Source: Elusimicrobiota bacterium
GTDB lineage: Bacteria; Elusimicrobiota; Endomicrobiia; Endomicrobiales; Endomicrobiaceae
Length of the DNA stretch: 64,000 bases
Direction: 5' to 3'
Assembly (NCBI GenBank): GCA_017528425.1
Contig: JAFXOV010000049.1
Location: forward strand, 1-64,000
Shown here: positions 1 through 64,000 of the stretch, one piece after another
Position numbering within the stretch: position 1 is the stretch's first letter
How the letters are laid out: each line of letters starts with the position of its first letter
Made by a program: the position numbers and the translations under genes
Notes under the pieces: model-generated
What the model saw: the letters and a program-made list of their open reading frames with translations, nothing else
Told to the model about the DNA's origin: nothing
The model's database searches: none

Positions 1-350
1 AAAAAATATTTTGGGAAGTCGGTGCAAATCCCATATTTACTGTAGGTAAAAAAAGTTTTGTTAACGAATATAACAAATTTATAAACGGAACAAATGTTTT
101 TGAAGATATAGATATGAGATATCCTAACATAAGTGTGGAGTCGGTTATAGAAAAAAATCCCGATGTAATTATGTTAGTTAATATGGGTGATGTAAGCGAC
201 CAGGAAATTTTAAAATGGAACAAATATAAAAATATATCGGCAGTAAAAAACAATAAAATTTTTTTGTTGGAAGCAGATGATATTTTTACACCTACTCCAA
301 AAAAGTTTTTGAACGGCATAAAAGTTTTACAAAATAAATTAAATATTTAA
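1..350 (+). CDS. btuF: Cobalamin/Fe3+-siderophore ABC transporter substrate-binding protein, 3' end
   Basis: Partial gene entering from the left edge; codons begin at base 3 and the first in-frame Met is only at 114, so the true start lies outside the window. The visible reading frame gives about 115 residues of the C-terminal lobe of a class III periplasmic binding protein: a VGANP motif near the edge, then YPNISVE and NPDVIM, the usual pattern of BtuF/FepB-type proteins just before the last lobe. It would bind cobalamin or a chelated metal in the periplasm and deliver it to the permease encoded at 3009. The cobalamin riboswitch and TonB receptor downstream favour vitamin B12 as ligand; that choice is inferred from context. 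Confidence 0.8.
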   Translation, partial: KIFWEVGANPIFTVGKKSFVNEYNKFINGTNVFEDIDMRYPNISVESVIEKNPDVIMLVNMGDVSDQEILKWNKYKNISAVKNNKIFLLEADDIFTPTPKKFLNGIKVLQNKLNI

Positions 351-401
351 AATTCAGAATTATTGGAAAATGTAATTTGATAGAAAATTTAGTGCAAAAT
401 T

Positions 402-1574
402 ATGAATAACATTTTTAAAATTATTTTTATAACTGTTTTTATACCTTTTGTGTTGAGTTCTTGTATTTATCAAACTTTTATATCGGTATCTACAGGGGAA
501 AATCATACTGTAGGACTAACAAAAGACGGAATAGTTTCCGCTTGCGGAGAAAATAATTATGGGCAATGTAAAGTAAGAAGATGGAAAAATATTATATTTA
601 TAGCAGCGGGGAATGCGCATACTCTCGGGATAAAAAAAGACGGAACTGTTATTGCAACAGGTAAAAACGATGAAGGACAATGTAATGTGCAAGATTGGGA
701 AAACATTACGGCTCTTTCTGCTGGAGACGATTATACTGTCGGATTAAAACAAGACGGGACTGTTATTGCAACAGGTAAAAATAATGAAGGCCAATGCAAT
801 GTTGAAGATTGGAAAGATATCATAGCAATATCTGCAGGAGACAGACATACTTTAGGATTGAAACAAGATGGGACTGTTGTTGCAACAGGTAAAAATGATG
901 ACGGGCAATGTGATGTGCAAAATTGGGAAAACATTGCAGCTCTTTCTGCAGGTAACGATTTTACCGTCGGATTAAAAAAGGACGGAACTGTTATTGCAAC
1001 AGGTAAAAATAATGAAGGTCAATGTAATGTTGAAGATTGGAAAGATATTATCAAAATCTCTGCAGGAGATGATTATAGTGTCGGATTAAAAAAAGATGGA
1101 ACCGTTGTCGCAATAGGAAATAATGATAAAAATCAATGTAATGTTAAACAATGGGATGAAATTGTAGATGTATCGGCAGGTAAAGCACATACTATATGTG
1201 TAAACAAGTATGGATCACTTGGTGATGCGGGTTACAATGGTAATGGACAATGTAATGTGAGCAAATTCTTAATAATTGCTTTGTTTGACGGAATATTGAA
1301 CGATAAAATATTTGAGAAAGTTTCCGATAATTTGGATAAAAACCAACAACTTAATGAATTAGATAATATATTAAAAATTTTTCGTTCTGAAGATTTGAAG
1401 TATATAATGCTTGCTGTTTTTGTCCTCGTTTTTAATTTAACACTGGTTTATATGCTTCTTACTGCTGAAAATGACAAAACTAAAAAAAGGTCAAAAGATA
1501 AAGTTAATAATAAAAAATCTGTAAATGATGTTGAACAGGTTAAGGAAATAAATAAGTTAATAATAAAGAAATAG
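402..1574 (+). CDS. RCC1-repeat lipoprotein with C-terminal membrane segment (paralog 1)
   Basis: 390 residues. The N-terminus is a lipoprotein signal with lipobox LSSC (Cys at about residue 21). Residues about 28-290 are seven tandem RCC1-like units of 38 residues, each carrying an AGxxHTxGL segment, a DGTVxATG segment and a GQCxV segment followed by W; seven units fit a seven-bladed propeller. A hydrophobic stretch at about 327-348 and a short charged tail ending in KEINKLIIKK follow. In DNA the units recur every 114 bp (near-identical strings at 642, 756, 870 and 984). No enzyme motif is visible and the role is unknown; a protein-interaction propeller at the cell envelope is the plain inference. 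It sits between the B12 binding protein and the permease. Confidence 0.85.
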   Translation: MNNIFKIIFITVFIPFVLSSCIYQTFISVSTGENHTVGLTKDGIVSACGENNYGQCKVRRWKNIIFIAAGNAHTLGIKKDGTVIATGKNDEGQCNVQDWENITALSAGDDYTVGLKQDGTVIATGKNNEGQCNVEDWKDIIAISAGDRHTLGLKQDGTVVATGKNDDGQCDVQNWENIAALSAGNDFTVGLKKDGTVIATGKNNEGQCNVEDWKDIIKISAGDDYSVGLKKDGTVVAIGNNDKNQCNVKQWDEIVDVSAGKAHTICVNKYGSLGDAGYNGNGQCNVSKFLIIALFDGILNDKIFEKVSDNLDKNQQLNELDNILKIFRSEDLKYIMLAVFVLVFNLTLVYMLLTAENDKTKKRSKDKVNNKKSVNDVEQVKEINKLIIKK

Positions 1575-1597
1575 ATAAAGGAGCTTTAGAAAAACAC

Positions 1598-2989
1598 ATG
1601 AATAAAATTTTAAAGTTTATTTTTATAAGTGTTTTTACCATATTTGTTTTATCTTCTTGTTCAGATAAGGACGCTTTTGTAGATATTTGTGTGGGAAACG
1701 AACATTCCATAGTATTAACAAAAAACGGAGCAGTATATGGTATCGGAGACAATAAATCCGGAGAATGTAATGTTAAAAATTGGAGAGACATTATTGCAAT
1801 AGCTGCAGGAGACATACATAGTGTAGGATTAAAGAAAGACGGAACTGTTGTTGCTTGTGGAGACAATGAAGACAAACAATGCGATGTTCAAGATTGGAAA
1901 GATATTGTTGCAATAGCTGCCGGAAATGCATGCACTTTTGGTGTAAAAAAAGATGGAACTGTTGTTGCAATTGGTAAAAATAATGAAGGACAATGTGACA
2001 TTCAAGATTGGAAAGATATTGTTGCAATAGCTGCCGGAAAAGATCATACTGTAGGATTGAAAAAAGACGGAACTGTTGTTGCTTGCGGGAATAATAATTT
2101 CGGACAATGCAATGTTGAAGATTGGGAAGATATTATAGATATATGTGCCGGTGATGAACATACGGTAGGTTTAAAGAGTGATAAAACCGTAGTTGCTGTA
2201 GGAAATGATGATGAGTCCCAAAGTTTTGTTAAAGATTGGCGAAAGATTATATCAATAGCTGCCGGCAGGAAACATACGGTAGGATTAAGAGAAGATGGAA
2301 TTGTTGTTGCTCGCGGAGATAATAGTTTTCAACAATGTGAGGTTGGAGGTTTTGAAAAAATTTCTGCAATATATGCAGGAAAAGACAATACGATTTTATT
2401 CGGTCGAAATGGAGAAATAAATGCCAGAGGTGCCGATAGAAACAGGCAATGCGATGTCAGATATCTTTCGCGAATAGGTTTTTTTGATAAAATAGGAAAC
2501 GATGAGAGACTTAAAAGTTTTAACAATTTTGCGAATAAATTGGAAAAAGAATGGGAAACATTTAGAACTGAATTTAGAGAGATTTCAGACGGGATTATTT
2601 TTCTGATATTGTTTGCTATCGGAGCATTTGTTTTATTTGGATTATATAAACTTGCCGTAAAACAAGAAGAAGAAGCCAAGAAAAATTATAATGGGAAAAT
2701 AAAAAATATTAAGTACAGTACATCAGGTATAGATATATTGGCCGAAAACAGTAAGAATGAAGCCGTAATAAAAGCAAGTGAAAAAAAACATGAAAAATAT
2801 CCCGAGAAGATAGATATGTTGGCAGAAACCACAAGGGAAGCAGCCATAATAAAAGCAAAAGAAAATGCAATTAAAAGACAAGAAAGAGAAGAAAAAAATA
2901 TAAAAATAAAGGCAAACAAAAAAAGAGAAAAAGAGATGAAAGAACTTCGTGAAAAGTGTAAAGAAATAAATAAATCAATAATAAAATAA
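1598..2989 (+). CDS. RCC1-repeat lipoprotein with coiled-coil tail (paralog 2)
   Basis: 463 residues, 23 bp after paralog 1. Lipobox LSSC is at about residues 18-21, followed by seven RCC1-like units of about 38 residues (residues 28-290). A transmembrane segment lies near residues 330-350 and a Lys/Glu-rich helical tail of about 110 residues follows, with two related heptad-like blocks (IDILAENS and IDMLAETT). The last residues, KEINKSIIK, match the end of paralog 1, so the two genes share both ends and probably arose by duplication. A GGAG lies 14 nt before the ATG, a long spacing. If the lipid anchor is in the outer or inner membrane as predicted, the extra membrane helix makes the topology unusual. 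Function unknown. Confidence 0.85.
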   Translation: MNKILKFIFISVFTIFVLSSCSDKDAFVDICVGNEHSIVLTKNGAVYGIGDNKSGECNVKNWRDIIAIAAGDIHSVGLKKDGTVVACGDNEDKQCDVQDWKDIVAIAAGNACTFGVKKDGTVVAIGKNNEGQCDIQDWKDIVAIAAGKDHTVGLKKDGTVVACGNNNFGQCNVEDWEDIIDICAGDEHTVGLKSDKTVVAVGNDDESQSFVKDWRKIISIAAGRKHTVGLREDGIVVARGDNSFQQCEVGGFEKISAIYAGKDNTILFGRNGEINARGADRNRQCDVRYLSRIGFFDKIGNDERLKSFNNFANKLEKEWETFRTEFREISDGIIFLILFAIGAFVLFGLYKLAVKQEEEAKKNYNGKIKNIKYSTSGIDILAENSKNEAVIKASEKKHEKYPEKIDMLAETTREAAIIKAKENAIKRQEREEKNIKIKANKKREKEMKELREKCKEINKSIIK

Positions 2990-3008
2990 AATTTTACTTT
3001 GTAAAACG

Positions 3009-4001
3009 ATGAACAAGATTTTTAAGTTTGGCTTACTGCTTATAATATTGGTTATAACATTTATAATTGCGATGATATCGGGTATAAGTGATATATCCGT
3101 TATGGAAATGTTAAAGTCTTTATTTTCAACCGGTGACGGTAATACTTACACAATAATAAATCAAATAAGATTACCGAGAGTTATTCTTGCCATAGTTGCA
3201 GGCGCAGGTCTTGCTTGCAGCGGATGTGTTTTTCAGGGAGTGCTTAGGAATCCGTTAGCGGATCCTTTCACATTAGGTATTTCGGGCGGTGCGGCTTTCG
3301 GTGCATCTATAGGTTTTGCTTTCGGAATAACAAAACTTTCTTGGATATTTTTACCGTTGTTAGGATTTTTAGGTGCATTGTTATCGGTAGGTTTAGTCTA
3401 TATACTTAACATGAAAAAAGAGTTTGATTCCAATACCATGATACTTTCCGGGGTTGTTGCAAGTTATATTTTTTCTTCCGCGGTAATGTTGGTATTTTCA
3501 ATATCTTCTTCGGATCAATTGTATTCGGCTTTTATGTGGCTTATGGGAAATCTTGCTTTTTTTGATGAACGACTTTTGCCTATGGTAATAATTTTAGTTA
3601 TGGCAGGTGTTGTAATTTTGTGTTGCTTGGGTAATGTTATAAATATAATAAGTTTAGGTAACGAAAAATCTAATTCTTTAGGTATAAATACGGCAAGAAC
3701 GGTAAAATATATTTTCTTGTTAAGTTCGTTAATAACGGCATGTATTGTAAGTTGTTGCGGAGTTATAGGTTTTGTAGGTCTTATGATACCGCACATTACA
3801 AGAAAATTTGTGGGAAATAATAACAAAATATTAATGCCATTTTCCGCAGTTGTCGGTTCAATATTTTTGTTGATATGCGATACTGTAAGCAGAACGGTAA
3901 TTGCTCCCGTGGAAATTCCGATAGGTGTAATAACAAGCATAATCGGCGGTGTATTTTTTGTTTTCTTACTGTTAAGAAAAGCAGGTAAAATATCTATATG
4001 A
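3009..4001 (+). CDS. btuC: FecCD/BtuC-family ABC transporter permease
   Basis: 330 residues with about nine to ten hydrophobic segments, as in BtuC/FecCD permeases (usual length 320-350). Family landmarks: RLPR near residue 57, GVLRNPLADP with LGISGGAAFGAS at about 80-100, and GVIGFVGLMIPHITR at about 255-270, the loop that contacts the ATPase. It forms the inner-membrane channel for the cobalamin or siderophore delivered by the upstream binding protein. The last codons overlap the ATPase start by 4 bp (ATGA), showing translational coupling. Substrate identity rests on the nearby cobalamin riboswitch; sequence alone does not separate B12 from iron chelates. Confidence 0.93.
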   Translation: MNKIFKFGLLLIILVITFIIAMISGISDISVMEMLKSLFSTGDGNTYTIINQIRLPRVILAIVAGAGLACSGCVFQGVLRNPLADPFTLGISGGAAFGASIGFAFGITKLSWIFLPLLGFLGALLSVGLVYILNMKKEFDSNTMILSGVVASYIFSSAVMLVFSISSSDQLYSAFMWLMGNLAFFDERLLPMVIILVMAGVVILCCLGNVINIISLGNEKSNSLGINTARTVKYIFLLSSLITACIVSCCGVIGFVGLMIPHITRKFVGNNNKILMPFSAVVGSIFLLICDTVSRTVIAPVEIPIGVITSIIGGVFFVFLLLRKAGKISI

Positions 4002-4771
4002 TAAAAATAGAAAATGTTTCATTATCTTATGATAAAAGAAAAGTTCTCGAAGATATATCTTTAAATTTAAAAGATAAATCTTTTATAGGTATTATCGGCA
4101 AAAACGGAACGGGAAAAAGTACATTGTTAAAATCGATAGTCGGACTTTTAAAACCCGTAAAAGGAAATATTTTTATTGATGATAAAAATGTTTATGATAT
4201 GAAAAAAAATGTTTTGGCAAAGAAAATTTCTTTTATGCCGCAAACTATGCAGTTTGACTTTTCTTTTAATGTTAAAGATTTTATTATGTTCGGAAGATAT
4301 CCTTATACAAATATGTTCAAGTTGGCAAGTGCGGAAGATTTTAAAATAGTTGAAGATGTGATGAAACTTACAGAAACATCGGAGTTTGTGGAAAGAAATA
4401 TGAATGAACTTTCCGGAGGAGAAAGGCAAAAAGTTTTGTTGGCACAAACCTTGGTTCAACAAACCGATATTGTTGCTCTTGATGAACCGACATCTCATCT
4501 TGATATCGGCAGCCAGGCAACAATATTTAAGTTGTTAAAAATGTTAAACGAAAAATATAATAAAACAATTATTACCACTGTCCATGATTTGAATTTAGCA
4601 GGTGAATTTTGTTCGGATATAGTTTTTCTCGATGATAAAAAGGTTATCAATTTCGGACCTGCAGAAAAAGTTTTGAATTATAAAGATATAGAAAAAGTTT
4701 ATGATGTAAAAGTTGTTGTTCATACTAATCCGGTATCGAAAAAGCCCGTAGTTATACCGGTATACAATTAG
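3998..4771 (+). CDS. btuD: Cobalamin/Fe3+ ABC transporter ATP-binding protein
   Basis: 257 residues, a complete ABC ATPase. Walker A is GKNGTGKST at about residues 36-44, the Q-loop lies in SFMPQTMQFDF, the signature is LSGGERQKVLLAQ at about 138-150, Walker B is DIVALDEP at about 157-164, and the switch His is in TTVHDLN. It powers the permease encoded just upstream, with which it overlaps by 4 bp. It is the last gene of the transporter operon; the next 560 bp are noncoding and contain the cobalamin riboswitch. Confidence 0.93.
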   Translation: MIKIENVSLSYDKRKVLEDISLNLKDKSFIGIIGKNGTGKSTLLKSIVGLLKPVKGNIFIDDKNVYDMKKNVLAKKISFMPQTMQFDFSFNVKDFIMFGRYPYTNMFKLASAEDFKIVEDVMKLTETSEFVERNMNELSGGERQKVLLAQTLVQQTDIVALDEPTSHLDIGSQATIFKLLKMLNEKYNKTIITTVHDLNLAGEFCSDIVFLDDKKVINFGPAEKVLNYKDIEKVYDVKVVVHTNPVSKKPVVIPVYN

Positions 4772-4915
4772 CAATTAGAAATTAGTAATTAGCAATTAAG
4801 GGGGAAAAATTAAAAATAACAATTTGTAATTTTTAATTATAAATTGTACATTATACATTGTCGTGTAGTTGTAGTTAATTATAAATTGTAAATTATAAAT
4901 TATCAATTGTAGTTA
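4772..4915. repeat. AT-rich intergenic tract with TAAATTGTAAATTATAAATT-type repeats
   Basis: Non-coding tract between btuD and the riboswitch. It is built from short interleaved words, AATTAGCAATTAG-like near 4770-4798 and ATTATAAATTGTAAATTAT-like near 4838-4900, plus TACATTATACATTG. Related words occur at 37786-37830, 49460-49497 and 55084-55102, always in spacers. They are partly palindromic. No gene or protein motif is seen; nature unknown. Confidence 0.55.
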
Positions 4916-5060
4916 TAACGGTGTACGGGAAAGCTGTGAGAATCGGCTACAGTCCGGCTACTGTATTGAGTGTAGTAATTAAATATTTTCACTGATTATC
5001 AAAAGAATCGGGAAGGAAATATTTGCAGTAAAAACTCTAAGTCAGGAGACCGACCGTTAA
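4916..5060 (+). promoter_or_regulatory. Cobalamin (AdoCbl) riboswitch
   Basis: The closing P1 helix pairs TAACGG (4916-4921) with CCGTTA (5054-5059) perfectly. Between them are the core signatures: GGGAA at 4927, GTGAGAATC, a GTCCGGCTACTGTA stretch at 4952-4965, and the B12 box AGTCAGGAGACC at 5040-5051. These match the cobalamin riboswitch class by pattern. It lies upstream of the TonB-receptor gene, so ligand binding presumably lowers receptor expression. The segment after the aptamer (AACC at 5077-5080 able to pair with GGTT at 5088-5091 around a GAGGAGG) looks like a ribosome-site-sequestering platform; that part is inference. Confidence 0.93.
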
Positions 5061-5094
5061 TCTAAAATAAGAATAAAACCCCGAGGAGGTTATT

Positions 5095-5124
5095 ATGAAA
5101 AAATCATTTATTGTTGACGGATAG
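5095..5124 (+). CDS. Nine-codon ORF behind the riboswitch (leader peptide or dead start)
   Basis: ATG at 5095, preceded at 5 nt by a very strong GAGGAGG (5083-5089), opens a reading frame MKKSFIVDG followed by TAG. It is immediately followed by a perfect 10-bp hairpin (5126-5149). The ribosome site is the one the riboswitch could control, yet the receptor itself starts 244 bp later with its own site. It may be a regulatory leader peptide coupling the riboswitch to the receptor, or the remnant start of an older coding sequence cut by inserted palindromes. No homology can be claimed for nine residues. Confidence 0.4.
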   Translation: MKKSFIVDG

Positions 5125-5125
5125 T

Positions 5126-5310
5126 GACAAATTGTAGAAACAATTTGTCGTTTAAAAGTTGAAAAGTTTAAAAGGTTTCATATATTTTTTGCTGAAATAA
5201 AAAATATATGTGCTTATTAAAAATTGCAAAGCAATTTTTACCGAAAACCATTAAACCATTCAACAGAGCAAAGCTCGTTCAACTGTTCAACTATGAACTT
5301 TAGTTCATAG
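5126..5310. repeat. Cluster of short perfect palindromes before the TonB receptor
   Basis: Five hairpin-forming palindromes occur in 185 bp: 5126-5135/5140-5149 (10 bp, loop AGAA), 5179-5190/5199-5210 (12 bp), 5219-5227/5231-5239 (9 bp, loop AAA), 5266-5269/5273-5276 (GAGC-AAA-GCTC) and 5291-5299/5302-5310 (9 bp). No ORF of note. They separate the riboswitch and its strong ribosome site from the receptor. They could be leader structure or a pile-up of small mobile palindromes. Confidence 0.6.
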
Positions 5311-5338
5311 TATTTAAAAAGGAGAAAAAAGAAAGAAA

Positions 5339-7180
5339 ATGAGAAAGTTTATAAGTTTATTGGCAGTATTAAGTTTAGCAGTATCTGCATTTACTCAAAC
5401 CGTAATTGCAGCAGATTACGATGAAGATGAAAACGAGGAAACAGTGTTTTTATCTCTAACAAAAACGGCAGAACCGTTAAGTGATTTAACAACAAATTTA
5501 ACTGTTATTACTGAAGAAGAAATTAAAGAAAAAAGTGCAAACACACTTGGCGATATACTTGAGGGAGAACTTGGTATATCTTATAAAAGTACAGGTCCTT
5601 TAGGACAAAGTCAATCTATTTTTATGAGAGGAGCATCATCTGCTCAAACATTAGTTTTAGTTGATGGCAGAAGAGTAAATTCTATATCTAGCGGGGATGC
5701 AGATTTTACCGCAATTCCTGCAAGTATGATAGAAAGGGTTGAAATTATAAGAGGTTCCGGTACTGCACTTTACGGAACGGGAGCTTTCGGCGGAGTAATC
5801 AATGTTATTACGAAAAAAGCTACTCCTTTAACACCGAATGTTAATCCGTATTTTTCTTACGGAACATTTAATACAATAAATGCAGGTGTAACCGGTGCTT
5901 ATGCAAACGATACAGTATCTATATTGGTTGCACCATCTATGTTGTCTTCGGATGGTTATAGACCAAATTCTTTTTATAATTCAAAAAATATATTTGCTAA
6001 AATCGGCGTAAATTTAACCGAAAATTCCGAAATAGTGTTGTCGGGACAAGCATATAATGCAGATATCGGTAATCCGGGAGAAAAACAACCTTCTCCTAAG
6101 TTAACAAAAAACTGGGAAGACGATAATTATTTAAAACTTGATTACAATACAAAAATAGAGGATTTTAATATTTTGGTTTCCGGGTATAATGCAAATTATG
6201 TTATGGAATATATGGAAAATAACGGTTATGAACATGATAAATATAACACAGTAAATACCGGAGTAAAAGGGAATGTTACTTATAAAGATTTTTTAACTTT
6301 AGGTTTGGAATGGGACAAAACGGAGTTTAAACATGACAATTTTATAGTAACACCCAATGAGGTAACAAATAAAATTAGAGAAAATGCAGCAGCTTATTTA
6401 CAAGCAATTTTAACATTTGGAGATTTAACATTAATTCCTGTTGTTAGAGGAGATACCAGTACGGATTTCGGAGAAATTTTTACTCCGGCACTTTCTGTAA
6501 TTTATAAATTAACCGATGAAATAAAACTTTCGGGTAATGCAAGTAAAGTTTTTAGAGCACCAAGTTTTAATGATTTATATTGGCCGGGATCTGAAAATCC
6601 GGATTTAAAACCTGAGAAAGGTTGGTCGTATGATTTAGGTGTAGAATATTCCGTAAATAAGTTTACAGGTATGGTAACAGGTTTTTACATTGAAGCAGAA
6701 GATTTAATAAATTGGGCTCCGTTAGATCCGTCTGACCCATGGGGGATTTGGATACCTTCAAATGTAAATAAATCAAAACAGTATGGTTATGAAGTCGGTT
6801 TAAGATATGATATGTGCAAAGAAATAAGTCATAAATTAAATTATACTTATACAAGAGCTGAAGATACTGAAACACATAAAGATATTGCTTATATACCTAT
6901 GCATAATTTAAATTATGCAATAACCGTAAAACCGATGGAAGGATTAAAAATATCGGCAGATGTTTCTTATGTAACTACTACGGCAACTTCCGAATGGGGA
7001 GCGCCGGAATATTTGGATGATTATTGTTTAGTAAATGCGAGAGTTGATTACCAAGTAATGAAAAATGTTTCTTTGTGGGTTAGAGGAAACAACTTAACTA
7101 ATAATGACACATACCAACTAACATATCGTTACCCGATGCCGGGAATTACAGGAACAGCAGGTATCGATGTAAGATTCTAA
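5339..7180 (+). CDS. btuB: TonB-dependent outer-membrane receptor, BtuB-like
   Basis: 613 residues, close to E. coli BtuB (614). A signal peptide (MRKFISLLAVLSLAVSA, cleavage after VIAA at about residue 25) precedes a short acidic linker and the plug: VFLSLTKTAEP, ITEEEI, FMRGASSAQTLVLVDGRR and RGSGTALYGTGAFGGVINV. The rest is amphipathic barrel strands; the C-terminus is Phe, as needed for Bam-dependent insertion. GGAG lies 12-13 nt before the ATG. It would take up cobalamin across the outer membrane with TonB energy; the riboswitch 280 bp upstream and the BtuCD pair support B12 as ligand. TonB/ExbBD are not in the window. Confidence 0.9.
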   Translation: MRKFISLLAVLSLAVSAFTQTVIAADYDEDENEETVFLSLTKTAEPLSDLTTNLTVITEEEIKEKSANTLGDILEGELGISYKSTGPLGQSQSIFMRGASSAQTLVLVDGRRVNSISSGDADFTAIPASMIERVEIIRGSGTALYGTGAFGGVINVITKKATPLTPNVNPYFSYGTFNTINAGVTGAYANDTVSILVAPSMLSSDGYRPNSFYNSKNIFAKIGVNLTENSEIVLSGQAYNADIGNPGEKQPSPKLTKNWEDDNYLKLDYNTKIEDFNILVSGYNANYVMEYMENNGYEHDKYNTVNTGVKGNVTYKDFLTLGLEWDKTEFKHDNFIVTPNEVTNKIRENAAAYLQAILTFGDLTLIPVVRGDTSTDFGEIFTPALSVIYKLTDEIKLSGNASKVFRAPSFNDLYWPGSENPDLKPEKGWSYDLGVEYSVNKFTGMVTGFYIEAEDLINWAPLDPSDPWGIWIPSNVNKSKQYGYEVGLRYDMCKEISHKLNYTYTRAEDTETHKDIAYIPMHNLNYAITVKPMEGLKISADVSYVTTTATSEWGAPEYLDDYCLVNARVDYQVMKNVSLWVRGNNLTNNDTYQLTYRYPMPGITGTAGIDVRF

Positions 7181-7200
7181 TTTTAGATTTAAATAAAAAA

Positions 7201-7237
7201 CAGGTTGCAGATTTTGTCTGCAACCTGTCTTTTCTAT
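7201..7237. terminator. Bidirectional rho-independent terminator
   Basis: Perfect 11-bp stem CAGGTTGCAGA/TCTGCAACCTG with loop TTTTG, flanked by an A-run on the left and a T-rich run on the right. It serves the receptor gene on the plus strand and the pilin-like gene on the minus strand, which converge here. Confidence 0.92.
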
Positions 7238-7255
7238 TTTTAAAAAATATTATTG

Positions 7256-7789
7256 CTATTTGGTGACAAAAAAATCTACCAGTTTTATCATTTCTTTTAA
7301 TGCTACATCAGAGCTGGAAACATTGTTATGTGTAATCTCGTTTTCTTTGGTTATATAGAAAGAATTTGCTTGACGTTCACCAGCTTGATCTTCATCAACA
7401 TATGTAATACGAAGCATTGCATCAATATTACCTATTTTTCGTATTCTTTGTATTTTTATATCAGTAAAAATTTTAGTTGCATTATCGATTGAATATTTGA
7501 AGTCCCTGGTTTGTACGGTCTTGTTTTTTGGTTTTTCATTGGTAACGGCTGTTTCTTTAACACCATCAATATCCAAAGTCAAATCACCGAAATTTTCAGC
7601 AAATTTATCGTTTAATACATGGAATTCTTTTTGTGCGTTTATAATATCACCTACCACAGTATAGGCTTCAGCAAATCTTGATTTTTCAACAGAGCTGTCA
7701 TAAAAACCCTTACTTATAATAGACAATAGTGCAAGAATCATCATTACTATTGCAATTTCAACAAGAGTATAACCTTTTCTATTTTTCAT
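7256..7789 (-). CDS. Type IV pilin-like / pseudopilin protein
   Basis: 177 residues from the ATG at 7789. That start has AAGGAG at 5 nt, whereas the in-frame GTG at 7795 would abut the ribosome site. After a short basic leader (MKNRKG) comes the class III prepilin signal YTLVEIAIVMMILALLS, with Glu five residues after the peptidase cleavage site, then a hydrophobic alpha-1 helix and a polar globular domain (residues 40-177). It would be processed by PilD and assembled into a pilus or secretion pseudopilus. It stands alone: no other pilus gene is nearby, a monocistronic pattern reported for Elusimicrobia, which carry many such genes. Specific role unknown. Confidence 0.85.
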   Translation of the reverse strand: MKNRKGYTLVEIAIVMMILALLSIISKGFYDSSVEKSRFAEAYTVVGDIINAQKEFHVLNDKFAENFGDLTLDIDGVKETAVTNEKPKNKTVQTRDFKYSIDNATKIFTDIKIQRIRKIGNIDAMLRITYVDEDQAGERQANSFYITKENEITHNNVSSSDVALKEMIKLVDFFVTK

Positions 7790-7912
7790 AAACACTCCTT
7801 AAAACACGCTCATATTACAATAATAGTATTATAACAAAATAAAATCAATGATTTTTTTATCAATGTTGCAAGTAAACAAATTGTTGTTATTATTCTCGTT
7901 TTTTTAGTAAAA

Positions 7913-7918
7913 TATAAT
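7913..7918 (+). promoter_or_regulatory. -10 element for aspS
   Basis: Perfect TATAAT, 42 bp before the aspS start and followed by a clear GAGG ribosome site at about 7949. No good -35 is visible at the expected distance (TTATTC). The 7796-7959 spacer otherwise holds nothing recognised. Confidence 0.5.
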
Positions 7919-7959
7919 GAAATATAAACAAACTAATTTTATATAGATAGAGGATTAAG

Positions 7960-9744
7960 ATGAAAAGAAGTTGTTATTGCGGTAAAGTTGATGAAAGTTT
8001 TATCGGTAAAGAAATTGTTGTAAGCGGTTGGGTACATTCAAGAAGAGATCACGGCGGAGTTATCTTTATAGATTTAAGAGACAGAGAAGGTCTTGTTCAA
8101 ATAGTTTTTCAACCTGAAAAGAAAGAAATATTTGCTCAGGCGGAACATTTGAGAAGTGAATATGTTTTATCCGTAAAAGGTTTGGTTAGAAACAGACCGG
8201 AAGGAACAGTTAATCCGAACATGTTTACAGGTAAAGTTGAAATAGTTGTAAACGAACTTGAAATAATAAATACAAGCCCTGTATTACCGTTGGAAGTTGA
8301 TGATTATAAAGAAACATCGGAAGAAATAAGATTGAAATACAGGTACCTTGATTTAAGAAGACCGTCATTTCAAAAGAATTTCATTTTAAGACACAGAATT
8401 TCACAAACAATAAGAGAGTATCTTAACAAAGAAGGTTTCTTGGAAATAGAAACACCTTTCTTAACAAAATCTACTCCGGAAGGAGCAAGAGATTTTTTGG
8501 TTCCCGCAAGACTTGCACACGGTTGCTTTTATGCATTGCCTCAATCACCGCAAATATTCAAACAAATATTGATGGTTGCGGGTTTTGATAAATATTATCA
8601 AATTGCAAGATGTTTCAGAGATGAAGATTTAAGAGCAGACAGACAACTTGAATTTACTCAGGTTGATATGGAAATGTCTTTTATCGATGAACAGGATATT
8701 ATGACGATAGTTGAACAAATGCTTGCTAAAATATTTAAAGATGTTTTAGGTAAAGAAATACAAACTCCGTTTTTAAGAATGCCTTACGATGAAGCAATGC
8801 TAAGATTCGGTTCGGATAAGCCCGATACAAGATTTGCGATGGAGATAAAAGATTTTACAAAAGAACTTGCAAATTGCGGATTCGGAGTGTTCAAAAATGT
8901 TATAGCTAAAGGTAATGTTGTCAGAGGTCTTTGCATAACCGGAGGTGCAAAATTCTCAAGATCCGAAATTGACGGACTTACCAAATTTGTAGGCGAGTTC
9001 GGTGCAAAAGGTCTTGCCTGGATGAAGATAACCGCTAACGGTGCAGAATCAAATATAGTTAAATTCTTCACAAAAGAAGAAATAGATACAATAATAAATA
9101 AACTCGAAGCTAAAGACGGAGATTTGGTGGTTTTCTTGGCTGACGAAGTTGATATTGTTGCTCAGGGTCTCGGTGCATTAAGACTTAAAATGGGTAAACA
9201 GTTAGGACTTATAGAGAAAAATAAATTCAATTTCTTGTGGGTAGTGGATTTCCCGTTATTTGCTTGGGATAAAGAAGAAAGAAGATGGGTGGCAAACCAT
9301 CATCCGTTTACCGCGGTAAAAGATGAAGATGTAGATAAATTAACCCAGGAAAAAGCAGGCGAGGCTAAAGCCAGAGCTTACGATGTTATTTTGAACGGAG
9401 TTGAGCTTGGCGGAGGTTCTATAAGAATACATAAATCCGATATGCAATCAAAAGTATTCAATCTTTTAAATATTACAGAAGAATCCGCAAAAGAAAAGTT
9501 CGGGTTCTTGCTCGATGCTTTAACTTACGGAGCACCTCCTCATGGCGGACTTGCAATAGGTTTCGACAGATTGTGCGCATTATTGATAGGGGAAGAATCA
9601 ATAAGAGAAGTTATAGCATTTCCTAAAACACAAAAAGCTATATGCCCGTTATCAAATGCTCCGGCAGAAGTTGCCGAAAAGCAGTTAAGAGAGTTAGGTA
9701 TAAAAATAAACCAAAAGAAACAGGTTAACGCAGAAGAAAAATAG
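7960..9744 (+). CDS. aspS: Aspartyl-tRNA synthetase
   Basis: 594 residues, the bacterial class IIb length. It has an N-terminal OB-fold anticodon-binding domain (GWVHSRRDHGGVIFIDLRD at about 22-40), the catalytic core with motif 2 (RCFRDEDLRADRQLEFTQ at about 217-234), a GAD insertion domain (about 290-410), and motif 3 (GLAIGFDRLCALL at about 526-538). It charges tRNA-Asp; whether it also charges tRNA-Asn cannot be judged here, though a tRNA-Asn gene lies at 26630. The stop TAG overlaps the GTG start of the next gene by one base, so the two are co-translated. Confidence 0.97.
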   Translation: MKRSCYCGKVDESFIGKEIVVSGWVHSRRDHGGVIFIDLRDREGLVQIVFQPEKKEIFAQAEHLRSEYVLSVKGLVRNRPEGTVNPNMFTGKVEIVVNELEIINTSPVLPLEVDDYKETSEEIRLKYRYLDLRRPSFQKNFILRHRISQTIREYLNKEGFLEIETPFLTKSTPEGARDFLVPARLAHGCFYALPQSPQIFKQILMVAGFDKYYQIARCFRDEDLRADRQLEFTQVDMEMSFIDEQDIMTIVEQMLAKIFKDVLGKEIQTPFLRMPYDEAMLRFGSDKPDTRFAMEIKDFTKELANCGFGVFKNVIAKGNVVRGLCITGGAKFSRSEIDGLTKFVGEFGAKGLAWMKITANGAESNIVKFFTKEEIDTIINKLEAKDGDLVVFLADEVDIVAQGLGALRLKMGKQLGLIEKNKFNFLWVVDFPLFAWDKEERRWVANHHPFTAVKDEDVDKLTQEKAGEAKARAYDVILNGVELGGGSIRIHKSDMQSKVFNLLNITEESAKEKFGFLLDALTYGAPPHGGLAIGFDRLCALLIGEESIREVIAFPKTQKAICPLSNAPAEVAEKQLRELGIKINQKKQVNAEEK

Positions 9745-11270
9745 TGAAAGCTTTAAACGATTGGTTAAAATCAAAAATTAAAAATTTCTTATTGTTTTTA
9801 ATAAAACAATTGGAAGAGCCTGTTCCTGTTGCACCGAAAATAAGATTATCAGGTAACAATATTTTCAATAAGGAATTAAATGTTCCGGTTTCTTTAACGG
9901 TTGTAGTTTTGTTTATTTGTGTTTACTTTATGTTGAGTATGCAAGTAGTAATAAACCATAAGCAAATGTTGGGTTTATTTATTTTTCTTACAGCACTTTT
10001 TTCGTTGGTTATATTCTATTTCAAATATGAAGCCAAAAAAATAAAGTTAGACAATATTAAAGTTTTAATAATATCGTTTATAACAGTAGTTTCGTTGATA
10101 TCTTTTCAAATTTATACAAGCCAAATGCCGCAAATATCGTTTCCGTTAGCTGCATTTACGGTTTTAATGGCATTACTCGTATCTGTAAGAGTAAGTGTGG
10201 TTTATACACTGGTTATGGCAATATTTTTTATTTTGATAGATGATTTCTCGGTAATAATTCCGTTGATTCATATAGCGGGCGGATTGGTTTCAGTAATAAA
10301 CATAAGAAAAATAAGAAGCAGAGCAGGATTTATAAGAGTAGGTATAAACATATTTGTTGCAATGTCAATTCCGTTATTGTTCTTTTACTTCTTTAATGTG
10401 TTACCGCTTGTTGAAACAAAAGAAAACATTGCAAATGTTGTATTAAACACTTCTTTATCTAACTTTTTTATAAACATTGTGTACGTTTTGGTAAACGCAT
10501 CGTTATCGGTTCTTATGATACTTGCATTGCTCCCTTTATTTGAATCTTTGTTTTCAAGAACAACAAATATGAAACTTGTAGAACTTTCCGACTTTAACAG
10601 CCCGTTATTAAAAAGATTGATGGAAGAAGCTCCCGGCACATATCATCACAGTTTGATGACGGCATCTATTGCAGGTAATGCGGCCGAAGCAATAGGAGAA
10701 AACGCATTGCTTGCACGAGTTTGTGCTTATTATCACGATATAGGAAAATTAAAAAATCCGGAATATTTTATAGAAAACCAAAACGGAATGAAAAATCCGC
10801 ACGACGAAATTTCACCTTCGATGTCGGGCTTGGTACTTGTGTCTCATGTTAAAGACGGTGTTGTTTTGGCTAAACAGTACAATATAGATCAGGTTGTAAT
10901 AGATGCAATAAATCAGCATCACGGAACATCATTAATACAATATTTCTATTATAAAGCATTGGAAAAAGACAGCGGTATTAGCGAACAGGATTTCAGGTAT
11001 CCCGGACAAAAACCTACAACAAAAATTGCAGCAATACTTATGATAGCTGATTCGGTAGAAGCTATATCAAGAACATTAAAAGAAACGTCGGCCGGAAAAC
11101 TTAAAGAAACAGTAGAGAGAGTTATAAATAATAAATTTGCCGACGGTCAGTTTTCCGATTGTCCGATAACATTAAAAGATTTGTTTGAAATTTCCGAAAG
11201 CGTTACAAACACTTTATGTTCTATATATCATGCAAGAATAGAGTATAAGACTGGCAGTAATAGAAACTAG
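9744..11270 (+). CDS. 7TM-HD family phosphohydrolase, PgpH-like c-di-AMP phosphodiesterase
   Basis: 508 residues with a GTG start. Residues about 50-270 hold six to seven membrane helices; residues about 295-470 form an HD domain with YHHSL, the YYHDIGK core (about 328-334), NPHDEISP and INQHHG. This is the 7TMR-HD (YqfF/PgpH) arrangement, whose studied members hydrolyse c-di-AMP at the inner membrane. It is much shorter than typical PgpH (700-850 residues) because the extracellular sensor domain before the membrane block is absent. It pairs logically with the diadenylate cyclase gene at 45179. It overlaps aspS by one base. Confidence 0.88.
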   Translation: MKALNDWLKSKIKNFLLFLIKQLEEPVPVAPKIRLSGNNIFNKELNVPVSLTVVVLFICVYFMLSMQVVINHKQMLGLFIFLTALFSLVIFYFKYEAKKIKLDNIKVLIISFITVVSLISFQIYTSQMPQISFPLAAFTVLMALLVSVRVSVVYTLVMAIFFILIDDFSVIIPLIHIAGGLVSVINIRKIRSRAGFIRVGINIFVAMSIPLLFFYFFNVLPLVETKENIANVVLNTSLSNFFINIVYVLVNASLSVLMILALLPLFESLFSRTTNMKLVELSDFNSPLLKRLMEEAPGTYHHSLMTASIAGNAAEAIGENALLARVCAYYHDIGKLKNPEYFIENQNGMKNPHDEISPSMSGLVLVSHVKDGVVLAKQYNIDQVVIDAINQHHGTSLIQYFYYKALEKDSGISEQDFRYPGQKPTTKIAAILMIADSVEAISRTLKETSAGKLKETVERVINNKFADGQFSDCPITLKDLFEISESVTNTLCSIYHARIEYKTGSNRN

Positions 11271-11280
11271 GTCTTTTCAC

Positions 11281-11405
11281 GATAAAAATTAATATTTTGG
11301 GTTGCAACTTTGAATTAAAAAAACTTATGTACCGGTTGCTGTGCAACACTTGTGTACACCGCATTTTTTTAATTCTTCGTTTTACCGCAAACTATAAATT
11401 TTTCT
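11281..11405. repeat. Nested-palindrome intergenic element, copy A
   Basis: The 216-bp spacer before ybeY holds copy A of a five-member family. Its middle stem is a perfect 12-bp repeat, 11312-11323 (GAATTAAAAAAA) against 11364-11375. The apical segment contains TGTAC (11329-11333) and GTACA (11354-11358), around an inner GTTGC/GCAAC hairpin. The linkers GTTGCAACTTT (11301-11311) and CTTCGTTTTA (11375-11384) match the other copies. The outer arms AAAAATT/AATTTTT (11284-11290/11397-11403) pair only in part. No ORF. Confidence 0.75.
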
Positions 11406-11486
11406 CTTGTTTGTTAGATATTTTGGTAATGTAAAAAAATAAAAAGTGTTAGATGATAATTAAAGTTTAAATAAAAAAGGAAAAAG

Positions 11487-11900
11487 ATGAAGACAAAAGA
11501 ACTTATATTTACCGGTTTTGATAAAAAAATAATTCCTTTAATGAAAAAAACTGCGGAGTTTGCTCTGAAGTTTGAAAAAATAAGCAGTTATAATATAAGC
11601 TTTACGATGATAAGTGATGCCGATATAAAAAGAATGAACAGGAAATACAGAAAAGTAAACAGAATAACCGATGTTATTTCTTTTCTTGTAGATAAAAATC
11701 TTTTTATGGGTGACATATACATATCCGACAACAGACCTAAAAAAAATGCAAAGAAATACGGTTTTTCTTATGAGCATGAATTGTGTTATCTTGTAATACA
11801 TTCGATTTTACATTTGGAAGGATATACGGATTATACTCCGGAAAACAAAAAGAAAATGTTTTCAAAACAGGATAAAATATTCAAATGTATATTTTCTTAG
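11487..11900 (+). CDS. ybeY: Endoribonuclease YbeY (rRNA maturation), variant metal site
   Basis: 137 residues (family 145-160). Recognisable family blocks: ISDADIKRMNRKYR at about 43-56, RITDVISFLVD at about 60-70, GDIYIS, and the metal motif VIHSILHLEGYTDY at about 92-105. YbeY normally has H-x3-H-x5-H as zinc ligands; here the first two His are present but the third position is Asp (HSILHLEGYTD). The enzyme matures 16S rRNA 3' ends and takes part in ribosome quality control; activity with an Asp ligand is plausible but unproven. AAAGGAAA precedes the ATG. Its 3' end overlaps the next gene by 16 bp. Confidence 0.85.
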   Translation: MKTKELIFTGFDKKIIPLMKKTAEFALKFEKISSYNISFTMISDADIKRMNRKYRKVNRITDVISFLVDKNLFMGDIYISDNRPKKNAKKYGFSYEHELCYLVIHSILHLEGYTDYTPENKKKMFSKQDKIFKCIFS

Positions 11901-12886
11901 CATTACTTCTATTAATCTTTTTTTTAATGCTTTCAGCCTTTTGGTCCGCTTCGGAGATAGCATTAAACAGTCTGTCCAGATACAGAGTAAAAAAACTTAT
12001 AGTTCTCAAAAAATCTATAGCCGAACCTTTGTTAAGGTGGCTTAACAGTCCTTATTATTTGTTAACGGTTATATTAACCGGAAATGTATTGTCCGACATG
12101 ATGGTGAGCTTTTTGTTCAGCTCGTTAGCTGTTACGATTTTTTATATGGTAAACAGAAACGTGTTGGATGTTATTACATGGATAGTTGCAACATTTACCG
12201 TTTTAATTATCGGAGAAATCACACCGAAAATTTACAGCAGGGCAAACTCACAAAAAGTTGCATTGCTTACGGTTCCGTTGCTTGCCCAAATAGAGCATGT
12301 TACTAAACCATTCCTGTATCCGATAATGAAAATATTGGATTTAATGTTCAGCAAAGATGACGAAAAAGATGAATATCCCGCACTTACAAGGGAGGAAGTT
12401 GAAACTTTAATTTCCGAAGCGGATAAAGAGGGTATTTTTGATAAAAATATCAGCACGATGTTAGAAAGATCCGTAGGGTTTACCGAAACAATTGCTGTAA
12501 AAATAATGACACCTTTCAGAGATATCGAGGCGGTAAATATTGATGATGATAACGAAAAGTTTATAGATATGATAGTTGAAACTGCCAGAAGCCGAGTTCC
12601 CGTATATAAAGGCACAAAAGAAAATATTATAGGTTATGTTCATATTAACGATATTCTGTGGTTATGGAAAGAAAAGAAAGAAAACTTTATAAAAAAATCC
12701 ATTAAACCTGCATACTTCATTAATCCCGATAAAAAAATAAGTGAGTTGTTAAAAGAGTTGCAGGGAGGAACCACTCATATAGCTTTTGTGAAAAACAAGA
12801 GAGACAGAATTATAGGAATGGTAACGTTGGAAGATATAGTTGAAGAAATAGTCGGTGAAATACTTGATGAGTATGATGAAGTATAG
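11885..12886 (+). CDS. CNNM/CorC-family membrane protein (DUF21 + CBS pair), short form
   Basis: 333 residues. Residues about 1-140 are the DUF21 transmembrane domain (small-residue and Ser-rich helix SAFWSASEIALNSL, then IIGEITPKIYSR). A CBS pair follows at about 195-330 (MTPFRDI, SRVPVYK, TLEDIVEEIVGEILDEYDE). It ends after the CBS pair without the C-terminal CorC_HlyC transporter-associated domain. Relatives are linked to Mg2+/Co2+ transport or resistance; the old label hemolysin C is misleading. It is followed after 7 bp by a longer paralog, suggesting tandem duplication and possibly a heteromer. Confidence 0.88.
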   Translation: MYIFLALLLLIFFLMLSAFWSASEIALNSLSRYRVKKLIVLKKSIAEPLLRWLNSPYYLLTVILTGNVLSDMMVSFLFSSLAVTIFYMVNRNVLDVITWIVATFTVLIIGEITPKIYSRANSQKVALLTVPLLAQIEHVTKPFLYPIMKILDLMFSKDDEKDEYPALTREEVETLISEADKEGIFDKNISTMLERSVGFTETIAVKIMTPFRDIEAVNIDDDNEKFIDMIVETARSRVPVYKGTKENIIGYVHINDILWLWKEKKENFIKKSIKPAYFINPDKKISELLKELQGGTTHIAFVKNKRDRIIGMVTLEDIVEEIVGEILDEYDEV

Positions 12887-12893
12887 GTAAAAA

Positions 12894-14150
12894 ATGATAC
12901 AGATAATTATAAAATTTATCATCTTTTTATTCTTTATGTTTATGGCAGCATTCTTTTCTGCCGCGGAAACGGCAATAACAAGTCTTACAAGTTCCAACAT
13001 AAGAAGAATAAAAGAAAGATATAACAAATTGTACAGATATTTTGCTTATTGGGAACAATATCCCGATGATGTAATTACTACAATGATAGTATGGATGAAC
13101 CTTTCGGTTGTTGCCATCGGAGTTTCAACAACTTCAATGGGACTTGATATTATAAATTTATACAATTTGGATAAAGCTTTATGGATAAGTATAATTCCTG
13201 TAATAGCAATAGTGGTAACTTTGATATTTACTAACCTTATACCTAAATCTTTCGGCAGATATAAAGCGGATAAAATTGCAACAAAGACTTTACCGATAGT
13301 TATAAAGTTCACGCATATAACAAGATATGTTAATGATTTTCTTGTTTCTATATCCAACGATATATTAAAACTTTTCGGAAGAAAAACCCAGGAACCTAAA
13401 CTTATGCAACCCGATGAAGTTGAGTTTTTGTTATCCAACGAAAATGTTTCGCCTTTATCAAAAATGTCGAGAAGTATTATTAACAGAATTATAGAATTCA
13501 GAAAAACAAAAATAACGCAGGTTATGATATCCAAATCCGAAATTTTGGCCGTAAATATCGAGCAACCGAGAGAAAAATTGATGAGTGAAATTATAGATAC
13601 ACAATTTTCAAGAATTCCGGTTTACAGAGATTCCATAGATAATATTATAGGAATAGTGACGGCAAAAGATATTGCAATGGCATGGAGAAACGGAGAAGTG
13701 TTGGCAATAGAAGATTTGATAAGGCCTGTATATTATGTTCCCGAAACGGCATACGTAAAACAGATTTTGACGGAATTTAAAAAAGGTAAAGATCATATGG
13801 CTATAGTTGTTGACGAATTCGGTTCCACGATAGGGCTTGTAACTATGGAAGATTTGCTTGAAGAAATTGTCGGTGAAGTGTGGGACGAATACGATGAAAA
13901 AGACGGGAACATAAAAAGATTAACAGACGGGAAATATTTGATAAACGGATACGAATCGATTTCGGATGTAAATGATGAATTAAAATTAAATATTCCCGAA
14001 AATCATTTTTCTACAATAAACGGTTGGGTGTTGGAACATTTCGGCTATATACCGAAAAGATACGAAAAATTTGCATGGAACAATTTGGAAATTGAAATAG
14101 AGAGTGTAGAACCAAAGAAAGTTAGAAGGATTATATTAAAGATAAAATAA
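12894..14150 (+). CDS. CNNM/CorC-family membrane protein (DUF21 + CBS + CorC_HlyC)
   Basis: 418 residues. The DUF21 domain is at about 1-150 (AAFFSAAETAITSL, TNLIPKSFGRYKA), the CBS pair at about 200-335 (SRIPVYRDSIDNIIGIV, MAIVVDEFGSTIGLVTMEDLLEEIVGE) and the CorC_HlyC domain at about 345-415, with INGWVLEHFGYIP. This is the full architecture of CorB/CorC-like Mg2+ transport proteins. It is paralogous to the preceding gene; the pair sits between ybeY and recO, a grouping common in bacteria where a CorC-like gene follows ybeY. Confidence 0.9.
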   Translation: MIQIIIKFIIFLFFMFMAAFFSAAETAITSLTSSNIRRIKERYNKLYRYFAYWEQYPDDVITTMIVWMNLSVVAIGVSTTSMGLDIINLYNLDKALWISIIPVIAIVVTLIFTNLIPKSFGRYKADKIATKTLPIVIKFTHITRYVNDFLVSISNDILKLFGRKTQEPKLMQPDEVEFLLSNENVSPLSKMSRSIINRIIEFRKTKITQVMISKSEILAVNIEQPREKLMSEIIDTQFSRIPVYRDSIDNIIGIVTAKDIAMAWRNGEVLAIEDLIRPVYYVPETAYVKQILTEFKKGKDHMAIVVDEFGSTIGLVTMEDLLEEIVGEVWDEYDEKDGNIKRLTDGKYLINGYESISDVNDELKLNIPENHFSTINGWVLEHFGYIPKRYEKFAWNNLEIEIESVEPKKVRRIILKIK

Positions 14151-14151
14151 A

Positions 14152-14817
14152 ATGTATTACAACATAAAAGCATTAATACTGAATACGAAATTAGCTTCCG
14201 AAGCAGACAAAGTTATTACCGCTTATACGGATAAGTGGGGCAAGATTTATGCTGTTGTTCCAAGTGCAAAAAAGATAGTTGCAAAACTTAATGCCGCTAC
14301 CGAACCTATTACCGAAAGTGAATTGATAATTTATCAAACTTCACAGTATTCAAGGCCTACCGTTACAGGTGCAAGAATTTTAAATAATAATACACAGGTA
14401 AAACAGGATTTTCACAGAAACCTGTTGGCATTTTATGTTTGTGAAATAAGTGACAAGTTTGCTCCCATGCATTTACCGAGCATAAAAAAGTATGAGCTTA
14501 TAACAAGAACATGGGATTTGCTTGCAACTTCCAAAAATCCGTTGAGAGTGTTAACGGCTTTTTCTTTAAGATTGTTAAAAATATCCGGTTACAGTATGGT
14601 AGATTATTTAAAAAGAAATTATTCTAACATAAAGAAAGAAGATATTTTGTATTTAAAAAAGATTGCAAATTGTTCCGGAGATTCTTTGGATATAATTGAA
14701 GAATTTGAAAATAACGATGATAAAGTTATGTGGAATTATGTTGAAAGTTATATTAAAACATATATTCCTCAACCGGCAGTAGGTACTTTTTTAAAGAAAA
14801 TCGACTATATCAACTGA
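14152..14817 (+). CDS. recO: DNA repair protein RecO
   Basis: 221 residues (family about 220-260). The N-terminal OB fold is recognisable (ALILNTKLASEADKVITAYTDKWGKIYAVVPSAKK-type sequence at residues 6-40), followed by a helical C-terminal domain. It loads RecA with RecR on SSB-coated ssDNA. The four-Cys zinc site of many RecO proteins is absent: only one Cys is seen in the region (IANCSGD), as in the E. coli type. It starts one base after the CorC-like stop, so it belongs to the ybeY-corC-recO transcription unit. Confidence 0.88.
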   Translation: MYYNIKALILNTKLASEADKVITAYTDKWGKIYAVVPSAKKIVAKLNAATEPITESELIIYQTSQYSRPTVTGARILNNNTQVKQDFHRNLLAFYVCEISDKFAPMHLPSIKKYELITRTWDLLATSKNPLRVLTAFSLRLLKISGYSMVDYLKRNYSNIKKEDILYLKKIANCSGDSLDIIEEFENNDDKVMWNYVESYIKTYIPQPAVGTFLKKIDYIN

Positions 14818-14891
14818 TTTAAATAATTGTAAAAAACATTGTAAAATTATAAACTATTATCTGTTACAAATATATTTAGGAGCATTTTTTT

Positions 14892-16061
14892 ATGAAGGCA
14901 CAAAAGATTTTAAGTTTGTTTTTATTAATAAGTTTATTCTTTATTGTTTCGTGCAAAGGTAACAATTTCGAAAAAGCTTTGGCTTATCAAACTGACGGAG
15001 AATATGAAAAGGCCATAGATTTTTATAATAGAGCAATACAAAAAAATGATAATGCTGCCGAAGCGGAAAAGAATGTAGGGGATATTTATTTTTCACATGA
15101 ACAATACGAGTATGCTTTTGAATGTTATGGAAGAGCGATAGAGTTAGAGTCTGAATCTGCTATGGATACGGTAATAAAGTTTAGTTCTTTCCGTGATGAA
15201 GAAGTAAGAAGTTTAGTAGCAAAAACACTTTCGAATATCAAAAATCAGGAGTCCACAGAGATTATTTTCGGTAAATTGGTAGATCTCTTAAAAGGTGAAG
15301 ATACTAATAAAGTTATAGATACTCTTGAAATTATATTAAATCTCAAAAGAGATATTTCTCCTATATCCGGAGAAATCATTTCGTTGTTGGATAGTGAAAA
15401 CCTTGTAATAAAACAAAAAGCTTTATTGATTCTTCCCAAATTTCCAAAAATAGTTTGCGAAAACGAAGAATATTTCAATAAAATAATAGGATATTTATCT
15501 CAGAAAAACGAAATAATAAAAGCCACTGCAATAGATTGCTTGGGAGATATGAAAAAATATGCAAAAAAAGCTTTACCTGTTCTTATAGACGTTGCGGCTA
15601 AAGATTCGATAAATAAAGAAAGGGCATTAAATGCCGTTAATAAAATAGGTATACCAACGAAAGAGAAAGCTGCGAATATGTACGAGTTTTTCAAGGATAA
15701 ACCTAATGATGTTAAGATAAAATTTTTGGAATCTTTTGAAAATGCAGCCGGAAAAGATGATAAAGTAAAAGAGTATGTTCCGAACATATTAACGTTTTTA
15801 AAATACGATGATTTTGGTGTAAAACAAAAAACTAGATCTGTTTTAACAAAGATTGGTAAAGCTTCCGAAACAACAATACCTGAACTTATTAATTTGTTGA
15901 AAGAAGATAATACGGAAATTGTTTCAAGATCGATTTATGAACTTGGTGATTTCGGTAAGGCAGCTTCGGATGCAATAGAGCCGTTAAAACAATTAATAGA
16001 AACTACTAAGAATGATGATATTAAGAAAAAAGCAAAAGATGCTTTGCAGAAAATTCAGTAA
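14892..16061 (+). CDS. TPR/HEAT-repeat lipoprotein
   Basis: 389 residues. The lipoprotein signal ends in IVSC (Cys at about residue 21). Two TPR units follow at about 25-85 (ALAYQTDGEYEKAIDFYNRAI and the related next unit). From about 90 to the end there are helical pairs of HEAT type, ending in ELGDFGKAASDAIEPL. No enzymatic motif. It is expected to be a lipid-anchored scaffold or interaction protein of the periplasm. It has an AGGAG ribosome site at about 14878 and its own terminator, so it is probably monocistronic. Function unknown. Confidence 0.82.
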   Translation: MKAQKILSLFLLISLFFIVSCKGNNFEKALAYQTDGEYEKAIDFYNRAIQKNDNAAEAEKNVGDIYFSHEQYEYAFECYGRAIELESESAMDTVIKFSSFRDEEVRSLVAKTLSNIKNQESTEIIFGKLVDLLKGEDTNKVIDTLEIILNLKRDISPISGEIISLLDSENLVIKQKALLILPKFPKIVCENEEYFNKIIGYLSQKNEIIKATAIDCLGDMKKYAKKALPVLIDVAAKDSINKERALNAVNKIGIPTKEKAANMYEFFKDKPNDVKIKFLESFENAAGKDDKVKEYVPNILTFLKYDDFGVKQKTRSVLTKIGKASETTIPELINLLKEDNTEIVSRSIYELGDFGKAASDAIEPLKQLIETTKNDDIKKKAKDALQKIQ

Positions 16062-16080
16062 ATAAAGTACGATTTTTTGA

Positions 16081-16124
16081 AAAAGAAACTGTCTTATTAT
16101 GAAACAAGATAGTTTCTTTTTTTT
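16081..16124 (+). terminator. Rho-independent terminator
   Basis: 15-bp stem 16081-16095/16106-16120 with one G-U pair, a 10-nt loop and a continuous T-run. It ends the TPR/HEAT lipoprotein transcript, 15 bp before the LOG-family gene. Confidence 0.85.
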
Positions 16125-16138
16125 AAGGATAAAAAATA

Positions 16139-16708
16139 ATGATCAAAACAATATGTGTTTTTTGCGGTTCAAACAGCGGATATAACAAAATATATGTCGA
16201 TACCACTAAACTGTTTGCAAAAGAAATCGTTAAAAACAATTTAACGCTTGTTTACGGCGGCGGTAAAGTCGGTATTATGGGAACGTTATCGGATACCATT
16301 ATGGATAACAGCGGAAAAGTTATCGGTGTGATACCTGAGTTCTTAAACAATATGGATTTAGGAAATAAAAATATAACTGAAATGAAAGTTGTTCCAGATA
16401 TGCATATAAGGAAAAAAACAATGTACGAGATATCCGATTGTTTTGTTGCATTACCGGGCGGTATCGGAACATTTGAGGAAATAACCGAAATTTTAACATG
16501 GAAACAATTGAATATACACAATAAACCCTGCGCATTATTGAATATAAACGGTTTTTTTGATAACTATGTAAACTTTTTACAAAAATCTGCGGACGAAGGT
16601 TTTATGAAACAGATTCATGTAGATAATCTCATAGTTGAAAAAGATTATGCTAAACTTATAGACAGGCTAAAAACAGCGCAAGATAAACAAGAGTCAAAAT
16701 TTATATAA
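16139..16708 (+). CDS. LOG-family nucleoside-5'-monophosphate phosphoribohydrolase
   Basis: 189 residues, the usual LOG/TIGR00730 length. Family motifs: VFCGSNSG near the N-terminus, YGGGKVGIMG at about 38-47 and the catalytic PGGIGTFEE at about 102-110. Such proteins release a base from AMP-type nucleotides (cytokinin-activating enzyme in plants; purine or pyrimidine nucleotide hydrolase in bacteria). The native substrate here is unknown. It begins a run of tightly spaced genes (methyltransferase, CDF exporter, barrel protein). Confidence 0.9.
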   Translation: MIKTICVFCGSNSGYNKIYVDTTKLFAKEIVKNNLTLVYGGGKVGIMGTLSDTIMDNSGKVIGVIPEFLNNMDLGNKNITEMKVVPDMHIRKKTMYEISDCFVALPGGIGTFEEITEILTWKQLNIHNKPCALLNINGFFDNYVNFLQKSADEGFMKQIHVDNLIVEKDYAKLIDRLKTAQDKQESKFI

Positions 16709-16716
16709 GGCATAAA

Positions 16717-17475
16717 ATGATTATAGAAAGTATTCATAACGACATTATTAAACAGGTTGTTTCTTTAAAAGAAAAGAAAAACAGAGACGAACTTTCGTTG
16801 TTTGTTGTGGAAGGTTTTAAACAAGTATCGGAAATTCCCGAAGATTGGAAAATAAAATTTGTTTTGGCTACCGACAAATATAAAGATTTTGTTGCAGATA
16901 AAAAATATATAACGACGGAAAAAATATTTAAGAAAATATCGGATACCAAAACTCCGCAAGAGATATTGGCTGTTGTAGAAAAGAAAAAGATAGATACGGA
17001 AACAGTTTTATCCAGTAAAGGAATTTTTGTAGTAATAGATACATTGCAAGATCCGGGAAATATGGGTACAATTATAAGAACTGCGGAATCTTTCGGATGT
17101 AAAGGAATTTTTGTTTCTAAAAATTCCGCAGATGTTTACAGTGATAAAGTAGTTCGTTCGACAATGGGAGCAATCTTTAATATACCTGTAGTTCAGGAGT
17201 GCGATATTGTTTCTTTAGTGTCGGTAATGAAACAGAAACAGATAAAAACTTGTGCTTTTTCGCTTGATACAAACAATATGTTGTCGACTTTTAAATTTGA
17301 AAATAATGTTGCTTTGATAATCGGTAACGAATCTAAAGGAATAAATAAAAATATTTTAGATATTGTCGACGATAAGATAAAAATAGATATGAGGGGAAAA
17401 TCTCAATCTTTAAATGCTGCGGTTGCTTGTTCGGTTGCAATATACGAGATTTCAAAACAGTTAAATGGAAAATAA
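16717..17475 (+). CDS. TrmH/SpoU-family RNA 2'-O-methyltransferase
   Basis: 252 residues. An N-terminal substrate-binding domain (residues 1-95, IHNDIIKQVVSLKEKKNR) precedes the SPOUT knot: motif 1 QDPGNMGTIIRTAESFG at about 112-128, motif 2 ALIIGNESKGI at about 203-213, motif 3 QSLNAAVACSVAIYE at about 230-244. It methylates a ribose 2'-OH in rRNA or tRNA using SAM; the target cannot be read from sequence. It overlaps the downstream transporter gene by 11 bp. Confidence 0.92.
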   Translation: MIIESIHNDIIKQVVSLKEKKNRDELSLFVVEGFKQVSEIPEDWKIKFVLATDKYKDFVADKKYITTEKIFKKISDTKTPQEILAVVEKKKIDTETVLSSKGIFVVIDTLQDPGNMGTIIRTAESFGCKGIFVSKNSADVYSDKVVRSTMGAIFNIPVVQECDIVSLVSVMKQKQIKTCAFSLDTNNMLSTFKFENNVALIIGNESKGINKNILDIVDDKIKIDMRGKSQSLNAAVACSVAIYEISKQLNGK

Positions 17476-18361
17476 AGAGAAAGAAATAAAGAATGTTACT
17501 GTTGTAGGAATAATAGTAAACTTATTCTTGTCGATAACAAAACTTATTATAGGATATTTGGGAAACAGTCAGGCTTTGATAGCTGACGGAGTTCACAGTT
17601 TTTCCGATTTAGCAACAGATTTATCTATAATTTTCGGTGTAAAATATTGGTTGGCTCCGGCAGATGAAGAACATCAATACGGGCATAGGAAAATAGAGTT
17701 GTTGGTTACTATTTTTATTGCCATAGCTTTAGCTTTTGTAGGTGTATCTATTTTTGCTAAGGCTATATTGGCATTGAAACAAAACAATATTCAGTCACCG
17801 AGTTTGGTAGCATTTGTCGGTGCGATGTTGTCTATAATATCAAAAGAGTGGCTTTACAGATATACGGTGAAAAAAGCAAACATATTAAAATCACCGGCGG
17901 TAAAAGCCAATGCCTGGCATCACAGATCAGATGCTATAAGTTCTTTGCCTGTGGCGATAGTAATTATAATAGCAGCAATATTTCCTAAATTAATATGGCT
18001 TGATGCTATAGGTGCAATTGTGGTATCGGTGTTTATTATTTACCCGGCATATACAATATTTAAAAAATCTATATTGAGTATTTTGGATGAAAGTGTTGAC
18101 AGTGAAACCTTGTCAAAGATAGAACAAATTGCTTTGCAAACGAAAGATGTTAAAGAAGTTCATGATATAAGAACAAGAATGGCCGGGGAAACTTTTTTTG
18201 TTGATATGCATATATTGGTCGATGGTAACATATCGGTTCAAGAAGGTCATGATATATCGGAAGAAGTTAAACTAAATCTTATGAAATCGAACGAAGATAT
18301 TTTGGATGTGTTGGTACATTTGGAACCGTTCAACGAAATAGAGAGCAAACAAAACAAATGA
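17465..18361 (+). CDS. Cation diffusion facilitator (CDF) family metal exporter
   Basis: 298 residues with about six membrane helices and a C-terminal cytosolic domain. Metal-site motifs: HSFSDLATD (about 45-53), YGHRKIE (about 73-79), HHRSDAISSLPV (about 153-164) and the C-terminal MHILVDG. It exports divalent metals (Zn2+, Fe2+, Mn2+ or Co2+) by proton antiport; the His/Asp pattern is of the FieF/MamM-like type, but selectivity is uncertain. It overlaps genes on both sides (11 bp and 4 bp), so it is translationally coupled. Confidence 0.92.
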   Translation: MENKEKEIKNVTVVGIIVNLFLSITKLIIGYLGNSQALIADGVHSFSDLATDLSIIFGVKYWLAPADEEHQYGHRKIELLVTIFIAIALAFVGVSIFAKAILALKQNNIQSPSLVAFVGAMLSIISKEWLYRYTVKKANILKSPAVKANAWHHRSDAISSLPVAIVIIIAAIFPKLIWLDAIGAIVVSVFIIYPAYTIFKKSILSILDESVDSETLSKIEQIALQTKDVKEVHDIRTRMAGETFFVDMHILVDGNISVQEGHDISEEVKLNLMKSNEDILDVLVHLEPFNEIESKQNK

Positions 18362-19401
18362 AAAAAATTTTTATAACTATATCACTTATTTTATTTTTAT
18401 CCGTATCTCAAGCATATAGTCAGTCAAAGAATATTTTTTTCTTGTTTCCTTTTTATGCTCCGGAAACAAGTTTAGGTTTGGTTTTTACCGATATATTACA
18501 TTTTAAATCCGATAAACAAAAACATTTTTCGGCACTAAATTTGTTTGCGATGTACACGTTAAAAAATCAGTGTACTTTTGGAGTTGCTCCCGCAATTTAT
18601 TTCGATAATCAAAATTATTTGTTGGAAGGTAAACTTATTTATACAAACTTTTTAAGAAAGTTTTATGGTGTAGGAAACGATACTTCAAAAGACGACGAAG
18701 AAGAATTTGTTAACAGAGCCCATGGTTTCGGAATAAGTTTTTCGAGGAAAATAATAGAACATTTAATGTTCGGAGTACAATACGATTTATCCGATATGAC
18801 CATACAAGATACCGATAATGACGGACAACTTCAATATTGTAAAACAAACGGGGTTATTTCCGGATTCGGATTTAAAGCAAGATTCGATACAAGAGACAGC
18901 AATATATACCCGACAAAAGGAGTTTTGGTAAGAGCAGATTATCTTCTTTACAATAATAGGTTTGGCAGTAAGTATAATTATTCTAAAACACAGTTGGATT
19001 TTAGAAATTACTTTTATATTTATAATAAAAAATTATTATTTTCTTATCAGTTATACGGTGAATTTATAAACGGAAATGCGCCTATACAAATTTTACCTGC
19101 ATTAGGAGGTTCAAATCTGTTAAGAGGTTTTTACGCCAACAGATTTTCTGATAATATTTTATTGGCTCTTCAACCGGAACTTAAAATAAAAATAACCAAC
19201 AGTATTTGGTTGGCATTATTTACCGGTGTAGGGAATGTTTATGAAAGTTTGGAAGATGTAGATTTAAATAAGATAAAGACAGCTACAGGTTTTGGTGCAA
19301 GAATAAAGATAAAAGATAATCCGAGAATGAATTTCAGGATAGATTTCGCATATTCAAATGAGTCTCAGGGAACATATTTTACGTTGATGGAAGCATTTTA
19401 G
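18358..19401 (+). CDS. Omp85/BamA-TamA-type outer-membrane barrel protein
   Basis: 347 residues. The signal peptide ends around SQAYSQ (about residue 21); no POTRA domain follows, just a barrel of the bacterial surface antigen family. Family landmarks: GVGNDTSKDD near 100, GFKARFDTRDSNIYPTKG near 180 and the conserved ALGGSNLLRGFYANRF near 240. The C-terminal residue is Phe. This short, POTRA-less form resembles the barrel of patatin-like or TamA-like proteins. It overlaps the CDF gene by ATGA, so metal export and this pore may be functionally linked, which is only inference. Confidence 0.85.
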   Translation: MKKIFITISLILFLSVSQAYSQSKNIFFLFPFYAPETSLGLVFTDILHFKSDKQKHFSALNLFAMYTLKNQCTFGVAPAIYFDNQNYLLEGKLIYTNFLRKFYGVGNDTSKDDEEEFVNRAHGFGISFSRKIIEHLMFGVQYDLSDMTIQDTDNDGQLQYCKTNGVISGFGFKARFDTRDSNIYPTKGVLVRADYLLYNNRFGSKYNYSKTQLDFRNYFYIYNKKLLFSYQLYGEFINGNAPIQILPALGGSNLLRGFYANRFSDNILLALQPELKIKITNSIWLALFTGVGNVYESLEDVDLNKIKTATGFGARIKIKDNPRMNFRIDFAYSNESQGTYFTLMEAF

Positions 19402-19452
19402 AAGATTAGAAGATTGGAAGAATAGAAGATTAGAGGAAAGAGGAAGATTAAA

Positions 19453-19911
19453 ATGTTGGTGTCATCAGTTAATAATTACGAAAACGTTTTAAAGTTTTTT
19501 CCGCAATTAGATATTGTTTTTGATTACATAAACAAAAATGTTAATGTTAAGACTGCGGATGGTAAATATAATATAACAAAAGATATCTATGCTATAGTTC
19601 AAACTTGCAAGCCGAAACCCAAGAAAGAGCAAGTTTTGGAAAAACATAAAAAATATATAGATTTACAATATGTTGTTTCAGGTAAAGAAAAAATAGGGTG
19701 GAAATTTTTTGATAAGAAGTTTAAAGTATTAAAAAGGTATAGTGCCAAAAATGATATTTCTTTTTATTCAAACAAGCCTGACACGTACATTAATTTAAAA
19801 AAGGGGGAGTTTGCAATCTTCTTTCCGGAAGATACTCATGCTCCTTTATGCTGTTTAAAGACAGTAAAAAAATGTATTGTCAAAATCCCCGTAGAGTATT
19901 TATCCAATTAA
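19453..19911 (+). CDS. YhcH/YjgK/YiaL (DUF386) family protein
   Basis: 152 residues, the family length. Characteristic elements: EKHKKYIDLQYVVSGKEKIGW at about 63-83 and a C-terminal FAIFFPEDTHAP with conserved His, then VKIPVEY. The family adopts a cupin-like fold with a metal site and is often linked with sialic-acid or galactoside metabolism as an anomerase-like protein; no such neighbour is seen here. It is preceded by a purine-rich run of AGAAGATT-like words (19402-19440). Confidence 0.87.
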   Translation: MLVSSVNNYENVLKFFPQLDIVFDYINKNVNVKTADGKYNITKDIYAIVQTCKPKPKKEQVLEKHKKYIDLQYVVSGKEKIGWKFFDKKFKVLKRYSAKNDISFYSNKPDTYINLKKGEFAIFFPEDTHAPLCCLKTVKKCIVKIPVEYLSN

Positions 19912-20132
19912 TATTCGGTTGTTTGTTTTTAATGTATAAAATATATTAATGTGTTATATATTATACATTAATATGTAATAATGATAAATAAAATATACTT
20001 TATATGCTTTAGATATTATAAATTATATATGATTAATGAAGTATAAAAATTTGCAATTTATTGAATAAGATAGTATTATACTTAACTTATAAATTAAAGC
20101 TTTAATGTGCATAAAACGGAAGATAAATTTAT
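19912..20132. other. AT-rich spacer without recognised content
   Basis: 221 bp upstream of the third RCC1 gene, extremely AT-rich, with TATATTAATGTGTTATATATTATACATTAATATG-like symmetry around 19936-19980 and several possible -10 hexamers (for example TATTAT at 20074). No convincing promoter pair, terminator or ORF was identified. Confidence 0.5.
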
Positions 20133-21842
20133 ATGAAAAAGTTTTTCTTATTTTTAATTATTATATTTTTGTTTAGCGGTATCTGTTTCGCAAGCCAAAC
20201 TCAAAAGCAAAGGCAAATAAAGCAAGAGTTAATGGAATTAAAGATACAAATAGAACAAGAAAAAGATGTTATAAAAAAGATTGGGCTTGAAAATCAAATT
20301 GAAATTAAATGTTTGGAAGAAAAAGCTCAAGAAATGATAAACGATTGGAATGATGATAAAGATATTGTTATACAACAGGCAATACAAGAGTCCATAAAAG
20401 TAAGACAGGAAACAATAGAACTAACCGATGAGTTTGAAAGAATATTGGAAAAAAATAAAAAACAAATAGTATCGTTTTATGATGAGCAGATAAAGTTGTC
20501 TCACAATGCTATAAAAAAAAGTCAGTGGGAAACGGCAGAGGAATATAAAGAAAGAATCGAAAAGAAAAAACAAAGTTTGGAAGAAGAAAAGAAAAGAGAT
20601 CTGTTCGAAAACGAAAATGAAATTTTGTATTCATTGATATATGTTACAGAACCTTTTACCGAAAAATTAAAATATTTTCATTTCGGGAAATTTTACGACG
20701 AAAACGAAGAAAAAGCTAAATTGATATCCATAGAAGAACCGAATGTAAGTGATTTTGTTATGAATATAAAATATAACAAGAAAAAATATTCTTTGGAATA
20801 TGATTTTTCCGGTGTCGGAAAAGATACTGTTGAATTGATGTATCAAACACAATATCAGTTTGTTATAGAACCAATGTTTTCCGTGAATGACAATTTGGAA
20901 AAAGAATTGACAGCATTTAATGTTAAGCATTTAGGAATGAAAACGGAAAAAATAATAGATATTAACAATAAAATAACATTCAAGGGTATAAATAAACTTT
21001 CTAAATATAAATCTATATACAAAATAAAAAAAACAAAATATAAATCGTTAGCTGCCGGCGGATATCATACTGTGGGTTTAAAGGCAGACGGAACAGTAGT
21101 TGCCTGCGGTAATAACGATAACGGACAATGTGATGTATCCCATTGGCATGATATAGTTTCAATATCGGCCGGGAATTGTCATACCGTAGGTTTAAAAGCA
21201 GACGGAACAGTAGTTGCCTGCGGTAATAATTATTACGGGCAATGCAATGTTTCAAAATGGGAACATATAGTTGCAATATCGGCGGGAAAAGATTTTACCG
21301 TGGGATTGAAAGAAGACGGAACGGTTATTGCTATAGGTGATAACATGTTTGGACAATGCGGTGTAAAAAAGTGGAAAGATATTGTAGCAATATCGGCGGG
21401 CGGATATCATACCGTTGGATTAAAAGAAGACGGAACGGTTATTGCTTGCGGCAATAATAAAAACAGACAATGTGATGTAAGAGATTGGGGAGGAATTATC
21501 GAAATATCAGCCGGAGAAAATCATACTGTGGGTTTAATGAAAAATAGGACGGTTGTTGCAGTAGGCAATAACAGTAATTGGCAATGTAATATAGCAAGCA
21601 GAGAAAATATAGTTGCGGTATCCGCAGCGGAAGAACATACGGCAGGTCTCAGAAAAGACGGAACCGTTGTTTCCACAGGTGATAATTCTTACGGGCAATG
21701 TGATGTTGAAGATTGGAGCAATGTAATTGAAATAGCTGCAGGACTAAATTATACGATAGGACTAAAAAGTAACGGGACAATTGTATTTGCAGGTAACAAT
21801 TATTATGATCAATGTGATGTTCAAGACTGGGATTTAAATTAG
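20133..21842 (+). CDS. Secreted coiled-coil protein with C-terminal seven-repeat RCC1 propeller
   Basis: 569 residues. The signal peptide (MKKFFLFLIIIFLFSG, cleavage probably after CFA at about residue 21) is of type I rather than a lipobox. Residues about 22-175 are charged and helical, likely coiled coil; residues about 175-300 form a domain not recognised. Residues about 304-569 are seven 38-residue RCC1-like units with AGxxHTVGL, DGTVVACG and GQCDV, the same unit as in the two lipoproteins at 402 and 1598. It is expected in the periplasm or outside the cell. No catalytic residues; the binding partner is unknown. Confidence 0.85.
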   Translation: MKKFFLFLIIIFLFSGICFASQTQKQRQIKQELMELKIQIEQEKDVIKKIGLENQIEIKCLEEKAQEMINDWNDDKDIVIQQAIQESIKVRQETIELTDEFERILEKNKKQIVSFYDEQIKLSHNAIKKSQWETAEEYKERIEKKKQSLEEEKKRDLFENENEILYSLIYVTEPFTEKLKYFHFGKFYDENEEKAKLISIEEPNVSDFVMNIKYNKKKYSLEYDFSGVGKDTVELMYQTQYQFVIEPMFSVNDNLEKELTAFNVKHLGMKTEKIIDINNKITFKGINKLSKYKSIYKIKKTKYKSLAAGGYHTVGLKADGTVVACGNNDNGQCDVSHWHDIVSISAGNCHTVGLKADGTVVACGNNYYGQCNVSKWEHIVAISAGKDFTVGLKEDGTVIAIGDNMFGQCGVKKWKDIVAISAGGYHTVGLKEDGTVIACGNNKNRQCDVRDWGGIIEISAGENHTVGLMKNRTVVAVGNNSNWQCNIASRENIVAVSAAEEHTAGLRKDGTVVSTGDNSYGQCDVEDWSNVIEIAAGLNYTIGLKSNGTIVFAGNNYYDQCDVQDWDLN

Positions 21843-21863
21843 TATCTTTTTAATACAATAAAA

Positions 21864-21897
21864 AAAACAGGGAGTTTTATTTCTCCCTGTTTTTTAT
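21864..21897. terminator. Bidirectional rho-independent terminator
   Basis: Stem ACAGGGAG (21867-21874)/CTCCCTGT (21883-21890) with A-run before and T-run after. It sits between the convergent RCC1 gene and the minus-strand NfnB-like gene. Confidence 0.9.
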
Positions 21898-21915
21898 TAT
21901 CAAAAATTAAATTAA

Positions 21916-23286
21916 TTATTTTGTTAAATAAGCATGAATATTTTTTGCAGCTTGTTTGCCCATACCCATAGCTTGAATAACTGTGCTGCCGCCTGCAATA
22001 TCACCGCCTGCAAATATTCCTTCTCTTGTTGTCATAAACTTATCATCAACTATAAGATGACCTTTCTTATCTGTTTGTAAACCTTTTGTTAATGAAGGTA
22101 ATATCGGGTTAGGATTTAAGCCTAATGCAAGTATAACCAAATCTGTTTCTATTATAAAGTTCGATCCTTCAATTTCTACCGGTCTTCTTCTTCCTGAAGC
22201 ATCGGGTTCCGTTAATTGCATTTTTACACATTCTACTGCTTTTACGAAACCTTTATCATCCGAAATAAATTTTTTCGGTGCTGTTAATTCTATAAACTCA
22301 ATACCTTCTTCCAAAGCATGTTTTCTTTCTTCAAGTCTTGCAGGCATTTCGTTTTGTGTTCTTCTGTATACCAATTTTACCGATTCTGCTCCGATTCTTT
22401 TTGCTGTTCTTACCGAATCCATTGCTGTATTTCCACCGCCGATAACAACTACGTTTTTACCTTTGTGTACCGGAGTATCATATTCGGGGAACTGGAAAGC
22501 ATTCATTAAATTTATTCTAACCAAAAATTCGTTAGCGGAATAAATGTTGTTAAGATTTTCGCCTTCAACTCCCGGGAATGTGGGCAGTCCTGCGCCGGTT
22601 CCTACAAATATTGCTTTAAAACCTTCGTTAAACAAATCTTCTACGGTTTTTGTTCTGCCTATTAAATAGTTGAACACAAATTTTATTCCGAGATTTTTTA
22701 AAGAGTTCACTTCTTTATCCAAAACTGCAACAGGTAATCTGAACTCGGGAATACCATATCTTAAAACTCCTCCGCTGTCGTGCAAAGATTCAAATACGGT
22801 AACGTCATATCCCAACTTAGCTAAATCGCCTGCGCAAGTAAGTCCTGCAGGGCCTGAACCGATAACGGCAACTTTTATACCGTTAGGTTTTATATCGAAT
22901 TTTTCTTCTTTAATGTTTTTTGATGCCCAATCCGCGGCATATCTTTCAAGGTTACCTATTGCTACAGGTTCTTGTTTTATACCTAATATACATTTGCTTT
23001 CACACTGTTTTTCCTGAGGACAAACTCTGCCGCAAACCGCAGGCAAATTACTTTTTGTTTTAATAACTTTTATTGCTTCTGCAGGATTATTGTTTGCCAA
23101 TTGATGTATAAACTCCGGAATATTAACTTCAACCGGACAACCCGTTACACACATAGGATTTTTGCAATGCAAGCATCTTTTTGCTTCCGTTAATGCCTGT
23201 TCGTCGCTGTAACCTAAATTTACTTCTTCAAAATCTTTATTTCTTACGTTTGGTTCTCTTTCAACCATCTTTATTCTTTGTGACAT
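21916..23286 (-). CDS. NADPH-dependent glutamate synthase-like flavoprotein, NfnB/SudA large subunit
   Basis: 456 residues from the ATG at 23286 (GGAG 5 nt upstream); the in-frame GTG at 23292 lies in that ribosome site. The N-terminal [4Fe-4S] clusters are built from CLHCKNPMCVTGCP (about 36-49) and CGRVCPQEKQCESKC (about 87-101). An FAD Rossmann motif GSGPAGLTCAGDLA lies at about 144-157 and an NADPH motif VIGGGNTAMDS at about 279-289. It resembles GltD; with the neighbouring ferredoxin-reductase-like gene it forms an NfnAB or SudAB pair rather than glutamate synthase, because no large GltB gene is present. It could perform electron bifurcation among NADH, NADPH and ferredoxin. Confidence 0.87.
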   Translation of the reverse strand: MSQRIKMVEREPNVRNKDFEEVNLGYSDEQALTEAKRCLHCKNPMCVTGCPVEVNIPEFIHQLANNNPAEAIKVIKTKSNLPAVCGRVCPQEKQCESKCILGIKQEPVAIGNLERYAADWASKNIKEEKFDIKPNGIKVAVIGSGPAGLTCAGDLAKLGYDVTVFESLHDSGGVLRYGIPEFRLPVAVLDKEVNSLKNLGIKFVFNYLIGRTKTVEDLFNEGFKAIFVGTGAGLPTFPGVEGENLNNIYSANEFLVRINLMNAFQFPEYDTPVHKGKNVVVIGGGNTAMDSVRTAKRIGAESVKLVYRRTQNEMPARLEERKHALEEGIEFIELTAPKKFISDDKGFVKAVECVKMQLTEPDASGRRRPVEIEGSNFIIETDLVILALGLNPNPILPSLTKGLQTDKKGHLIVDDKFMTTREGIFAGGDIAGGSTVIQAMGMGKQAAKNIHAYLTK

Positions 23287-24122
23287 TTGCACTCCATGTT
23301 AAGAATTTCTTTATATCTTTCTAAAGCTACTTTTTCATTTTCTTTAAAAGCTCTTAAACGACTTGTAAGTTCGTCCCAATCTACCAAATGTCCGTCGAAT
23401 TCAGGGCCGTCAACACAAGCAAATCTTATTTTTTTATCTACACTTACTCTGCATGCACCGCACATTCCGGTTCCGTCAACCATTATAGGGTTCAACGATA
23501 CAAGAGTTTTTAAGTTATATTCTTTTGTCATATTTGAAACTGCTTTCATCATAGGAACAGGTCCTATGGCATAAACGATATTAACTTTTTCTCTTTTTAT
23601 TACATCCGCCAAAACAGTTGTAACAAAACCTTTTATTCCGTAAGAACCGTCGTCGGTAGCTGTCAAAAGTTCGGTGGAATTTGCTTTAAGTTCGTCTTGC
23701 AACAATAACAAATCTTTGTTTCTTGCACCGACGATTGTAATAACTTTATTTCCTGCTTTTAATAAATCACTTATAACAGGTAAAAGTTCTGCTGTTCCTA
23801 CACCGCCTGCCATCGCAACTACTGTTCCGAAATTTTCGATTTCGGTAGGTTTTCCCAAAGGACCGACGATATCTCTTATGTAGTCGCCTTCGTTTAAGTT
23901 TCCGAGTTCGGTTGTGGATTTACCTGCTTCCTGGAAAATTATTTTTATTGTTCCTTTTTCCAAGTTTTTACCTGCAACGGTTAAAGGAAATCTTTCACCT
24001 TTTTCGTGCAATCTTAAAACTATAAATTGACCTGCTTTAATATTTTTTGCAATATCTGCAGCTTCAATTTCAAAACTTTTAATTACTGACGATAAAACTT
24101 CTTTTTTTACAATTTTAAACAT
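23271..24122 (-). CDS. Ferredoxin-NADP reductase-like flavoprotein, NfnA/SudB small subunit
   Basis: 283 residues. The FAD-binding beta barrel is at about 1-100 (GQFIVLRL, RFPLTV), the NAD-binding fold at about 105-215 (AGGVGTAELLPV), and a C-terminal [2Fe-2S] site uses CGACRVSV and FACVDGPEF (about 225-247). This matches the small subunit of NfnAB/sulfide dehydrogenase. It is the first gene of the pair and overlaps the large-subunit gene by 16 bp, in the order seen in anaerobes. Expected in the cytosol as a heterodimer. An SudAB sulfide dehydrogenase is the alternative name for the same architecture. Confidence 0.88.
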   Translation of the reverse strand: MFKIVKKEVLSSVIKSFEIEAADIAKNIKAGQFIVLRLHEKGERFPLTVAGKNLEKGTIKIIFQEAGKSTTELGNLNEGDYIRDIVGPLGKPTEIENFGTVVAMAGGVGTAELLPVISDLLKAGNKVITIVGARNKDLLLLQDELKANSTELLTATDDGSYGIKGFVTTVLADVIKREKVNIVYAIGPVPMMKAVSNMTKEYNLKTLVSLNPIMVDGTGMCGACRVSVDKKIRFACVDGPEFDGHLVDWDELTSRLRAFKENEKVALERYKEILNMECKCHKE

Positions 24123-24187
24123 ATCTATCTCACTAATTTAAATTTCAAAAATTATATATATTTTATAAAAAATATTCAATTATTATT

Positions 24188-24769
24188 TTACAGCAAATAT
24201 TTTATGTTTTTATAAATTTTTTCTGCTACGATTTTATAACCTTTGGAGTTTGGATGAACCTCGTCCGAAAACAAAGTCCTGTCATTCCAAATTTCGTTTA
24301 ACATTCCGTTTATAAATAAAACCTTTTTTTCTTTTGCCAAAGATTTTAACATTGTATATAACTGTTTTAACTGTTTGTCTTCGATTGAAACAAGAACAAC
24401 AACGTTGTCGGTGGTTTTTAATTTATCGATAATTTGTTCCATATTTTCCCTGGTTTCCGAAATCGGAATTTGTTGGAAAAAATCGTTGGCTCCGAACTCA
24501 ACAAGTATTATTGAATTTTGTGCTGTTAAAATATCATCTATTCTGTTTAGACCGTCTTTTGACGTGTTTCCGTTTATACCTTTATTTACTACGGGAAGAT
24601 TTGTCAGCTGCTGTAAAAAATACGGGTACGTATTTCCTTCCGATGAACCATATCCCTGTGTTAAGCTGTCTCCGAAACAAACTATCGAGTTGATTTGTAT
24701 TTGATTATTTTTTGAACAAGATGTTAACATACATATAAGAAATAAAAATAAAAAAAATTTTTTAAACAT
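24188..24769 (-). CDS. SGNH/GDSL-hydrolase lipoprotein
   Basis: 193 residues. The lipoprotein signal ends in MLTSC (Cys at about residue 18). SGNH blocks: block I FGDSLTQG with catalytic Ser at about 34, block II Gly in NKGINGNTSKD, block III FGANDF at about 97-102 and block V DEVHPNSKGY with the Asp-His pair at about 171-174. It is an arylesterase/lysophospholipase-like enzyme of TesA type, lipid-anchored in the envelope; substrate not determinable. Its ATG directly abuts the stop of the amidohydrolase gene upstream. Confidence 0.9.
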   Translation of the reverse strand: MFKKFFLFLFLICMLTSCSKNNQIQINSIVCFGDSLTQGYGSSEGNTYPYFLQQLTNLPVVNKGINGNTSKDGLNRIDDILTAQNSIILVEFGANDFFQQIPISETRENMEQIIDKLKTTDNVVVLVSIEDKQLKQLYTMLKSLAKEKKVLFINGMLNEIWNDRTLFSDEVHPNSKGYKIVAEKIYKNIKYLL

Positions 24770-25561
24770 TTATTTTAAATTCAAAAGCTTTTCTGCATTT
24801 AAGTGAAATATTTTTTCTTTGAACTCATCATCTATATTTAAATTTTTAATTAACTCTATTTCTTTTTTATGATTACCTACGGGGAAATCCGTTCCGAATA
24901 AAATTTTATCTTTATTATGTTTATTTAAAAATCTGTAAATCTGATCTTCTTTCATAAAAGATAAAGCCGAAGATGTATCGATATAAAAATAATCGTCACC
25001 TATAATGGAATTTTCAACTTCGTCCCACAATTTAAATCCGCCCATGTGAGCGGCAATAAATGTTATCCCGGGGAAATGTTTTTTTACGTTTAACATTTGT
25101 TTGGGGCCCGCTTGAATTAAACCTGTTGATAATTCGTATCCGCAATGAAACAGAAGGGGAATTTGTAATTTTTGAATTTTTTCATACATCGGAAAAACTC
25201 TTTCGTCGTCTATATAAAACATTTGGAATTCAGGTTGAATTTTTATTCCCTGAGCATTATCTTTTATTCTGTCAAGCTCATAAGACCACTTTTCATAAAA
25301 AGGATGTAACGATGCAAACTTTATGAATCTTTCGGAATTTAAACCGAACAGCCAATTGTTTATATGTTCAACTTGGTTAGGTCTGGAAGCAACAGATGCT
25401 ATTACACTTTTTGTAACACCGTTTTTGTCCATTGCTTCTAAAACATTTTTTTCGATTGGGATTGCATTCATCGGCATTTTAAAAGATTGTTCCAAATATT
25501 CTTTGGCCTTTTCCGCAACTTTTTCCGGCCACATATGAGTATGAAAATCTATTATGTCCAT
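24770..25561 (-). CDS. Amidohydrolase family 2 metal-dependent hydrolase
   Basis: 263 residues, a TIM-barrel amidohydrolase of the ACMSD/TIM-barrel (Amidohydro_2) group. Metal-site residues: DFHTHMWPE at the N-terminus, LLFHCGYE at about 136-143, AAHMGG at about 170-175 and LFGTDFPVG at about 219-227. The reaction is unknown; relatives decarboxylate or hydrolyse small aromatic or lactone substrates. First of a two-gene minus-strand unit with the GDSL lipoprotein. The promoter suggests an almost leaderless mRNA: the -10 lies only about 10 bp before the ATG and there is no ribosome site. Confidence 0.85.
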   Translation of the reverse strand: MDIIDFHTHMWPEKVAEKAKEYLEQSFKMPMNAIPIEKNVLEAMDKNGVTKSVIASVASRPNQVEHINNWLFGLNSERFIKFASLHPFYEKWSYELDRIKDNAQGIKIQPEFQMFYIDDERVFPMYEKIQKLQIPLLFHCGYELSTGLIQAGPKQMLNVKKHFPGITFIAAHMGGFKLWDEVENSIIGDDYFYIDTSSALSFMKEDQIYRFLNKHNKDKILFGTDFPVGNHKKEIELIKNLNIDDEFKEKIFHLNAEKLLNLK

Positions 25562-25570
25562 AACGGGTAA

Positions 25571-25599
25571 ATTATACTACTAAATAAAAAAAATGTAAA
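25571..25599 (-). promoter_or_regulatory. Promoter of the amidohydrolase gene
   Basis: On the minus strand TTTACA (25599-25594) and TATAAT (25576-25571) are 17 bp apart. The expected start of transcription is about 25564, three bases before the ATG at 25561. Confidence 0.6.
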
Positions 25600-25603
25600 A
25601 CAC

Positions 25604-25632
25604 TTGACATATGAAAAATAATAATGTTTAAT
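25604..25632 (+). promoter_or_regulatory. Candidate promoter in the divergent spacer
   Basis: Perfect TTGACA (25604-25609), 17 bp, TTTAAT (25627-25632). It lies 196 bp before the HTH gene and upstream of a second, stronger promoter, so it may drive a longer 5' UTR or a small RNA. It overlaps back-to-back with the minus-strand amidohydrolase promoter. Confidence 0.45.
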
Positions 25633-25757
25633 AACAAATAGTAAAATAAAGCAATAAAATAATACAAAACATAAGTTTTAATAATAAATAAAAGTTTTTA
25701 GTAATAACAAAAAAATTTAAATAAAAAAATAAAAAATATAATAATTAAAAATAACTA

Positions 25758-25786
25758 TTGACAAAAAAAAACAAAAGATATAAAAT
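25758..25786 (+). promoter_or_regulatory. Promoter of the HTH/histone-like genes
   Basis: Perfect TTGACA (25758-25763), 17-bp spacer, TAAAAT (25781-25786), about 40 bp before the HTH-protein start. The rest of the 266-bp spacer is A-rich and shows no gene. Confidence 0.7.
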
Positions 25787-25827
25787 AACACTTGTAATTA
25801 AAAAATAAAAGTAGTGAGTGATAAAAA

Positions 25828-26037
25828 ATGGAAAATAAAAACGATAAGCAAGTTATGGACATTAAGGAGTTGGCAGAGTATCTTGGTATCGGCAGATCTA
25901 CAATATATAATTTAATAAAAAAGAAAAAAATTCCTGCATCAAAGATTGGAAAGCAATACAGATTTTCAAAAGAAGTTGTAGACAGTTGGTTGAAAGATAA
26001 AATTATAACTAAGAAAGAAACACCCGCAACAAAATAG
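25828..26037 (+). CDS. Excisionase-family (MerR-like) HTH DNA-binding protein
   Basis: 69 residues. Residues 10-60 match the excisionase/helix-turn-helix_17 domain: MDIKELAEYLGIGRSTIYNL, then KIPASKIGKQYRFSKEVVDSWL. It binds DNA through a winged helix; proteins of this size act as transcription factors or recombination-directionality factors. No integrase or phage gene is nearby, so a chromosomal regulator is more likely. It is 61 bp upstream of the H1-like gene and may share its transcript. Confidence 0.85.
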   Translation: MENKNDKQVMDIKELAEYLGIGRSTIYNLIKKKKIPASKIGKQYRFSKEVVDSWLKDKIITKKETPATK

Positions 26038-26084
26038 TTTTCAACTTCTTGGTTTTAATAATAGTATAGTAGTTAAATTTAATT

Positions 26085-26090
26085 AGGAGG
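26085..26090 (+). promoter_or_regulatory. Consensus ribosome binding site of the H1-like gene
   Basis: AGGAGG 8 nt before the ATG at 26099. It is the strongest ribosome site in this half of the window and decides against the out-of-frame ATG at 26091. It suggests abundant protein. Confidence 0.7.
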
Positions 26091-26098
26091 ATGGAAAA

Positions 26099-26479
26099 AT
26101 GGCAGAAAAAGTAGCTAAACTTGGCGTAAAAAGAGAAGATGGTTATCTTTACTTCATCGACAAAGACGGTGATGTTTCAAGATCAGTAATGGCAAGAGGC
26201 GGAAAAAAAGGCGGCAAAACAAGCAAAGTTGCTAAAGCTGGTGTAAAGAAAGAATCAGGATTCCTCTATTTCTTAGACAAGAACGGTGATATCTCAAGAG
26301 CAAAAATGTCAAGAGGCGGACAGAAAAGAAAAAAAGCTAAAAAAGCAAAAAAAGTAGCAAAAAAAGCAGTAAAAAAAGCAGTTAAGAAAGTTGCAAAAAA
26401 AGCTGCAAAGAAAGCTGTTAAAAAAGTTGCAAAGAAAGCTTGCGGAAAAAAAACTTGCAAAAAATCTAAAAAGAAATAA
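26099..26479 (+). CDS. Histone H1-like basic protein with duplicated N-terminal domain
   Basis: 126 residues, extremely basic. Residues 5-35 and 44-74 are two copies of one 31-residue unit (39-residue period): VAK.GVK, then G-aromatic-LYF, DK.GD.SR and M.RGG. Residues 76-126 are a Lys/Ala tail of AKKAVKK-type pentads, as in bacterial H1-like proteins (HctB/BphH1 tails), ending in two Cys (CGKKTCKK). The tail is expected to bind DNA or RNA; the paired N-terminal units look like a small beta domain that I do not recognise. Strong ribosome site and own terminator suggest high expression. A nucleoid-associated role is inferred. Confidence 0.75.
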   Translation: MAEKVAKLGVKREDGYLYFIDKDGDVSRSVMARGGKKGGKTSKVAKAGVKKESGFLYFLDKNGDISRAKMSRGGQKRKKAKKAKKVAKKAVKKAVKKVAKKAAKKAVKKVAKKACGKKTCKKSKKK

Positions 26480-26493
26480 GTTGAGATAAATAG

Positions 26494-26530
26494 AAAAAGG
26501 CTCGGTTTAATACCGGGCCTTTTTTCTTTT
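26494..26530 (+). terminator. Rho-independent terminator of the H1-like gene
   Basis: A stem of about 13 bp, AAAAAGGCTCGGT/ACCGGGCCTTTTT with one G-U pair, loop TTAAT, then a long T-run. Confidence 0.92.
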
Positions 26531-26629
26531 TTTGGCAACAAAAAAATTTGATAAAAAACCCTTGATTTTTATTTTAAAAATCTGTAAAATATCTATCTGT
26601 AATCTTTAAATAGAAGATGAGTAATTGAT

Positions 26630-26701
26630 TCCGACATGGCTCAATGGTAGAGCATCCCGCTGTTAACGGGAGGGTTGTAGGTTCGAGTCCTACTGTCGGA
26701 G
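26630..26701 (+). tRNA. tRNA-Asn (anticodon GTT)
   Basis: Full cloverleaf: acceptor TCCGACA (26630-26636)/TGTCGGA (26694-26700), D-arm GCTC/GAGC, anticodon stem TCCCG/CGGGA with loop CTGTTAA giving anticodon GTT, T-arm GTAGG/CCTAC with TTCGAGT, discriminator G. CCA is not encoded. A T-run follows directly and may terminate the transcript. Confidence 0.97.
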
Positions 26702-26725
26702 TTTTTTATTTGGGAAAAAGATAAA

Positions 26726-27037
26726 ATGAAATATATATCAATTTTTGTTACCGTTCCAAATATAAGTGTCGCAAACAAAATAACCGAATTTTTGTTAGAA
26801 AAGAAATTGGTTGCTTGTGTAAATATAATTCCTAAAATAAAATCCGTTTATTGGTGGGAAAACAAAATTTGTAAAAGCAACGAACATTTGTTGGTAATGA
26901 AATCAACAAAAAATAATTTTAGTAAAATAGTTAAAGAAATAAAAAAGATACACCCTTACGAAGTTCCTGAAATAGTTTGCATGGATATAAGTGCAAACAA
27001 AGATTATTTGGATTGGATAAAAGAATATGCAAAATAA
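26726..27037 (+). CDS. cutA: Divalent-cation tolerance protein CutA
   Basis: 103 residues, the usual CutA length (about 100-112). Conserved features: FVTVPN near the N-terminus, KKLVACVNIIP at about 30-40, SVYWWENKI at about 45-53 and HPYEVPEIV at about 77-85. CutA forms a very stable trimer with a ferredoxin-like fold; links to copper tolerance are old and the role remains loosely defined. It overlaps maf by 11 bp. Confidence 0.95.
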   Translation: MKYISIFVTVPNISVANKITEFLLEKKLVACVNIIPKIKSVYWWENKICKSNEHLLVMKSTKNNFSKIVKEIKKIHPYEVPEIVCMDISANKDYLDWIKEYAK

Positions 27038-27593
27038 AAAAATAATATTGGCTTCGTTGTCTCCGAGAAGAATTGAATTGTTAAAGAAGTGGGGACTTAA
27101 ATTTGATGTTATACCAAGCAACATCAACGAAAAACATAATTTAAAAAGACCGTCTTCGATAGTAAAATATTTGTCATATAAAAAAGCCGAAAATGTTAAA
27201 CAACAACATCCGGGCAGTATTGTTATCGGTTCGGATACGATAGTCGTTTTAAACGGGGAGATTTTAGGTAAACCGAAAAACAAAAAACATTCAATACAAA
27301 TAATAAAAGATTTAAACGGAAGTTTACATAAAGTATATACGGGTGTCTCAATATTAAGCGACAACAAAAAAATAGTCTTTTATGATGTTGCTCATGTCAG
27401 AATGCAAAAATTACCGTACGATCAATTAAAAAAATTGTTCGGTAAACATATGGATAAAGCAGGTTCTTATGCCGTTCAGGATAAGGACGATTGTTTCGTA
27501 AAAAAAATATACGGCGACTACTATACTGTTGTAGGATTGCCGTATATAAGATTAAAAAAAGAATTAAAAAAATTCGGTATTTGTTTGAAATAA
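27027..27593 (+). CDS. maf: Maf-family nucleoside triphosphate pyrophosphatase
   Basis: 188 residues. Family motifs: LASLSPRRIELL at about 8-19, VIGSDTIVVLNGEILGKPKN at about 70-89 and the C-terminal GSYAVQDKDD at about 146-155. The enzyme hydrolyses dTTP/UTP or modified nucleotides to monophosphates, a house-cleaning and cell-division-linked activity. It overlaps cutA and converges on the SurA-N gene with 3 bp between stops; no terminator is seen there. Confidence 0.94.
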   Translation: MQNKKIILASLSPRRIELLKKWGLKFDVIPSNINEKHNLKRPSSIVKYLSYKKAENVKQQHPGSIVIGSDTIVVLNGEILGKPKNKKHSIQIIKDLNGSLHKVYTGVSILSDNKKIVFYDVAHVRMQKLPYDQLKKLFGKHMDKAGSYAVQDKDDCFVKKIYGDYYTVVGLPYIRLKKELKKFGICLK

Positions 27594-27596
27594 AGT

Positions 27597-28256
27597 TTAA
27601 GCTCTGTTTTCGTCCAACAAAACTTCTATTTTCGAATTTTTTCTTACTTCATCAAACCAATCATTTAATATTTCGTTAGCTTTTATTTGAATCAAATCAG
27701 GAACATTTGATATTTTTGACATTTTCTTTTCCGATTCGGATACTCTTGATGCCGATGCAATAAGTAACTGTAGTTTGTTTGATGCAATTTGTTTTCTTCT
27801 TAAATATTCGAAATCTTTCGGAGACATTCTTAAATTATTCAAGAACTGATAATAAATCTTGCTGTTGAATTGTCCCTTGTCGTTTAAAAAATAAGGATAG
27901 TTTTGTATATCTTTTGCAAGTTCATTGTCTGTTACTATTATTCCGTATTTTTTTGTTTGTTGCCAAATAAGTTCATCTTGAATTAATGTGCTTAATATTT
28001 GGTTTTGTGTAAGTTTTGTTAAATCTTCCGTAATTTCTTGGCCGGAAATTTTTAATGATGCAAGTGTGTTATTGTACAAACTGTAATAGTATTTGTAAGG
28101 AATTTTAACTCCGTTAACAACTGCAACCGTATCGAAAGAAGAAGCTCTGTTTCCGAAAGTGGATACTCCGAAACCTGCTATAAAAGTTCCTCCGAAAAAA
28201 CCGATTAATATAACTAAAATAATTGCTACTTTGTGTTTTCTAAAAAAGTTCATCAT
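27597..28256 (-). CDS. SurA N-terminal domain protein (PpiD-like, without PPIase domain)
   Basis: 219 residues. One N-terminal membrane anchor (HKVAIILVILIGFFGGTFIAGF at about 9-30) is followed by a SurA_N/PpiD-like chaperone domain (VAVVNGVKIPYKYYY at about 44-58, LIQDELIWQQTKKYGI at about 91-106, then the typical NDKGQFNSKIYYQFL). The protein stops before any parvulin domain, so it is about one third of PpiD. It is likely an inner-membrane-anchored periplasmic chaperone. Last gene of a minus-strand unit with bactofilin and an M23 peptidase. Confidence 0.82.
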   Translation of the reverse strand: MMNFFRKHKVAIILVILIGFFGGTFIAGFGVSTFGNRASSFDTVAVVNGVKIPYKYYYSLYNNTLASLKISGQEITEDLTKLTQNQILSTLIQDELIWQQTKKYGIIVTDNELAKDIQNYPYFLNDKGQFNSKIYYQFLNNLRMSPKDFEYLRRKQIASNKLQLLIASASRVSESEKKMSKISNVPDLIQIKANEILNDWFDEVRKNSKIEVLLDENRA

Positions 28257-28273
28257 GATTGTTTGGTCCTCTT

Positions 28274-28657
28274 TTATATAATTTCTTCGTTGTTTTCTTC
28301 TTCAGTTCCTTCTTTTTCAAGCATTACGCTTTTACCTTTAAAAACAGCCCCTTCGTTTATCGATAAAACCGTGGTCGTTATATCTCCGGTAACTTTAGAT
28401 TTGGTTAACAATTCTATAGAATCCGTTGCCGTGATGTTTCCTTCTACAACACCGTCTATTACAACATAGTTTGCGGCAATGTTACCTTTTACCTGTGCGT
28501 TTTCACCTATTATTACATTAGCAACATCTTTAATGTTACCGATTAAATTACCGTTGATTCTTAAACTTTTTGTTGCAATGATATCGCCTTTGACGGTAGT
28601 TCCTGCTCCTATTAATGTCTCTATTGTATCAAATAATTTTTTGTTTTTCTTGTTCAT
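28274..28657 (-). CDS. Bactofilin
   Basis: 127 residues. The central beta-helix of the bactofilin (polymer-forming cytoskeletal) domain is clear: IGAGTTVKGDI at about 16-26, SLRINGNLIGNI, VIIGENAQVKGNIAA, VVIDGVVEGNITA. The short polar tail ends in a run of Glu. Bactofilins polymerise without nucleotide at the membrane and position cell-wall enzymes. The gene lies 12 bp after an M23 endopeptidase gene, the association known in many bacteria where the pair shapes the cell. Confidence 0.94.
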   Translation of the reverse strand: MNKKNKKLFDTIETLIGAGTTVKGDIIATKSLRINGNLIGNIKDVANVIIGENAQVKGNIAANYVVIDGVVEGNITATDSIELLTKSKVTGDITTTVLSINEGAVFKGKSVMLEKEGTEEENNEEII

Positions 28658-28669
28658 GATTATAACCTT

Positions 28670-29614
28670 TTAGTTTAAATAACTGCTTAAATATTTCATC
28701 GGGTTTATAGGTCTTTTGTTAAGATGTAATTCATAGTGTACATGAGGACCGGTCGATCTTCCTGTGCTACCCATCTTTGCAATTTCTTGACCTTTAGTTA
28801 CCAACTCACCTTTAGTTACCAACATTTTTGCAAGGTGAGCATAAACCGTTCTGTATTTGTGACCGTGTTCTATTGCTATAACGTTACCGTATCCTCTCAT
28901 CCAACCTGCAAACGCAACAATTCCGTCGGCCGTTGCTACTATAGGAGTACCTTTTTTATTTGCAATATCTATTGCAGGATGGAAAAATTTTGTGTTAAAA
29001 ATAGGATGAAATCTTATTCCGTAAGTGGAAGATATCATTCCTTTGCAAGGCCATATTGAAGGAGTATATCTGAACATTTCTCTTTGTTTTGTTATATGGT
29101 TTATCACTTCGGAATAACTTTTCATCGAAGCTTTATACTCTTCAAGCAACTCAAAAGATTGTCTGGATATTTCCTGATAATCTATTGTATCTATTTTACC
29201 CGATAACAACATAGATAATGCACTTGATTCTATAGGTGTAGGACCACCGGCACCCAAATCGTTCTCAATTATTATTCTTTTTGAATCCATTGCCAACAAT
29301 GAACGAATATGATCATCGTTTTGCTTTACTTGCGACAACATTTCTTTAGACTTTTTTATTTGGTCTGCAAAGAAAAGCATTCTGGCTTTCATTATTTTAT
29401 TATCTGCTTTTACGGCTAGGTAATCTATATGTTTGCCGGATATAAATCCTGCCCATAAGGTCATACCGGTCCAACCGAAAAAGACAATACAAAGAAACAG
29501 CACGGAAAAATTAAACTTGATAGGTTTAACTCTTCCATGATGAATGAAAACAATAGTAACCTTCCTTCTTAGTTCTCTAAGAAGTTCTTTAATCCTTATA
29601 ATAAATTTTACCAT
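28670..29614 (-). CDS. M23 (LytM) metallopeptidase with membrane anchor
   Basis: 314 residues. A basic N-terminus and one membrane helix (about 33-55) precede a coiled-coil region (about 65-180), then the LytM domain at about 195-300: FHPAIDIANKKGTPI, ATADGIVAFAGW, GNVIAIEHG and the catalytic TGPHVHYELHL. The zinc ligands (His and Asp in HPAID, His in HVHYE) are all present, so an active DD-endopeptidase is likely. It acts on peptidoglycan in the periplasm and is probably guided by the bactofilin encoded next. Confidence 0.93.
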   Translation of the reverse strand: MVKFIIRIKELLRELRRKVTIVFIHHGRVKPIKFNFSVLFLCIVFFGWTGMTLWAGFISGKHIDYLAVKADNKIMKARMLFFADQIKKSKEMLSQVKQNDDHIRSLLAMDSKRIIIENDLGAGGPTPIESSALSMLLSGKIDTIDYQEISRQSFELLEEYKASMKSYSEVINHITKQREMFRYTPSIWPCKGMISSTYGIRFHPIFNTKFFHPAIDIANKKGTPIVATADGIVAFAGWMRGYGNVIAIEHGHKYRTVYAHLAKMLVTKGELVTKGQEIAKMGSTGRSTGPHVHYELHLNKRPINPMKYLSSYLN

Positions 29615-29708
29615 AAAGTCCTAAAAGTATAACACAAAAATATTAATATTTCAATATGTTTTTTATTTTTGTAAAATATTGGTACTATTTATTGTTGTTA
29701 TTTTTGTT

Positions 29709-30680
29709 ATGAAAGTATTAATTGTTAAGCCAAGTTCGTTTGGCGATATTATTCAGGCAAACCCTATATTGCAGGCAGTTAAAAGTAAATGGAATAACTG
29801 TTCAATAGATTGGCTTGTTTTCACACAATGGAAACAGGTTGTGGAACTTTTTTCCAATATTGATAATATAATATGTTGGAACAGAAAAGGAGGAATAAAA
29901 GCTTTCTTTAATGTTTTAAAAGAATGTAATAAACAAAATTACGATTTGGTTATAGATTTGCAGGGGCTTTTAAGAACGGCACTTTTTTGTAAATTGTTAA
30001 AAGCAAAACAAAAAATCGGTGTCAGCGGAATGAAAGAACTCAGTTGGCTTTTAATAAAAGAACCATATAAAAGAAACAAGAACGAAAACGCCGTTATAAG
30101 AAATTTAAATTCGTTAAGTTACATAACAAAAGAAAAGTATGAACCTTTTTTTGATATCAAATTTGAAGATATACCATACAATATACTAAGTAAGTGCAAT
30201 ATAAAAAAAGAAGAGAAAATCATTGCTTTTATACCTTTTTCGAGAGGGAAAGCAAAAACTTGGGACAGTAACAACTATATTGTTTTGGCAAATATGATAA
30301 AATCTTTAAATAAAGATACAAAAATTATTGTTTTAGGTTCACAATCCGATTATGGTAAAATAAAGACAGATAACGTAATTGATTTGTGCGGTAAAACAGA
30401 TATAAAAGAGTTGGCGGGAATTTTGTCCGTGTGTGATTTTGCGGTAGGGGCAGATACCGGGGCAATGCATTTGGCAAATGCCATAGGAATAAAAAATGTT
30501 TTTATCTTTGGCGGATCCGATATAAAAGAAACTGCTCCGTACGGCAATAATGCAAAAGTGATAAGTACGAATTTAAGTTGCAGCCCTTGCAGAGGCAAAT
30601 GCAAGTTTGATAAAGAAAAATGTTTGGAACAAATAAAACCGGGTATGGTTTTTGAGAGTATAAAAGAATGGATAAAATAA
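29709..30680 (+). CDS. Glycosyltransferase family 9, heptosyltransferase-like
   Basis: 323 residues from the ATG at 29709 (MKVLIVKPSSFGDIIQ); an in-frame ATG at 29679 adds ten hydrophobic residues not seen in the family. GT9 landmarks: SSFGDIIQANP at about 9-19, VIDLQGLLRTA at about 82-92 and the donor site GADTGAMHLANAIG at about 255-268, with a Cys-rich CSPCRGKC near the end. It adds heptose or a similar sugar to lipid A-KDO. It begins an envelope-glycan operon of eight closely spaced genes (29709-36938) and overlaps the next one. Confidence 0.88.
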   Translation: MKVLIVKPSSFGDIIQANPILQAVKSKWNNCSIDWLVFTQWKQVVELFSNIDNIICWNRKGGIKAFFNVLKECNKQNYDLVIDLQGLLRTALFCKLLKAKQKIGVSGMKELSWLLIKEPYKRNKNENAVIRNLNSLSYITKEKYEPFFDIKFEDIPYNILSKCNIKKEEKIIAFIPFSRGKAKTWDSNNYIVLANMIKSLNKDTKIIVLGSQSDYGKIKTDNVIDLCGKTDIKELAGILSVCDFAVGADTGAMHLANAIGIKNVFIFGGSDIKETAPYGNNAKVISTNLSCSPCRGKCKFDKEKCLEQIKPGMVFESIKEWIK

Positions 30681-31603
30681 TATTTTTTCATATGAACCAG
30701 TTGGGAGACCTTTTATTTAGTTTGCCCGTATTAAAAGCTACAAGAGAAAAATATCCCGACATAAAAATTTATTGTGTAGTAAGAAAAAATCTTGCGGGAA
30801 TGTTGGAATCAACAAAACTTGTAGACAAGATTTTTCTAAAAGTCGGTTCGCTGGGTGCCGAGATAGATTTGATTGCCGCAATAAGAAAAGAAAAAATCGA
30901 TACCGCAGTAATGTTTTCGGAATCTCCGGAAACATTGCTTTTGGCATACTTTTCGAAAATAAAAAACAGAGTAGGTTTTAAAACAGCAAGTTTGAATTTC
31001 TTACTTACACAAACTGTTGAAAAGAAAGGAGTTCCTTCTCTTAACAATAATATTGTACTTGCAAAATCCATAGGTATAGACAATGTTCAAAAAGATTATT
31101 TAAATATTTTAAAAACAGACAGAGAAGCTGATGTTAAAGTGTCTTTTTGGCTTGAAGATAATAAAATGTTAGGTGAAGATTTTTATGTTGTTTCTTTCGG
31201 TGCAAGTAAAAGAAGACAAGAAAAATGTTTAAGAAAAGAAGTTTGGATAGAAACTTTAAATAAACTTGCACAGATGAAAAAGAAAGTGGTTGTTGTTCAT
31301 GCACAATGGGAAAAAGAGTCTGCAATGAAAATAATGAAATATGTATCAAAAGATATAAAAATGTTTTGCCCGGAAAACGGACTTGTTGAACTTTCTGCAC
31401 TTATAAGCAAAGCGAAAATGTTTATAGGAATAGATTCCGGAACAATGCATTTGGCTGCAAGTTTAGGGGTAAAATGTATTGCATTGTATGGTAACACCGA
31501 TCCTTCTCAAATAGGACCGAGACCGTTACAAAATCATATAATTATCAAAAAAAACAGTGCAAAAAATATCATAGCAAATGATATATTGGAGAATATAAAA
31601 TGA
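30668..31603 (+). CDS. Glycosyltransferase family 9, heptosyltransferase-like (second)
   Basis: 311 residues. N-terminal FHMNQLGDLLFSLPVLKA (about 5-22) and donor site GIDSGTMHLAASLGVK (about 257-272), with YGNTDPSQIGP after it, are GT9 hallmarks. It differs clearly from the preceding paralog, so it probably adds a different core residue. Overlap of 13 bp with the preceding gene and 4 bp with the next indicates co-translation. The acceptor is unknown. Confidence 0.88.
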   Translation: MDKIIFFHMNQLGDLLFSLPVLKATREKYPDIKIYCVVRKNLAGMLESTKLVDKIFLKVGSLGAEIDLIAAIRKEKIDTAVMFSESPETLLLAYFSKIKNRVGFKTASLNFLLTQTVEKKGVPSLNNNIVLAKSIGIDNVQKDYLNILKTDREADVKVSFWLEDNKMLGEDFYVVSFGASKRRQEKCLRKEVWIETLNKLAQMKKKVVVVHAQWEKESAMKIMKYVSKDIKMFCPENGLVELSALISKAKMFIGIDSGTMHLAASLGVKCIALYGNTDPSQIGPRPLQNHIIIKKNSAKNIIANDILENIK

Positions 31604-32628
31604 AAAAACTTTTTTTAGTAATGTCGTTATTTATGTTTTTGGCAAATTTTGTTAATGCACAGGAAAATCCGGATGTTATAGCAACCGTTAACGGAAAAGA
31701 TATAACAAAAACTTTTGTGAATAAGATATTACAACAGGATTTTAATGCTTTGTCGGAAGAACAAAGAACGGAAGAAAATGTTAAGATGCTCGCAAATAAA
31801 ATAGTCAACCAAAAGATAGAAGAGATTCTTTTTATAGATGCTGCAAAAAAGTCTGATGTTGAAGTTTCAAAAGAAGAAATTCAGTCGGCAATAAACAACG
31901 TAAAATCTAAATTTAAAACGGACAAAGAGTTTGAAACGGATTTAAAAAGTCAGGGTTTAACAAAAAAAGAATTCGAAAACGAAGTAAAAGAATCTTTAAT
32001 GAGAATAAAGTACGTATCAACGGAAATTAAAAACAGAGCAAAGAATCCAAGTGATGAAGAATTAAAAAATTTTTACAACAATGTTATGTCGAAAATAAAC
32101 GGACTTGATTTGAATCTTTCTATACAAGAAGACAAGTTGGTTTCGTCCGTTGCAAACAATTTGAAAAGAATTTATTCCGAACAGGTTAAAATCAGACAGA
32201 TTTTTATAAAGTATTCCGACTCGTTTACAAAAGAACAAAAGAAAACTGTTGACGATAAAATTAAAGAGTTAAAGAAAGAATTGGCATTGCAGGATATGAA
32301 CTTTGCAAAACTGTCAGAAAAATATTCCGATGATCAAGCATTAAGACAGAAGAAAGGTGATTTAGGTTTTGTTTTAAAAGAAGATGTTACACCGGAAGTT
32401 GCAAAAGTTGTTTTTGCTTTACCGGTGGGAGATTATAATAAAAAACCGGTACAAACAACCAACGGTTACCATTTCTTCAGAGTAGAAGAAAAGAAAGCGA
32501 AAATGCCTATAGAGTTTGAAGATATAAAAGATTCAATATCCGATTTATTGTATAAACAAAACATACAAAATGAATATGACAAATTGGTGTCGGAATTAAA
32601 AGCAAATGCCGATATCAAAATTTATTAA
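31600..32628 (+). CDS. Periplasmic SurA/PrsA-type peptidyl-prolyl isomerase
   Basis: 342 residues. The signal peptide ends at NFVNA (about residue 20). A SurA N-terminal chaperone domain runs to about 180 (TVNGKDITKTFVN, EEILFIDAAKKSDVEVSKEE). A parvulin domain occupies about 195-310: KIRQIFIKY, FAKLSEKYSDDQALRQKKGDLGF-type sequence, and TTNGYHFFRVEEK with the conserved His. It assists outer-membrane protein folding. It sits inside the LPS gene cluster. Confidence 0.9.
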   Translation: MKKLFLVMSLFMFLANFVNAQENPDVIATVNGKDITKTFVNKILQQDFNALSEEQRTEENVKMLANKIVNQKIEEILFIDAAKKSDVEVSKEEIQSAINNVKSKFKTDKEFETDLKSQGLTKKEFENEVKESLMRIKYVSTEIKNRAKNPSDEELKNFYNNVMSKINGLDLNLSIQEDKLVSSVANNLKRIYSEQVKIRQIFIKYSDSFTKEQKKTVDDKIKELKKELALQDMNFAKLSEKYSDDQALRQKKGDLGFVLKEDVTPEVAKVVFALPVGDYNKKPVQTTNGYHFFRVEEKKAKMPIEFEDIKDSISDLLYKQNIQNEYDKLVSELKANADIKIY

Positions 32629-32665
32629 TAAATAGGCCATTTAATAATTCGGTTAAGAGGATTTT

Positions 32666-33379
32666 ATGAAATACGCAAGTTACAGAAGTGTTTTTAAAAT
32701 GTATGAATATATACAACCTTTTTTGAAATATTCTTTACCGTTGGAAGAAAGTTTACCCGGTAAGAAAGTTTTGGTGCTTGCTCCTCATCAAGATGATGAA
32801 AGTATAGGTTGCGGCGGGACTCTTATTAAACATACAAAAGAGGGCGGAAGACTTGAAATTGCATTTTGTACATCCGGCGGTGAAAAAAGAATGTACGAAG
32901 CGAAAGATGCCGCTAAAATATTGGGGGCAAGAATAAGTCATTTCTTACAATTTGATATAAGATCTTTATATAAGAATACAAGTTTACTTGCGGACAGATT
33001 TACCGAACTGTTCAACAGAGTAAAACCCGATATAATTTTTTTGCCGTTTATGATAGATAATCATCAGGACCACATTGCAATATCGAGAGCATTTGCAAAA
33101 GCTTATAAAAATAAAGCGGTTGAAGCTATGGTATATGCTTATTCGGTATGGACGACACTTATACCTAACGTTGTTATGGATATAAGCGAACAATGGGAAC
33201 AAAAAAAACAGGCAATAGATTGTTATAAAACTCAAACAGCTACAAGAGATTATATTACCATGGCAGAATCAATATCTAAATATTGGTCTGTAGTAAAAGG
33301 CAGAAACACACAACATTGCGAAGCTTTTTTCAGAGCAACAAGCGGAGAATATGTTTCGTTAGTTAAAAAGATTTTATAA
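32666..33379 (+). CDS. PIG-L/LmbE-family deacetylase
   Basis: 237 residues. The zinc motif is APHQDDESIGCGG (about 35-47), followed by FLPFMIDNHQDHIAIS (about 130-145) with the second His group. These enzymes remove N-acetyl groups from GlcNAc-type sugars on lipids or small molecules. In this LPS/glycan cluster it may deacetylate a core sugar. AGAGG lies about 9 nt before the ATG; the next gene starts one base after its stop. Confidence 0.9.
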   Translation: MKYASYRSVFKMYEYIQPFLKYSLPLEESLPGKKVLVLAPHQDDESIGCGGTLIKHTKEGGRLEIAFCTSGGEKRMYEAKDAAKILGARISHFLQFDIRSLYKNTSLLADRFTELFNRVKPDIIFLPFMIDNHQDHIAISRAFAKAYKNKAVEAMVYAYSVWTTLIPNVVMDISEQWEQKKQAIDCYKTQTATRDYITMAESISKYWSVVKGRNTQHCEAFFRATSGEYVSLVKKIL

Positions 33380-33380
33380 T

Positions 33381-34487
33381 ATGGAAAAAATAAAAGTTTT
33401 ACATCTTTTCTCATCATATACAATAGGCGGTGCCGAAAAACAAACTTTGCTCACGGCTGTAAGTCTTAAAGAATTGAGCCGAAAGTTTGAACCTGTTGTT
33501 GCTGCCCCGGAAAAAAGTTTTCTTTACGAAGAAGCAAAAAAGAAAGGTATTTGCACCGAAGCTTTTATATGCAGAGGATCTTTTACTCCGTCGGGAATAA
33601 TAAGATTAATTAAGATTATAAAAAAAGATAAAATATCAATTCTTCATGTTCATCAGGGCAAACTTTATTGGACTGCATTGTTGATGAAATTATTTTTTTC
33701 GAACATAAAAGTTGTTCTTCACAGAAGACAGGACACAAGACATAAATGGTATGCAAAGTGGCACTACAAACTTGCCGATAAAACTTTAACCGTTTCAAAA
33801 GTTGTAAGGAACAATTTAATAAAATACGAAAATGCGCCGGAACAAAAAGTGAATGTTTTATACAATGCGTTTGATGCGGAAAAGTTTGAAAAAGAGGTTG
33901 ATTGCAGTGATGTAATAAAAGAATATAATTTGGAAAATAAGTTCGTCATAGGAACGGTATCAAATATAGTATCATTGGAAGGTAAAGGACAACAATATCT
34001 TATAGAAGCTTTTGCCAAATTGAGACGACAGTATCCCGATATCAGATGTGTTATTGTAGGTGACGGCGCAGGGAAAAAATTGCAACAGGAATATGCAAAG
34101 CAACATAATGTGGACGATATTGTATATTTTGTAGGGTACCAATCCAATATCCCGAAATATTTAAAAACGATGAACATATTTTGTTTATTATCCTGCGATA
34201 CCGAAGGTTTCGGTAATGTAAATCTTGAAGCCGAATTTTTAAAAATTCCGGTTATAACAACAAATATCGGCGGAATACCCGAAACTATAATAGACGGTAA
34301 AACCGGACTGCTTATAGAACCCAGAAATACGGACATGTTAATTGAAGCAATCAAAAAAATAATGTCTGACAAACAATTTGCAAAAGATATAGGTGTTGCC
34401 GGTCACAACTTTGTTAAAGAAACATTCACAAAACAAAAATTTGTTGAAAACCTTACCGAAATATACGAGAGTATATTAAATGTTTAA
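33381..34487 (+). CDS. Glycosyltransferase family 4
   Basis: 368 residues, GT-B fold. Family signs: YTIGGAEKQTLLTA at about 15-28 (acceptor side Gly-rich loop), VLYNAFDAEKFEK at about 155-167, IGTVSNIVSLEGKGQQYLIEA at about 191-211 and the donor motif SCDTEGFGNVNLEAEFLKIPVI at about 272-293 with E-x7-E. It transfers a sugar from an activated nucleotide donor in envelope polysaccharide or LPS core assembly. It overlaps lpxK by 8 bp. Confidence 0.92.
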   Translation: MEKIKVLHLFSSYTIGGAEKQTLLTAVSLKELSRKFEPVVAAPEKSFLYEEAKKKGICTEAFICRGSFTPSGIIRLIKIIKKDKISILHVHQGKLYWTALLMKLFFSNIKVVLHRRQDTRHKWYAKWHYKLADKTLTVSKVVRNNLIKYENAPEQKVNVLYNAFDAEKFEKEVDCSDVIKEYNLENKFVIGTVSNIVSLEGKGQQYLIEAFAKLRRQYPDIRCVIVGDGAGKKLQQEYAKQHNVDDIVYFVGYQSNIPKYLKTMNIFCLLSCDTEGFGNVNLEAEFLKIPVITTNIGGIPETIIDGKTGLLIEPRNTDMLIEAIKKIMSDKQFAKDIGVAGHNFVKETFTKQKFVENLTEIYESILNV

Positions 34488-35520
34488 ATATTTATTGTAT
34501 CCTTTTTCAATAATTTATTATTTTTTGTCCGAACTTAACAGAACTTTAACAAAACCAAAAAAATTGTATAAACCTGTTATAAGCGTAGGAAATATTACGT
34601 GGGGCGGCAGCGGTAAAACTCCCATGACGATTGAAGTTGCCGAATACATTTTAAGTTTAGGAAAAACTCCGGTAATATTATCAAGAGGTTATGCCAGAAA
34701 AAATCAAGCAGTAAAAAATGTTGTTGTCAGGGATAAAGAAAAAATTTTATCGGATATTTCCGATTCCGGCGATGAACCGTACATGATGGCATGTCGTGTT
34801 GACTGTCCGGTAATTGTAGGTGCTGACAGAATTGAAAGTGCGGAACTTGCAAGACAATTTAATCCTGATGTGTTTATACTGGATGACGGATTTCAACATT
34901 GGAAACTGCAAAGAGATTTGGATATAGTATGTATAAACTCTTTAAATCCGTTCGGTAACGGTATGACAATTCCGTCCGGTATTTTAAGAGAAAAAAAATC
35001 CGCACTTAAAAGAGCAAATCTTATAGCTTTAACAAATTGTGATTTGGTATCCAAAGACACACTTAATATTATAAAACAGGAAGTATTTAACATAAAAAAA
35101 GAAATTCCTTTAGAAGTTTCTTGTAAGAATTATTATGTTGTAAATATGTTTGACAATGTTAAAATCGAAGATTTAACTTTATTAAAAGAACAAATTTCGT
35201 TTGTTGTTGTTTCGGCAATAGGTTCTCCGGATAATTTTGTAAATACGGTTAAAAACTTAGGTTTGAAAATAAAAGATAAAGTATTTTTTTCTGATCATCA
35301 TAAATATAAATCAAAAGATATAACAGATATTTTAAACTTTTTGGATGATAACGAAAAAATTATAACAACCGCAAAAGATGCCGTAAAAATAAATGAAGTG
35401 ACCGATATGGACATGAAAGAAAAAATATATGTATTAAATGTCTCATTATCTTTTGAAAGCGGAAAAGAAAAGTTTGAAAAAGAAATAAAATCTTTATTGG
35501 GTGTAAATAATGAAAAATAA
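34480..35520 (+). CDS. lpxK: Tetraacyldisaccharide 4'-kinase
   Basis: 346 residues (E. coli 328). The N-terminal membrane-associated segment precedes the P-loop GNITWGGSGKTPMTIEVAEYI (about 37-57), followed by ILSRGYARKN and the Walker B-like FILDDGFQHWKLQRDLDIV (about 130-148). It phosphorylates lipid A disaccharide at 4', so the organism makes lipid A. It overlaps genes on both sides and places the whole cluster in LPS biosynthesis. Confidence 0.95.
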   Translation: MFKYLLYPFSIIYYFLSELNRTLTKPKKLYKPVISVGNITWGGSGKTPMTIEVAEYILSLGKTPVILSRGYARKNQAVKNVVVRDKEKILSDISDSGDEPYMMACRVDCPVIVGADRIESAELARQFNPDVFILDDGFQHWKLQRDLDIVCINSLNPFGNGMTIPSGILREKKSALKRANLIALTNCDLVSKDTLNIIKQEVFNIKKEIPLEVSCKNYYVVNMFDNVKIEDLTLLKEQISFVVVSAIGSPDNFVNTVKNLGLKIKDKVFFSDHHKYKSKDITDILNFLDDNEKIITTAKDAVKINEVTDMDMKEKIYVLNVSLSFESGKEKFEKEIKSLLGVNNEK

Positions 35521-36082
35521 AACTAAATTATGTCCGGCAATTTTTTTGGACAGAGACGGAACAATAAATCACGATAAAAATTATTTAAGTGATGAAAAAC
35601 AATTAAAATTATATAAACATATAGAAAAACCTCTGCTTAAATTTAGAGAGATGGGGTTCAAAATAGTTATAGTAACAAACCAGTCCGGTATTGCAAGAAA
35701 ATATTTTACTGTAACAAAATTAAAGCGAATTAACTCTAAATTAATAGAAATGCTAAAGAAATTGAAAGTGAAAGTAGATGGAATGTATTATTGTCCGCAC
35801 GGTCCGAATGATAACTGTGATTGCAGAAAGCCGAAAATCGGGATGGCACTGAAAGCGGCAAAAGAGTTAAACATAGATCTTAAAAAGTCTTATATGATAG
35901 GTGACAGTGTCAGAGATTACATCTTCGGTTACAATTTCGGCGGAAAAGGAATTTTGGTTCTTACGGGACACGGCAAAAAGCAGTTCGCAAAAGTGAAAGA
36001 TGAAAAGCAAAAACCTTTAGCAATCGTAAGAAGTTTAAGTCAAACGGTGGAGGTTATAAAAAATGATTATGAAAAAAATTAA
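35510..36082 (+). CDS. gmhB: D-glycero-D-manno-heptose-1,7-bisphosphate 7-phosphatase (HAD-IIIA)
   Basis: 190 residues, the GmhB length. HAD motif I FLDRDGTINHD (about 11-21), motif II VTNQSGIAR (about 51-59), a zinc loop YYCPHGPNDNCDCRKPKIGM (about 90-109; three Cys plus His) and motif IV MIGDSVRDYIFG. It supplies the heptose precursor used by the GT9 enzymes encoded in this window. Related histidinol phosphatases share the fold, but the zinc loop and context favour GmhB. Confidence 0.9.
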   Translation: MKNKTKLCPAIFLDRDGTINHDKNYLSDEKQLKLYKHIEKPLLKFREMGFKIVIVTNQSGIARKYFTVTKLKRINSKLIEMLKKLKVKVDGMYYCPHGPNDNCDCRKPKIGMALKAAKELNIDLKKSYMIGDSVRDYIFGYNFGGKGILVLTGHGKKQFAKVKDEKQKPLAIVRSLSQTVEVIKNDYEKN

Positions 36083-36938
36083 ATTTGTAATAATGGCGGT
36101 ACTTATAACATTACCTATTTATGCTCAAAAGAATACTAATGTATCTGCAACAAAAGAATTTTTTGAGTACAGTCCCGATTTTCAGTGGAGACAACTTGAA
36201 GGTTCTTTACCTGAAAAAGAAGATTTGGTTTTTGATGTTTACTGGAAATTTGTTAAAGTAGGTAAAGGAACATTGGAAATTAAAGGCATTGAAGAAGTTA
36301 ACGGAAGAACCGCATATCATATATATTCGGAAGCAAAATCCGCTCCGTTTTTTGATAATTTTTTTAAAGTAAGAGATACAAACCAATCTTGGATAGACAC
36401 GGAAAGTTTATGTTCTTTAAGATATCTTACCAATATTTCCGAAGGCGGTTGGAAAAAGTTCGAACAACTTGATTTCAATCATCAAAATGCAAGATTTGCA
36501 AGAAACGATGACGGAAAAATGAAATACGGAGACACCGTTCAATGGGTTCAGGATGTAATATCTTCTTTATATTATATGAGAACCATGGATTTGGAAGTAG
36601 GAAAAGAATATGTTTTTGAAGCCCATTCCGGTGATGATACATGGCCTTTAAAAACTAAAGTTATAGGCAGAGAAAAAGTTAAAGTTGAAGCCGGAACTTT
36701 TGATTGTTTAATATTACAACCTATGATCAGAGAAGATGCCGGAATATTTAAAGCTAAAGGTAAACTAAAAGTTTGGGTAACAAACGATGAAAGAAAAATG
36801 CCGGTACAAATGAGATCCAAAATTCCCGTTGGATCGATATGTGCGGAATTGTCTACATACAAGACAGAAAATAAGATAAAGCAGGAAGAAACCATAGCTA
36901 AAGAAATTTCTTCAGAAGAAGAAACAACTATAGAATAG
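36063..36938 (+). CDS. DUF3108 domain secreted protein
   Basis: 291 residues. The signal peptide ends at about PIYAQ (residue 21). The DUF3108 domain occupies about 40-265: EDLVFDVYWKFVKVGKGTLEI, DNFFKVRDTNQSWID, VEAGTFDCLILQPMI, KLKVWVTNDERKMPV. The Glu-rich tail follows. GGAGG 9 nt before the first ATG (36063) selects that start over 36069. Function unknown; a periplasmic lipocalin-like fold is likely for the family. It closes the LPS cluster and overlaps gmhB by 20 bp. Confidence 0.87.
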   Translation: MIMKKIKFVIMAVLITLPIYAQKNTNVSATKEFFEYSPDFQWRQLEGSLPEKEDLVFDVYWKFVKVGKGTLEIKGIEEVNGRTAYHIYSEAKSAPFFDNFFKVRDTNQSWIDTESLCSLRYLTNISEGGWKKFEQLDFNHQNARFARNDDGKMKYGDTVQWVQDVISSLYYMRTMDLEVGKEYVFEAHSGDDTWPLKTKVIGREKVKVEAGTFDCLILQPMIREDAGIFKAKGKLKVWVTNDERKMPVQMRSKIPVGSICAELSTYKTENKIKQEETIAKEISSEEETTIE

Positions 36939-36960
36939 ATTTTTATAAAAATTAAAATAG

Positions 36961-37077
36961 CGACCTTAATATTTTGGTTATAATATTGAAACTCAGGAAA
37001 TCGAGTACACCCTTACGGGATTCAAGTACACTTCATTCCTGAGTTTCTTCATTCTAACACAAAATCTTAAGGCCTTT
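36961..37077. repeat. Nested-palindrome intergenic element, copy B
   Basis: Outer arms 36963-36977 (GACCTTAATATTTTG) and 37061-37075 (CAAAATCTTAAGGCC) pair 13 of 15. The middle stem is perfect over 12 bp: 36989-37000 (GAAACTCAGGAA) with 37037-37048. The apical loop holds GTAC at 37006-37009 and 37027-37030 around CCC-TTAC-GGG. The stem sequence differs from the other copies. No ORF. It fills most of the 223-bp spacer between the LPS cluster and tsaC. Confidence 0.8.
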
Positions 37078-37105
37078 AACGGCAAAAGCAAAAACATTTG
37101 CTACT

Positions 37106-37111
37106 ATAATT
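37106..37111 (+). promoter_or_regulatory. -10 element for tsaC
   Basis: TATAAT about 50 bp before the tsaC start. No clear -35 at the right distance. Confidence 0.35.
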
Positions 37112-37161
37112 AAACTATGGTAGAATAAAACCACTATAGCAATAGGAAACTTATAATCGCA

Positions 37162-37785
37162 ATGAAAACAAAAATACTTAGCATAAAAGAAGAAAGTAAC
37201 GAATTTATTATAGAAACGACAAACGATATTTTGAAAAACAAAGGTATAGTTGTGTTGCCTACGGATACCGTTTACGGAATAATGACAAGTGTGTTCAATT
37301 TCGAAGGTCAAAAACAAATATATAAACTTAAACACAGGGCAGCAAGAAAACCTTTAATATTGATGTCCGACAACATTGAAACATTAAAACGGTTTGTTAT
37401 ATTTCCTAAAGGTATAGATAAAATTGTAATGGAGTTTTGGCCGGGACAATTAACATTAATTTTGCCTACCACCGAACTTGGTAAAATGTTGATAGGCGGC
37501 AGAGACAATTTAGGTGTAAGAATACCGAACTGTAAGATACTTTTGGATATTATGGCAAAGAACAATGTTCCTTTAATGACAACATCCGCAAATGTTTCCG
37601 GTAAAGACAGTGCAAAAACGGCTAAAACCGCAATAGATTATTTTGACAGCAAAATAGATTTGATAGTTGACGGCGGTAAATGTGAATTTTCGTTTGAATC
37701 AACTGTTATAGATATGGTGAAGTTCCCGTATATTGTTATAAGAAAAGGTTGTTTGGATTGCAAGAAACTGTTGGAATACATATAA
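37162..37785 (+). CDS. tsaC: L-threonylcarbamoyladenylate synthase (Sua5/YrdC family)
   Basis: 207 residues. YrdC motifs: GIVVLPTDTVYGIM at about 29-42, KHRAARKPLILMS at about 55-67, FWPGQLTLILP at about 92-102, RIPNC at about 120-124 and MTTSANVSG at about 139-147. It makes TC-AMP from threonine, bicarbonate and ATP for the t6A37 modification of ANN-reading tRNAs. The other t6A genes are not in the window. Followed by a clear terminator. Confidence 0.94.
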   Translation: MKTKILSIKEESNEFIIETTNDILKNKGIVVLPTDTVYGIMTSVFNFEGQKQIYKLKHRAARKPLILMSDNIETLKRFVIFPKGIDKIVMEFWPGQLTLILPTTELGKMLIGGRDNLGVRIPNCKILLDIMAKNNVPLMTTSANVSGKDSAKTAKTAIDYFDSKIDLIVDGGKCEFSFESTVIDMVKFPYIVIRKGCLDCKKLLEYI

Positions 37786-37838
37786 CGACAATTTATAATT
37801 TACAATTTACAATGTATAATTAACGACAAATATAAAGT

Positions 37839-37873
37839 AAAATAGGAAGAATAAAAATCTTCCTATTTTTTTT
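37839..37873 (+). terminator. Rho-independent terminator of tsaC
   Basis: Perfect 12-bp stem AAAATAGGAAGA/TCTTCCTATTTT (37839-37850/37858-37869) with a long T-run. Preceded by TTTATAATTTACAATTTACAATG-like repeat words at 37790-37815. Confidence 0.93.
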
Positions 37874-37904
37874 ATTGTAAATATTATATAATCATAAGAT
37901 AATT

Positions 37905-37910
37905 TATAAT
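37905..37910 (+). promoter_or_regulatory. -10 element for glyA
   Basis: TATAAT about 25 bp before the glyA start and before its GGAG ribosome site; another TATAAT is at 37887-37892. -35 sequences are weak for both. Confidence 0.4.
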
Positions 37911-37935
37911 AAAATTTTTGATATAGGAGTATAAC

Positions 37936-39171
37936 ATGGAAGATTTAAAGAAAGTTGATTTGGAAATTGCAAACATCATTGAAGAAGAACATCAAAGACA
38001 AGAAAATAATATTGAACTTATTGCCTCTGAAAACCATACATCAAAAGCTGTTATGCAGGCACAAGGTTCGGTTTTAACAAATAAATATGCCGAAGGATAT
38101 CCGGGAAGAAGATATTACGGCGGTTGCGAATTTGTAGATAAAGTAGAAACTTTGGCTATAGAAAGAGCAAAACAGTTGTTCGGATGCCAATTCGTAAATG
38201 TTCAACCGCATTCCGGAGCACAAGCAAATATGGCAACATTTATGGCATTGCTTCAAGCGGGAGATACCGTTTTGGGTATGAGCTTGGATCACGGCGGACA
38301 TTTGTCTCACGGTCATCCGATGAACTTTTCAGGTAAATTCTTTAAAATCGTTCCTTATACAGTAAACAAAGATACGGAAGTTATAGATTATGATGAACTG
38401 GAAAAAACAGCAAAAGAATGCAAACCTAAAATGATAGTTACGGGTGCAAGTGCATATTCAAGAATATGGGATTGGGAAAGAATAAGAAAAATCGCCGATT
38501 CAGTAGGTGCATATTTTATGGCAGATATTGCTCACTATGCAGGTCTTATAGCTGCGGGAGTATATCCTTCACCTGTTCCTTTTGCGGATGTAGTTACAAC
38601 AACAACACACAAAACATTGAGAGGTCCGAGAGGCGGTATCATTATGACCAACAGGGAAGACTTGGCAAAGAAAATAAATTCCGCTGTTTTCCCTGGAGTA
38701 CAAGGCGGACCTTTAATGCATGTTATAGCAGCAAAAGCAGTTGCATTTAAAGAAGCATTACAACCTTCATTTAAAGAATATCAAAAACAAGTTGCAGCAA
38801 ATGCTAAAGTGTTTGCAAAAACATTGGCAGAGGGCGGTTTAAGAATAGTTTCAGGCGGAACAGATTCACACATGTTCCTGGTAGATTTAAGACCTTTAAA
38901 TGTTACAGGTAAAGATGCTCAAATTACTTTGGAAAAAGCAGGAATAACGGCAAACAAAAACACAATTCCTTACGATCCTGCAAAGCCTATGATAGCTTCC
39001 GGTATAAGAATCGGAACACCTGCAATTACAACAAGAGGAATGAAAGAAAACGAAGTTATCAAAATTGCTAATTGGATAATTAAAGTGTTGAAAAATATAA
39101 ATAACGAAGAAGTAATAGCTGAAGTTAAAAAAGAAGTTACGGCACTTTGCAAACAGTTCCCGGTATATTAA
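37936..39171 (+). CDS. glyA: Serine hydroxymethyltransferase
   Basis: 411 residues (E. coli 417). Family landmarks: [11 protein letters not shown] at about 22-32, [18 protein letters not shown] at about 51-68, and the PLP lysine in [16 protein letters not shown] at about 217-232 (Lys near 224). It interconverts serine and glycine, feeding one-carbon units to folate; folE and folP further along the window make that folate. Own promoter and ribosome site. Confidence 0.97.
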
Positions 39172-39203
39172 TTTTTTGAGGGATAGATGTATAGAGGGAT
39201 AGA

Positions 39204-40373
39204 TTGAAAAGCATAGTATTAAAAAAAGGTGAAGAAAAAAGGGTAAAGTCGGGACATCAGTGGGTGTTTTCCAATGAAATAAAAGATGTCTTTGCTAAAC
39301 CGCAAACAGGCGAGATTGTGGAATGTTATGACAGTTCCAACAATTTTATCGGTATAGGATTTTATAATCCTCACTCTTTAATTGCTTTTCGTTTAATATC
39401 AAGAAAGAACGAAATTGTTGATACAAGATTTTGGAAAGAGAGAATACAAAAAGCTTACGATTTAAGAAAACAATTGTATCCTAACCAAAACTCGTTCAGA
39501 GTAGTTTACGGGGAAAGTGACGATATAAGCGGTTTCGTTTTAGATAAGTACGAAGATTATTGTGTCGCACAGTTTGTCAGTGCAGGTGCGGATAACAATA
39601 AACATGATATATTGGATGCAGTTCAGGAAGTAATAAACCCTAAAGGAATAATGGTAAGAAACGATTCCCATTTAAGGAAACTTGAAAATTTATCCGGCGA
39701 AAACGAAATATATTCAGGTAAAATTCCCGATGATATTTTAATAACCGAAAACGATATAAAATATTATGTGAACATAAAGTCGGGACAAAAAACAGGTTTT
39801 TTCTTCGATCAAAGAGATAACAGAAAATTATTCCAAAAGTATTGTAAAGATAAAAAAGTGTTGGATTGTTTTACACATACAGGTTCTTTCGGATTAAATG
39901 CTTTAAAAGGCGGAGCAAAAGAAGTTATATTTGTAGATTCTTCAAGACCTGCTCTTGAAATGGCAAACAAAAATTATGAAGCCAACGGATACAAAGATTT
40001 CAATGCACTTGTTGCCGATGCTCAAGAATACATATGTTCGCATCAGGCACAAGCGGAAAACTATGAAGTTGTTAATATAGATCCGCCAGGACTAATCAAA
40101 AGTAAAAAAGATTTTCATGCCGGATACAAACATTATGCAAAACTTAACGAACAAGCCATAAGATTATTAAAAAACGGCGGAATTTTTGCCACGAGCTCAT
40201 GTTCGCATCATTTATCTATGAGCGACTTTAAAAAAATGTTGCAGGAAGCAGTTTCAAAAGCCGGTAAAAGAGCGATATTCTTAGAACTTTCAACTCAGGC
40301 AAAAGATCATCCCATACTAATTTCGATGCCGGAAACGGAATATCTTAAGTTTGCAATACTGAAAATATTTTAG
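39204..40373 (+). CDS. Class I SAM-dependent rRNA methyltransferase, RlmI-like
   Basis: 389 residues with a TTG start preceded by GAGGGA; the duplicated string GAGGGATAGAT (39178 and 39194) lies just before it. An N-terminal PUA domain (GHQWVFSNEI at about 18-27) and EEHYR-like central domain lead to a Rossmann methyltransferase: KTGFFFDQRDNR at about 196-207, DCFTHTGSFGLNAL at about 219-232 and the catalytic DPPGLIKSK at about 293-301. Close relatives methylate C5 of 23S rRNA C1962. Target inferred from family. Confidence 0.92.
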   Translation: MKSIVLKKGEEKRVKSGHQWVFSNEIKDVFAKPQTGEIVECYDSSNNFIGIGFYNPHSLIAFRLISRKNEIVDTRFWKERIQKAYDLRKQLYPNQNSFRVVYGESDDISGFVLDKYEDYCVAQFVSAGADNNKHDILDAVQEVINPKGIMVRNDSHLRKLENLSGENEIYSGKIPDDILITENDIKYYVNIKSGQKTGFFFDQRDNRKLFQKYCKDKKVLDCFTHTGSFGLNALKGGAKEVIFVDSSRPALEMANKNYEANGYKDFNALVADAQEYICSHQAQAENYEVVNIDPPGLIKSKKDFHAGYKHYAKLNEQAIRLLKNGGIFATSSCSHHLSMSDFKKMLQEAVSKAGKRAIFLELSTQAKDHPILISMPETEYLKFAILKIF

Positions 40374-40376
40374 TTG

Positions 40377-40470
40377 AACAATTAAAATTGTTATGTTTGT
40401 AGTTGTCGTTAAACTTATAAACCTATAACCCCATCACCCTATAACCAACAAAACGTTTCACGTTTTGTTC
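40377..40470. repeat. Two short palindromes in the hpt spacer
   Basis: AACAATT-AA-AATTGTT at 40377-40392 and a 10-bp triloop palindrome AACAAAACGT-TTC-ACGTTTTGTT at 40447-40469. Between them CCTATAACCCCATCACCCTATAACC-like direct repetition (40423-40446). Not followed by a T-run, so not ordinary terminators. Confidence 0.6.
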
Positions 40471-40499
40471 TTGATTTATGTGTTGTTTTTCGTTATAAT
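40471..40499 (+). promoter_or_regulatory. Promoter of the hpt-ftsH-folE unit
   Basis: TTGATT (40471-40476), 17-bp spacer, TATAAT (40494-40499), 28 bp before the hpt ATG. Confidence 0.75.
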
Positions 40500-40527
40500 T
40501 TAAAGATAAAAATATATTGAAAAAATA

Positions 40528-41037
40528 ATGAAAAAGATAAAAGTTTTAATTTCAAGCAGCAAAATAAAAAATAAAGTAAATAAAATTGCACAACAGATAA
40601 ACAAAGATTTTAAAAATAAGAAGTTGGTAGTGGTATCGGTTTTGTCGGGCAGTGTTATTTTTTGCAGTGATTTAATAAGAAAATTAAACGTTGATTTTGA
40701 AATAGATTTTATAAGAGTTGCATCTTATAAAGGCAAAAAATCGTCCGGCAAAATAAAGTTCTTGTGCGATGTTGTTGAAGATATAAAGGATAAAGATATT
40801 TTACTTATAGAAGATATTTGCGACAGCGGAAGAACACTTTCTTATGTGAAAGATTTGTTCATGAAGAGAAAAGCTAACAGCGTAAAAATATGTACCTTTA
40901 TAAATAAGAAAGTTGAAAAATATAAACAAATCAAAATCGATTATTTCGGTTTTGAAATAAAAGATGAATTTGTTGTAGGTTACGGTTTGGATTATGACGG
41001 CAAATACAGAGGTTTGCCGTATATAGGCGTTATATAA
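40528..41037 (+). CDS. hpt: Hypoxanthine phosphoribosyltransferase
   Basis: 169 residues. PRPP-binding motif DILLIEDICDSGRTLSYV at about 90-107, flexible-loop region SYKGKKSSGKIKF at about 70-82, and the C-terminal FVVGYGLDYDGKYRGLPYIGV that closes the purine site. It salvages hypoxanthine and guanine. Gene order hpt-ftsH is common in bacteria (also with tilS, absent here). 15 bp to ftsH. Confidence 0.94.
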   Translation: MKKIKVLISSSKIKNKVNKIAQQINKDFKNKKLVVVSVLSGSVIFCSDLIRKLNVDFEIDFIRVASYKGKKSSGKIKFLCDVVEDIKDKDILLIEDICDSGRTLSYVKDLFMKRKANSVKICTFINKKVEKYKQIKIDYFGFEIKDEFVVGYGLDYDGKYRGLPYIGVI

Positions 41038-41052
41038 AGAGGTGTGTAGTTT

Positions 41053-43173
41053 ATGAACATGAAGATGAAGAAAAAAGATTCTTGGGGAATATTTTTTTGG
41101 GTAGTACTGGCTATAGTGTTACTTATATTTATGCAGAATTCCACCAAGAAATCCAATATAGAAGAAATGCCTTACTCTCAATTCAAACAAAGTGTTAAAG
41201 AAGGGAAAATCATAAATGCCGTTGTTACTCCCGAATTGATAGAGGGTGAATTTACCGATGCGGAAGGCAAACAAAGAAAGTATAAAACCGTACCGTTGGA
41301 AGATCCGAAACTTATCGAAGATATGGAAGAACACAAAGTTCAAAAGTTTTCCGGTAAAGCTCAAAACGGATGGTTAGGACCTTTGATTTTCAGTTGGGGA
41401 CCGATAATCCTTTTAATACTTTTCTGGTTATGGATAATGCGAGGTATGTCTGCGGGCGGAAAACAGGCAATGTCTTTTGCCAAGAGTAAAGCAAAACTTG
41501 CAGATAACGGTAAAAAAATAACATTTAAAGAAGTTGCAGGGTGCGAAGAAGCAAAAGAAGAATTGCAGGAAATAGTAGAGTTTCTGAAAAATCCTTCAAA
41601 GTTTCAAAAGCTCGGCGGTAAAATTCCGAAAGGAGTTTTACTTGCGGGTGCTCCCGGAACAGGTAAAACTTTACTTGCAAAAGCAGTTGCAGGTGAAGCC
41701 GGTGTTCCTTTCTTTTCTTCAAGCGGTTCCGAATTTGTGGAAATGTTTGTAGGTGTCGGTGCATCAAGAGTCAGAGATTTGTTTGACCAGGGCAGAAAGA
41801 ATGCGCCGTGCTTACTGTTTATAGATGAAATCGATGCCGTAGGAAGACACAGAGGTGCAGGTCTCGGCGGCGGTAACGATGAAAGAGAACAAACATTGAA
41901 CCAAATACTTGTAGAAATGGACGGATTCGATACTAAAGAAGGTGTTATAATAATTGCGGCAACTAACAGACCTGACGTTTTGGATCCGGCACTACTTAGA
42001 GCGGGAAGATTCGACAGACAAGTAGTAGTTAATACTCCCGACTTAAAAGACAGAGAAGAAATATTAAAAGTTCATGTAAAAAATATAAAAGTAGATAAAG
42101 GTGTGGACTTAAAAGTTTTGGCAAGAAGAACTCCCGGCTTTGTAGGTGCCGATTTAGCTAACCTTGCAAACGAAGCTGCACTTCTTGCAGCAAGAAAAAA
42201 TTTAGATGTTGTTACAATGAAATGTTTTGAAGAAGCAATAGACAAAATAATGGCAGGACCTCAGAAAAAGTCCAGAGTAATTTCGGATAAAGAAAAAAGT
42301 ATTATTGCTTACCATGAAGCAGGTCACACCATTGTTGCAAAAATGATTCCTAACACGGATCCTGTTCATAAAGTAACAATAATGGCAAGCGGCAGGGCGT
42401 TAGGTTATACATTACAAGTTCCGTTGGAAGACAAATTTTTAAGTTCAAAGTCGGAAATAGAAGCAAGACTTGCAATACTTATGGGCGGTAGAGTTGCGGA
42501 AGAAATTGTGTTTGGTGACATAACAACAGGTGCTTCAAATGATATTTCAAGGGCAACACAAATTGCCACAAAAATGGTTACGGCTTTCGGTATGAGCGAC
42601 AAAATAGGAACACTTGCTTTGGAAAAAGATACCGAAGAAGTATTTTTAGGCAGAGATATTTCGAGAACACAAAAACATTCGAACAAAACCGCGGAACTTA
42701 TAGATGAAGAAGTAAAAAATATAGTTACCACCGCAAAAAATAAAGCAAAAAAAATATTGGAAGATAACAGAGAAAAGTTAGACAATTTGGTTAAAGCTTT
42801 AATAGAAAGAGAAACATTGAACGGTGATCAGGTTAGCAAAATAATGAACGGTGAAGAGTTGGATCCTATGGAATCAAAGCCGGTAAAAAAAGAAGTTGTT
42901 ACCGAAGAACCGAAAGTTGAACCTGAAATAAAACCTGAACCTAAACAAGAAACTGAAATTAAAGCTGAACCTGAAACAGTGAAAAAAGAAGAAATAAAAC
43001 AAGAAGAACCTAAACAAGAAGAAAAAATTGAAGAAAAGATAGAAGTTAAAGAAGATAAAAAAGAAGAACCGCTAAGAGTAAAAAAGGCAAGAAAAACTAA
43101 AACGGAAACTTTTCAGAACGATTTGTTTGCAAAAATAGATAATAAAGAAGAAGATAACAATGAAGAAAAATAA
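41053..43173 (+). CDS. ftsH: ATP-dependent zinc metalloprotease FtsH with long acidic/basic tail
   Basis: 706 residues (E. coli 644). Two membrane helices (about 11-27 and 115-135) flank a periplasmic domain. The AAA core has Walker A GAPGTGKT (about 198-205), Walker B LLFIDEID (about 253-260) and the SRH; zinc protease motif AYHEAGH at about 418-424. Beyond about residue 605 there is an unusual tail of about 100 residues rich in Glu, Lys and Pro ([16 protein letters not shown]-like), ending in [12 protein letters not shown]. The protease clears misfolded membrane and regulatory proteins. It overlaps folE by 14 bp. Confidence 0.97.
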
Positions 43174-43744
43174 AATAAAAAAAACATTTAATAAACAAAA
43201 ATTTCAAAAAGCTGTATCGATGATGTTGGAAGCTTTCGGTGAAGATACAAAAAGAGAAGGTATAAAAAGAACTCCCGAAAGAGTAGCTGAATTTTATGAA
43301 GAGTTTTTTGACGGGTACAACGAAGATATTGATAATATAATTTCCGTTCACTATCAAACGGAAGAATATGAAGAAATAGTTATCGTTAAAGATATACAAC
43401 TTTATTCAATGTGCGAACATCATTTGTTACCTTTTTCAGGTAAAGTTCATATAGCATATTTACCTAAAAAAGGCAGAATTGTCGGCGTTTCAAAATTGGT
43501 TAGAGTTGTAGAAGCTTTTGCTCACAGATTACAGTTGCAGGAAAGATTATCCGAACAAATTGCCGATACCATAATGAAAACCGTTCAACCTAAAGGTGCA
43601 ATGGTTGTAATAGAAGCCGAACATTTATGTATGACAATGAGAGGAGTAAGAAAACCGGGAGCAAAAATGATAACTTCCGCAATGAGAGGCATATTCTTAA
43701 AAGATGCAAGAACAAGAGCCGAAGCCCTTTCATTGTTGAAATAA
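43160..43744 (+). CDS. folE: GTP cyclohydrolase I
   Basis: 194 residues. The zinc and active-site motifs are complete: [13 protein letters not shown] at about 37-49, [19 protein letters not shown] at about 88-106 (Cys and His ligands), ERLSEQIAD and CMTMRGV at about 155-161 (third ligand Cys). It makes dihydroneopterin triphosphate for folate (or queuosine precursors). The ATG is inside the end of ftsH, so it is translationally coupled. Followed by element C, then folP. Confidence 0.96.
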
Positions 43745-43774
43745 TAAAGACAGGTTATAAGTTCAATATATAAT

Positions 43775-43890
43775 AAAAAAGCAGAAATATTTTAGTTACA
43801 ACTTCAAATTCCCGAACCTCATGTACCGTTTCACTTGCGTACACTACGGTTCGGGAATTTTTTGTTTCACCTACAAATATTTCTGTTTTT
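43775..43890. repeat. Nested-palindrome intergenic element, copy C
   Basis: Best-formed copy. Outer arms 43782-43792 (CAGAAATATTT) and 43875-43885 pair perfectly over 11 bp, extended by A/T runs. The middle stem is perfect over 13 bp: 43806-43818 (AAATTCCCGAACC) with 43848-43860. The apical loop of 29 nt holds GTAC at 43822-43825 and 43838-43841. Linkers GTTACAACTTC and TTGTTTCACC match the other copies. Its outer arm differs completely from B, D and E. It lies between folE and folP. Confidence 0.85.
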
Positions 43891-43991
43891 TTTCTATCCT
43901 TACATTTTAATGATTAATGTTTTTTTCTTTTTTTGATAAAATATGTATCATAAATAAAAATTTTAAATTAATAATTGCTAATTGTAAAAAA

Positions 43992-45179
43992 ATGATTGTA
44001 AAAAAAGTAAAAGCAGATACCATAAAAGATGCGGTAAAAATTGTTGCAAGTTCAAAATGTGATGAATATGTATACGAAAAACTTGCAAAAAAAATTGTCG
44101 GTAATTCTTTCATAGTGGAAGACATAGATAACAGAGCAGCAAGTGTTTTAAAGCAAGAAGCATTGTCTTGCGGATGTGATGTTGCCGTAAGTAAAGATGT
44201 ATCTCTGTTCAAAAAAGGGAAATCAAATATTGTTATCTGTGCCAACCAAAACCAAATAGAAAAATTAACTTCAAAAATTAAAGAACAGCCGTTCGGATTA
44301 AAAATATTATCGAAACAAATATCTGATATTAACTCTTTTCAATTAAAACAGATAGTTTGTGCCAACAAAAAAATAGCATTAAACAAAACTCTTGTAATGG
44401 GTATAATAAATTTATCACCCGATTCTTTTTTTAAAAACGGAATAGAAGATATTAATGTTGCGGTAGAGGCTGCATTGCAAATGCAAAAAGACGGTGCCGA
44501 TATTATTGATGTTGGTGCGGAATCTACAAGGCCGGGTTCAAAACCTGTTCCGGTTAAGCAAGAAACAGAAAAGATACAAAAATTTTTAAAGTTGTTCAGA
44601 AAAAAATCCAAAATGCCTGTATCGGTAGATACGTATAAACCCGAAGTCGCAAAAGTGGCATTAGACGAAGGTGCGGATATTATAAACGATATTTATGCAC
44701 TGAGATACAAAAATAAAAGTATGACGAAAATCGTTGCAAAAAATAAGGCGGCCGTAATTTTGATGCATATGAAGAAAAACCCTTTGACGATGCAACAAAA
44801 TATAAGATATAATAATATATTAAGTGATATATTTAACTTTCTGTCAAAACAGTTGGATTTTGCTTTGGATAACGGGATAAATAAGGAGTCAATAATTATT
44901 GATCCCGGTATAGGTTTTGGCAAAACGGTTGAAGATAATTTGCTTATAATAAAAAGGTTGTTTGAATTTAAATCTTTGAATGTTCCCGTGCTTATGGCAC
45001 TATCTAACAAAAGTTTCTTGGCAAAAGTTTTGGAAGCGGAAGATTTTAGTGAAAGACAACTTGCAACGGCAATAGCAAATATGGTTTCTGTTATGAACGG
45101 TGCGGATATCTTAAGAGTTCACAATGTAAAAGAAACCGTTAATGCATTGAAAGTCTTTAATTCTATAAGGAGAATATAA
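43992..45179 (+). CDS. folP: Dihydropteroate synthase with N-terminal extension
   Basis: 395 residues from the ATG at 43992. An in-frame ATG at 43917 would add 25 residues read from AT-rich spacer and is less likely; no clear ribosome site exists for either. Residues about 1-115 form an extra N-terminal domain (AASVLKQEALSCGCDVAV at about 45-60), as in some anaerobes. The catalytic TIM barrel follows: LVMGIINLSPDSFF at about 135-148, DVGAESTRPGS at about 178-188, SVDTYKPEVA, IIDPGIGFGKT. It condenses pABA with the pterin. Its stop overlaps the cdaA start. Confidence 0.92.
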   Translation: MIVKKVKADTIKDAVKIVASSKCDEYVYEKLAKKIVGNSFIVEDIDNRAASVLKQEALSCGCDVAVSKDVSLFKKGKSNIVICANQNQIEKLTSKIKEQPFGLKILSKQISDINSFQLKQIVCANKKIALNKTLVMGIINLSPDSFFKNGIEDINVAVEAALQMQKDGADIIDVGAESTRPGSKPVPVKQETEKIQKFLKLFRKKSKMPVSVDTYKPEVAKVALDEGADIINDIYALRYKNKSMTKIVAKNKAAVILMHMKKNPLTMQQNIRYNNILSDIFNFLSKQLDFALDNGINKESIIIDPGIGFGKTVEDNLLIIKRLFEFKSLNVPVLMALSNKSFLAKVLEAEDFSERQLATAIANMVSVMNGADILRVHNVKETVNALKVFNSIRRI

Positions 45180-45943
45180 TGGAACTTGTGGCACACATAT
45201 GGAATGTTTATATTTCAAACATTTTAGATATCCTTATATTGGCATACATTTTTTATAGAATATTGCTCGTTATAAAAGGTACAAGAACAATACAGGTTGT
45301 TATAGGGCTTATTGTACTTGTTGCCGTTACTATCATAGCAAGAGATGTTTTACATTTACAAACATTATCTTGGATTATGGGAAAATTTTGGCTTGCCGCA
45401 GTTGTTATACTTGCGGTTGTTTTTCAGTCGGAAATCAGATACGCGCTTGCCAAAATAGGAAGCAAACTTTTCTCTATAAGAACAAAAATAAAATCAAATT
45501 TTATGTCGGAAATTGTTGAAGCCGCTACCGAAATGAGCAAAATAAGAATGGGTGCTTTAATAGTTCTCGAAAAAGATATGGGGTTAAAAAATTATACCGA
45601 AACGGGAATAAGAATAGATGCTAAAGTAACTCACGAATTGTTGTTGTCCATATTTAATACAAAGGCACCTATTCACGACGGTGCAGTTATAATAAAAGAT
45701 GAAAAGATAGAAGCTGCCGGATGTGTTTTGCCCATAAGTACCGAGATTGAAGTTAAACATTTGGGAACAAGACACAGAGCCGGTATAGGTTTGTCGGCAC
45801 TGACCGATGCAATAGTGCTTGTAGTATCCGAAGAGACAGGTAATATATCGATTTGTGTTGACGGAAAAATAGAAAAAGTAAGTACCGAAAACTTGTTGGA
45901 AACATTGACGAACAGATATACACAAAAGGCAAATGTATTATGA
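45179..45943 (+). CDS. cdaA: Diadenylate cyclase CdaA (c-di-AMP synthase)
   Basis: 254 residues. Three N-terminal membrane helices (about 10-80) precede the DAC domain, with the catalytic HDGAVII (about 159-165) and RHRAGIGLSALTDAIV (about 198-213) motifs. It makes cyclic di-AMP at the membrane from two ATP. The gene overlaps folP by one base and a micro-ORF resembling the start of CdaR by 4 bp. The PgpH-like gene at 9744 can supply the matching hydrolase. Confidence 0.96.
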   Translation: MELVAHIWNVYISNILDILILAYIFYRILLVIKGTRTIQVVIGLIVLVAVTIIARDVLHLQTLSWIMGKFWLAAVVILAVVFQSEIRYALAKIGSKLFSIRTKIKSNFMSEIVEAATEMSKIRMGALIVLEKDMGLKNYTETGIRIDAKVTHELLLSIFNTKAPIHDGAVIIKDEKIEAAGCVLPISTEIEVKHLGTRHRAGIGLSALTDAIVLVVSEETGNISICVDGKIEKVSTENLLETLTNRYTQKANVL

Positions 45944-46056
45944 AAATAAGAAAAGTAAATTTTAAAAGTATAAAAAAATCAATATTGAATAATTGGCAAT
46001 TAAAACTTATTTCTTTGTGTCTTGCCCTGCTATTTTGGGCATATGTAAAGTTATAA
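45940..46056 (+). CDS. 38-residue membrane peptide resembling the CdaR/YbbR N-terminus
   Basis: The ATG overlaps the cdaA stop (ATGA) and the frame runs 38 codons to TAA. The sequence begins with basic residues (MKIRKVNFKSIKKSIL) and then NNWQLKLISLCLALLFWAYVKL. The NW-LKL-LxLxLA-xLFWxYV pattern is how CdaR (YbbR) proteins begin, but no YbbR domain follows; the next gene, glgP, starts 31 bp later. cdaA-cdaR is a standard gene pair, so this is either a reduced CdaR acting as a membrane partner of CdaA or a truncated remnant. The overlap favours real translation. Confidence 0.65.
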   Translation: MKIRKVNFKSIKKSILNNWQLKLISLCLALLFWAYVKL

Positions 46057-46086
46057 TAAGAGTGTTGTTATAAGGAGATAAAAAGT

Positions 46087-48696
46087 ATGTTGAAAGACAA
46101 TGATTTATTTAATGAAAACCAGGAGACTTTTACAGCGATAAAAGCGAAAAGTTTTGTAGTTATGCCATCTTTGCCGGAAAGTTTAAAAGATTTAGCAACT
46201 ATTTCCGAAAATATGTGGTGGTGCTGGAACAGTGATGCTGTTGAATTGTTTAGAAGATTAGACAGACATATATGGGAAGAATCTTATCATAGCCCGAAAG
46301 CCATGTTGGGTCTTGTAAAACAGGAAAGATTGGAAGAGTTGGCAGATGATACAAGCTTTATTTCTCATATGAAAATGGTAAAAGCGGAACTCGATAAATA
46401 TATGTCGGTACCTACATGGTTCGATAAAACTTTCCCTGAATATAAAGATAAAAAAATCGCATACTTTTCTACCGAGTTTGCAATTCATGAAAGTTTGCCT
46501 ATATATTCCGGAGGTTTGGGAGTATTGTCCGGAGATCATTTGAAATCCGCAAGTGATATGGGACTTCCTTTGGTAGGTATAGGTTTGTTGTACAGAAACG
46601 GATATTTTAAACAGCATTTAAGTATTGACGGTTGGCAGATAGAAGAATATAAAGTAAACCATTTCTACAGTATGCCTATGCAACTTTTAACAGATGAAAA
46701 AGGCGATGCTTTGTTTATAGAAATTTCGTTGCCTCGTTCACCGAGAGTATTTGCAAGAATATGGAAAGTTCAGGTAGGCAGAGTTGCTCTTTATTTGTTG
46801 GATACGGATTTTGATAAAAATTCTCCAGAAGACAGAACGATTACCGGTGAACTTTACGGCGGTGACAAAGAAATGAGAATTAAGCAGGAAAAGTTGTTGG
46901 GTGTCGGCGGTATGAAAGTTTTGGAACTTTTAAATATCGATCCTTCCGTAATACATATCAATGAAGGTCATTCCGCATTCTTGTTGTTGGAAAAAATGAG
47001 AATGTTGATGAAGAACAAAGGTTTATCTTTCGAACAGGCACAGAAAGTTGTTAAATCAAATTGTGTGTTCACAACACATACTCCTGTTCCTGCAGGTAAC
47101 GAAGTGTTCTCGGCACAACTTGTTTCAACATATTTTGAAAGTTTGTACAGAGAGTTAGGTTTATCGAGAGAACAATTCTTGGCTTTAGGCAGGGATTTGA
47201 AAGTTGAAAACATGGAAAAAGATTTTTCAATGACAATACTTGCACTTAAAGCTTGCGGTAAAGCTAACGGCGTTTCAAGATTGCATGCAACAGTATCAAG
47301 AGAAATGTGGCAAAATGTTTGGCCGGAACTTCCAAGAAAAGAAATTCCTATTACCCACATTACAAACGGTATTCACACAAACACTTGGATATCTTATGAG
47401 TTTGCAGGTTTGTTCCAAAGATATATCGGTGAAGATTGGATAGATGAACCTTCAGACCAGACTTTATGGCAAAGAATAGCAGATATTCCCGATGCGGAAC
47501 TTTGGAGAAGTCACGAAAGAAGAAAAGAAAGACTTGTATCTTTTGCAAGAAGCAGATTAAAAATGCAGTTGCAAAGAAGAGGTCTTTCAAAACATATGGT
47601 GGCTTATGCCGATGAAGTTTTAGATCCCGAAGCATTAACAATCGGTTTTGCAAGAAGATTTGCAACATATAAAAGAGGTAACTTAATATTCAGAAATCTC
47701 GACAGAATCAAAAAAATACTTACCAATAAAGAAAAACCTGTACAGATAATTATTGCAGGTAAAGCTCATCCGAAAGATGATAAAGGTAAAGAAATTATAA
47801 AAAGTATCGTTGCTTTAACTTCTGATCCCGACTTAAAATATAAAGTAGTTTTCTTGGAAGATTACGATATGAATGTTGCTCACTATTTGGTTCAGGGCGT
47901 GGATATTTGGTTGAACAATCCTTTAAGACCGCAGGAAGCATCAGGTACAAGCGGAATGAAAGCTGCAGTTAACGGTGCAATAAATTTCAGTGTGCTTGAC
48001 GGTTGGTGGTGTGAAGGTTATAACGGTGAAAACGGTTGGGTTGTAGGTTCAACAGATACTTACAATGATTTGGAATACCAAAATGAAATGGAATCAAGAT
48101 CAATATATGAAATGTTGGAAAAAGAAATAATTCCTTTATTCTTCGACAGAGGTCAAGACGATTTGCCCAGAGGCTGGATAACAAAAATGAAAGCTTGTAT
48201 GCAAACGGTAGGTCCTATGTTTAATACAAACAGAATGATTGAAGATTATACAAGAAAATTTTATGTCCCGTCTATGGAATTGACCGAAAAGATGAAAGAA
48301 AACAACTATGAACTTGCAAAGAAAAAAGCAGATTGGCAAAGTAATATTGAAAGAAATTGGTCAAGAGTTTCCATTATAAGTGCCGATGATAATACAAGCG
48401 CAAAAACAATTAAAATCGGTGAACCTATAAAAATAAGAGTTAGAGTTAATTTGGCAGGAATAGCTCCGGAAGATGTTTTTGTTCAGGTTTATGAAGGTTA
48501 TTTGAACACCAAAAATGTTTTAAGCAATGAAACATTTGAAAACATGAAAATGGTTTCAAAAGAACAAGACGGAACATATATATATGAAATCGAAGCACCT
48601 ACAAGAATTGTAGGCCATTGCGGTTACACCGTAAGAATAGTTCCGCAATATATGGATAAAGTTGAATATATTCCGGGCATAATCAAATGGTTTTAA
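46087..48696 (+). CDS. glgP: Alpha-glucan phosphorylase (GT35, DUF3417 type)
   Basis: 869 residues. The N-terminal DUF3417 domain (about 20-140, LATISENMWWCWN) marks the TIGR02094 type. The catalytic region includes YFSTEFAIHESLPIYSGGLGVLSGDHLKSASD at about 120-150, INEGHSAF at about 295-302, TTHTPVPAGNE at about 325-335 and the PLP-lysine motif EASGTSGMKAAVNG at about 618-631. It phosphorolyses glycogen or maltodextrin to glucose-1-phosphate. GGAG lies about 9 nt before the ATG. It overlaps the next gene by 10 bp. Confidence 0.95.
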   Translation: MLKDNDLFNENQETFTAIKAKSFVVMPSLPESLKDLATISENMWWCWNSDAVELFRRLDRHIWEESYHSPKAMLGLVKQERLEELADDTSFISHMKMVKAELDKYMSVPTWFDKTFPEYKDKKIAYFSTEFAIHESLPIYSGGLGVLSGDHLKSASDMGLPLVGIGLLYRNGYFKQHLSIDGWQIEEYKVNHFYSMPMQLLTDEKGDALFIEISLPRSPRVFARIWKVQVGRVALYLLDTDFDKNSPEDRTITGELYGGDKEMRIKQEKLLGVGGMKVLELLNIDPSVIHINEGHSAFLLLEKMRMLMKNKGLSFEQAQKVVKSNCVFTTHTPVPAGNEVFSAQLVSTYFESLYRELGLSREQFLALGRDLKVENMEKDFSMTILALKACGKANGVSRLHATVSREMWQNVWPELPRKEIPITHITNGIHTNTWISYEFAGLFQRYIGEDWIDEPSDQTLWQRIADIPDAELWRSHERRKERLVSFARSRLKMQLQRRGLSKHMVAYADEVLDPEALTIGFARRFATYKRGNLIFRNLDRIKKILTNKEKPVQIIIAGKAHPKDDKGKEIIKSIVALTSDPDLKYKVVFLEDYDMNVAHYLVQGVDIWLNNPLRPQEASGTSGMKAAVNGAINFSVLDGWWCEGYNGENGWVVGSTDTYNDLEYQNEMESRSIYEMLEKEIIPLFFDRGQDDLPRGWITKMKACMQTVGPMFNTNRMIEDYTRKFYVPSMELTEKMKENNYELAKKKADWQSNIERNWSRVSIISADDNTSAKTIKIGEPIKIRVRVNLAGIAPEDVFVQVYEGYLNTKNVLSNETFENMKMVSKEQDGTYIYEIEAPTRIVGHCGYTVRIVPQYMDKVEYIPGIIKWF

Positions 48697-49340
48697 ACAA
48701 TAACATAAAACTTGTTATATTTGATTTAGACGGAACACTAATAGACTCACAATACGATTTAACAGATTCTGTAAATTTTGTAAGACAAAAATATGGGTTT
48801 AATCCGCTACCGGTAAAAGAAGTTGCTTCTTACCTCGGTAGCGGAATAACAGCTCTTGTAAAGTCCGTTTTACCGGAACTTGACGGCGATGAACTTAATA
48901 AGGCTGTTAAAATGTTTAAAGATAATTATGCCGAACATTTAACGGACAAAACTTTGCCTTACAATGAAGTTCCGGAAATGCTTTCAAACATTCCGCAACC
49001 GAAAGTTTTACTATCCAACAAAGACGAAAGATTTTCAAAACATATTTTAGAAACACTCGGTTTATCACAATTCTTTACGGAAATTTATGGCGGAGATTCT
49101 TTTAAAGAAAAAAAACCGAACCCGTTACCGATATACGAAATTTTAAAAAAGTTTTCTTTAAATAAAGAAGAAGTTATTATGGTAGGTGACGGAGCAAACG
49201 ATATACATGTGGCTAAGAATGCGGGTATAAATGTTATCGGTACTCTTTACGGATATTCCTCACTTGAACAACTAAAAGAGTATGGCGCAGATTATATTGC
49301 CAAGACTCCGAAAGAGATACCAACAATAATCAATAATTAA
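48687..49340 (+). CDS. HAD phosphatase, phosphoglycolate phosphatase-like
   Basis: 217 residues. HAD motif I VIFDLDGTLIDS (about 8-19), a helical cap (about 20-85), motif II VLLSNKDE (about 103-110), motif III Lys in EKKPNPLPIY and motif IV IMVGDGANDIHVAKNAG (about 163-179). The family includes Gph and nucleotide or sugar phosphatases; the overlap with glgP suggests a role in sugar-phosphate metabolism, but this is inference. Confidence 0.88.
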   Translation: MVLNNNIKLVIFDLDGTLIDSQYDLTDSVNFVRQKYGFNPLPVKEVASYLGSGITALVKSVLPELDGDELNKAVKMFKDNYAEHLTDKTLPYNEVPEMLSNIPQPKVLLSNKDERFSKHILETLGLSQFFTEIYGGDSFKEKKPNPLPIYEILKKFSLNKEEVIMVGDGANDIHVAKNAGINVIGTLYGYSSLEQLKEYGADYIAKTPKEIPTIINN

Positions 49341-49372
49341 ATTTGTTTTAGCTAAACGGATTTAAGTAGTTT

Positions 49373-49457
49373 GTCATTGCGAACGTAGTGAAGCAATCCA
49401 TGACGTTTGTCATTCCGGACTTGATCCGGAATCTATAAAATATCTGTCCGAAGGACA
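49373..49457. repeat. REP-like palindromic repeats
   Basis: Three palindromes between convergent genes: GTCATTGC...GCAATCCATGAC (49373-49404; arms GTCAT/ATGAC and ATTGC/GCAAT), ATTCCGGA-CTTGA-TCCGGAAT (49412-49432) and TGTCC-GAA-GGACA (49445-49457). The first two closely resemble dispersed repeats of the types GTCATTGCGAGCGAAGCGAAGC and TCATTCCGGACTTGATCCGG found in many unrelated bacteria. Higher G+C than the surroundings. AT repeat words follow at 49460-49497. Confidence 0.75.
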
Positions 49458-49484
49458 CCGAAATTATAAATTGTAAATTATAAA

Positions 49485-49739
49485 TTATAAATTGTTGTTT
49501 TGATTTTTTTTGCTTTGAATGTTCTGAAATTCAAATCTGTACTTTTGTTTAACATCCGGATACTTCTTGTGGTCAACTTCCGAAGTGAACATATCGTAAG
49601 GCCTTATATATAAACCTGTGTTACCATACAATGCTCTGTACACTACATACTTTTCACCGGTTTCACTGTGAGTTGCAACATCTTCCACTAAATAATAGTC
49701 ACCTTTAAAATGTTTATATATCCCTTTTTTCAATTCCAT
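49485..49739 (-). CDS. DUF1653 domain protein
   Basis: 84 residues from the ATG at 49739 ([16 protein letters not shown]), preceded by AAGGA; an upstream in-frame start at 49802 would add 21 residues overlapping the heptosyltransferase gene and has no ribosome site. The DUF1653 core is visible: [20 protein letters not shown], then YVVYRALYG and the WVRPYDMF-like [12 protein letters not shown]. Function unknown; small beta-rich cytosolic protein. Its last codons run into the AT repeat near 49490. Confidence 0.87.
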
Positions 49740-49752
49740 AATTTTATCCTTG

Positions 49753-50823
49753 TTAGCTAAGTTTTTTGCTGATTTCGCAAAAAACATCCTCAACGGAAAC
49801 AAGTTTCATACAATCCACCTTAGTACAAGTCCTGTTCCTGCACGGTTGGCATGGCACCTTCTTTTGAATAACCGTAGTGTTCCCTTTGAAAGGTCCCGTT
49901 CTTTTTGCATCTGTCGGACCTAAAATTGCAACTGCCGGAACTTTTAATGCTGTTGCTATATGCATAGGACCTGCTTCGTTTGCTAAAAACAAACTTGCAA
50001 GTTTAAATATTGCCATTAATTGTTTTAATGTTAATTTACCGGTTAAGTTGGTTATCTTTTTTGTTTTAGAAAGGGATATTATCTCTTCATCAAGACCTTT
50101 TTCGCTTGCACCGCCTTCTTTACCGCCGATAAGCATAACATTAACATCATAATTTTCGTTTATCAAATCTATTGTTTGTGCAAACTTTTCACTTTGCCAT
50201 CTTCTTGATATCCAACCGCCGCCGGGATGAACCAAAACAATTTTTTTATCTAAATCTACACTTTCTTTTTTTAATATTTCTTTTACTTCGTTAATATATT
50301 TTTCATCTACATGCAAACTGTATTCCAAGTTGTCCGTATCAACAGGACAACCGAGATATTTTGCAACAGCCAAATGTCTTTCGATACAATGTGTGTTAAC
50401 ACTTTCAGGTTTAATTTCTTTGGAAAACAACCATGAAAGTTCTCTCATTCCGTTTGTGGATGATGAAGCAAGTTTATATTTTGCACCTGCCATTTTAACT
50501 ATAAATGCGGATTTAAAAAGTCCGTGAAAATCGATACTTAAATCAAACTTTTCCGCTCTTAAAATTTTGTACATCTTTTTCAAATATGAAAGAGTTATAT
50601 GTCTTCTGTCGAACACTATTAAATTATCGATTAACGGATTATCTTTTATTATATCCGCACATCTTTCATCGGCTATCCAACTGATATGTACATTAGGATA
50701 AGTTTTTTTTATTTGCGTAACTGCAGGTAAAGCAAATATTATGTCACCCATTCTGCTTGGCTGAACAACCAACAGTTTAGGTTTAGGATTATTTTTTAAA
50801 AGTTCTATAATTTCGTTTGCCAT
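49753..50823 (-). CDS. Lipopolysaccharide heptosyltransferase, GT9 (WaaF-like)
   Basis: 356 residues. GT9 landmarks: [17 protein letters not shown] at about 19-35, [13 protein letters not shown] at about 96-108, [17 protein letters not shown] at about 197-213 and donor site [26 protein letters not shown] at about 281-306, followed by a Cys cluster (CQPCRNRTC). It transfers heptose in the inner LPS core. It directly follows waaA (stop and start overlap by one base), consistent with core assembly after KDO addition. Confidence 0.9.
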
Positions 50824-52073
50824 TATAAATACTCTTTAATTATTTTTATATTTTTTTCTACGGCACCTTTTTGATTTTTTACTACTTCTACACCTTTTTT
50901 ACCGACTTCCAATCTAAAATTTTTATCGTTAAAAAGTTTTATTGCCGTTTCATAAAATTCTTCTTTTGTGTTTACTTCAAATGCTCCGTTATTTTTTAAC
51001 GATGCAGACTCATTTTCAAAATTGTACATATATTTACCGAAAATTATCGGTTTGGAATAAGCTGCCGCTTCTATAGGATTTTGTCCGCCTTTATTTACCA
51101 TTGAACCGCCTATAAAAACTATGTCGGATATTGAATAAATAGTTTGCAATTTTCCGAACACATCTATAATGATAACATCTTTTTTCTTGTCGGTTAATTT
51201 CGAAAAAAGTTCAAAAGATAAATCGTTTTTCTTTATCAAAGAACAAATTTCGTTTACCCTTGCGATATGTCTTGGTGCAATGATTAATTTTAAATTCCCG
51301 AAAATATTTTTTAACTGTACAAAAACTTTTAATAGTATACTTTCTTCGCCTTCTCTGGTGCTGCCTGCGGTTAAAATCAAATCGTCCGTGTTAAGAAACA
51401 AATCTTCTTTTTTTATTGTTTCGCCTGCAAAATCTCTGTCGTATTTTATGTTGCCTGTAATACCGACTTTTTCTTTGTTGTCCGTTAAAGCAACAAACCT
51501 TTTATAATCATGTTCATTCCTAACGGAAATAAAATCTATAAGACTTAAAAACGGTTTCCAGAAAAATTTTGTCATTCTGTAATAAGGAAAAGCTCCTTTA
51601 GAAATTCTTCCGTTAACCGTTATAATTTTTGTTCCTAATTTATTTGCACAAGTTATCATACTCGGCCAAAATTCCGTTTCTATAAGTATAAGAACGTCCG
51701 GTTTAATCTTTTTTAGTATTGATGAAATAAACGGATAAACATCTACCGGTGCAAGAGCAAAATAAGAAATCCCTTTAATTTTAGCAACATATTCTCTTGC
51801 AGATTTTGTTATTGTGGAAACTATTATATTGTTTCCTTGTAAGTGAGGTATCATCGGTTCAACTGCTTTTGCTTCACCTAAAGAAGCACAATGTATCCAA
51901 ACGGTTTTTTTTGTTTTGTCGAGTTGAGGAATGTTCCATTGTGAAAGTCTTTCTTTAATACAATAAAAGAATTCCTGACGATTTTTTTTACCTGCCAAAA
52001 CAATCGCCAAAAGTATAGGAACCAAAAATATTAAAAGTAAACAATTATAAAAAACAAGTAATATGTTAAGCAT
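50823..52073 (-). CDS. waaA: 3-deoxy-D-manno-octulosonic acid (KDO) transferase
   Basis: 416 residues from the ATG at 52073; a TTG two codons earlier is the alternative start. An N-terminal membrane anchor (about 1-22) precedes the GT30 domains: HCASLGEAKAVEPMI at about 54-68 with the catalytic Glu, PDVLILIETEFWPSMI at about 118-133, and C-terminal FIGGSMVNKGGQNPIEAAAYSKPIIFG at about 313-339. It adds KDO to lipid A precursor, confirming an LPS-bearing outer membrane. Confidence 0.95.
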   Translation of the reverse strand: MLNILLVFYNCLLLIFLVPILLAIVLAGKKNRQEFFYCIKERLSQWNIPQLDKTKKTVWIHCASLGEAKAVEPMIPHLQGNNIIVSTITKSAREYVAKIKGISYFALAPVDVYPFISSILKKIKPDVLILIETEFWPSMITCANKLGTKIITVNGRISKGAFPYYRMTKFFWKPFLSLIDFISVRNEHDYKRFVALTDNKEKVGITGNIKYDRDFAGETIKKEDLFLNTDDLILTAGSTREGEESILLKVFVQLKNIFGNLKLIIAPRHIARVNEICSLIKKNDLSFELFSKLTDKKKDVIIIDVFGKLQTIYSISDIVFIGGSMVNKGGQNPIEAAAYSKPIIFGKYMYNFENESASLKNNGAFEVNTKEEFYETAIKLFNDKNFRLEVGKKGVEVVKNQKGAVEKNIKIIKEYL

Positions 52074-52176
52074 TACCAAAAAACCGGATAATAATTTTAA
52101 CTATTATATATAAAACAGCCATTAAAGGCAATTGTTAAACATTCAATCTTCTAAAATTGCGGAGTAATTTTTGTTC

Positions 52177-52205
52177 TTGATTTTTGGTATGTGAGTTGGT
52201 ATAAT
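52177..52205 (+). promoter_or_regulatory. Promoter of the thiE-thiC-thrB-lysC-cimA run
   Basis: TTGATT (52177-52182), 17-bp spacer, perfect TATAAT (52200-52205), 30 bp before thiE. No TPP-riboswitch signature (CTGAGA with flanking GGGG) is present in the 160-bp spacer, so thiamine control by that class is not expected. Confidence 0.75.
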
Positions 52206-52235
52206 TTAAAAGTTATTTTAGATTGAAAATTTAAT

Positions 52236-52862
52236 ATGTTAAAAAGAGAAATAAAGTTATTATGTATCACCTGTCCCAGAGATGACATTTCTTACGAAAA
52301 ACAAGTTGAACTTGCGTGTCAGGGCGGAGCGGATATGATTCAACTCAGAGATAAGAAAATGTCGGATAAGGATTTATTTGATCTTTCTTTAAAATTGCAA
52401 CAAATTTGTAATAAGTATAATGTTTATTTTACCATAAATAACAGAGTAGATATTGCCGATATTTCTAACAGTGACGGAGTTCATTTGGGACAAAATGATT
52501 TGCCAGTTTCGTATGCAAGAACAGTTTTAGGTGATAACAAAATTGTGGGAATATCCGCTTCCGGGTACGCTAAAGTTGTTGAAGCATCAAAACTTCCGGT
52601 AGATTATATAGGTTGTGGAGCAATTTTTCCTACAACCACAAAACCCGAAGCAAATGTCAGAGGGTTGGAAGTATTAAAGAAGATAAAAGATTCAAATATT
52701 TCAAAACCTGTTATTGCTATCGGCGGTATAGATAAAACAAATGTTGCAGATGTTATTAAAGCCGGTGCAGACGGAGTTGCCGTTGTAAGAGCAGTTTGCG
52801 GTGCACAAGATATAAAAAAAGAAGCACAAGAAATAAAAAAAATAATACTTAATATAAAGTAA
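52236..52862 (+). CDS. thiE: Thiamine-phosphate synthase
   Basis: 208 residues, the ThiE length. Substrate motifs: GADMIQLRDKKMSD at about 31-44, INNRVDIA, DGVHLGQNDLPV at about 80-91, YIGCGAIFPTTTKP at about 127-140 and VIAIGGID at about 165-172. It joins the pyrimidine (HMP-PP, made through ThiC) to the thiazole. Eleven bp to thiC. No thiD, thiG or thiazole genes are in the window. Confidence 0.95.
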   Translation: MLKREIKLLCITCPRDDISYEKQVELACQGGADMIQLRDKKMSDKDLFDLSLKLQQICNKYNVYFTINNRVDIADISNSDGVHLGQNDLPVSYARTVLGDNKIVGISASGYAKVVEASKLPVDYIGCGAIFPTTTKPEANVRGLEVLKKIKDSNISKPVIAIGGIDKTNVADVIKAGADGVAVVRAVCGAQDIKKEAQEIKKIILNIK

Positions 52863-52873
52863 GGATAATATTT

Positions 52874-54148
52874 ATGACTTTAATGGAACAAGCCGGAAAA
52901 AATGTTGTAACAAAAGAAGTTGAAGAAGTTGCAAAATACGAACAAGTATCAACTGATTTTATTTTAAAAGGGTTGAGTGAAGGAACTATAGTTATTCCTA
53001 AAAATGTTAAAAGAATACAAAAGTTGCCGAGAGCTATCGGTGCCGGACTTAAAACAAAAATAAATGCAAATTTAGGAACATCACCGGACCACATAAGTAT
53101 TGAAGAAGAACTCGAAAAAATGAGAGTTGCTGTTGAGTATGGCGCGGATGCCATAATGGATTTGTCTACCGGCGGAAATTTGGTGGAAATGAGAAAAGAA
53201 ATATTGGCACAGTGTCCGGTACAAGTAGGAACTGTTCCTATATATCAGGTTGCAAGCCAAACCGTCAGAGGCGGAAAGAAAAAAATTTCACAAATGGATC
53301 CGGAACTTATGTTTGATGTTATAGAAGAACAAGCCGAACAAGGTGTTGATTTTATGACGATACATTGCGGAGTTAACCAAGAAACTGTTGCAATGTTGGA
53401 CAGACAACCGAGAGTTATGGGCGTAGTTAGCAGGGGCGGATCATTTTTAGTTAAATGGATAAAAGCAAACAAAAAAGAAAATCCTTATTATGAACAATAT
53501 GACAGACTTTTAAAGATAGCAAAAAAATATGATATTACATTAAGTTTGGGTGACGGGTTTAGACCCGGTGGAAATCCGGATGCAACCGACGGACCTCAAC
53601 TTGCGGAACTTTCAATACTCGGTGAACTTGCGTTAAGAGCAAGAAAAGAAGGTGTGCAAGTTATGATTGAAGGTCCGGGACACATTCCCATAAACCAAAT
53701 TCAGTCAAATGTTTTACTTGCAAAAAGATTAACACATAACAGTCCTTTATATTTCTTGGGACCTTTGGTTACCGATATTGCTCCTGGATACGATCATATA
53801 ACATCGGCTATCGGCGGTGCAATGGCAGCAAGTTACGGAGTAGACTTTATTTGTTATGTTACACCCGCGGAACATTTAAGATTGCCTGATGTTGACGACG
53901 TCAGAGAAGGTGTTATCGCTTCAAGAATTGCGGCTCACAGCGCAGACATTGTAAAAAATGTTAAAGGTGCAAGAGAACAAGATTATCAGATGTCAAAATA
54001 CAGAAAAGAAAGAAACTGGGAAAAACAAAGAGAGTTTTGTTTAGACCCGATAAAGTTTGATAAAGAAAGAGCAAAAATAAAACCGAACTTAAAAGATACA
54101 TGTTCGATGTGCGGGGAATTTTGTTCAATGAGGGATGAAGATCTATGA
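52874..54148 (+). CDS. thiC: Phosphomethylpyrimidine synthase
   Basis: 424 residues, the short ThiC form lacking the N-terminal domain of the E. coli protein. Radical-SAM-type C-terminal cluster motif CSMCGEFC at about 411-418 (C-x2-C-x4-C), plus MTIHCGVNQETV, SRGGSFLVKWI and IEGPGHIPINQIQ in the barrel. It rearranges AIR into HMP-P for thiamine. It overlaps thrB by 4 bp. Confidence 0.97.
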   Translation: MTLMEQAGKNVVTKEVEEVAKYEQVSTDFILKGLSEGTIVIPKNVKRIQKLPRAIGAGLKTKINANLGTSPDHISIEEELEKMRVAVEYGADAIMDLSTGGNLVEMRKEILAQCPVQVGTVPIYQVASQTVRGGKKKISQMDPELMFDVIEEQAEQGVDFMTIHCGVNQETVAMLDRQPRVMGVVSRGGSFLVKWIKANKKENPYYEQYDRLLKIAKKYDITLSLGDGFRPGGNPDATDGPQLAELSILGELALRARKEGVQVMIEGPGHIPINQIQSNVLLAKRLTHNSPLYFLGPLVTDIAPGYDHITSAIGGAMAASYGVDFICYVTPAEHLRLPDVDDVREGVIASRIAAHSADIVKNVKGAREQDYQMSKYRKERNWEKQREFCLDPIKFDKERAKIKPNLKDTCSMCGEFCSMRDEDL

Positions 54149-55083
54149 AAAAAGCAACCATGTGTAAAACAGTAAAAGTAAGAGTACCGGCGACCACTGC
54201 AAATCTAGGTCCCGGATTTGATGTTTTGGGAGCAAGTTTATCGTTATACAACGAACTTGAAGTTTCAATTGCCGAAGATCCTAAAAAAGCAAAATTTGTT
54301 GTTGCGGGTGAAGGCAGAAAAATTTTGCCTAAAGATGAAAGAAACATTTTGTGGAAAGCAATGGATGCAGTTTTTATGTTGCTCGATCAAAACGATAAGT
54401 ACAGTTTAAACAGTTTTAACATAAAACTTACAAACAATATTCCGTTGAGTTCGGGACTTGGTTCATCATCGGCAGCAAGAGCAGCCGGAATAATAGCTGC
54501 AAACCAAATATGCGGAAACAAATTAACTTTGGGTGAAATGGCACAGCTTGGTGTAAAACTTGAAGGTCATCCCGATAACATAATACCTGCTTTTTACGGC
54601 GGAGTATGTGTTTCAATAAATCAAGGTAACGATATGATAGACGTTATAAAGTTACCTATACCTAAAGTAAAAGCCGTTGTTTGCACTCCCGGATTTGAAC
54701 TTGCGACAGAAAGATCAAGAAATATTTTACCTGCCAAATATGACAGAAAAGATGTTGTTTTTAATATATCAAGAGTCGCATTGCTTACAAAAGCATTTTG
54801 CACAAACGATTTCAAACTTTTAAATGAAGCAATGCAAGATAAAATTCATCAACCATACAGAGCAAAATTAATTCCTGTTATGCAGGAATTGATAGATGTT
54901 GCGGTTAAAGAAGGAGCTTACGGTGCATGTTTGTCCGGAGCGGGACCTTCGATGATAGCTTTTTGCGATAACAGTAAAGCGGAAAAAATTGCAAAAGCAA
55001 TGTCAAAAATATGGAAAAAAGAAACGGTTCCTACAAAAACTTTTATTTTAAGTTTTGATAAAAACGGAGCAGAAAAAATATAA
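54145..55083 (+). CDS. thrB: Homoserine kinase
   Basis: 312 residues, GHMP kinase family. Motif 1 RVPATTANLGPGFDVLG at about 13-29, motif 2 PLSSGLGSSSAARAAG at about 102-117 and motif 3 GACLSGAGPSMIAF at about 255-268. It phosphorylates homoserine on the way to threonine. With lysC and cimA downstream it forms an aspartate-family and isoleucine-precursor block; homoserine dehydrogenase and ThrC are not in the window. Confidence 0.94.
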   Translation: MKKATMCKTVKVRVPATTANLGPGFDVLGASLSLYNELEVSIAEDPKKAKFVVAGEGRKILPKDERNILWKAMDAVFMLLDQNDKYSLNSFNIKLTNNIPLSSGLGSSSAARAAGIIAANQICGNKLTLGEMAQLGVKLEGHPDNIIPAFYGGVCVSINQGNDMIDVIKLPIPKVKAVVCTPGFELATERSRNILPAKYDRKDVVFNISRVALLTKAFCTNDFKLLNEAMQDKIHQPYRAKLIPVMQELIDVAVKEGAYGACLSGAGPSMIAFCDNSKAEKIAKAMSKIWKKETVPTKTFILSFDKNGAEKI

Positions 55084-55111
55084 ATTGTAAATTATAAATT
55101 GGAGTAAAAAG

Positions 55112-56341
55112 ATGGCACTAATCGTGATGAAGTTTGGCGGTTCTTCGGTAGCAGACAGTGAAAAGATGAAACATGTTGCAAACAAAGTTATTGCAAGAAA
55201 AAAAGGCGGTAACAAAATTGTTGTTGTTGTTTCCGCACCTGGAGATACTACCGATGATTTAATTACAAGATGTGAAGAAATTACGGCAGATCCTAATCCA
55301 AGAGAAATGGATATGCTTCTTGCAACGGGTGAACAGATGTCCATATCACTTCTTGCTATGGCAATTCAATCTATGGGGCACAAAGCGGTTTCTTTAACAG
55401 GTTCCCAAGCGGGAATTTCTACCGACGATGATTATACAAGAGCAAGAGTAAAGAAAATAAATCCTAAAAAGATTTTTGAGTTATTGAACAAGGGAAATAT
55501 TGTTGTTGTTGCAGGATTCCAAGGCATGAACAAAGCAGGTGATATTACGACTTTGGGCAGAGGCGGATCCGATTTAACCGCTGTTGCACTTGCAGCACAA
55601 ATGAAAGCAAACCTTTGCGAAATTTACAGCGATGTTGAAGGTATTTTTACAACAGATCCGAGAGTTGTAAAAGATGCCAAAAAAATAGATTTGATATCTT
55701 ATGAAGAAATGCTTGAAATGGCAGGTTCCGGTGCACAGGTTATGCAAACAAGAAGTATAGAAGTTGCAAAAAACTACGGAATAGAAATTCATGCAAGATC
55801 GACTTTTTCCGATAAAGAAGGAACGTATATAGTTAATGAAGAAAAAATAGGGAGAAAAAAAATGGAAGACCTTATGGTATCAGCAGTAACTTTTGATAAA
55901 AATCAAGTAAAATTCTCGTTAATAGATTTGCCGGATGTTCCGGGTATGGCAGCAAAAATATTCAGTTCTATTGCAAAGCTCGGTATAAACGTAGATATGA
56001 TTATTCAGTCTGCAGCTTTGGATAAAAAGAATGACATTTCTTTCACCGTAAGCAAATCTGATATGAAAAAAACTCAACAAAAAGTTGATGAATTGGCAAA
56101 ACAGTTAGGTGCACAAACAGTAACTTGCGATGAACATGTTGCAAAAGTTTCCGTTGTAGGTGTAGGTATGAAAACTCATCCAGGAGTTGCATCTAAGATG
56201 TTCGATATTTTAGCTAAAAACAAAATAAATATTGAAATGATTTCTACAAGTGAAATAAAAGTTTCTTGTGTTATAGATTCCGTAGATTTGAATAAAGCAG
56301 TAAACGAATTACATAAAGGATTCAAACTTAACAAAAAATAA
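55112..56341 (+). CDS. lysC: Aspartokinase
   Basis: 409 residues, the LysC length for monofunctional alpha-type enzymes. Catalytic IVMKFGGSSVADSEKM at about 4-19, TLGRGGSDLTAVALAA at about 151-166 and two C-terminal ACT domains (about 265-405, VPGMAAKIFSSIAKLGINVDMI and HPGVASKMFDILAKNKINIEMI) that bind Lys or Thr for feedback. First step of the aspartate pathway. An internal start at about 55862, preceded by GGGAG, could yield a separate ACT subunit as known for some aspartokinases. Confidence 0.96.
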   Translation: MALIVMKFGGSSVADSEKMKHVANKVIARKKGGNKIVVVVSAPGDTTDDLITRCEEITADPNPREMDMLLATGEQMSISLLAMAIQSMGHKAVSLTGSQAGISTDDDYTRARVKKINPKKIFELLNKGNIVVVAGFQGMNKAGDITTLGRGGSDLTAVALAAQMKANLCEIYSDVEGIFTTDPRVVKDAKKIDLISYEEMLEMAGSGAQVMQTRSIEVAKNYGIEIHARSTFSDKEGTYIVNEEKIGRKKMEDLMVSAVTFDKNQVKFSLIDLPDVPGMAAKIFSSIAKLGINVDMIIQSAALDKKNDISFTVSKSDMKKTQQKVDELAKQLGAQTVTCDEHVAKVSVVGVGMKTHPGVASKMFDILAKNKINIEMISTSEIKVSCVIDSVDLNKAVNELHKGFKLNKK

Positions 56342-56346
56342 TTTTT

Positions 56347-57903
56347 ATGAGACAAATAAAAATATTCGATACAACCTTAAGAGACGGTAGTCAGGGAGCG
56401 GGAATTGCTTTTTCAGTTGAAGACAAACTGAAAATTGCCGCTGCTCTTGACGAGTTCGGTGTATCTTATATTGAGGGCGGATGGCCCGGTTCTAACCCTA
56501 AAGATGAAGAATTTTTTAAACTTGCCAAAGGTAAATTTAAAAATTCTAAACTTGTGGCTTTCAGTTCTACAAGGAAAGCAAAATCCAATGTTAAAAACGA
56601 CGAAAACTTAAAGAAAATTGTTAAGTCCGGTGCAAAAGTTGCATGCATATTCGGTAAATCGTGGGATTTGCATGTAGAGTGTGCATTAAAAACCACTCTT
56701 AAAGAAAACCTTAAAATGATAAGTGACACGGTATCGTTTTTAAAATCCAAAAAGTTTGAAGTTATATACGATGCGGAACATTATTTCGACGGATACATAC
56801 ATAATAAAGATTATGCTGTACAAACAATAAAAGCTGCAATAGATGCAGGTGCAGATTACATTTGTTTATGCGAAACAAACGGTGGAGTACTTCCTCCGTT
56901 TATTGAAAAAATAGTTAAAGAAACAATAGCCGCATTTCCTAACGTAAAGTTCGGTATTCATGCTCATAACGATAGTGAATGTGCGGTTGCAAACTCGATA
57001 ATTGCGGTTCAGTCCGGTTGTGAGTTGGTACAGGGAACGATAAACGGTATAGGTGAAAGATGCGGTAATGCAAACCTATGTTCGATAATTCCTTCATTAC
57101 AATTAAAAGGAAAATATCGTTGTGTTCCCGTAAGAAGTTTAAAAAATATTACGGAACTTTCAAGATATGTTGACGAAATAGCAAATTTAGTTCCGAACGA
57201 CAGTCTTCCTTATGTCGGCAGAAGTGCTTTTGCTCATAAGGCCGGTGTTCATGTTGCCGCAATAAAAAAAGAGTCCAAAACTTATGAACATATTAATCCG
57301 AAACATGTAGGAAACAGAAGAAACATTTTGGTAAGTGATTTATCCGGTAAAAGTAACATCGTTTCAAAAGCCGACGAACTTGCAATAGATTTGGAAAAAG
57401 AAAAGAATTTGCACGGAATAATAGATATAGTTAAAGAAAAAGAAAATGAAGGTTATCAATACGAAAATGCCGACGGTTCGTTCTATATACTTACAAAAAA
57501 AGTAGAAAATAAATGTAAAGATTTTTTTACGTTGAAAAGTTACAGAGTAAGTGTTGAAAAAAATGCTGACGGATCCATTGTTTCCGAAGCTACCGTTAAG
57601 TTGGATGTTAACGGAAAAGAAGAACATACCGTTGCAGAAGGGGAAGGTCCTGTTAATGCTTTAGATAAATGTTTAAGAAAAGCATTAATAAAATTTTATC
57701 CTGAAATAAAAACAGTTTTACTTACGGACTTTAAAGTAAGAGTTATAAACTCAGATGCAAATACTGCCGCAAAAGTTAGAGTGTTAATAGAAACAAAAGA
57801 TAAAAAACAAAGTTGGGGAACAATCGGGGTAAGCGAAAATATCATTGATGCTTGCTGGCAAGCACTTTCCGATTCCGTAGAATACAAACTTCTAAAAAAA
57901 TAA
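56347..57903 (+). CDS. cimA: (R)-citramalate synthase
   Basis: 518 residues. The DRE-TIM metallolyase motifs: FDTTLRDGSQGAG at about 7-19, YIEGGWPGSNPKDEEFF at about 40-56, and metal-binding GIHAHNDSECAVANS at about 201-215; the C-terminal regulatory LeuA dimer domain lies at about 390-515. The GGWPGSNPKD signature separates CimA from 2-isopropylmalate synthase. It makes citramalate from pyruvate and acetyl-CoA, giving a threonine-independent route to 2-ketobutyrate and isoleucine. Confidence 0.9.
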   Translation: MRQIKIFDTTLRDGSQGAGIAFSVEDKLKIAAALDEFGVSYIEGGWPGSNPKDEEFFKLAKGKFKNSKLVAFSSTRKAKSNVKNDENLKKIVKSGAKVACIFGKSWDLHVECALKTTLKENLKMISDTVSFLKSKKFEVIYDAEHYFDGYIHNKDYAVQTIKAAIDAGADYICLCETNGGVLPPFIEKIVKETIAAFPNVKFGIHAHNDSECAVANSIIAVQSGCELVQGTINGIGERCGNANLCSIIPSLQLKGKYRCVPVRSLKNITELSRYVDEIANLVPNDSLPYVGRSAFAHKAGVHVAAIKKESKTYEHINPKHVGNRRNILVSDLSGKSNIVSKADELAIDLEKEKNLHGIIDIVKEKENEGYQYENADGSFYILTKKVENKCKDFFTLKSYRVSVEKNADGSIVSEATVKLDVNGKEEHTVAEGEGPVNALDKCLRKALIKFYPEIKTVLLTDFKVRVINSDANTAAKVRVLIETKDKKQSWGTIGVSENIIDACWQALSDSVEYKLLKK

Positions 57904-58500
57904 TTATTTTTTCTTTATGTTCAGAGCTTGTTCAAAGTAGGACGGTTCTAAAGTGTCAATCCCTTTTCTGTAAAGATTAGCAAACAAATATTTTGATATT
58001 GATTTCATGGTTAATACATCTGCCATTGCTCTGTGAGCTTGTATTACATCGATATCCAAAATTCTTGCAATATCTCCGAGTTTGTTGGATTCAAAGGAAA
58101 AGTATTGCCTTGAAATTATTAATGTATCCAAAAAATACATTTCAGGTGGATTTAAACCGCTTTCCATTATTTCTTTCGATACGAAATTTAAATCAAAATA
58201 AGCGTTATGACAAACCAGAACAAATCCATCTATAAAATTTACGATATCTTTTGCAATATCGCGAAACTTCGGTGCATCCATAACCATATCGTTTGTAATG
58301 CCGTGAATGTTTGAGGAAAAATCCGGTATGGGACAACCGGGATTTACGAGAGTACAAAATTCCGTTTCCGTATCGCCTGAAACTTTTAACATGGCTATTT
58401 CGCAAGTTCTTGCGCCATGTTCCATTGAAAGCCCGGTGGTTTCAATATCTAAAAAAACAAGATTGTCAGGCTTGTTTGTAAGTATCGGTGAAGGTATCAT
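57904..58500 (-). CDS. DnaQ-family 3'-5' exonuclease
   Basis: 198 residues. The DEDDh sites are present: ExoI FLDIETTGLSMEHG at about 16-29, ExoII LVCHNAYFDLNFVSKE at about 95-110 and ExoIII AHRAMADVL at about 155-163 with catalytic His. It resembles the polymerase III epsilon subunit or a stand-alone exonuclease. It converges with cimA with no gap between stops. Confidence 0.9.
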   Translation of the reverse strand: MIPSPILTNKPDNLVFLDIETTGLSMEHGARTCEIAMLKVSGDTETEFCTLVNPGCPIPDFSSNIHGITNDMVMDAPKFRDIAKDIVNFIDGFVLVCHNAYFDLNFVSKEIMESGLNPPEMYFLDTLIISRQYFSFESNKLGDIARILDIDVIQAHRAMADVLTMKSISKYLFANLYRKGIDTLEPSYFEQALNIKKK

Positions 58501-58594
58501 TAAAAATCCTTTTTAATCTGCTTTATTCTATTATACATTTTTATAAAAATTATTTAAATTTTTTGTGATATTGATATACATTAATTTTATAAAA

Positions 58595-58603
58595 TGTTAT
58601 AAT
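58595..58603 (+). promoter_or_regulatory. Extended -10 promoter element for glyQ
   Basis: TGTTATAAT (TG-N-TATAAT), about 45 bp before the glyQ start. No -35 at ideal distance, as often for extended -10 promoters. Confidence 0.55.
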
Positions 58604-58647
58604 AAATCGTTAATATTAAAATAAATTGTTGATTTATGAGGTATAAA

Positions 58648-59496
58648 ATGAATTTTCAAGAAATTATTATGAGATTACATAAGTATTGGTCTAAAGAAGG
58701 TTGTTTGATATGGCAACCTTACGATTTGGAAAAAGGTGCCGGGACATTTAACCCTGCAACATTTTTAAGATGTTTGGGACCTAACCCGTGGAAAGTTGCT
58801 TATGTTGAACCTTCAAGAAGACCTACCGATGGAAGATACGGAGAAAATCCTAACAGATTACAACATTATTATCAGTTTCAGGTTATATTAAAACCTGCAC
58901 CGGAAAATGTACAACAGTTATATTTGAACAGTTTAAAAGCTATAGGACTTGATCCTAAAGAACATGATATAAGATTTGTTGAAGATGATTGGGAATCTCC
59001 AACACTCGGCGCATGGGGACTCGGTTGGGAAGTTTGGATAGACGGTATGGAAGCGACTCAGTTTACATATTTTCAACAGGTTGGAGGTATAGAATTAAAT
59101 CCAATATCCGCGGAAATTACTTACGGACTCGAAAGACTTGCAATGTATTCTCAAAAGAAAGATTCCGTATACGATTTAATGTGGACAGATGATGTAACTT
59201 ACGGTGATGTTCATTTGGAAGATGAAAGACAATGGTCAAAATATAATTTTGAGGTTGCAGATACAAAAATGTTGTTACAACATTTTAACGATTGGGAAGC
59301 CGAAGCAAAAAAACTTGTAGAACAGGGACTTGTTTTACCTGCTTATGATGCGGTTATGAAATGTTCTCATTTGTTTAACTTGCTCGATGCAAGAAGTGCA
59401 ATTTCGGTTTCAGAAAGAGTAAGCTATGTTTTGAGAGTCAGAACTTTGGCGAAGATGGTTGCTGAAGGATACATGAAACAATTTACGAAGGAATAA
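58648..59496 (+). CDS. glyQ: Glycyl-tRNA synthetase alpha subunit
   Basis: 282 residues from the ATG at 58648 (MNFQEIIM), which has TGAGG at 6 nt; the upstream ATG at 58636 overlaps that site. Family motifs: [22 protein letters not shown] at about 21-42, [20 protein letters not shown] at about 54-73, [22 protein letters not shown]. Catalytic half of the alpha2beta2 class IIc GlyRS typical of most bacteria. Its partner glyS follows after a spacer filled by element D. Confidence 0.97.
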
Positions 59497-59602
59497 CGAC
59501 TTTAATATTTTGCTTGCACCTTTGTATTTTTTTAATTCATTTACCGCAAAGAGTAAACTTCATTATAAAAATACTTCGGTTCAGCTAAAATCTTAAAGTC
59601 TG
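59497..59602. repeat. Nested-palindrome intergenic element, copy D
   Basis: Outer arms 59498-59512 (GACTTTAATATTTTG) and 59586-59600 (TAAAATCTTAAAGTC) pair 13 of 15; relative to copy B a C-to-T change on one arm is matched by G-to-A on the other. Middle stem 59524-59536/59562-59574 pairs 12 of 13. The apex carries TTAC and GTAA in place of GTAC and GTAC, again a matched change. It lies between glyQ and glyS and begins at the base after the glyQ stop. Confidence 0.78.
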
Positions 59603-59652
59603 TAAGCGGTTTGATATAAATAATTTTTAGTATATAAGAAAGAGGAATAAAA

Positions 59653-61761
59653 ATGGTTAAAAATGTTTTACTTGAAATAGGGACGGAAGAAATACCTTCT
59701 TCATATATTGCGCCTGCACTTGAACAAATGCAGAAATTTGTTAACGATATGTTGACCGAAAAAATGGTAGGTTTCGGCGAAATAAAAACTTATGCTACAC
59801 CGAGAAGACTCGTTTTAACAATAGCCGATGTTGAAGAAAAAAGTAAAGACAGTGTTCAGGAATTTAACGGACCGTCCGCAAAAGCAGGTAAAGATGCCAA
59901 CGGTAACTGGACGCAGGCAATACTCGGCTTTTCAAATAAACATCAGGTAAAGCCGGAACAACTTGTTATAAAAGATACACCTAAAGGACAATATTATACT
60001 TATTCAAAAGAGATTAAAGGTGAAAAAGTAACAAACATTTTAGCCGAAATATTCCCGATAATTATTCAAAAAATATATTTTCCTAAAACCATGGTATGGG
60101 AAAGTTCCTGCTTAAAATTTGCAAGACCTATAAGAACAATCGTTGCTATGTACGGCGATAAAGTAATAAAGTTTTCACTTGCTAACGGCGCGATAAAATC
60201 TTCAAATAAAACTATCGGATTACATACATTAACAACAAAACCTATAGTTATAGAATCCGCGGATGTTTATAAAGAAACATTGCAAAATAATTGTGTTTTG
60301 GTAGATCAACAAGAAAGAAAACAAAGAATAATATCTTCCATAAATGAAGTTGCAAATTCAATTTCCGCAAAAGCGATATTGGATGAAAGTTTGGTTAATG
60401 AAGTTAATCAGCTTGTAGAATATCCTACCGCGGTACTGTGCAAATTTAACGAAAAATATTTAAAGCTTCCTCCGGAAGTTCTTATAACCTGTCTTAAAAA
60501 ACAACAGAAATGTTTTGCTGTTAAAGATTCAATGGGTAAACTAACGAACTATTTTATTAATGTCAGAAACGGTAAATCGGATAACTTGGATATAGTTAGA
60601 GCAGGTTATGAAAAAGTTGTTGTTGCAAGACTTGAAGACTCGGTTTTCTTTTATGATAACGATATAAAGAAACCTTTTGAACAATCTATAGAAAGATTAA
60701 AAGGTCTTATATTCCAAAAAGAAATCGGAACTGTTTACGAAAAACTTACAAGAATAAAAGCTGTTGCAAATTTCATAAATGAAGAAAACAAGTTGAATAT
60801 AAACAAAGATACTTTAACAAGAGTTATAGATTTATCTAAAACGGATTTGGTTAGTGAAATGGTTTTTGAATATCCCGAACTTCAGGGAATAATGGGAAGA
60901 ATTTATTCCAAAGTTGCAGGGGAAAGTGATGAAATATCAAAAGCTATAGAACAACATTATTGGCCGTTATCCGCTTCGGGAACATTACCTGAAAATATAT
61001 TGTCCGTAGTTGTTTCTTTAGCGGATAAAATAGATACCGTTGCAGCAGATTTTGCTATAGGACTTGAGCCTTCGGGTTCTGCGGATCCTTACGGACTCAG
61101 AAGAATGGCGATAGGTATCGTCAGAATGATAAGAGAATTTTTACCTGAAACGGATTTTGAAAAGATTTTAGATACAGCATTAAATTCGTTACCCGAAAAA
61201 ATTAAAGAAAAAGATACTTTTGCTACGGCAAAACAAAGACTTGTAAAGTTTTTCTGGAGCAGAATAGAAAATATTTATGAAAATGAAGGATATAAGTTTG
61301 ATGAAGTTAAAGCTGTAATAATTCCTTCACAAAAGTTGGGCTTGAAAGTTTTGGGTGATATAAAGAAAAAACTTGATGCGTTACAAAATTTAAGAAAAGA
61401 AAGTTCATTTGAATCCATAACAACCATATTTAAAAGAGCAAGTAATATTTTAAATCAGGCAAAGAAACAAAAATTAAATATTTCCGATGTTGTTAAAACG
61501 GATTTGTTGAAAGAAGAGCCTGAACAGAATTTGTATAACCAATATGTTGTTATAGATAAGCAATTGGAAGAACTTCTTTCCAAAAAAGATTATGCAAATG
61601 CAATAAATAAACTTAACGATGTAAAACCGTACTTGGATAACTTCTTCGAAAAAGTTATGGTTATGTGCGAAGATGAAAATATAAAAATTAACAGAATTTC
61701 GTTAATAAATTATATTACCGAAAAGTTTAACTCTTTCGTAAATTTGTCATCTTTACAATAA
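59653..61761 (+). CDS. glyS: Glycyl-tRNA synthetase beta subunit
   Basis: 702 residues (E. coli 689). N-terminal LLEIGTEEIPSSYIAPAL at about 6-23, ATPRRLVLTI at about 48-57, KTMVWESSCLKFARPIRTI at about 149-167, and the HD-like region with GLEPSGSADPYGLRRMAIGI at about 474-493; the C-terminal DALR-type anticodon domain ends the protein. It binds tRNA-Gly for the GlyQ subunit. Separated from glyQ by 156 bp, so they are probably still co-transcribed. Confidence 0.97.
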   Translation: MVKNVLLEIGTEEIPSSYIAPALEQMQKFVNDMLTEKMVGFGEIKTYATPRRLVLTIADVEEKSKDSVQEFNGPSAKAGKDANGNWTQAILGFSNKHQVKPEQLVIKDTPKGQYYTYSKEIKGEKVTNILAEIFPIIIQKIYFPKTMVWESSCLKFARPIRTIVAMYGDKVIKFSLANGAIKSSNKTIGLHTLTTKPIVIESADVYKETLQNNCVLVDQQERKQRIISSINEVANSISAKAILDESLVNEVNQLVEYPTAVLCKFNEKYLKLPPEVLITCLKKQQKCFAVKDSMGKLTNYFINVRNGKSDNLDIVRAGYEKVVVARLEDSVFFYDNDIKKPFEQSIERLKGLIFQKEIGTVYEKLTRIKAVANFINEENKLNINKDTLTRVIDLSKTDLVSEMVFEYPELQGIMGRIYSKVAGESDEISKAIEQHYWPLSASGTLPENILSVVVSLADKIDTVAADFAIGLEPSGSADPYGLRRMAIGIVRMIREFLPETDFEKILDTALNSLPEKIKEKDTFATAKQRLVKFFWSRIENIYENEGYKFDEVKAVIIPSQKLGLKVLGDIKKKLDALQNLRKESSFESITTIFKRASNILNQAKKQKLNISDVVKTDLLKEEPEQNLYNQYVVIDKQLEELLSKKDYANAINKLNDVKPYLDNFFEKVMVMCEDENIKINRISLINYITEKFNSFVNLSSLQ

Positions 61762-61772
61762 TATAATTATAA

Positions 61773-61889
61773 CGACCTTAATATTTGAGCTGCAACTTTA
61801 TATTTGTCTCCTTTATGTACTCACTTTTGTTTACTTTCTGTACATTGCAGTCGTCAAATACTTCGTTTCGCTTCAAATCTTAAGGCCTT
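61773..61889. repeat. Nested-palindrome intergenic element, copy E
   Basis: Outer arms 61774-61787 (GACCTTAATATTTG) and 61874-61887 (CAAATCTTAAGGCC) pair 12 of 14. Linkers GCTGCAACTTT (61789-61799) and CTTCGTTTCG (61861-61870) match the family. The middle stem is weak (TATTTG 61801-61806 with CAAATA 61855-61860), and the GTAC boxes are at 61817-61820 and 61840-61843. Two triloop palindromes follow at once (61892-61908, 61913-61933). Confidence 0.75.
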
Positions 61890-61891
61890 GG

Positions 61892-61933
61892 AAATCGCTT
61901 CGCGATTTGTTGTATTTTTGCTTTGCAAAAATA
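61892..61933. repeat. Two triloop palindromes before the GT-C/TPR gene
   Basis: AAATCGC-TTC-GCGATTT (61892-61908) and TATTTTTGC-TTT-GCAAAAATA (61913-61933), both perfect with three-base loops. They adjoin element E and end inside the ribosome site of the next gene. Confidence 0.7.
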
Positions 61934-61944
61934 GGAACAAAAAA

Positions 61945-63723
61945 GTGTTAAAATTTTTAAAATCAAACTTATTTTTCTTTTTACTGTTAACGACAGTGGT
62001 TTTTTCGTTGTACGGCAAAAGTATAAATTTTAAATTTACTAATCATGATGATGTTTCTTTGATAACAAATAACATAAATTATTTGTCTCAATGGAAAAAT
62101 ATACCATCGTTATTTACTACATCCGCTTATGTATCAAAAAGTTACTTTTATTACAGACCGCTTTTAACATTAACTTTTTCAATAGAAGCTATCTTCTTCT
62201 ATGATAATACAAAAATCTATTTTTTTACAAACATAATACTGTTTGTTTTAGCATTATATTTGATGTATGTTTTTTTATCGAAACTGAATACAAATAAAAC
62301 AGTACTGAAATTGTTGATGATACTGGTTTGCGTTCATCCCATATTGTCATCGAGTGTTGTTTGGGTTCCTGCCAGAAACGATACGTTACTTGCGATATTT
62401 GTGTTTTCATCTTTCATCTTTTTTATTAAATATTTGGAAAACAATTCAATAAAAAATTTAATCCTTTACATTTTGTTTTTTGCAATGTCTTTACTCACAA
62501 AAGAATCCGCGATATTTGTTATGTTCTTATATGTGTTATTTGTATATTGTTTTGATTATAAGTTAAGCAAAAAAGAAATTTTAAAGAATATTGTTGTCTT
62601 TTTTTGTGTGTTTATAATTTATTTTTATTTAAGATCGATTTCCGTTCGTACGGTTAGCATGAATGAACATATAATCTATTTTAAAGACTATTTTTATAAC
62701 GTAATTTACGGATATGCTTATTTTGTTTATAAGGTTTTTAACTTTTTTAATATTCCTATAATGGTTGACGGTCATAATATAAATAAAAATTTACATTTTA
62801 TATCTTATATTCTTTCATTTTCGGTATTATATTTTATGTATCGAAAAAAAATAATTTCTTTCAAAGTTTTGCTCTTTTCTTTAGTTTGGTTTTTGGTATG
62901 GTTGTTTCCTACATTTTTGTTTTTGAAAAGTCGTTACTTAATGTTGTTCCACAGAATTTTAATACCGATATTTGCAATAATTTTAGTGTCATGCAGATTA
63001 TTGGAAACATTATATTTTAAATACAGAAAAACATTTATGGCAGTGTATGTTCTTTTGTTCGGAGTTCTGTTTTTCAATTCATCTTTACAAGCAAATAAAT
63101 ATTCCACTCCGGAACTGTATATTGAACATTCCAAAAAATATGCATGGAATAGTCCTGTCATTCAAAATATTGTGTTACAGGAGTATATGTATAAAAAAGA
63201 TTATGATAAGGCATTGGAAATAGCAAAACAGCTTATAGAAAAATATTCGGAAGATATAGTGGGCAAACTAAGAATGGCTCAAGTGCTTCACATACAAGGG
63301 AAAAAAGAAGAAGCGGAAAAGATATATGTTGAACTTCTTGCTACGGCAAAAGGAGAAACACAATATATATGTTACAGAGAGTTAAGTAAAATATATTATG
63401 AACAAAACGAACTTGCTAAAGCTTTGTTTTACGGACAAAAAGCACATGATTTAAAGCCATACACTGTTGATATGTCCGAACATTTGGCAACAGTGTATGC
63501 ACAAGCCGGATATTGTAAGGAGGCAATAAATATTTTATTGGAATTGCTTTCTTTTGATAAGAAAAATGCTCTGTATCTATATAATTTAGGTCTGTTGTAT
63601 GAAGCAACAGGTAATATTGATAAAGCCATAGAGTATGCCCAAGCTGCTGTTCGGGAAATGCCTGATGAACAAGAATACAAGAACTATTTACAAAAAGTGA
63701 CAGATGAAAAAGATAATATTTAG
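61945..63723 (+). CDS. GT-C-fold membrane glycosyltransferase-like protein with TPR domain
   Basis: 592 residues from the GTG at 61945, with AGGAA 9 nt upstream. A longer frame back to 61804 is open but would translate element E and the triloop palindromes, so it is rejected. Residues about 5-385 hold about ten to eleven membrane helices; the first loop carries FTNHDDVSLITNN, the acidic motif typical of GT-C/PMT-TMTC enzymes. Residues about 405-590 contain four to five TPR units (DYDKALEIAKQLIEKY, ELAKALFYGQKAHDLKP, NIDKAIEYAQAAVREMP). It may glycosylate exported proteins or lipids using a lipid-linked donor; the substrate is unknown. It overlaps comEC by 20 bp. Confidence 0.8.
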   Translation: MLKFLKSNLFFFLLLTTVVFSLYGKSINFKFTNHDDVSLITNNINYLSQWKNIPSLFTTSAYVSKSYFYYRPLLTLTFSIEAIFFYDNTKIYFFTNIILFVLALYLMYVFLSKLNTNKTVLKLLMILVCVHPILSSSVVWVPARNDTLLAIFVFSSFIFFIKYLENNSIKNLILYILFFAMSLLTKESAIFVMFLYVLFVYCFDYKLSKKEILKNIVVFFCVFIIYFYLRSISVRTVSMNEHIIYFKDYFYNVIYGYAYFVYKVFNFFNIPIMVDGHNINKNLHFISYILSFSVLYFMYRKKIISFKVLLFSLVWFLVWLFPTFLFLKSRYLMLFHRILIPIFAIILVSCRLLETLYFKYRKTFMAVYVLLFGVLFFNSSLQANKYSTPELYIEHSKKYAWNSPVIQNIVLQEYMYKKDYDKALEIAKQLIEKYSEDIVGKLRMAQVLHIQGKKEEAEKIYVELLATAKGETQYICYRELSKIYYEQNELAKALFYGQKAHDLKPYTVDMSEHLATVYAQAGYCKEAINILLELLSFDKKNALYLYNLGLLYEATGNIDKAIEYAQAAVREMPDEQEYKNYLQKVTDEKDNI

Positions 63724-64000
63724 CCGACCGGTAATATCAGTTTTAGTTATCTATGCATTTATAATTATTATTTTAAATTATTACGGGGTGTTTTTACCCG
63801 AAAGAAACAGTTTTTTAATAAACAACATAAACAATCCCGTAACCGAACTTACCGGCAAAGTTATAACCGAACCTACACAAAAAGGCGAAAAACAACAATT
63901 TATATTGGAAGTTTTTGATTTAAACGGGCAAAAAATCAAAAAAGAAAAAACTTTTGTTTATGCTTCAACCGCGTACAACATAGAATACGGTGATATAATT
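63704..64000 (+). CDS. comEC: ComEC/Rec2 DNA-uptake protein, N-terminal part
   Basis: ATG at 63704 inside the end of the TPR gene; the frame is open to the window edge (99 codons). A first membrane helix (VISVLVIYAFIIIILNYYG at about 10-28) is followed by the DUF4131 OB-like domain start: FLPERNSF, then LTGKVITEPTQKGEKQQF and YGDII, as in ComEC just after the first helix. ComEC forms the inner-membrane channel for transforming DNA. Identification rests on this N-terminal pattern only, since the competence core is outside the window. Confidence 0.72.
   Translation, partial: MKKIIFSRPVISVLVIYAFIIIILNYYGVFLPERNSFLINNINNPVTELTGKVITEPTQKGEKQQFILEVFDLNGQKIKKEKTFVYASTAYNIEYGDII

Follow-up and report, generated by a model that had tools for sequence, protein, structure and literature searches.

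The window, by which the whole analyzed stretch of 64,000 nucleotides is meant (Elusimicrobiota bacterium, contig JAFXOV010000049.1), contained the gene order ftsH-folE-folP-cdaA-(peptide)-glycogen phosphorylase (Table 1). The cdaA gene encodes a true CdaA, since its translation showed both the CdaA_N and the DAC domain, with values of 2.2e-9 and 5.5e-42, respectively, as well as the HDGA and RHR motifs. The ATG of a micro-ORF begins one base ahead of the TGA stop of cdaA, and the 38-aa product of this micro-ORF, MKIRKVNFKSIKKSILNNWQLKLISLCLALLFWAYVKL, has a basic start followed by one hydrophobic helix. The original prediction had described this frame as a CdaR-like membrane peptide that overlaps the cdaA stop by ATGA and lacks a YbbR domain, and these features were all confirmed: no match to YbbR (PF07949) was obtained for the peptide, for the 20 relatives aligned with it, or anywhere in the genome from which the window derives. 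The peptide itself matched no Pfam or NCBIfam family. Between its stop codon and the next gene lie about 30 nt, which leaves no room for a YbbR part, frameshifted or otherwise; a frameshifted full cdaR at this locus was therefore ruled out.

Table 1. Coordinates of the micro-ORF, its sequence features and the neighboring genes in the window.
Feature	Position	Strand	Basis or remark
ftsH	41053..43173	+	TIGR01241
folE, GTP cyclohydrolase I	43160..43744	+	PF01227
folP, dihydropteroate synthase; meets the cdaA start	43917..45179	+	PF00809; neighbor shared with Pelovirga
cdaA, membrane diadenylate cyclase, 254 aa; presumed partner of the peptide	45179..45943	+	PF19293 (CdaA_N), PF02457 (DAC)
Micro-ORF, read as helix-only cdaR, 38 aa plus stop	45940..46056	+	conservation, purifying selection, profile homology to CdaR N-termini
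ATGA start/stop overlap of micro-ORF with cdaA	45940..45943	+	translational coupling expected
Basic N-terminus, presumably cytoplasmic (residues 1-17)	45940..45990	+	sequence; charge bias over 77 peptides
Transmembrane helix (residues 18-36) with conserved N18-W19, K22, A29 and W33	45991..46047	+	conservation peak at 100 degrees per residue
Glycogen/maltodextrin phosphorylase-like gene, at the place of glmM in most relatives	46087..48696	+	PF00343, PF11897

CdaA was found in 92 of 120 relatives, and 90 cdaA loci, including that of the window, were read. A helix profile was built from 17 seed peptides which were themselves drawn from these 90 loci, so that the resulting counts measure breadth and not blind discovery. 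With this profile, a helix was detected at no more than 300 nt behind the cdaA stop, with scores of at least 29 bits, in 82 of the 90 loci, three of them in-frame CdaA fusions; the top unrelated match anywhere in the 90 loci scored 9.6 bits. In a further locus (L057) the helix was located at +341 from the cdaA stop, in genome G012 cdaA lies beside another gene and the peptide is encoded on a different contig, immediately before glmM, and in L090 CdaA is fused to the helix plus YbbR. The remaining five loci without a helix (L083, L084, L086, L088, and L089) all belong to family f8. Members of this family carry cdaA immediately before gyrB, and a convincing helix gene was found neither nearby nor in the rest of the genome. 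In families f8 and f25 and in genome G273, CdaA lacks a helix gene beside it, which indicates that CdaA can work without the helix and that the latter is not indispensable everywhere.

Across 341 Elusimicrobiota genomes, CdaA was present in 225 and a strong helix match in 149, while the genomes checked that lack CdaA contained no convincing helix copy. A weak helix match in G056 was judged to be noise. The peptides have a median length of 32 residues, and overlap cdaA by ATGA in about half of the relatives (35-39 of about 78). The median net charge over 77 peptides was +5 for the residues preceding the helix and +1 for those following it, a bias from which an N-in/C-out topology is predicted.

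Selection on the peptide was estimated from 24 sister pairs, for which a pooled pN/pS of 0.245 was obtained; pN was below pS in 23 of the 24 pairs (Fisher p about 1e-53). Values per group ranged from 0.11 to 0.37 for the peptide, versus 0.14-0.24 for cdaA, and within the close genus constraint was somewhat weaker on the peptide (0.37) than on cdaA (0.16). The micro-ORF is thus a conserved coding gene under strong purifying selection, and both the pooled pN/pS and the breadth of the profile matches relative to the 9.6-bit background rule out a chance ORF.

The original prediction had proposed to look for the same micro-ORF behind cdaA in relatives, and had reasoned that a full cdaR at this position in relatives would point to a recent truncation in the window. 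The micro-ORF was indeed recovered in relatives, under purifying selection and persisting through fusions and relocation, and no separate full-length cdaR was found in them; true YbbR matches in the 341 genomes were confined to CdaA-fused frames. PF07949 was matched in six of these genomes, five times in such frames, one of the five below the curated cut-off; a YbbR match in G096 belonged to an unrelated surface protein. The helix-only state spans most CdaA-bearing families of Elusimicrobiota, and its phylum-wide occurrence rules out a recent truncation.

In three small Endomicrobium-like genomes (G052:C2, G053:C6, and G054:C1), several stop codons interrupt cdaA; the helix ORF still follows the broken gene in G053, and G052 and G054 gave no strong helix match. 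Several even smaller genomes contain no cdaA at all. Several near-complete genomes of family f13 (G092, G095, G097, G099, G101, and others) have no recognizable CdaA and no helix peptide.

To relate the peptide to proteins of other phyla, one genome per species was scanned, which yielded 80 cdaA loci; of these, 73 came from phyla other than Elusimicrobiota (Bacillota, Thermodesulfobacteriota, Nitrospirae, and others). As a test independent of the breadth count, a profile made solely from Elusimicrobiota peptides was applied to these loci. Of the 73 non-Elusimicrobiota loci, 29 gave a match (E<0.01) at the N-terminus of the ORF that follows cdaA, each time with at least 106 residues after the helix, and there was no off-target match on the forward strand at E<0.05. 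By inspection, a full-length CdaR-type ORF follows cdaA in 66 of the 73 loci; of the others, one (L143) is a CdaA-CdaR fusion and six are without CdaR. The helix-only form was found in none of these 73 loci, which constitute the sample outside the phylum. The best match (39 bits) was to a YbbR protein of Pelovirga with two matched stretches, which is encoded in the order ftsH-folP-cdaA-cdaR-glmM-pdxJ; the corresponding order in the Elusimicrobiota locus L031 is folP-cdaA-(peptide)-glmM-pdxJ. The peptide gene precedes glmM in many relatives. In the genus of the window, the phosphorylase-like gene takes this place and the true glmM is located on another contig, which is C30 in the genome of the window.

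Because CdaR N-termini encoded immediately after cdaA, within a matching gene order, are recognized by a profile made only from the peptides, identification of the peptide as a homologue of the CdaR N-terminal helix, in the cdaR position, is well supported by sequence comparison. The resemblance to CdaR N-termini that had originally been noted is thereby raised to homology by profile and synteny. Among the hallmarks of the CdaR family, the homologous N-terminal single helix and the position behind cdaA, in many relatives also before glmM, were found, and the YbbR domain was absent.

In-frame fusions of CdaA to the helix occurred in G005/G010, G032, and G207. In a tree of 97 CdaA proteins, for which a quick search and a simple model were used, all helix-only micro-ORF types fell into one clade (support 97), whose 49 rows comprised 38 micro-ORFs, four fused helices and seven entries without a helix. 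According to this tree, helix-CdaA fusions arose three separate times (L011/L012, L054, L204), and some losses took place as well. Fusion after the cytoplasmic DAC domain suits a helix with its N-terminus inside, and the recurrence of such fusions lends indirect support to the binding of CdaA via the transmembrane region that would be expected of a CdaR. A second CdaA lineage was composed of proteins in which CdaA is followed by the helix and one YbbR domain (families f28 and f26 and parts of f20, f21, and f14) and of proteins with CdaA and the helix without YbbR (family f29). Most simply, this pattern suggests that YbbR was lost independently a second time and the helix was kept; the branching inside this lineage is only loosely resolved. 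Genome G093 holds both types, a CdaA with micro-ORF (L060, C3) and a CdaA-helix-YbbR fusion (L090, C12). A DHH/DHHA1 phosphoesterase gene was found directly after second-lineage cdaA in most f28/f29 loci, for example at L205:2366-3409 and, on the reverse strand, at L215:44-1081. This gene is a candidate c-di-AMP phosphodiesterase, and synthesis and breakdown may share one operon.

Conservation along the peptide followed a helical period, with a peak at 100 degrees per residue and a conserved face formed by N18-K22-L/F26-A29-W33, as expected of a helix that packs on another. This signal was modest (p 0.013 for residues 18-33, up to 0.045 for wider windows). Structure prediction was applied to L143, the natural CdaA-CdaR fusion, with CdaA rows only, since a mixed CdaA and CdaR alignment put the CdaR helix on the first helices of CdaA. 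The cyclase domain was predicted with confidence and matched solved CdaA structures, whereas the CdaR part was weak, with a helix at 310-328 in uncertain surroundings, and the contact between helix and CdaA was not resolved. Among solved structures none matched the CdaR helix; structure 9G69 represents the CdaA-GlmM complex.

Binding of CdaR to CdaA has been reported to run via the transmembrane regions (PMC10243994, PMC6368335, PMC8573169). Depending on species and condition, CdaR raises or lowers c-di-AMP (PMC8573169, PMC9259658, PMC12422730). Full DacA activity in Chlamydia needs YbbR (PMC12422730), and YbbR had no clear effect on DacA in S. aureus (PMC6368335). Higher oligomers are regarded as the active form of CdaA cyclases, and GlmM inhibits the enzyme by blocking them; the way in which CdaR controls CdaA has been stated to be unclear (PMC8573169).

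Against this background, we consider it likely that the micro-ORF is a cdaR cut down to its N-terminal helix, whose product serves as a small, fourth-helix subunit of CdaA that tunes or assembles the cyclase. The ATGA overlap would couple translation of the peptide to that of CdaA, and the peptide would insert as a single helix with an N-in/C-out orientation, and may pack with its conserved face on the three-helix membrane domain of CdaA. It could thereby stabilize CdaA or set the arrangement of CdaA dimers that is needed for c-di-AMP synthesis. Lacking the extracytoplasmic YbbR part, the peptide has no means of sensing an envelope signal, a role presumed for full CdaR, and any response would have to come via the membrane, the amount of peptide, or other inputs such as GlmM. 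That the peptide acts as a regulator, in the sense of an activating or a damping effect on c-di-AMP synthesis, is what we infer by analogy with full CdaR.

An assembly or stability factor, unlikely in our judgment but deserving of serious consideration, would be a chaperone-like anchor that shields the membrane domain of CdaA from proteolysis, for instance by FtsH, and leaves the catalytic rate unaffected. A peptide without a sensor domain that is presumably co-translated with CdaA would suit such a role, the several fusions to CdaA are as expected of a stoichiometric structural subunit, and ftsH is encoded in the same gene cluster; however, full CdaR alters c-di-AMP elsewhere, and in both directions (PMC9259658, PMC12422730). 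It is very improbable that the frame serves merely to hand ribosomes on from cdaA to whatever gene follows, with an inert peptide as its product. The ATGA overlap in about half of the loci and, in the window, the closeness of the following gene are compatible with such coupling, but it is disfavored by the selection on the amino-acid sequence, by the variation of the downstream gene (glmM, glycogen phosphorylase, or pdxJ) and by persistence of the sequence both apart from cdaA and in CdaA fusions, where coupling is not needed. Hardly any credence can be given to a functionless, decaying remnant of a former full cdaR: even though the YbbR domains that define CdaR are absent and some lineages have lost the peptide, neutral decay is contradicted by phylum-wide retention with a pN/pS of 0.25 over deep divergence, by the repeated fusions and by the apparent second reduction to a helix in the other CdaA lineage. 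Equally implausible is a small hydrophobic peptide of unrelated origin, whether toxin-like or of a general membrane type, that lies behind cdaA by chance; many single-helix peptides look alike and no Pfam or NCBIfam family covers this one, but outside the phylum its profile specifically picked out the CdaR N-termini encoded after cdaA, without an off-target match in 80 loci, and the gene sits in the cdaR position.

If the micro-ORF is a cdaR reduced to its N-terminal helix, retention of the helix without sensor domains in much of the phylum implies that the helix alone probably performs a core part of the job of CdaR, and its natural occurrence in this form suggests a separable, selected function. 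A more far-reaching proposal, which we put forward tentatively and hold to have somewhat less than an even chance, is that in all bacteria the helix, rather than YbbR, does the central work of CdaR, as a fourth membrane helix of CdaA. YbbR would then be an optional sensor that Elusimicrobiota gave up on at least two independent occasions, and in these bacteria c-di-AMP would be controlled without an envelope sensor of the CdaR type. As peptides of 25-40 residues, the helix-only forms provide a reagent for testing the function of the CdaR helix. Surveys that rely on the YbbR domain to find cdaR would score these bacteria as lacking CdaR, and the peptides represent a family of very short conserved genes that is absent from Pfam and NCBIfam. 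No earlier description of a helix-only CdaR was found in the open-licence literature, a scope that falls short of proof of absence.

Like the CdaR/YbbR proteins of Bacillota, Chlamydia, Borrelia, and other bacteria, the peptide is encoded behind cdaA, has an N-terminal helix of the type NWxLKLxALxLAxxLWxY and is expected to adopt an N-in/C-out orientation. It differs from known CdaR, which has one to four extracytoplasmic YbbR domains and 140-490 residues, by its length of 25-50 residues without any YbbR domain. The streptococcal CdaA-CdaR fusions (PMC10243994) resemble L011, L012, L054, L204, and the proteins of family f29 in uniting both partners in one chain, but have been described as large CdaA-CdaR proteins, whereas the Elusimicrobiota chains end after the helix. 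In L090, L215, and their relatives, unlike in these helix-terminated fusions, one YbbR domain has been kept. Short one-helix proteins that serve larger membrane enzymes or transporters are known from KdpF- or AcrZ-like subunits. The searches showed no homology of the peptide to these families. The likeness lies in a short one-helix protein that is co-encoded with a larger membrane partner and is expected to tune it; in contrast to KdpF- and AcrZ-like subunits, the presumed partner here is a second-messenger cyclase, and the peptide would have originated by the trimming of a larger protein.
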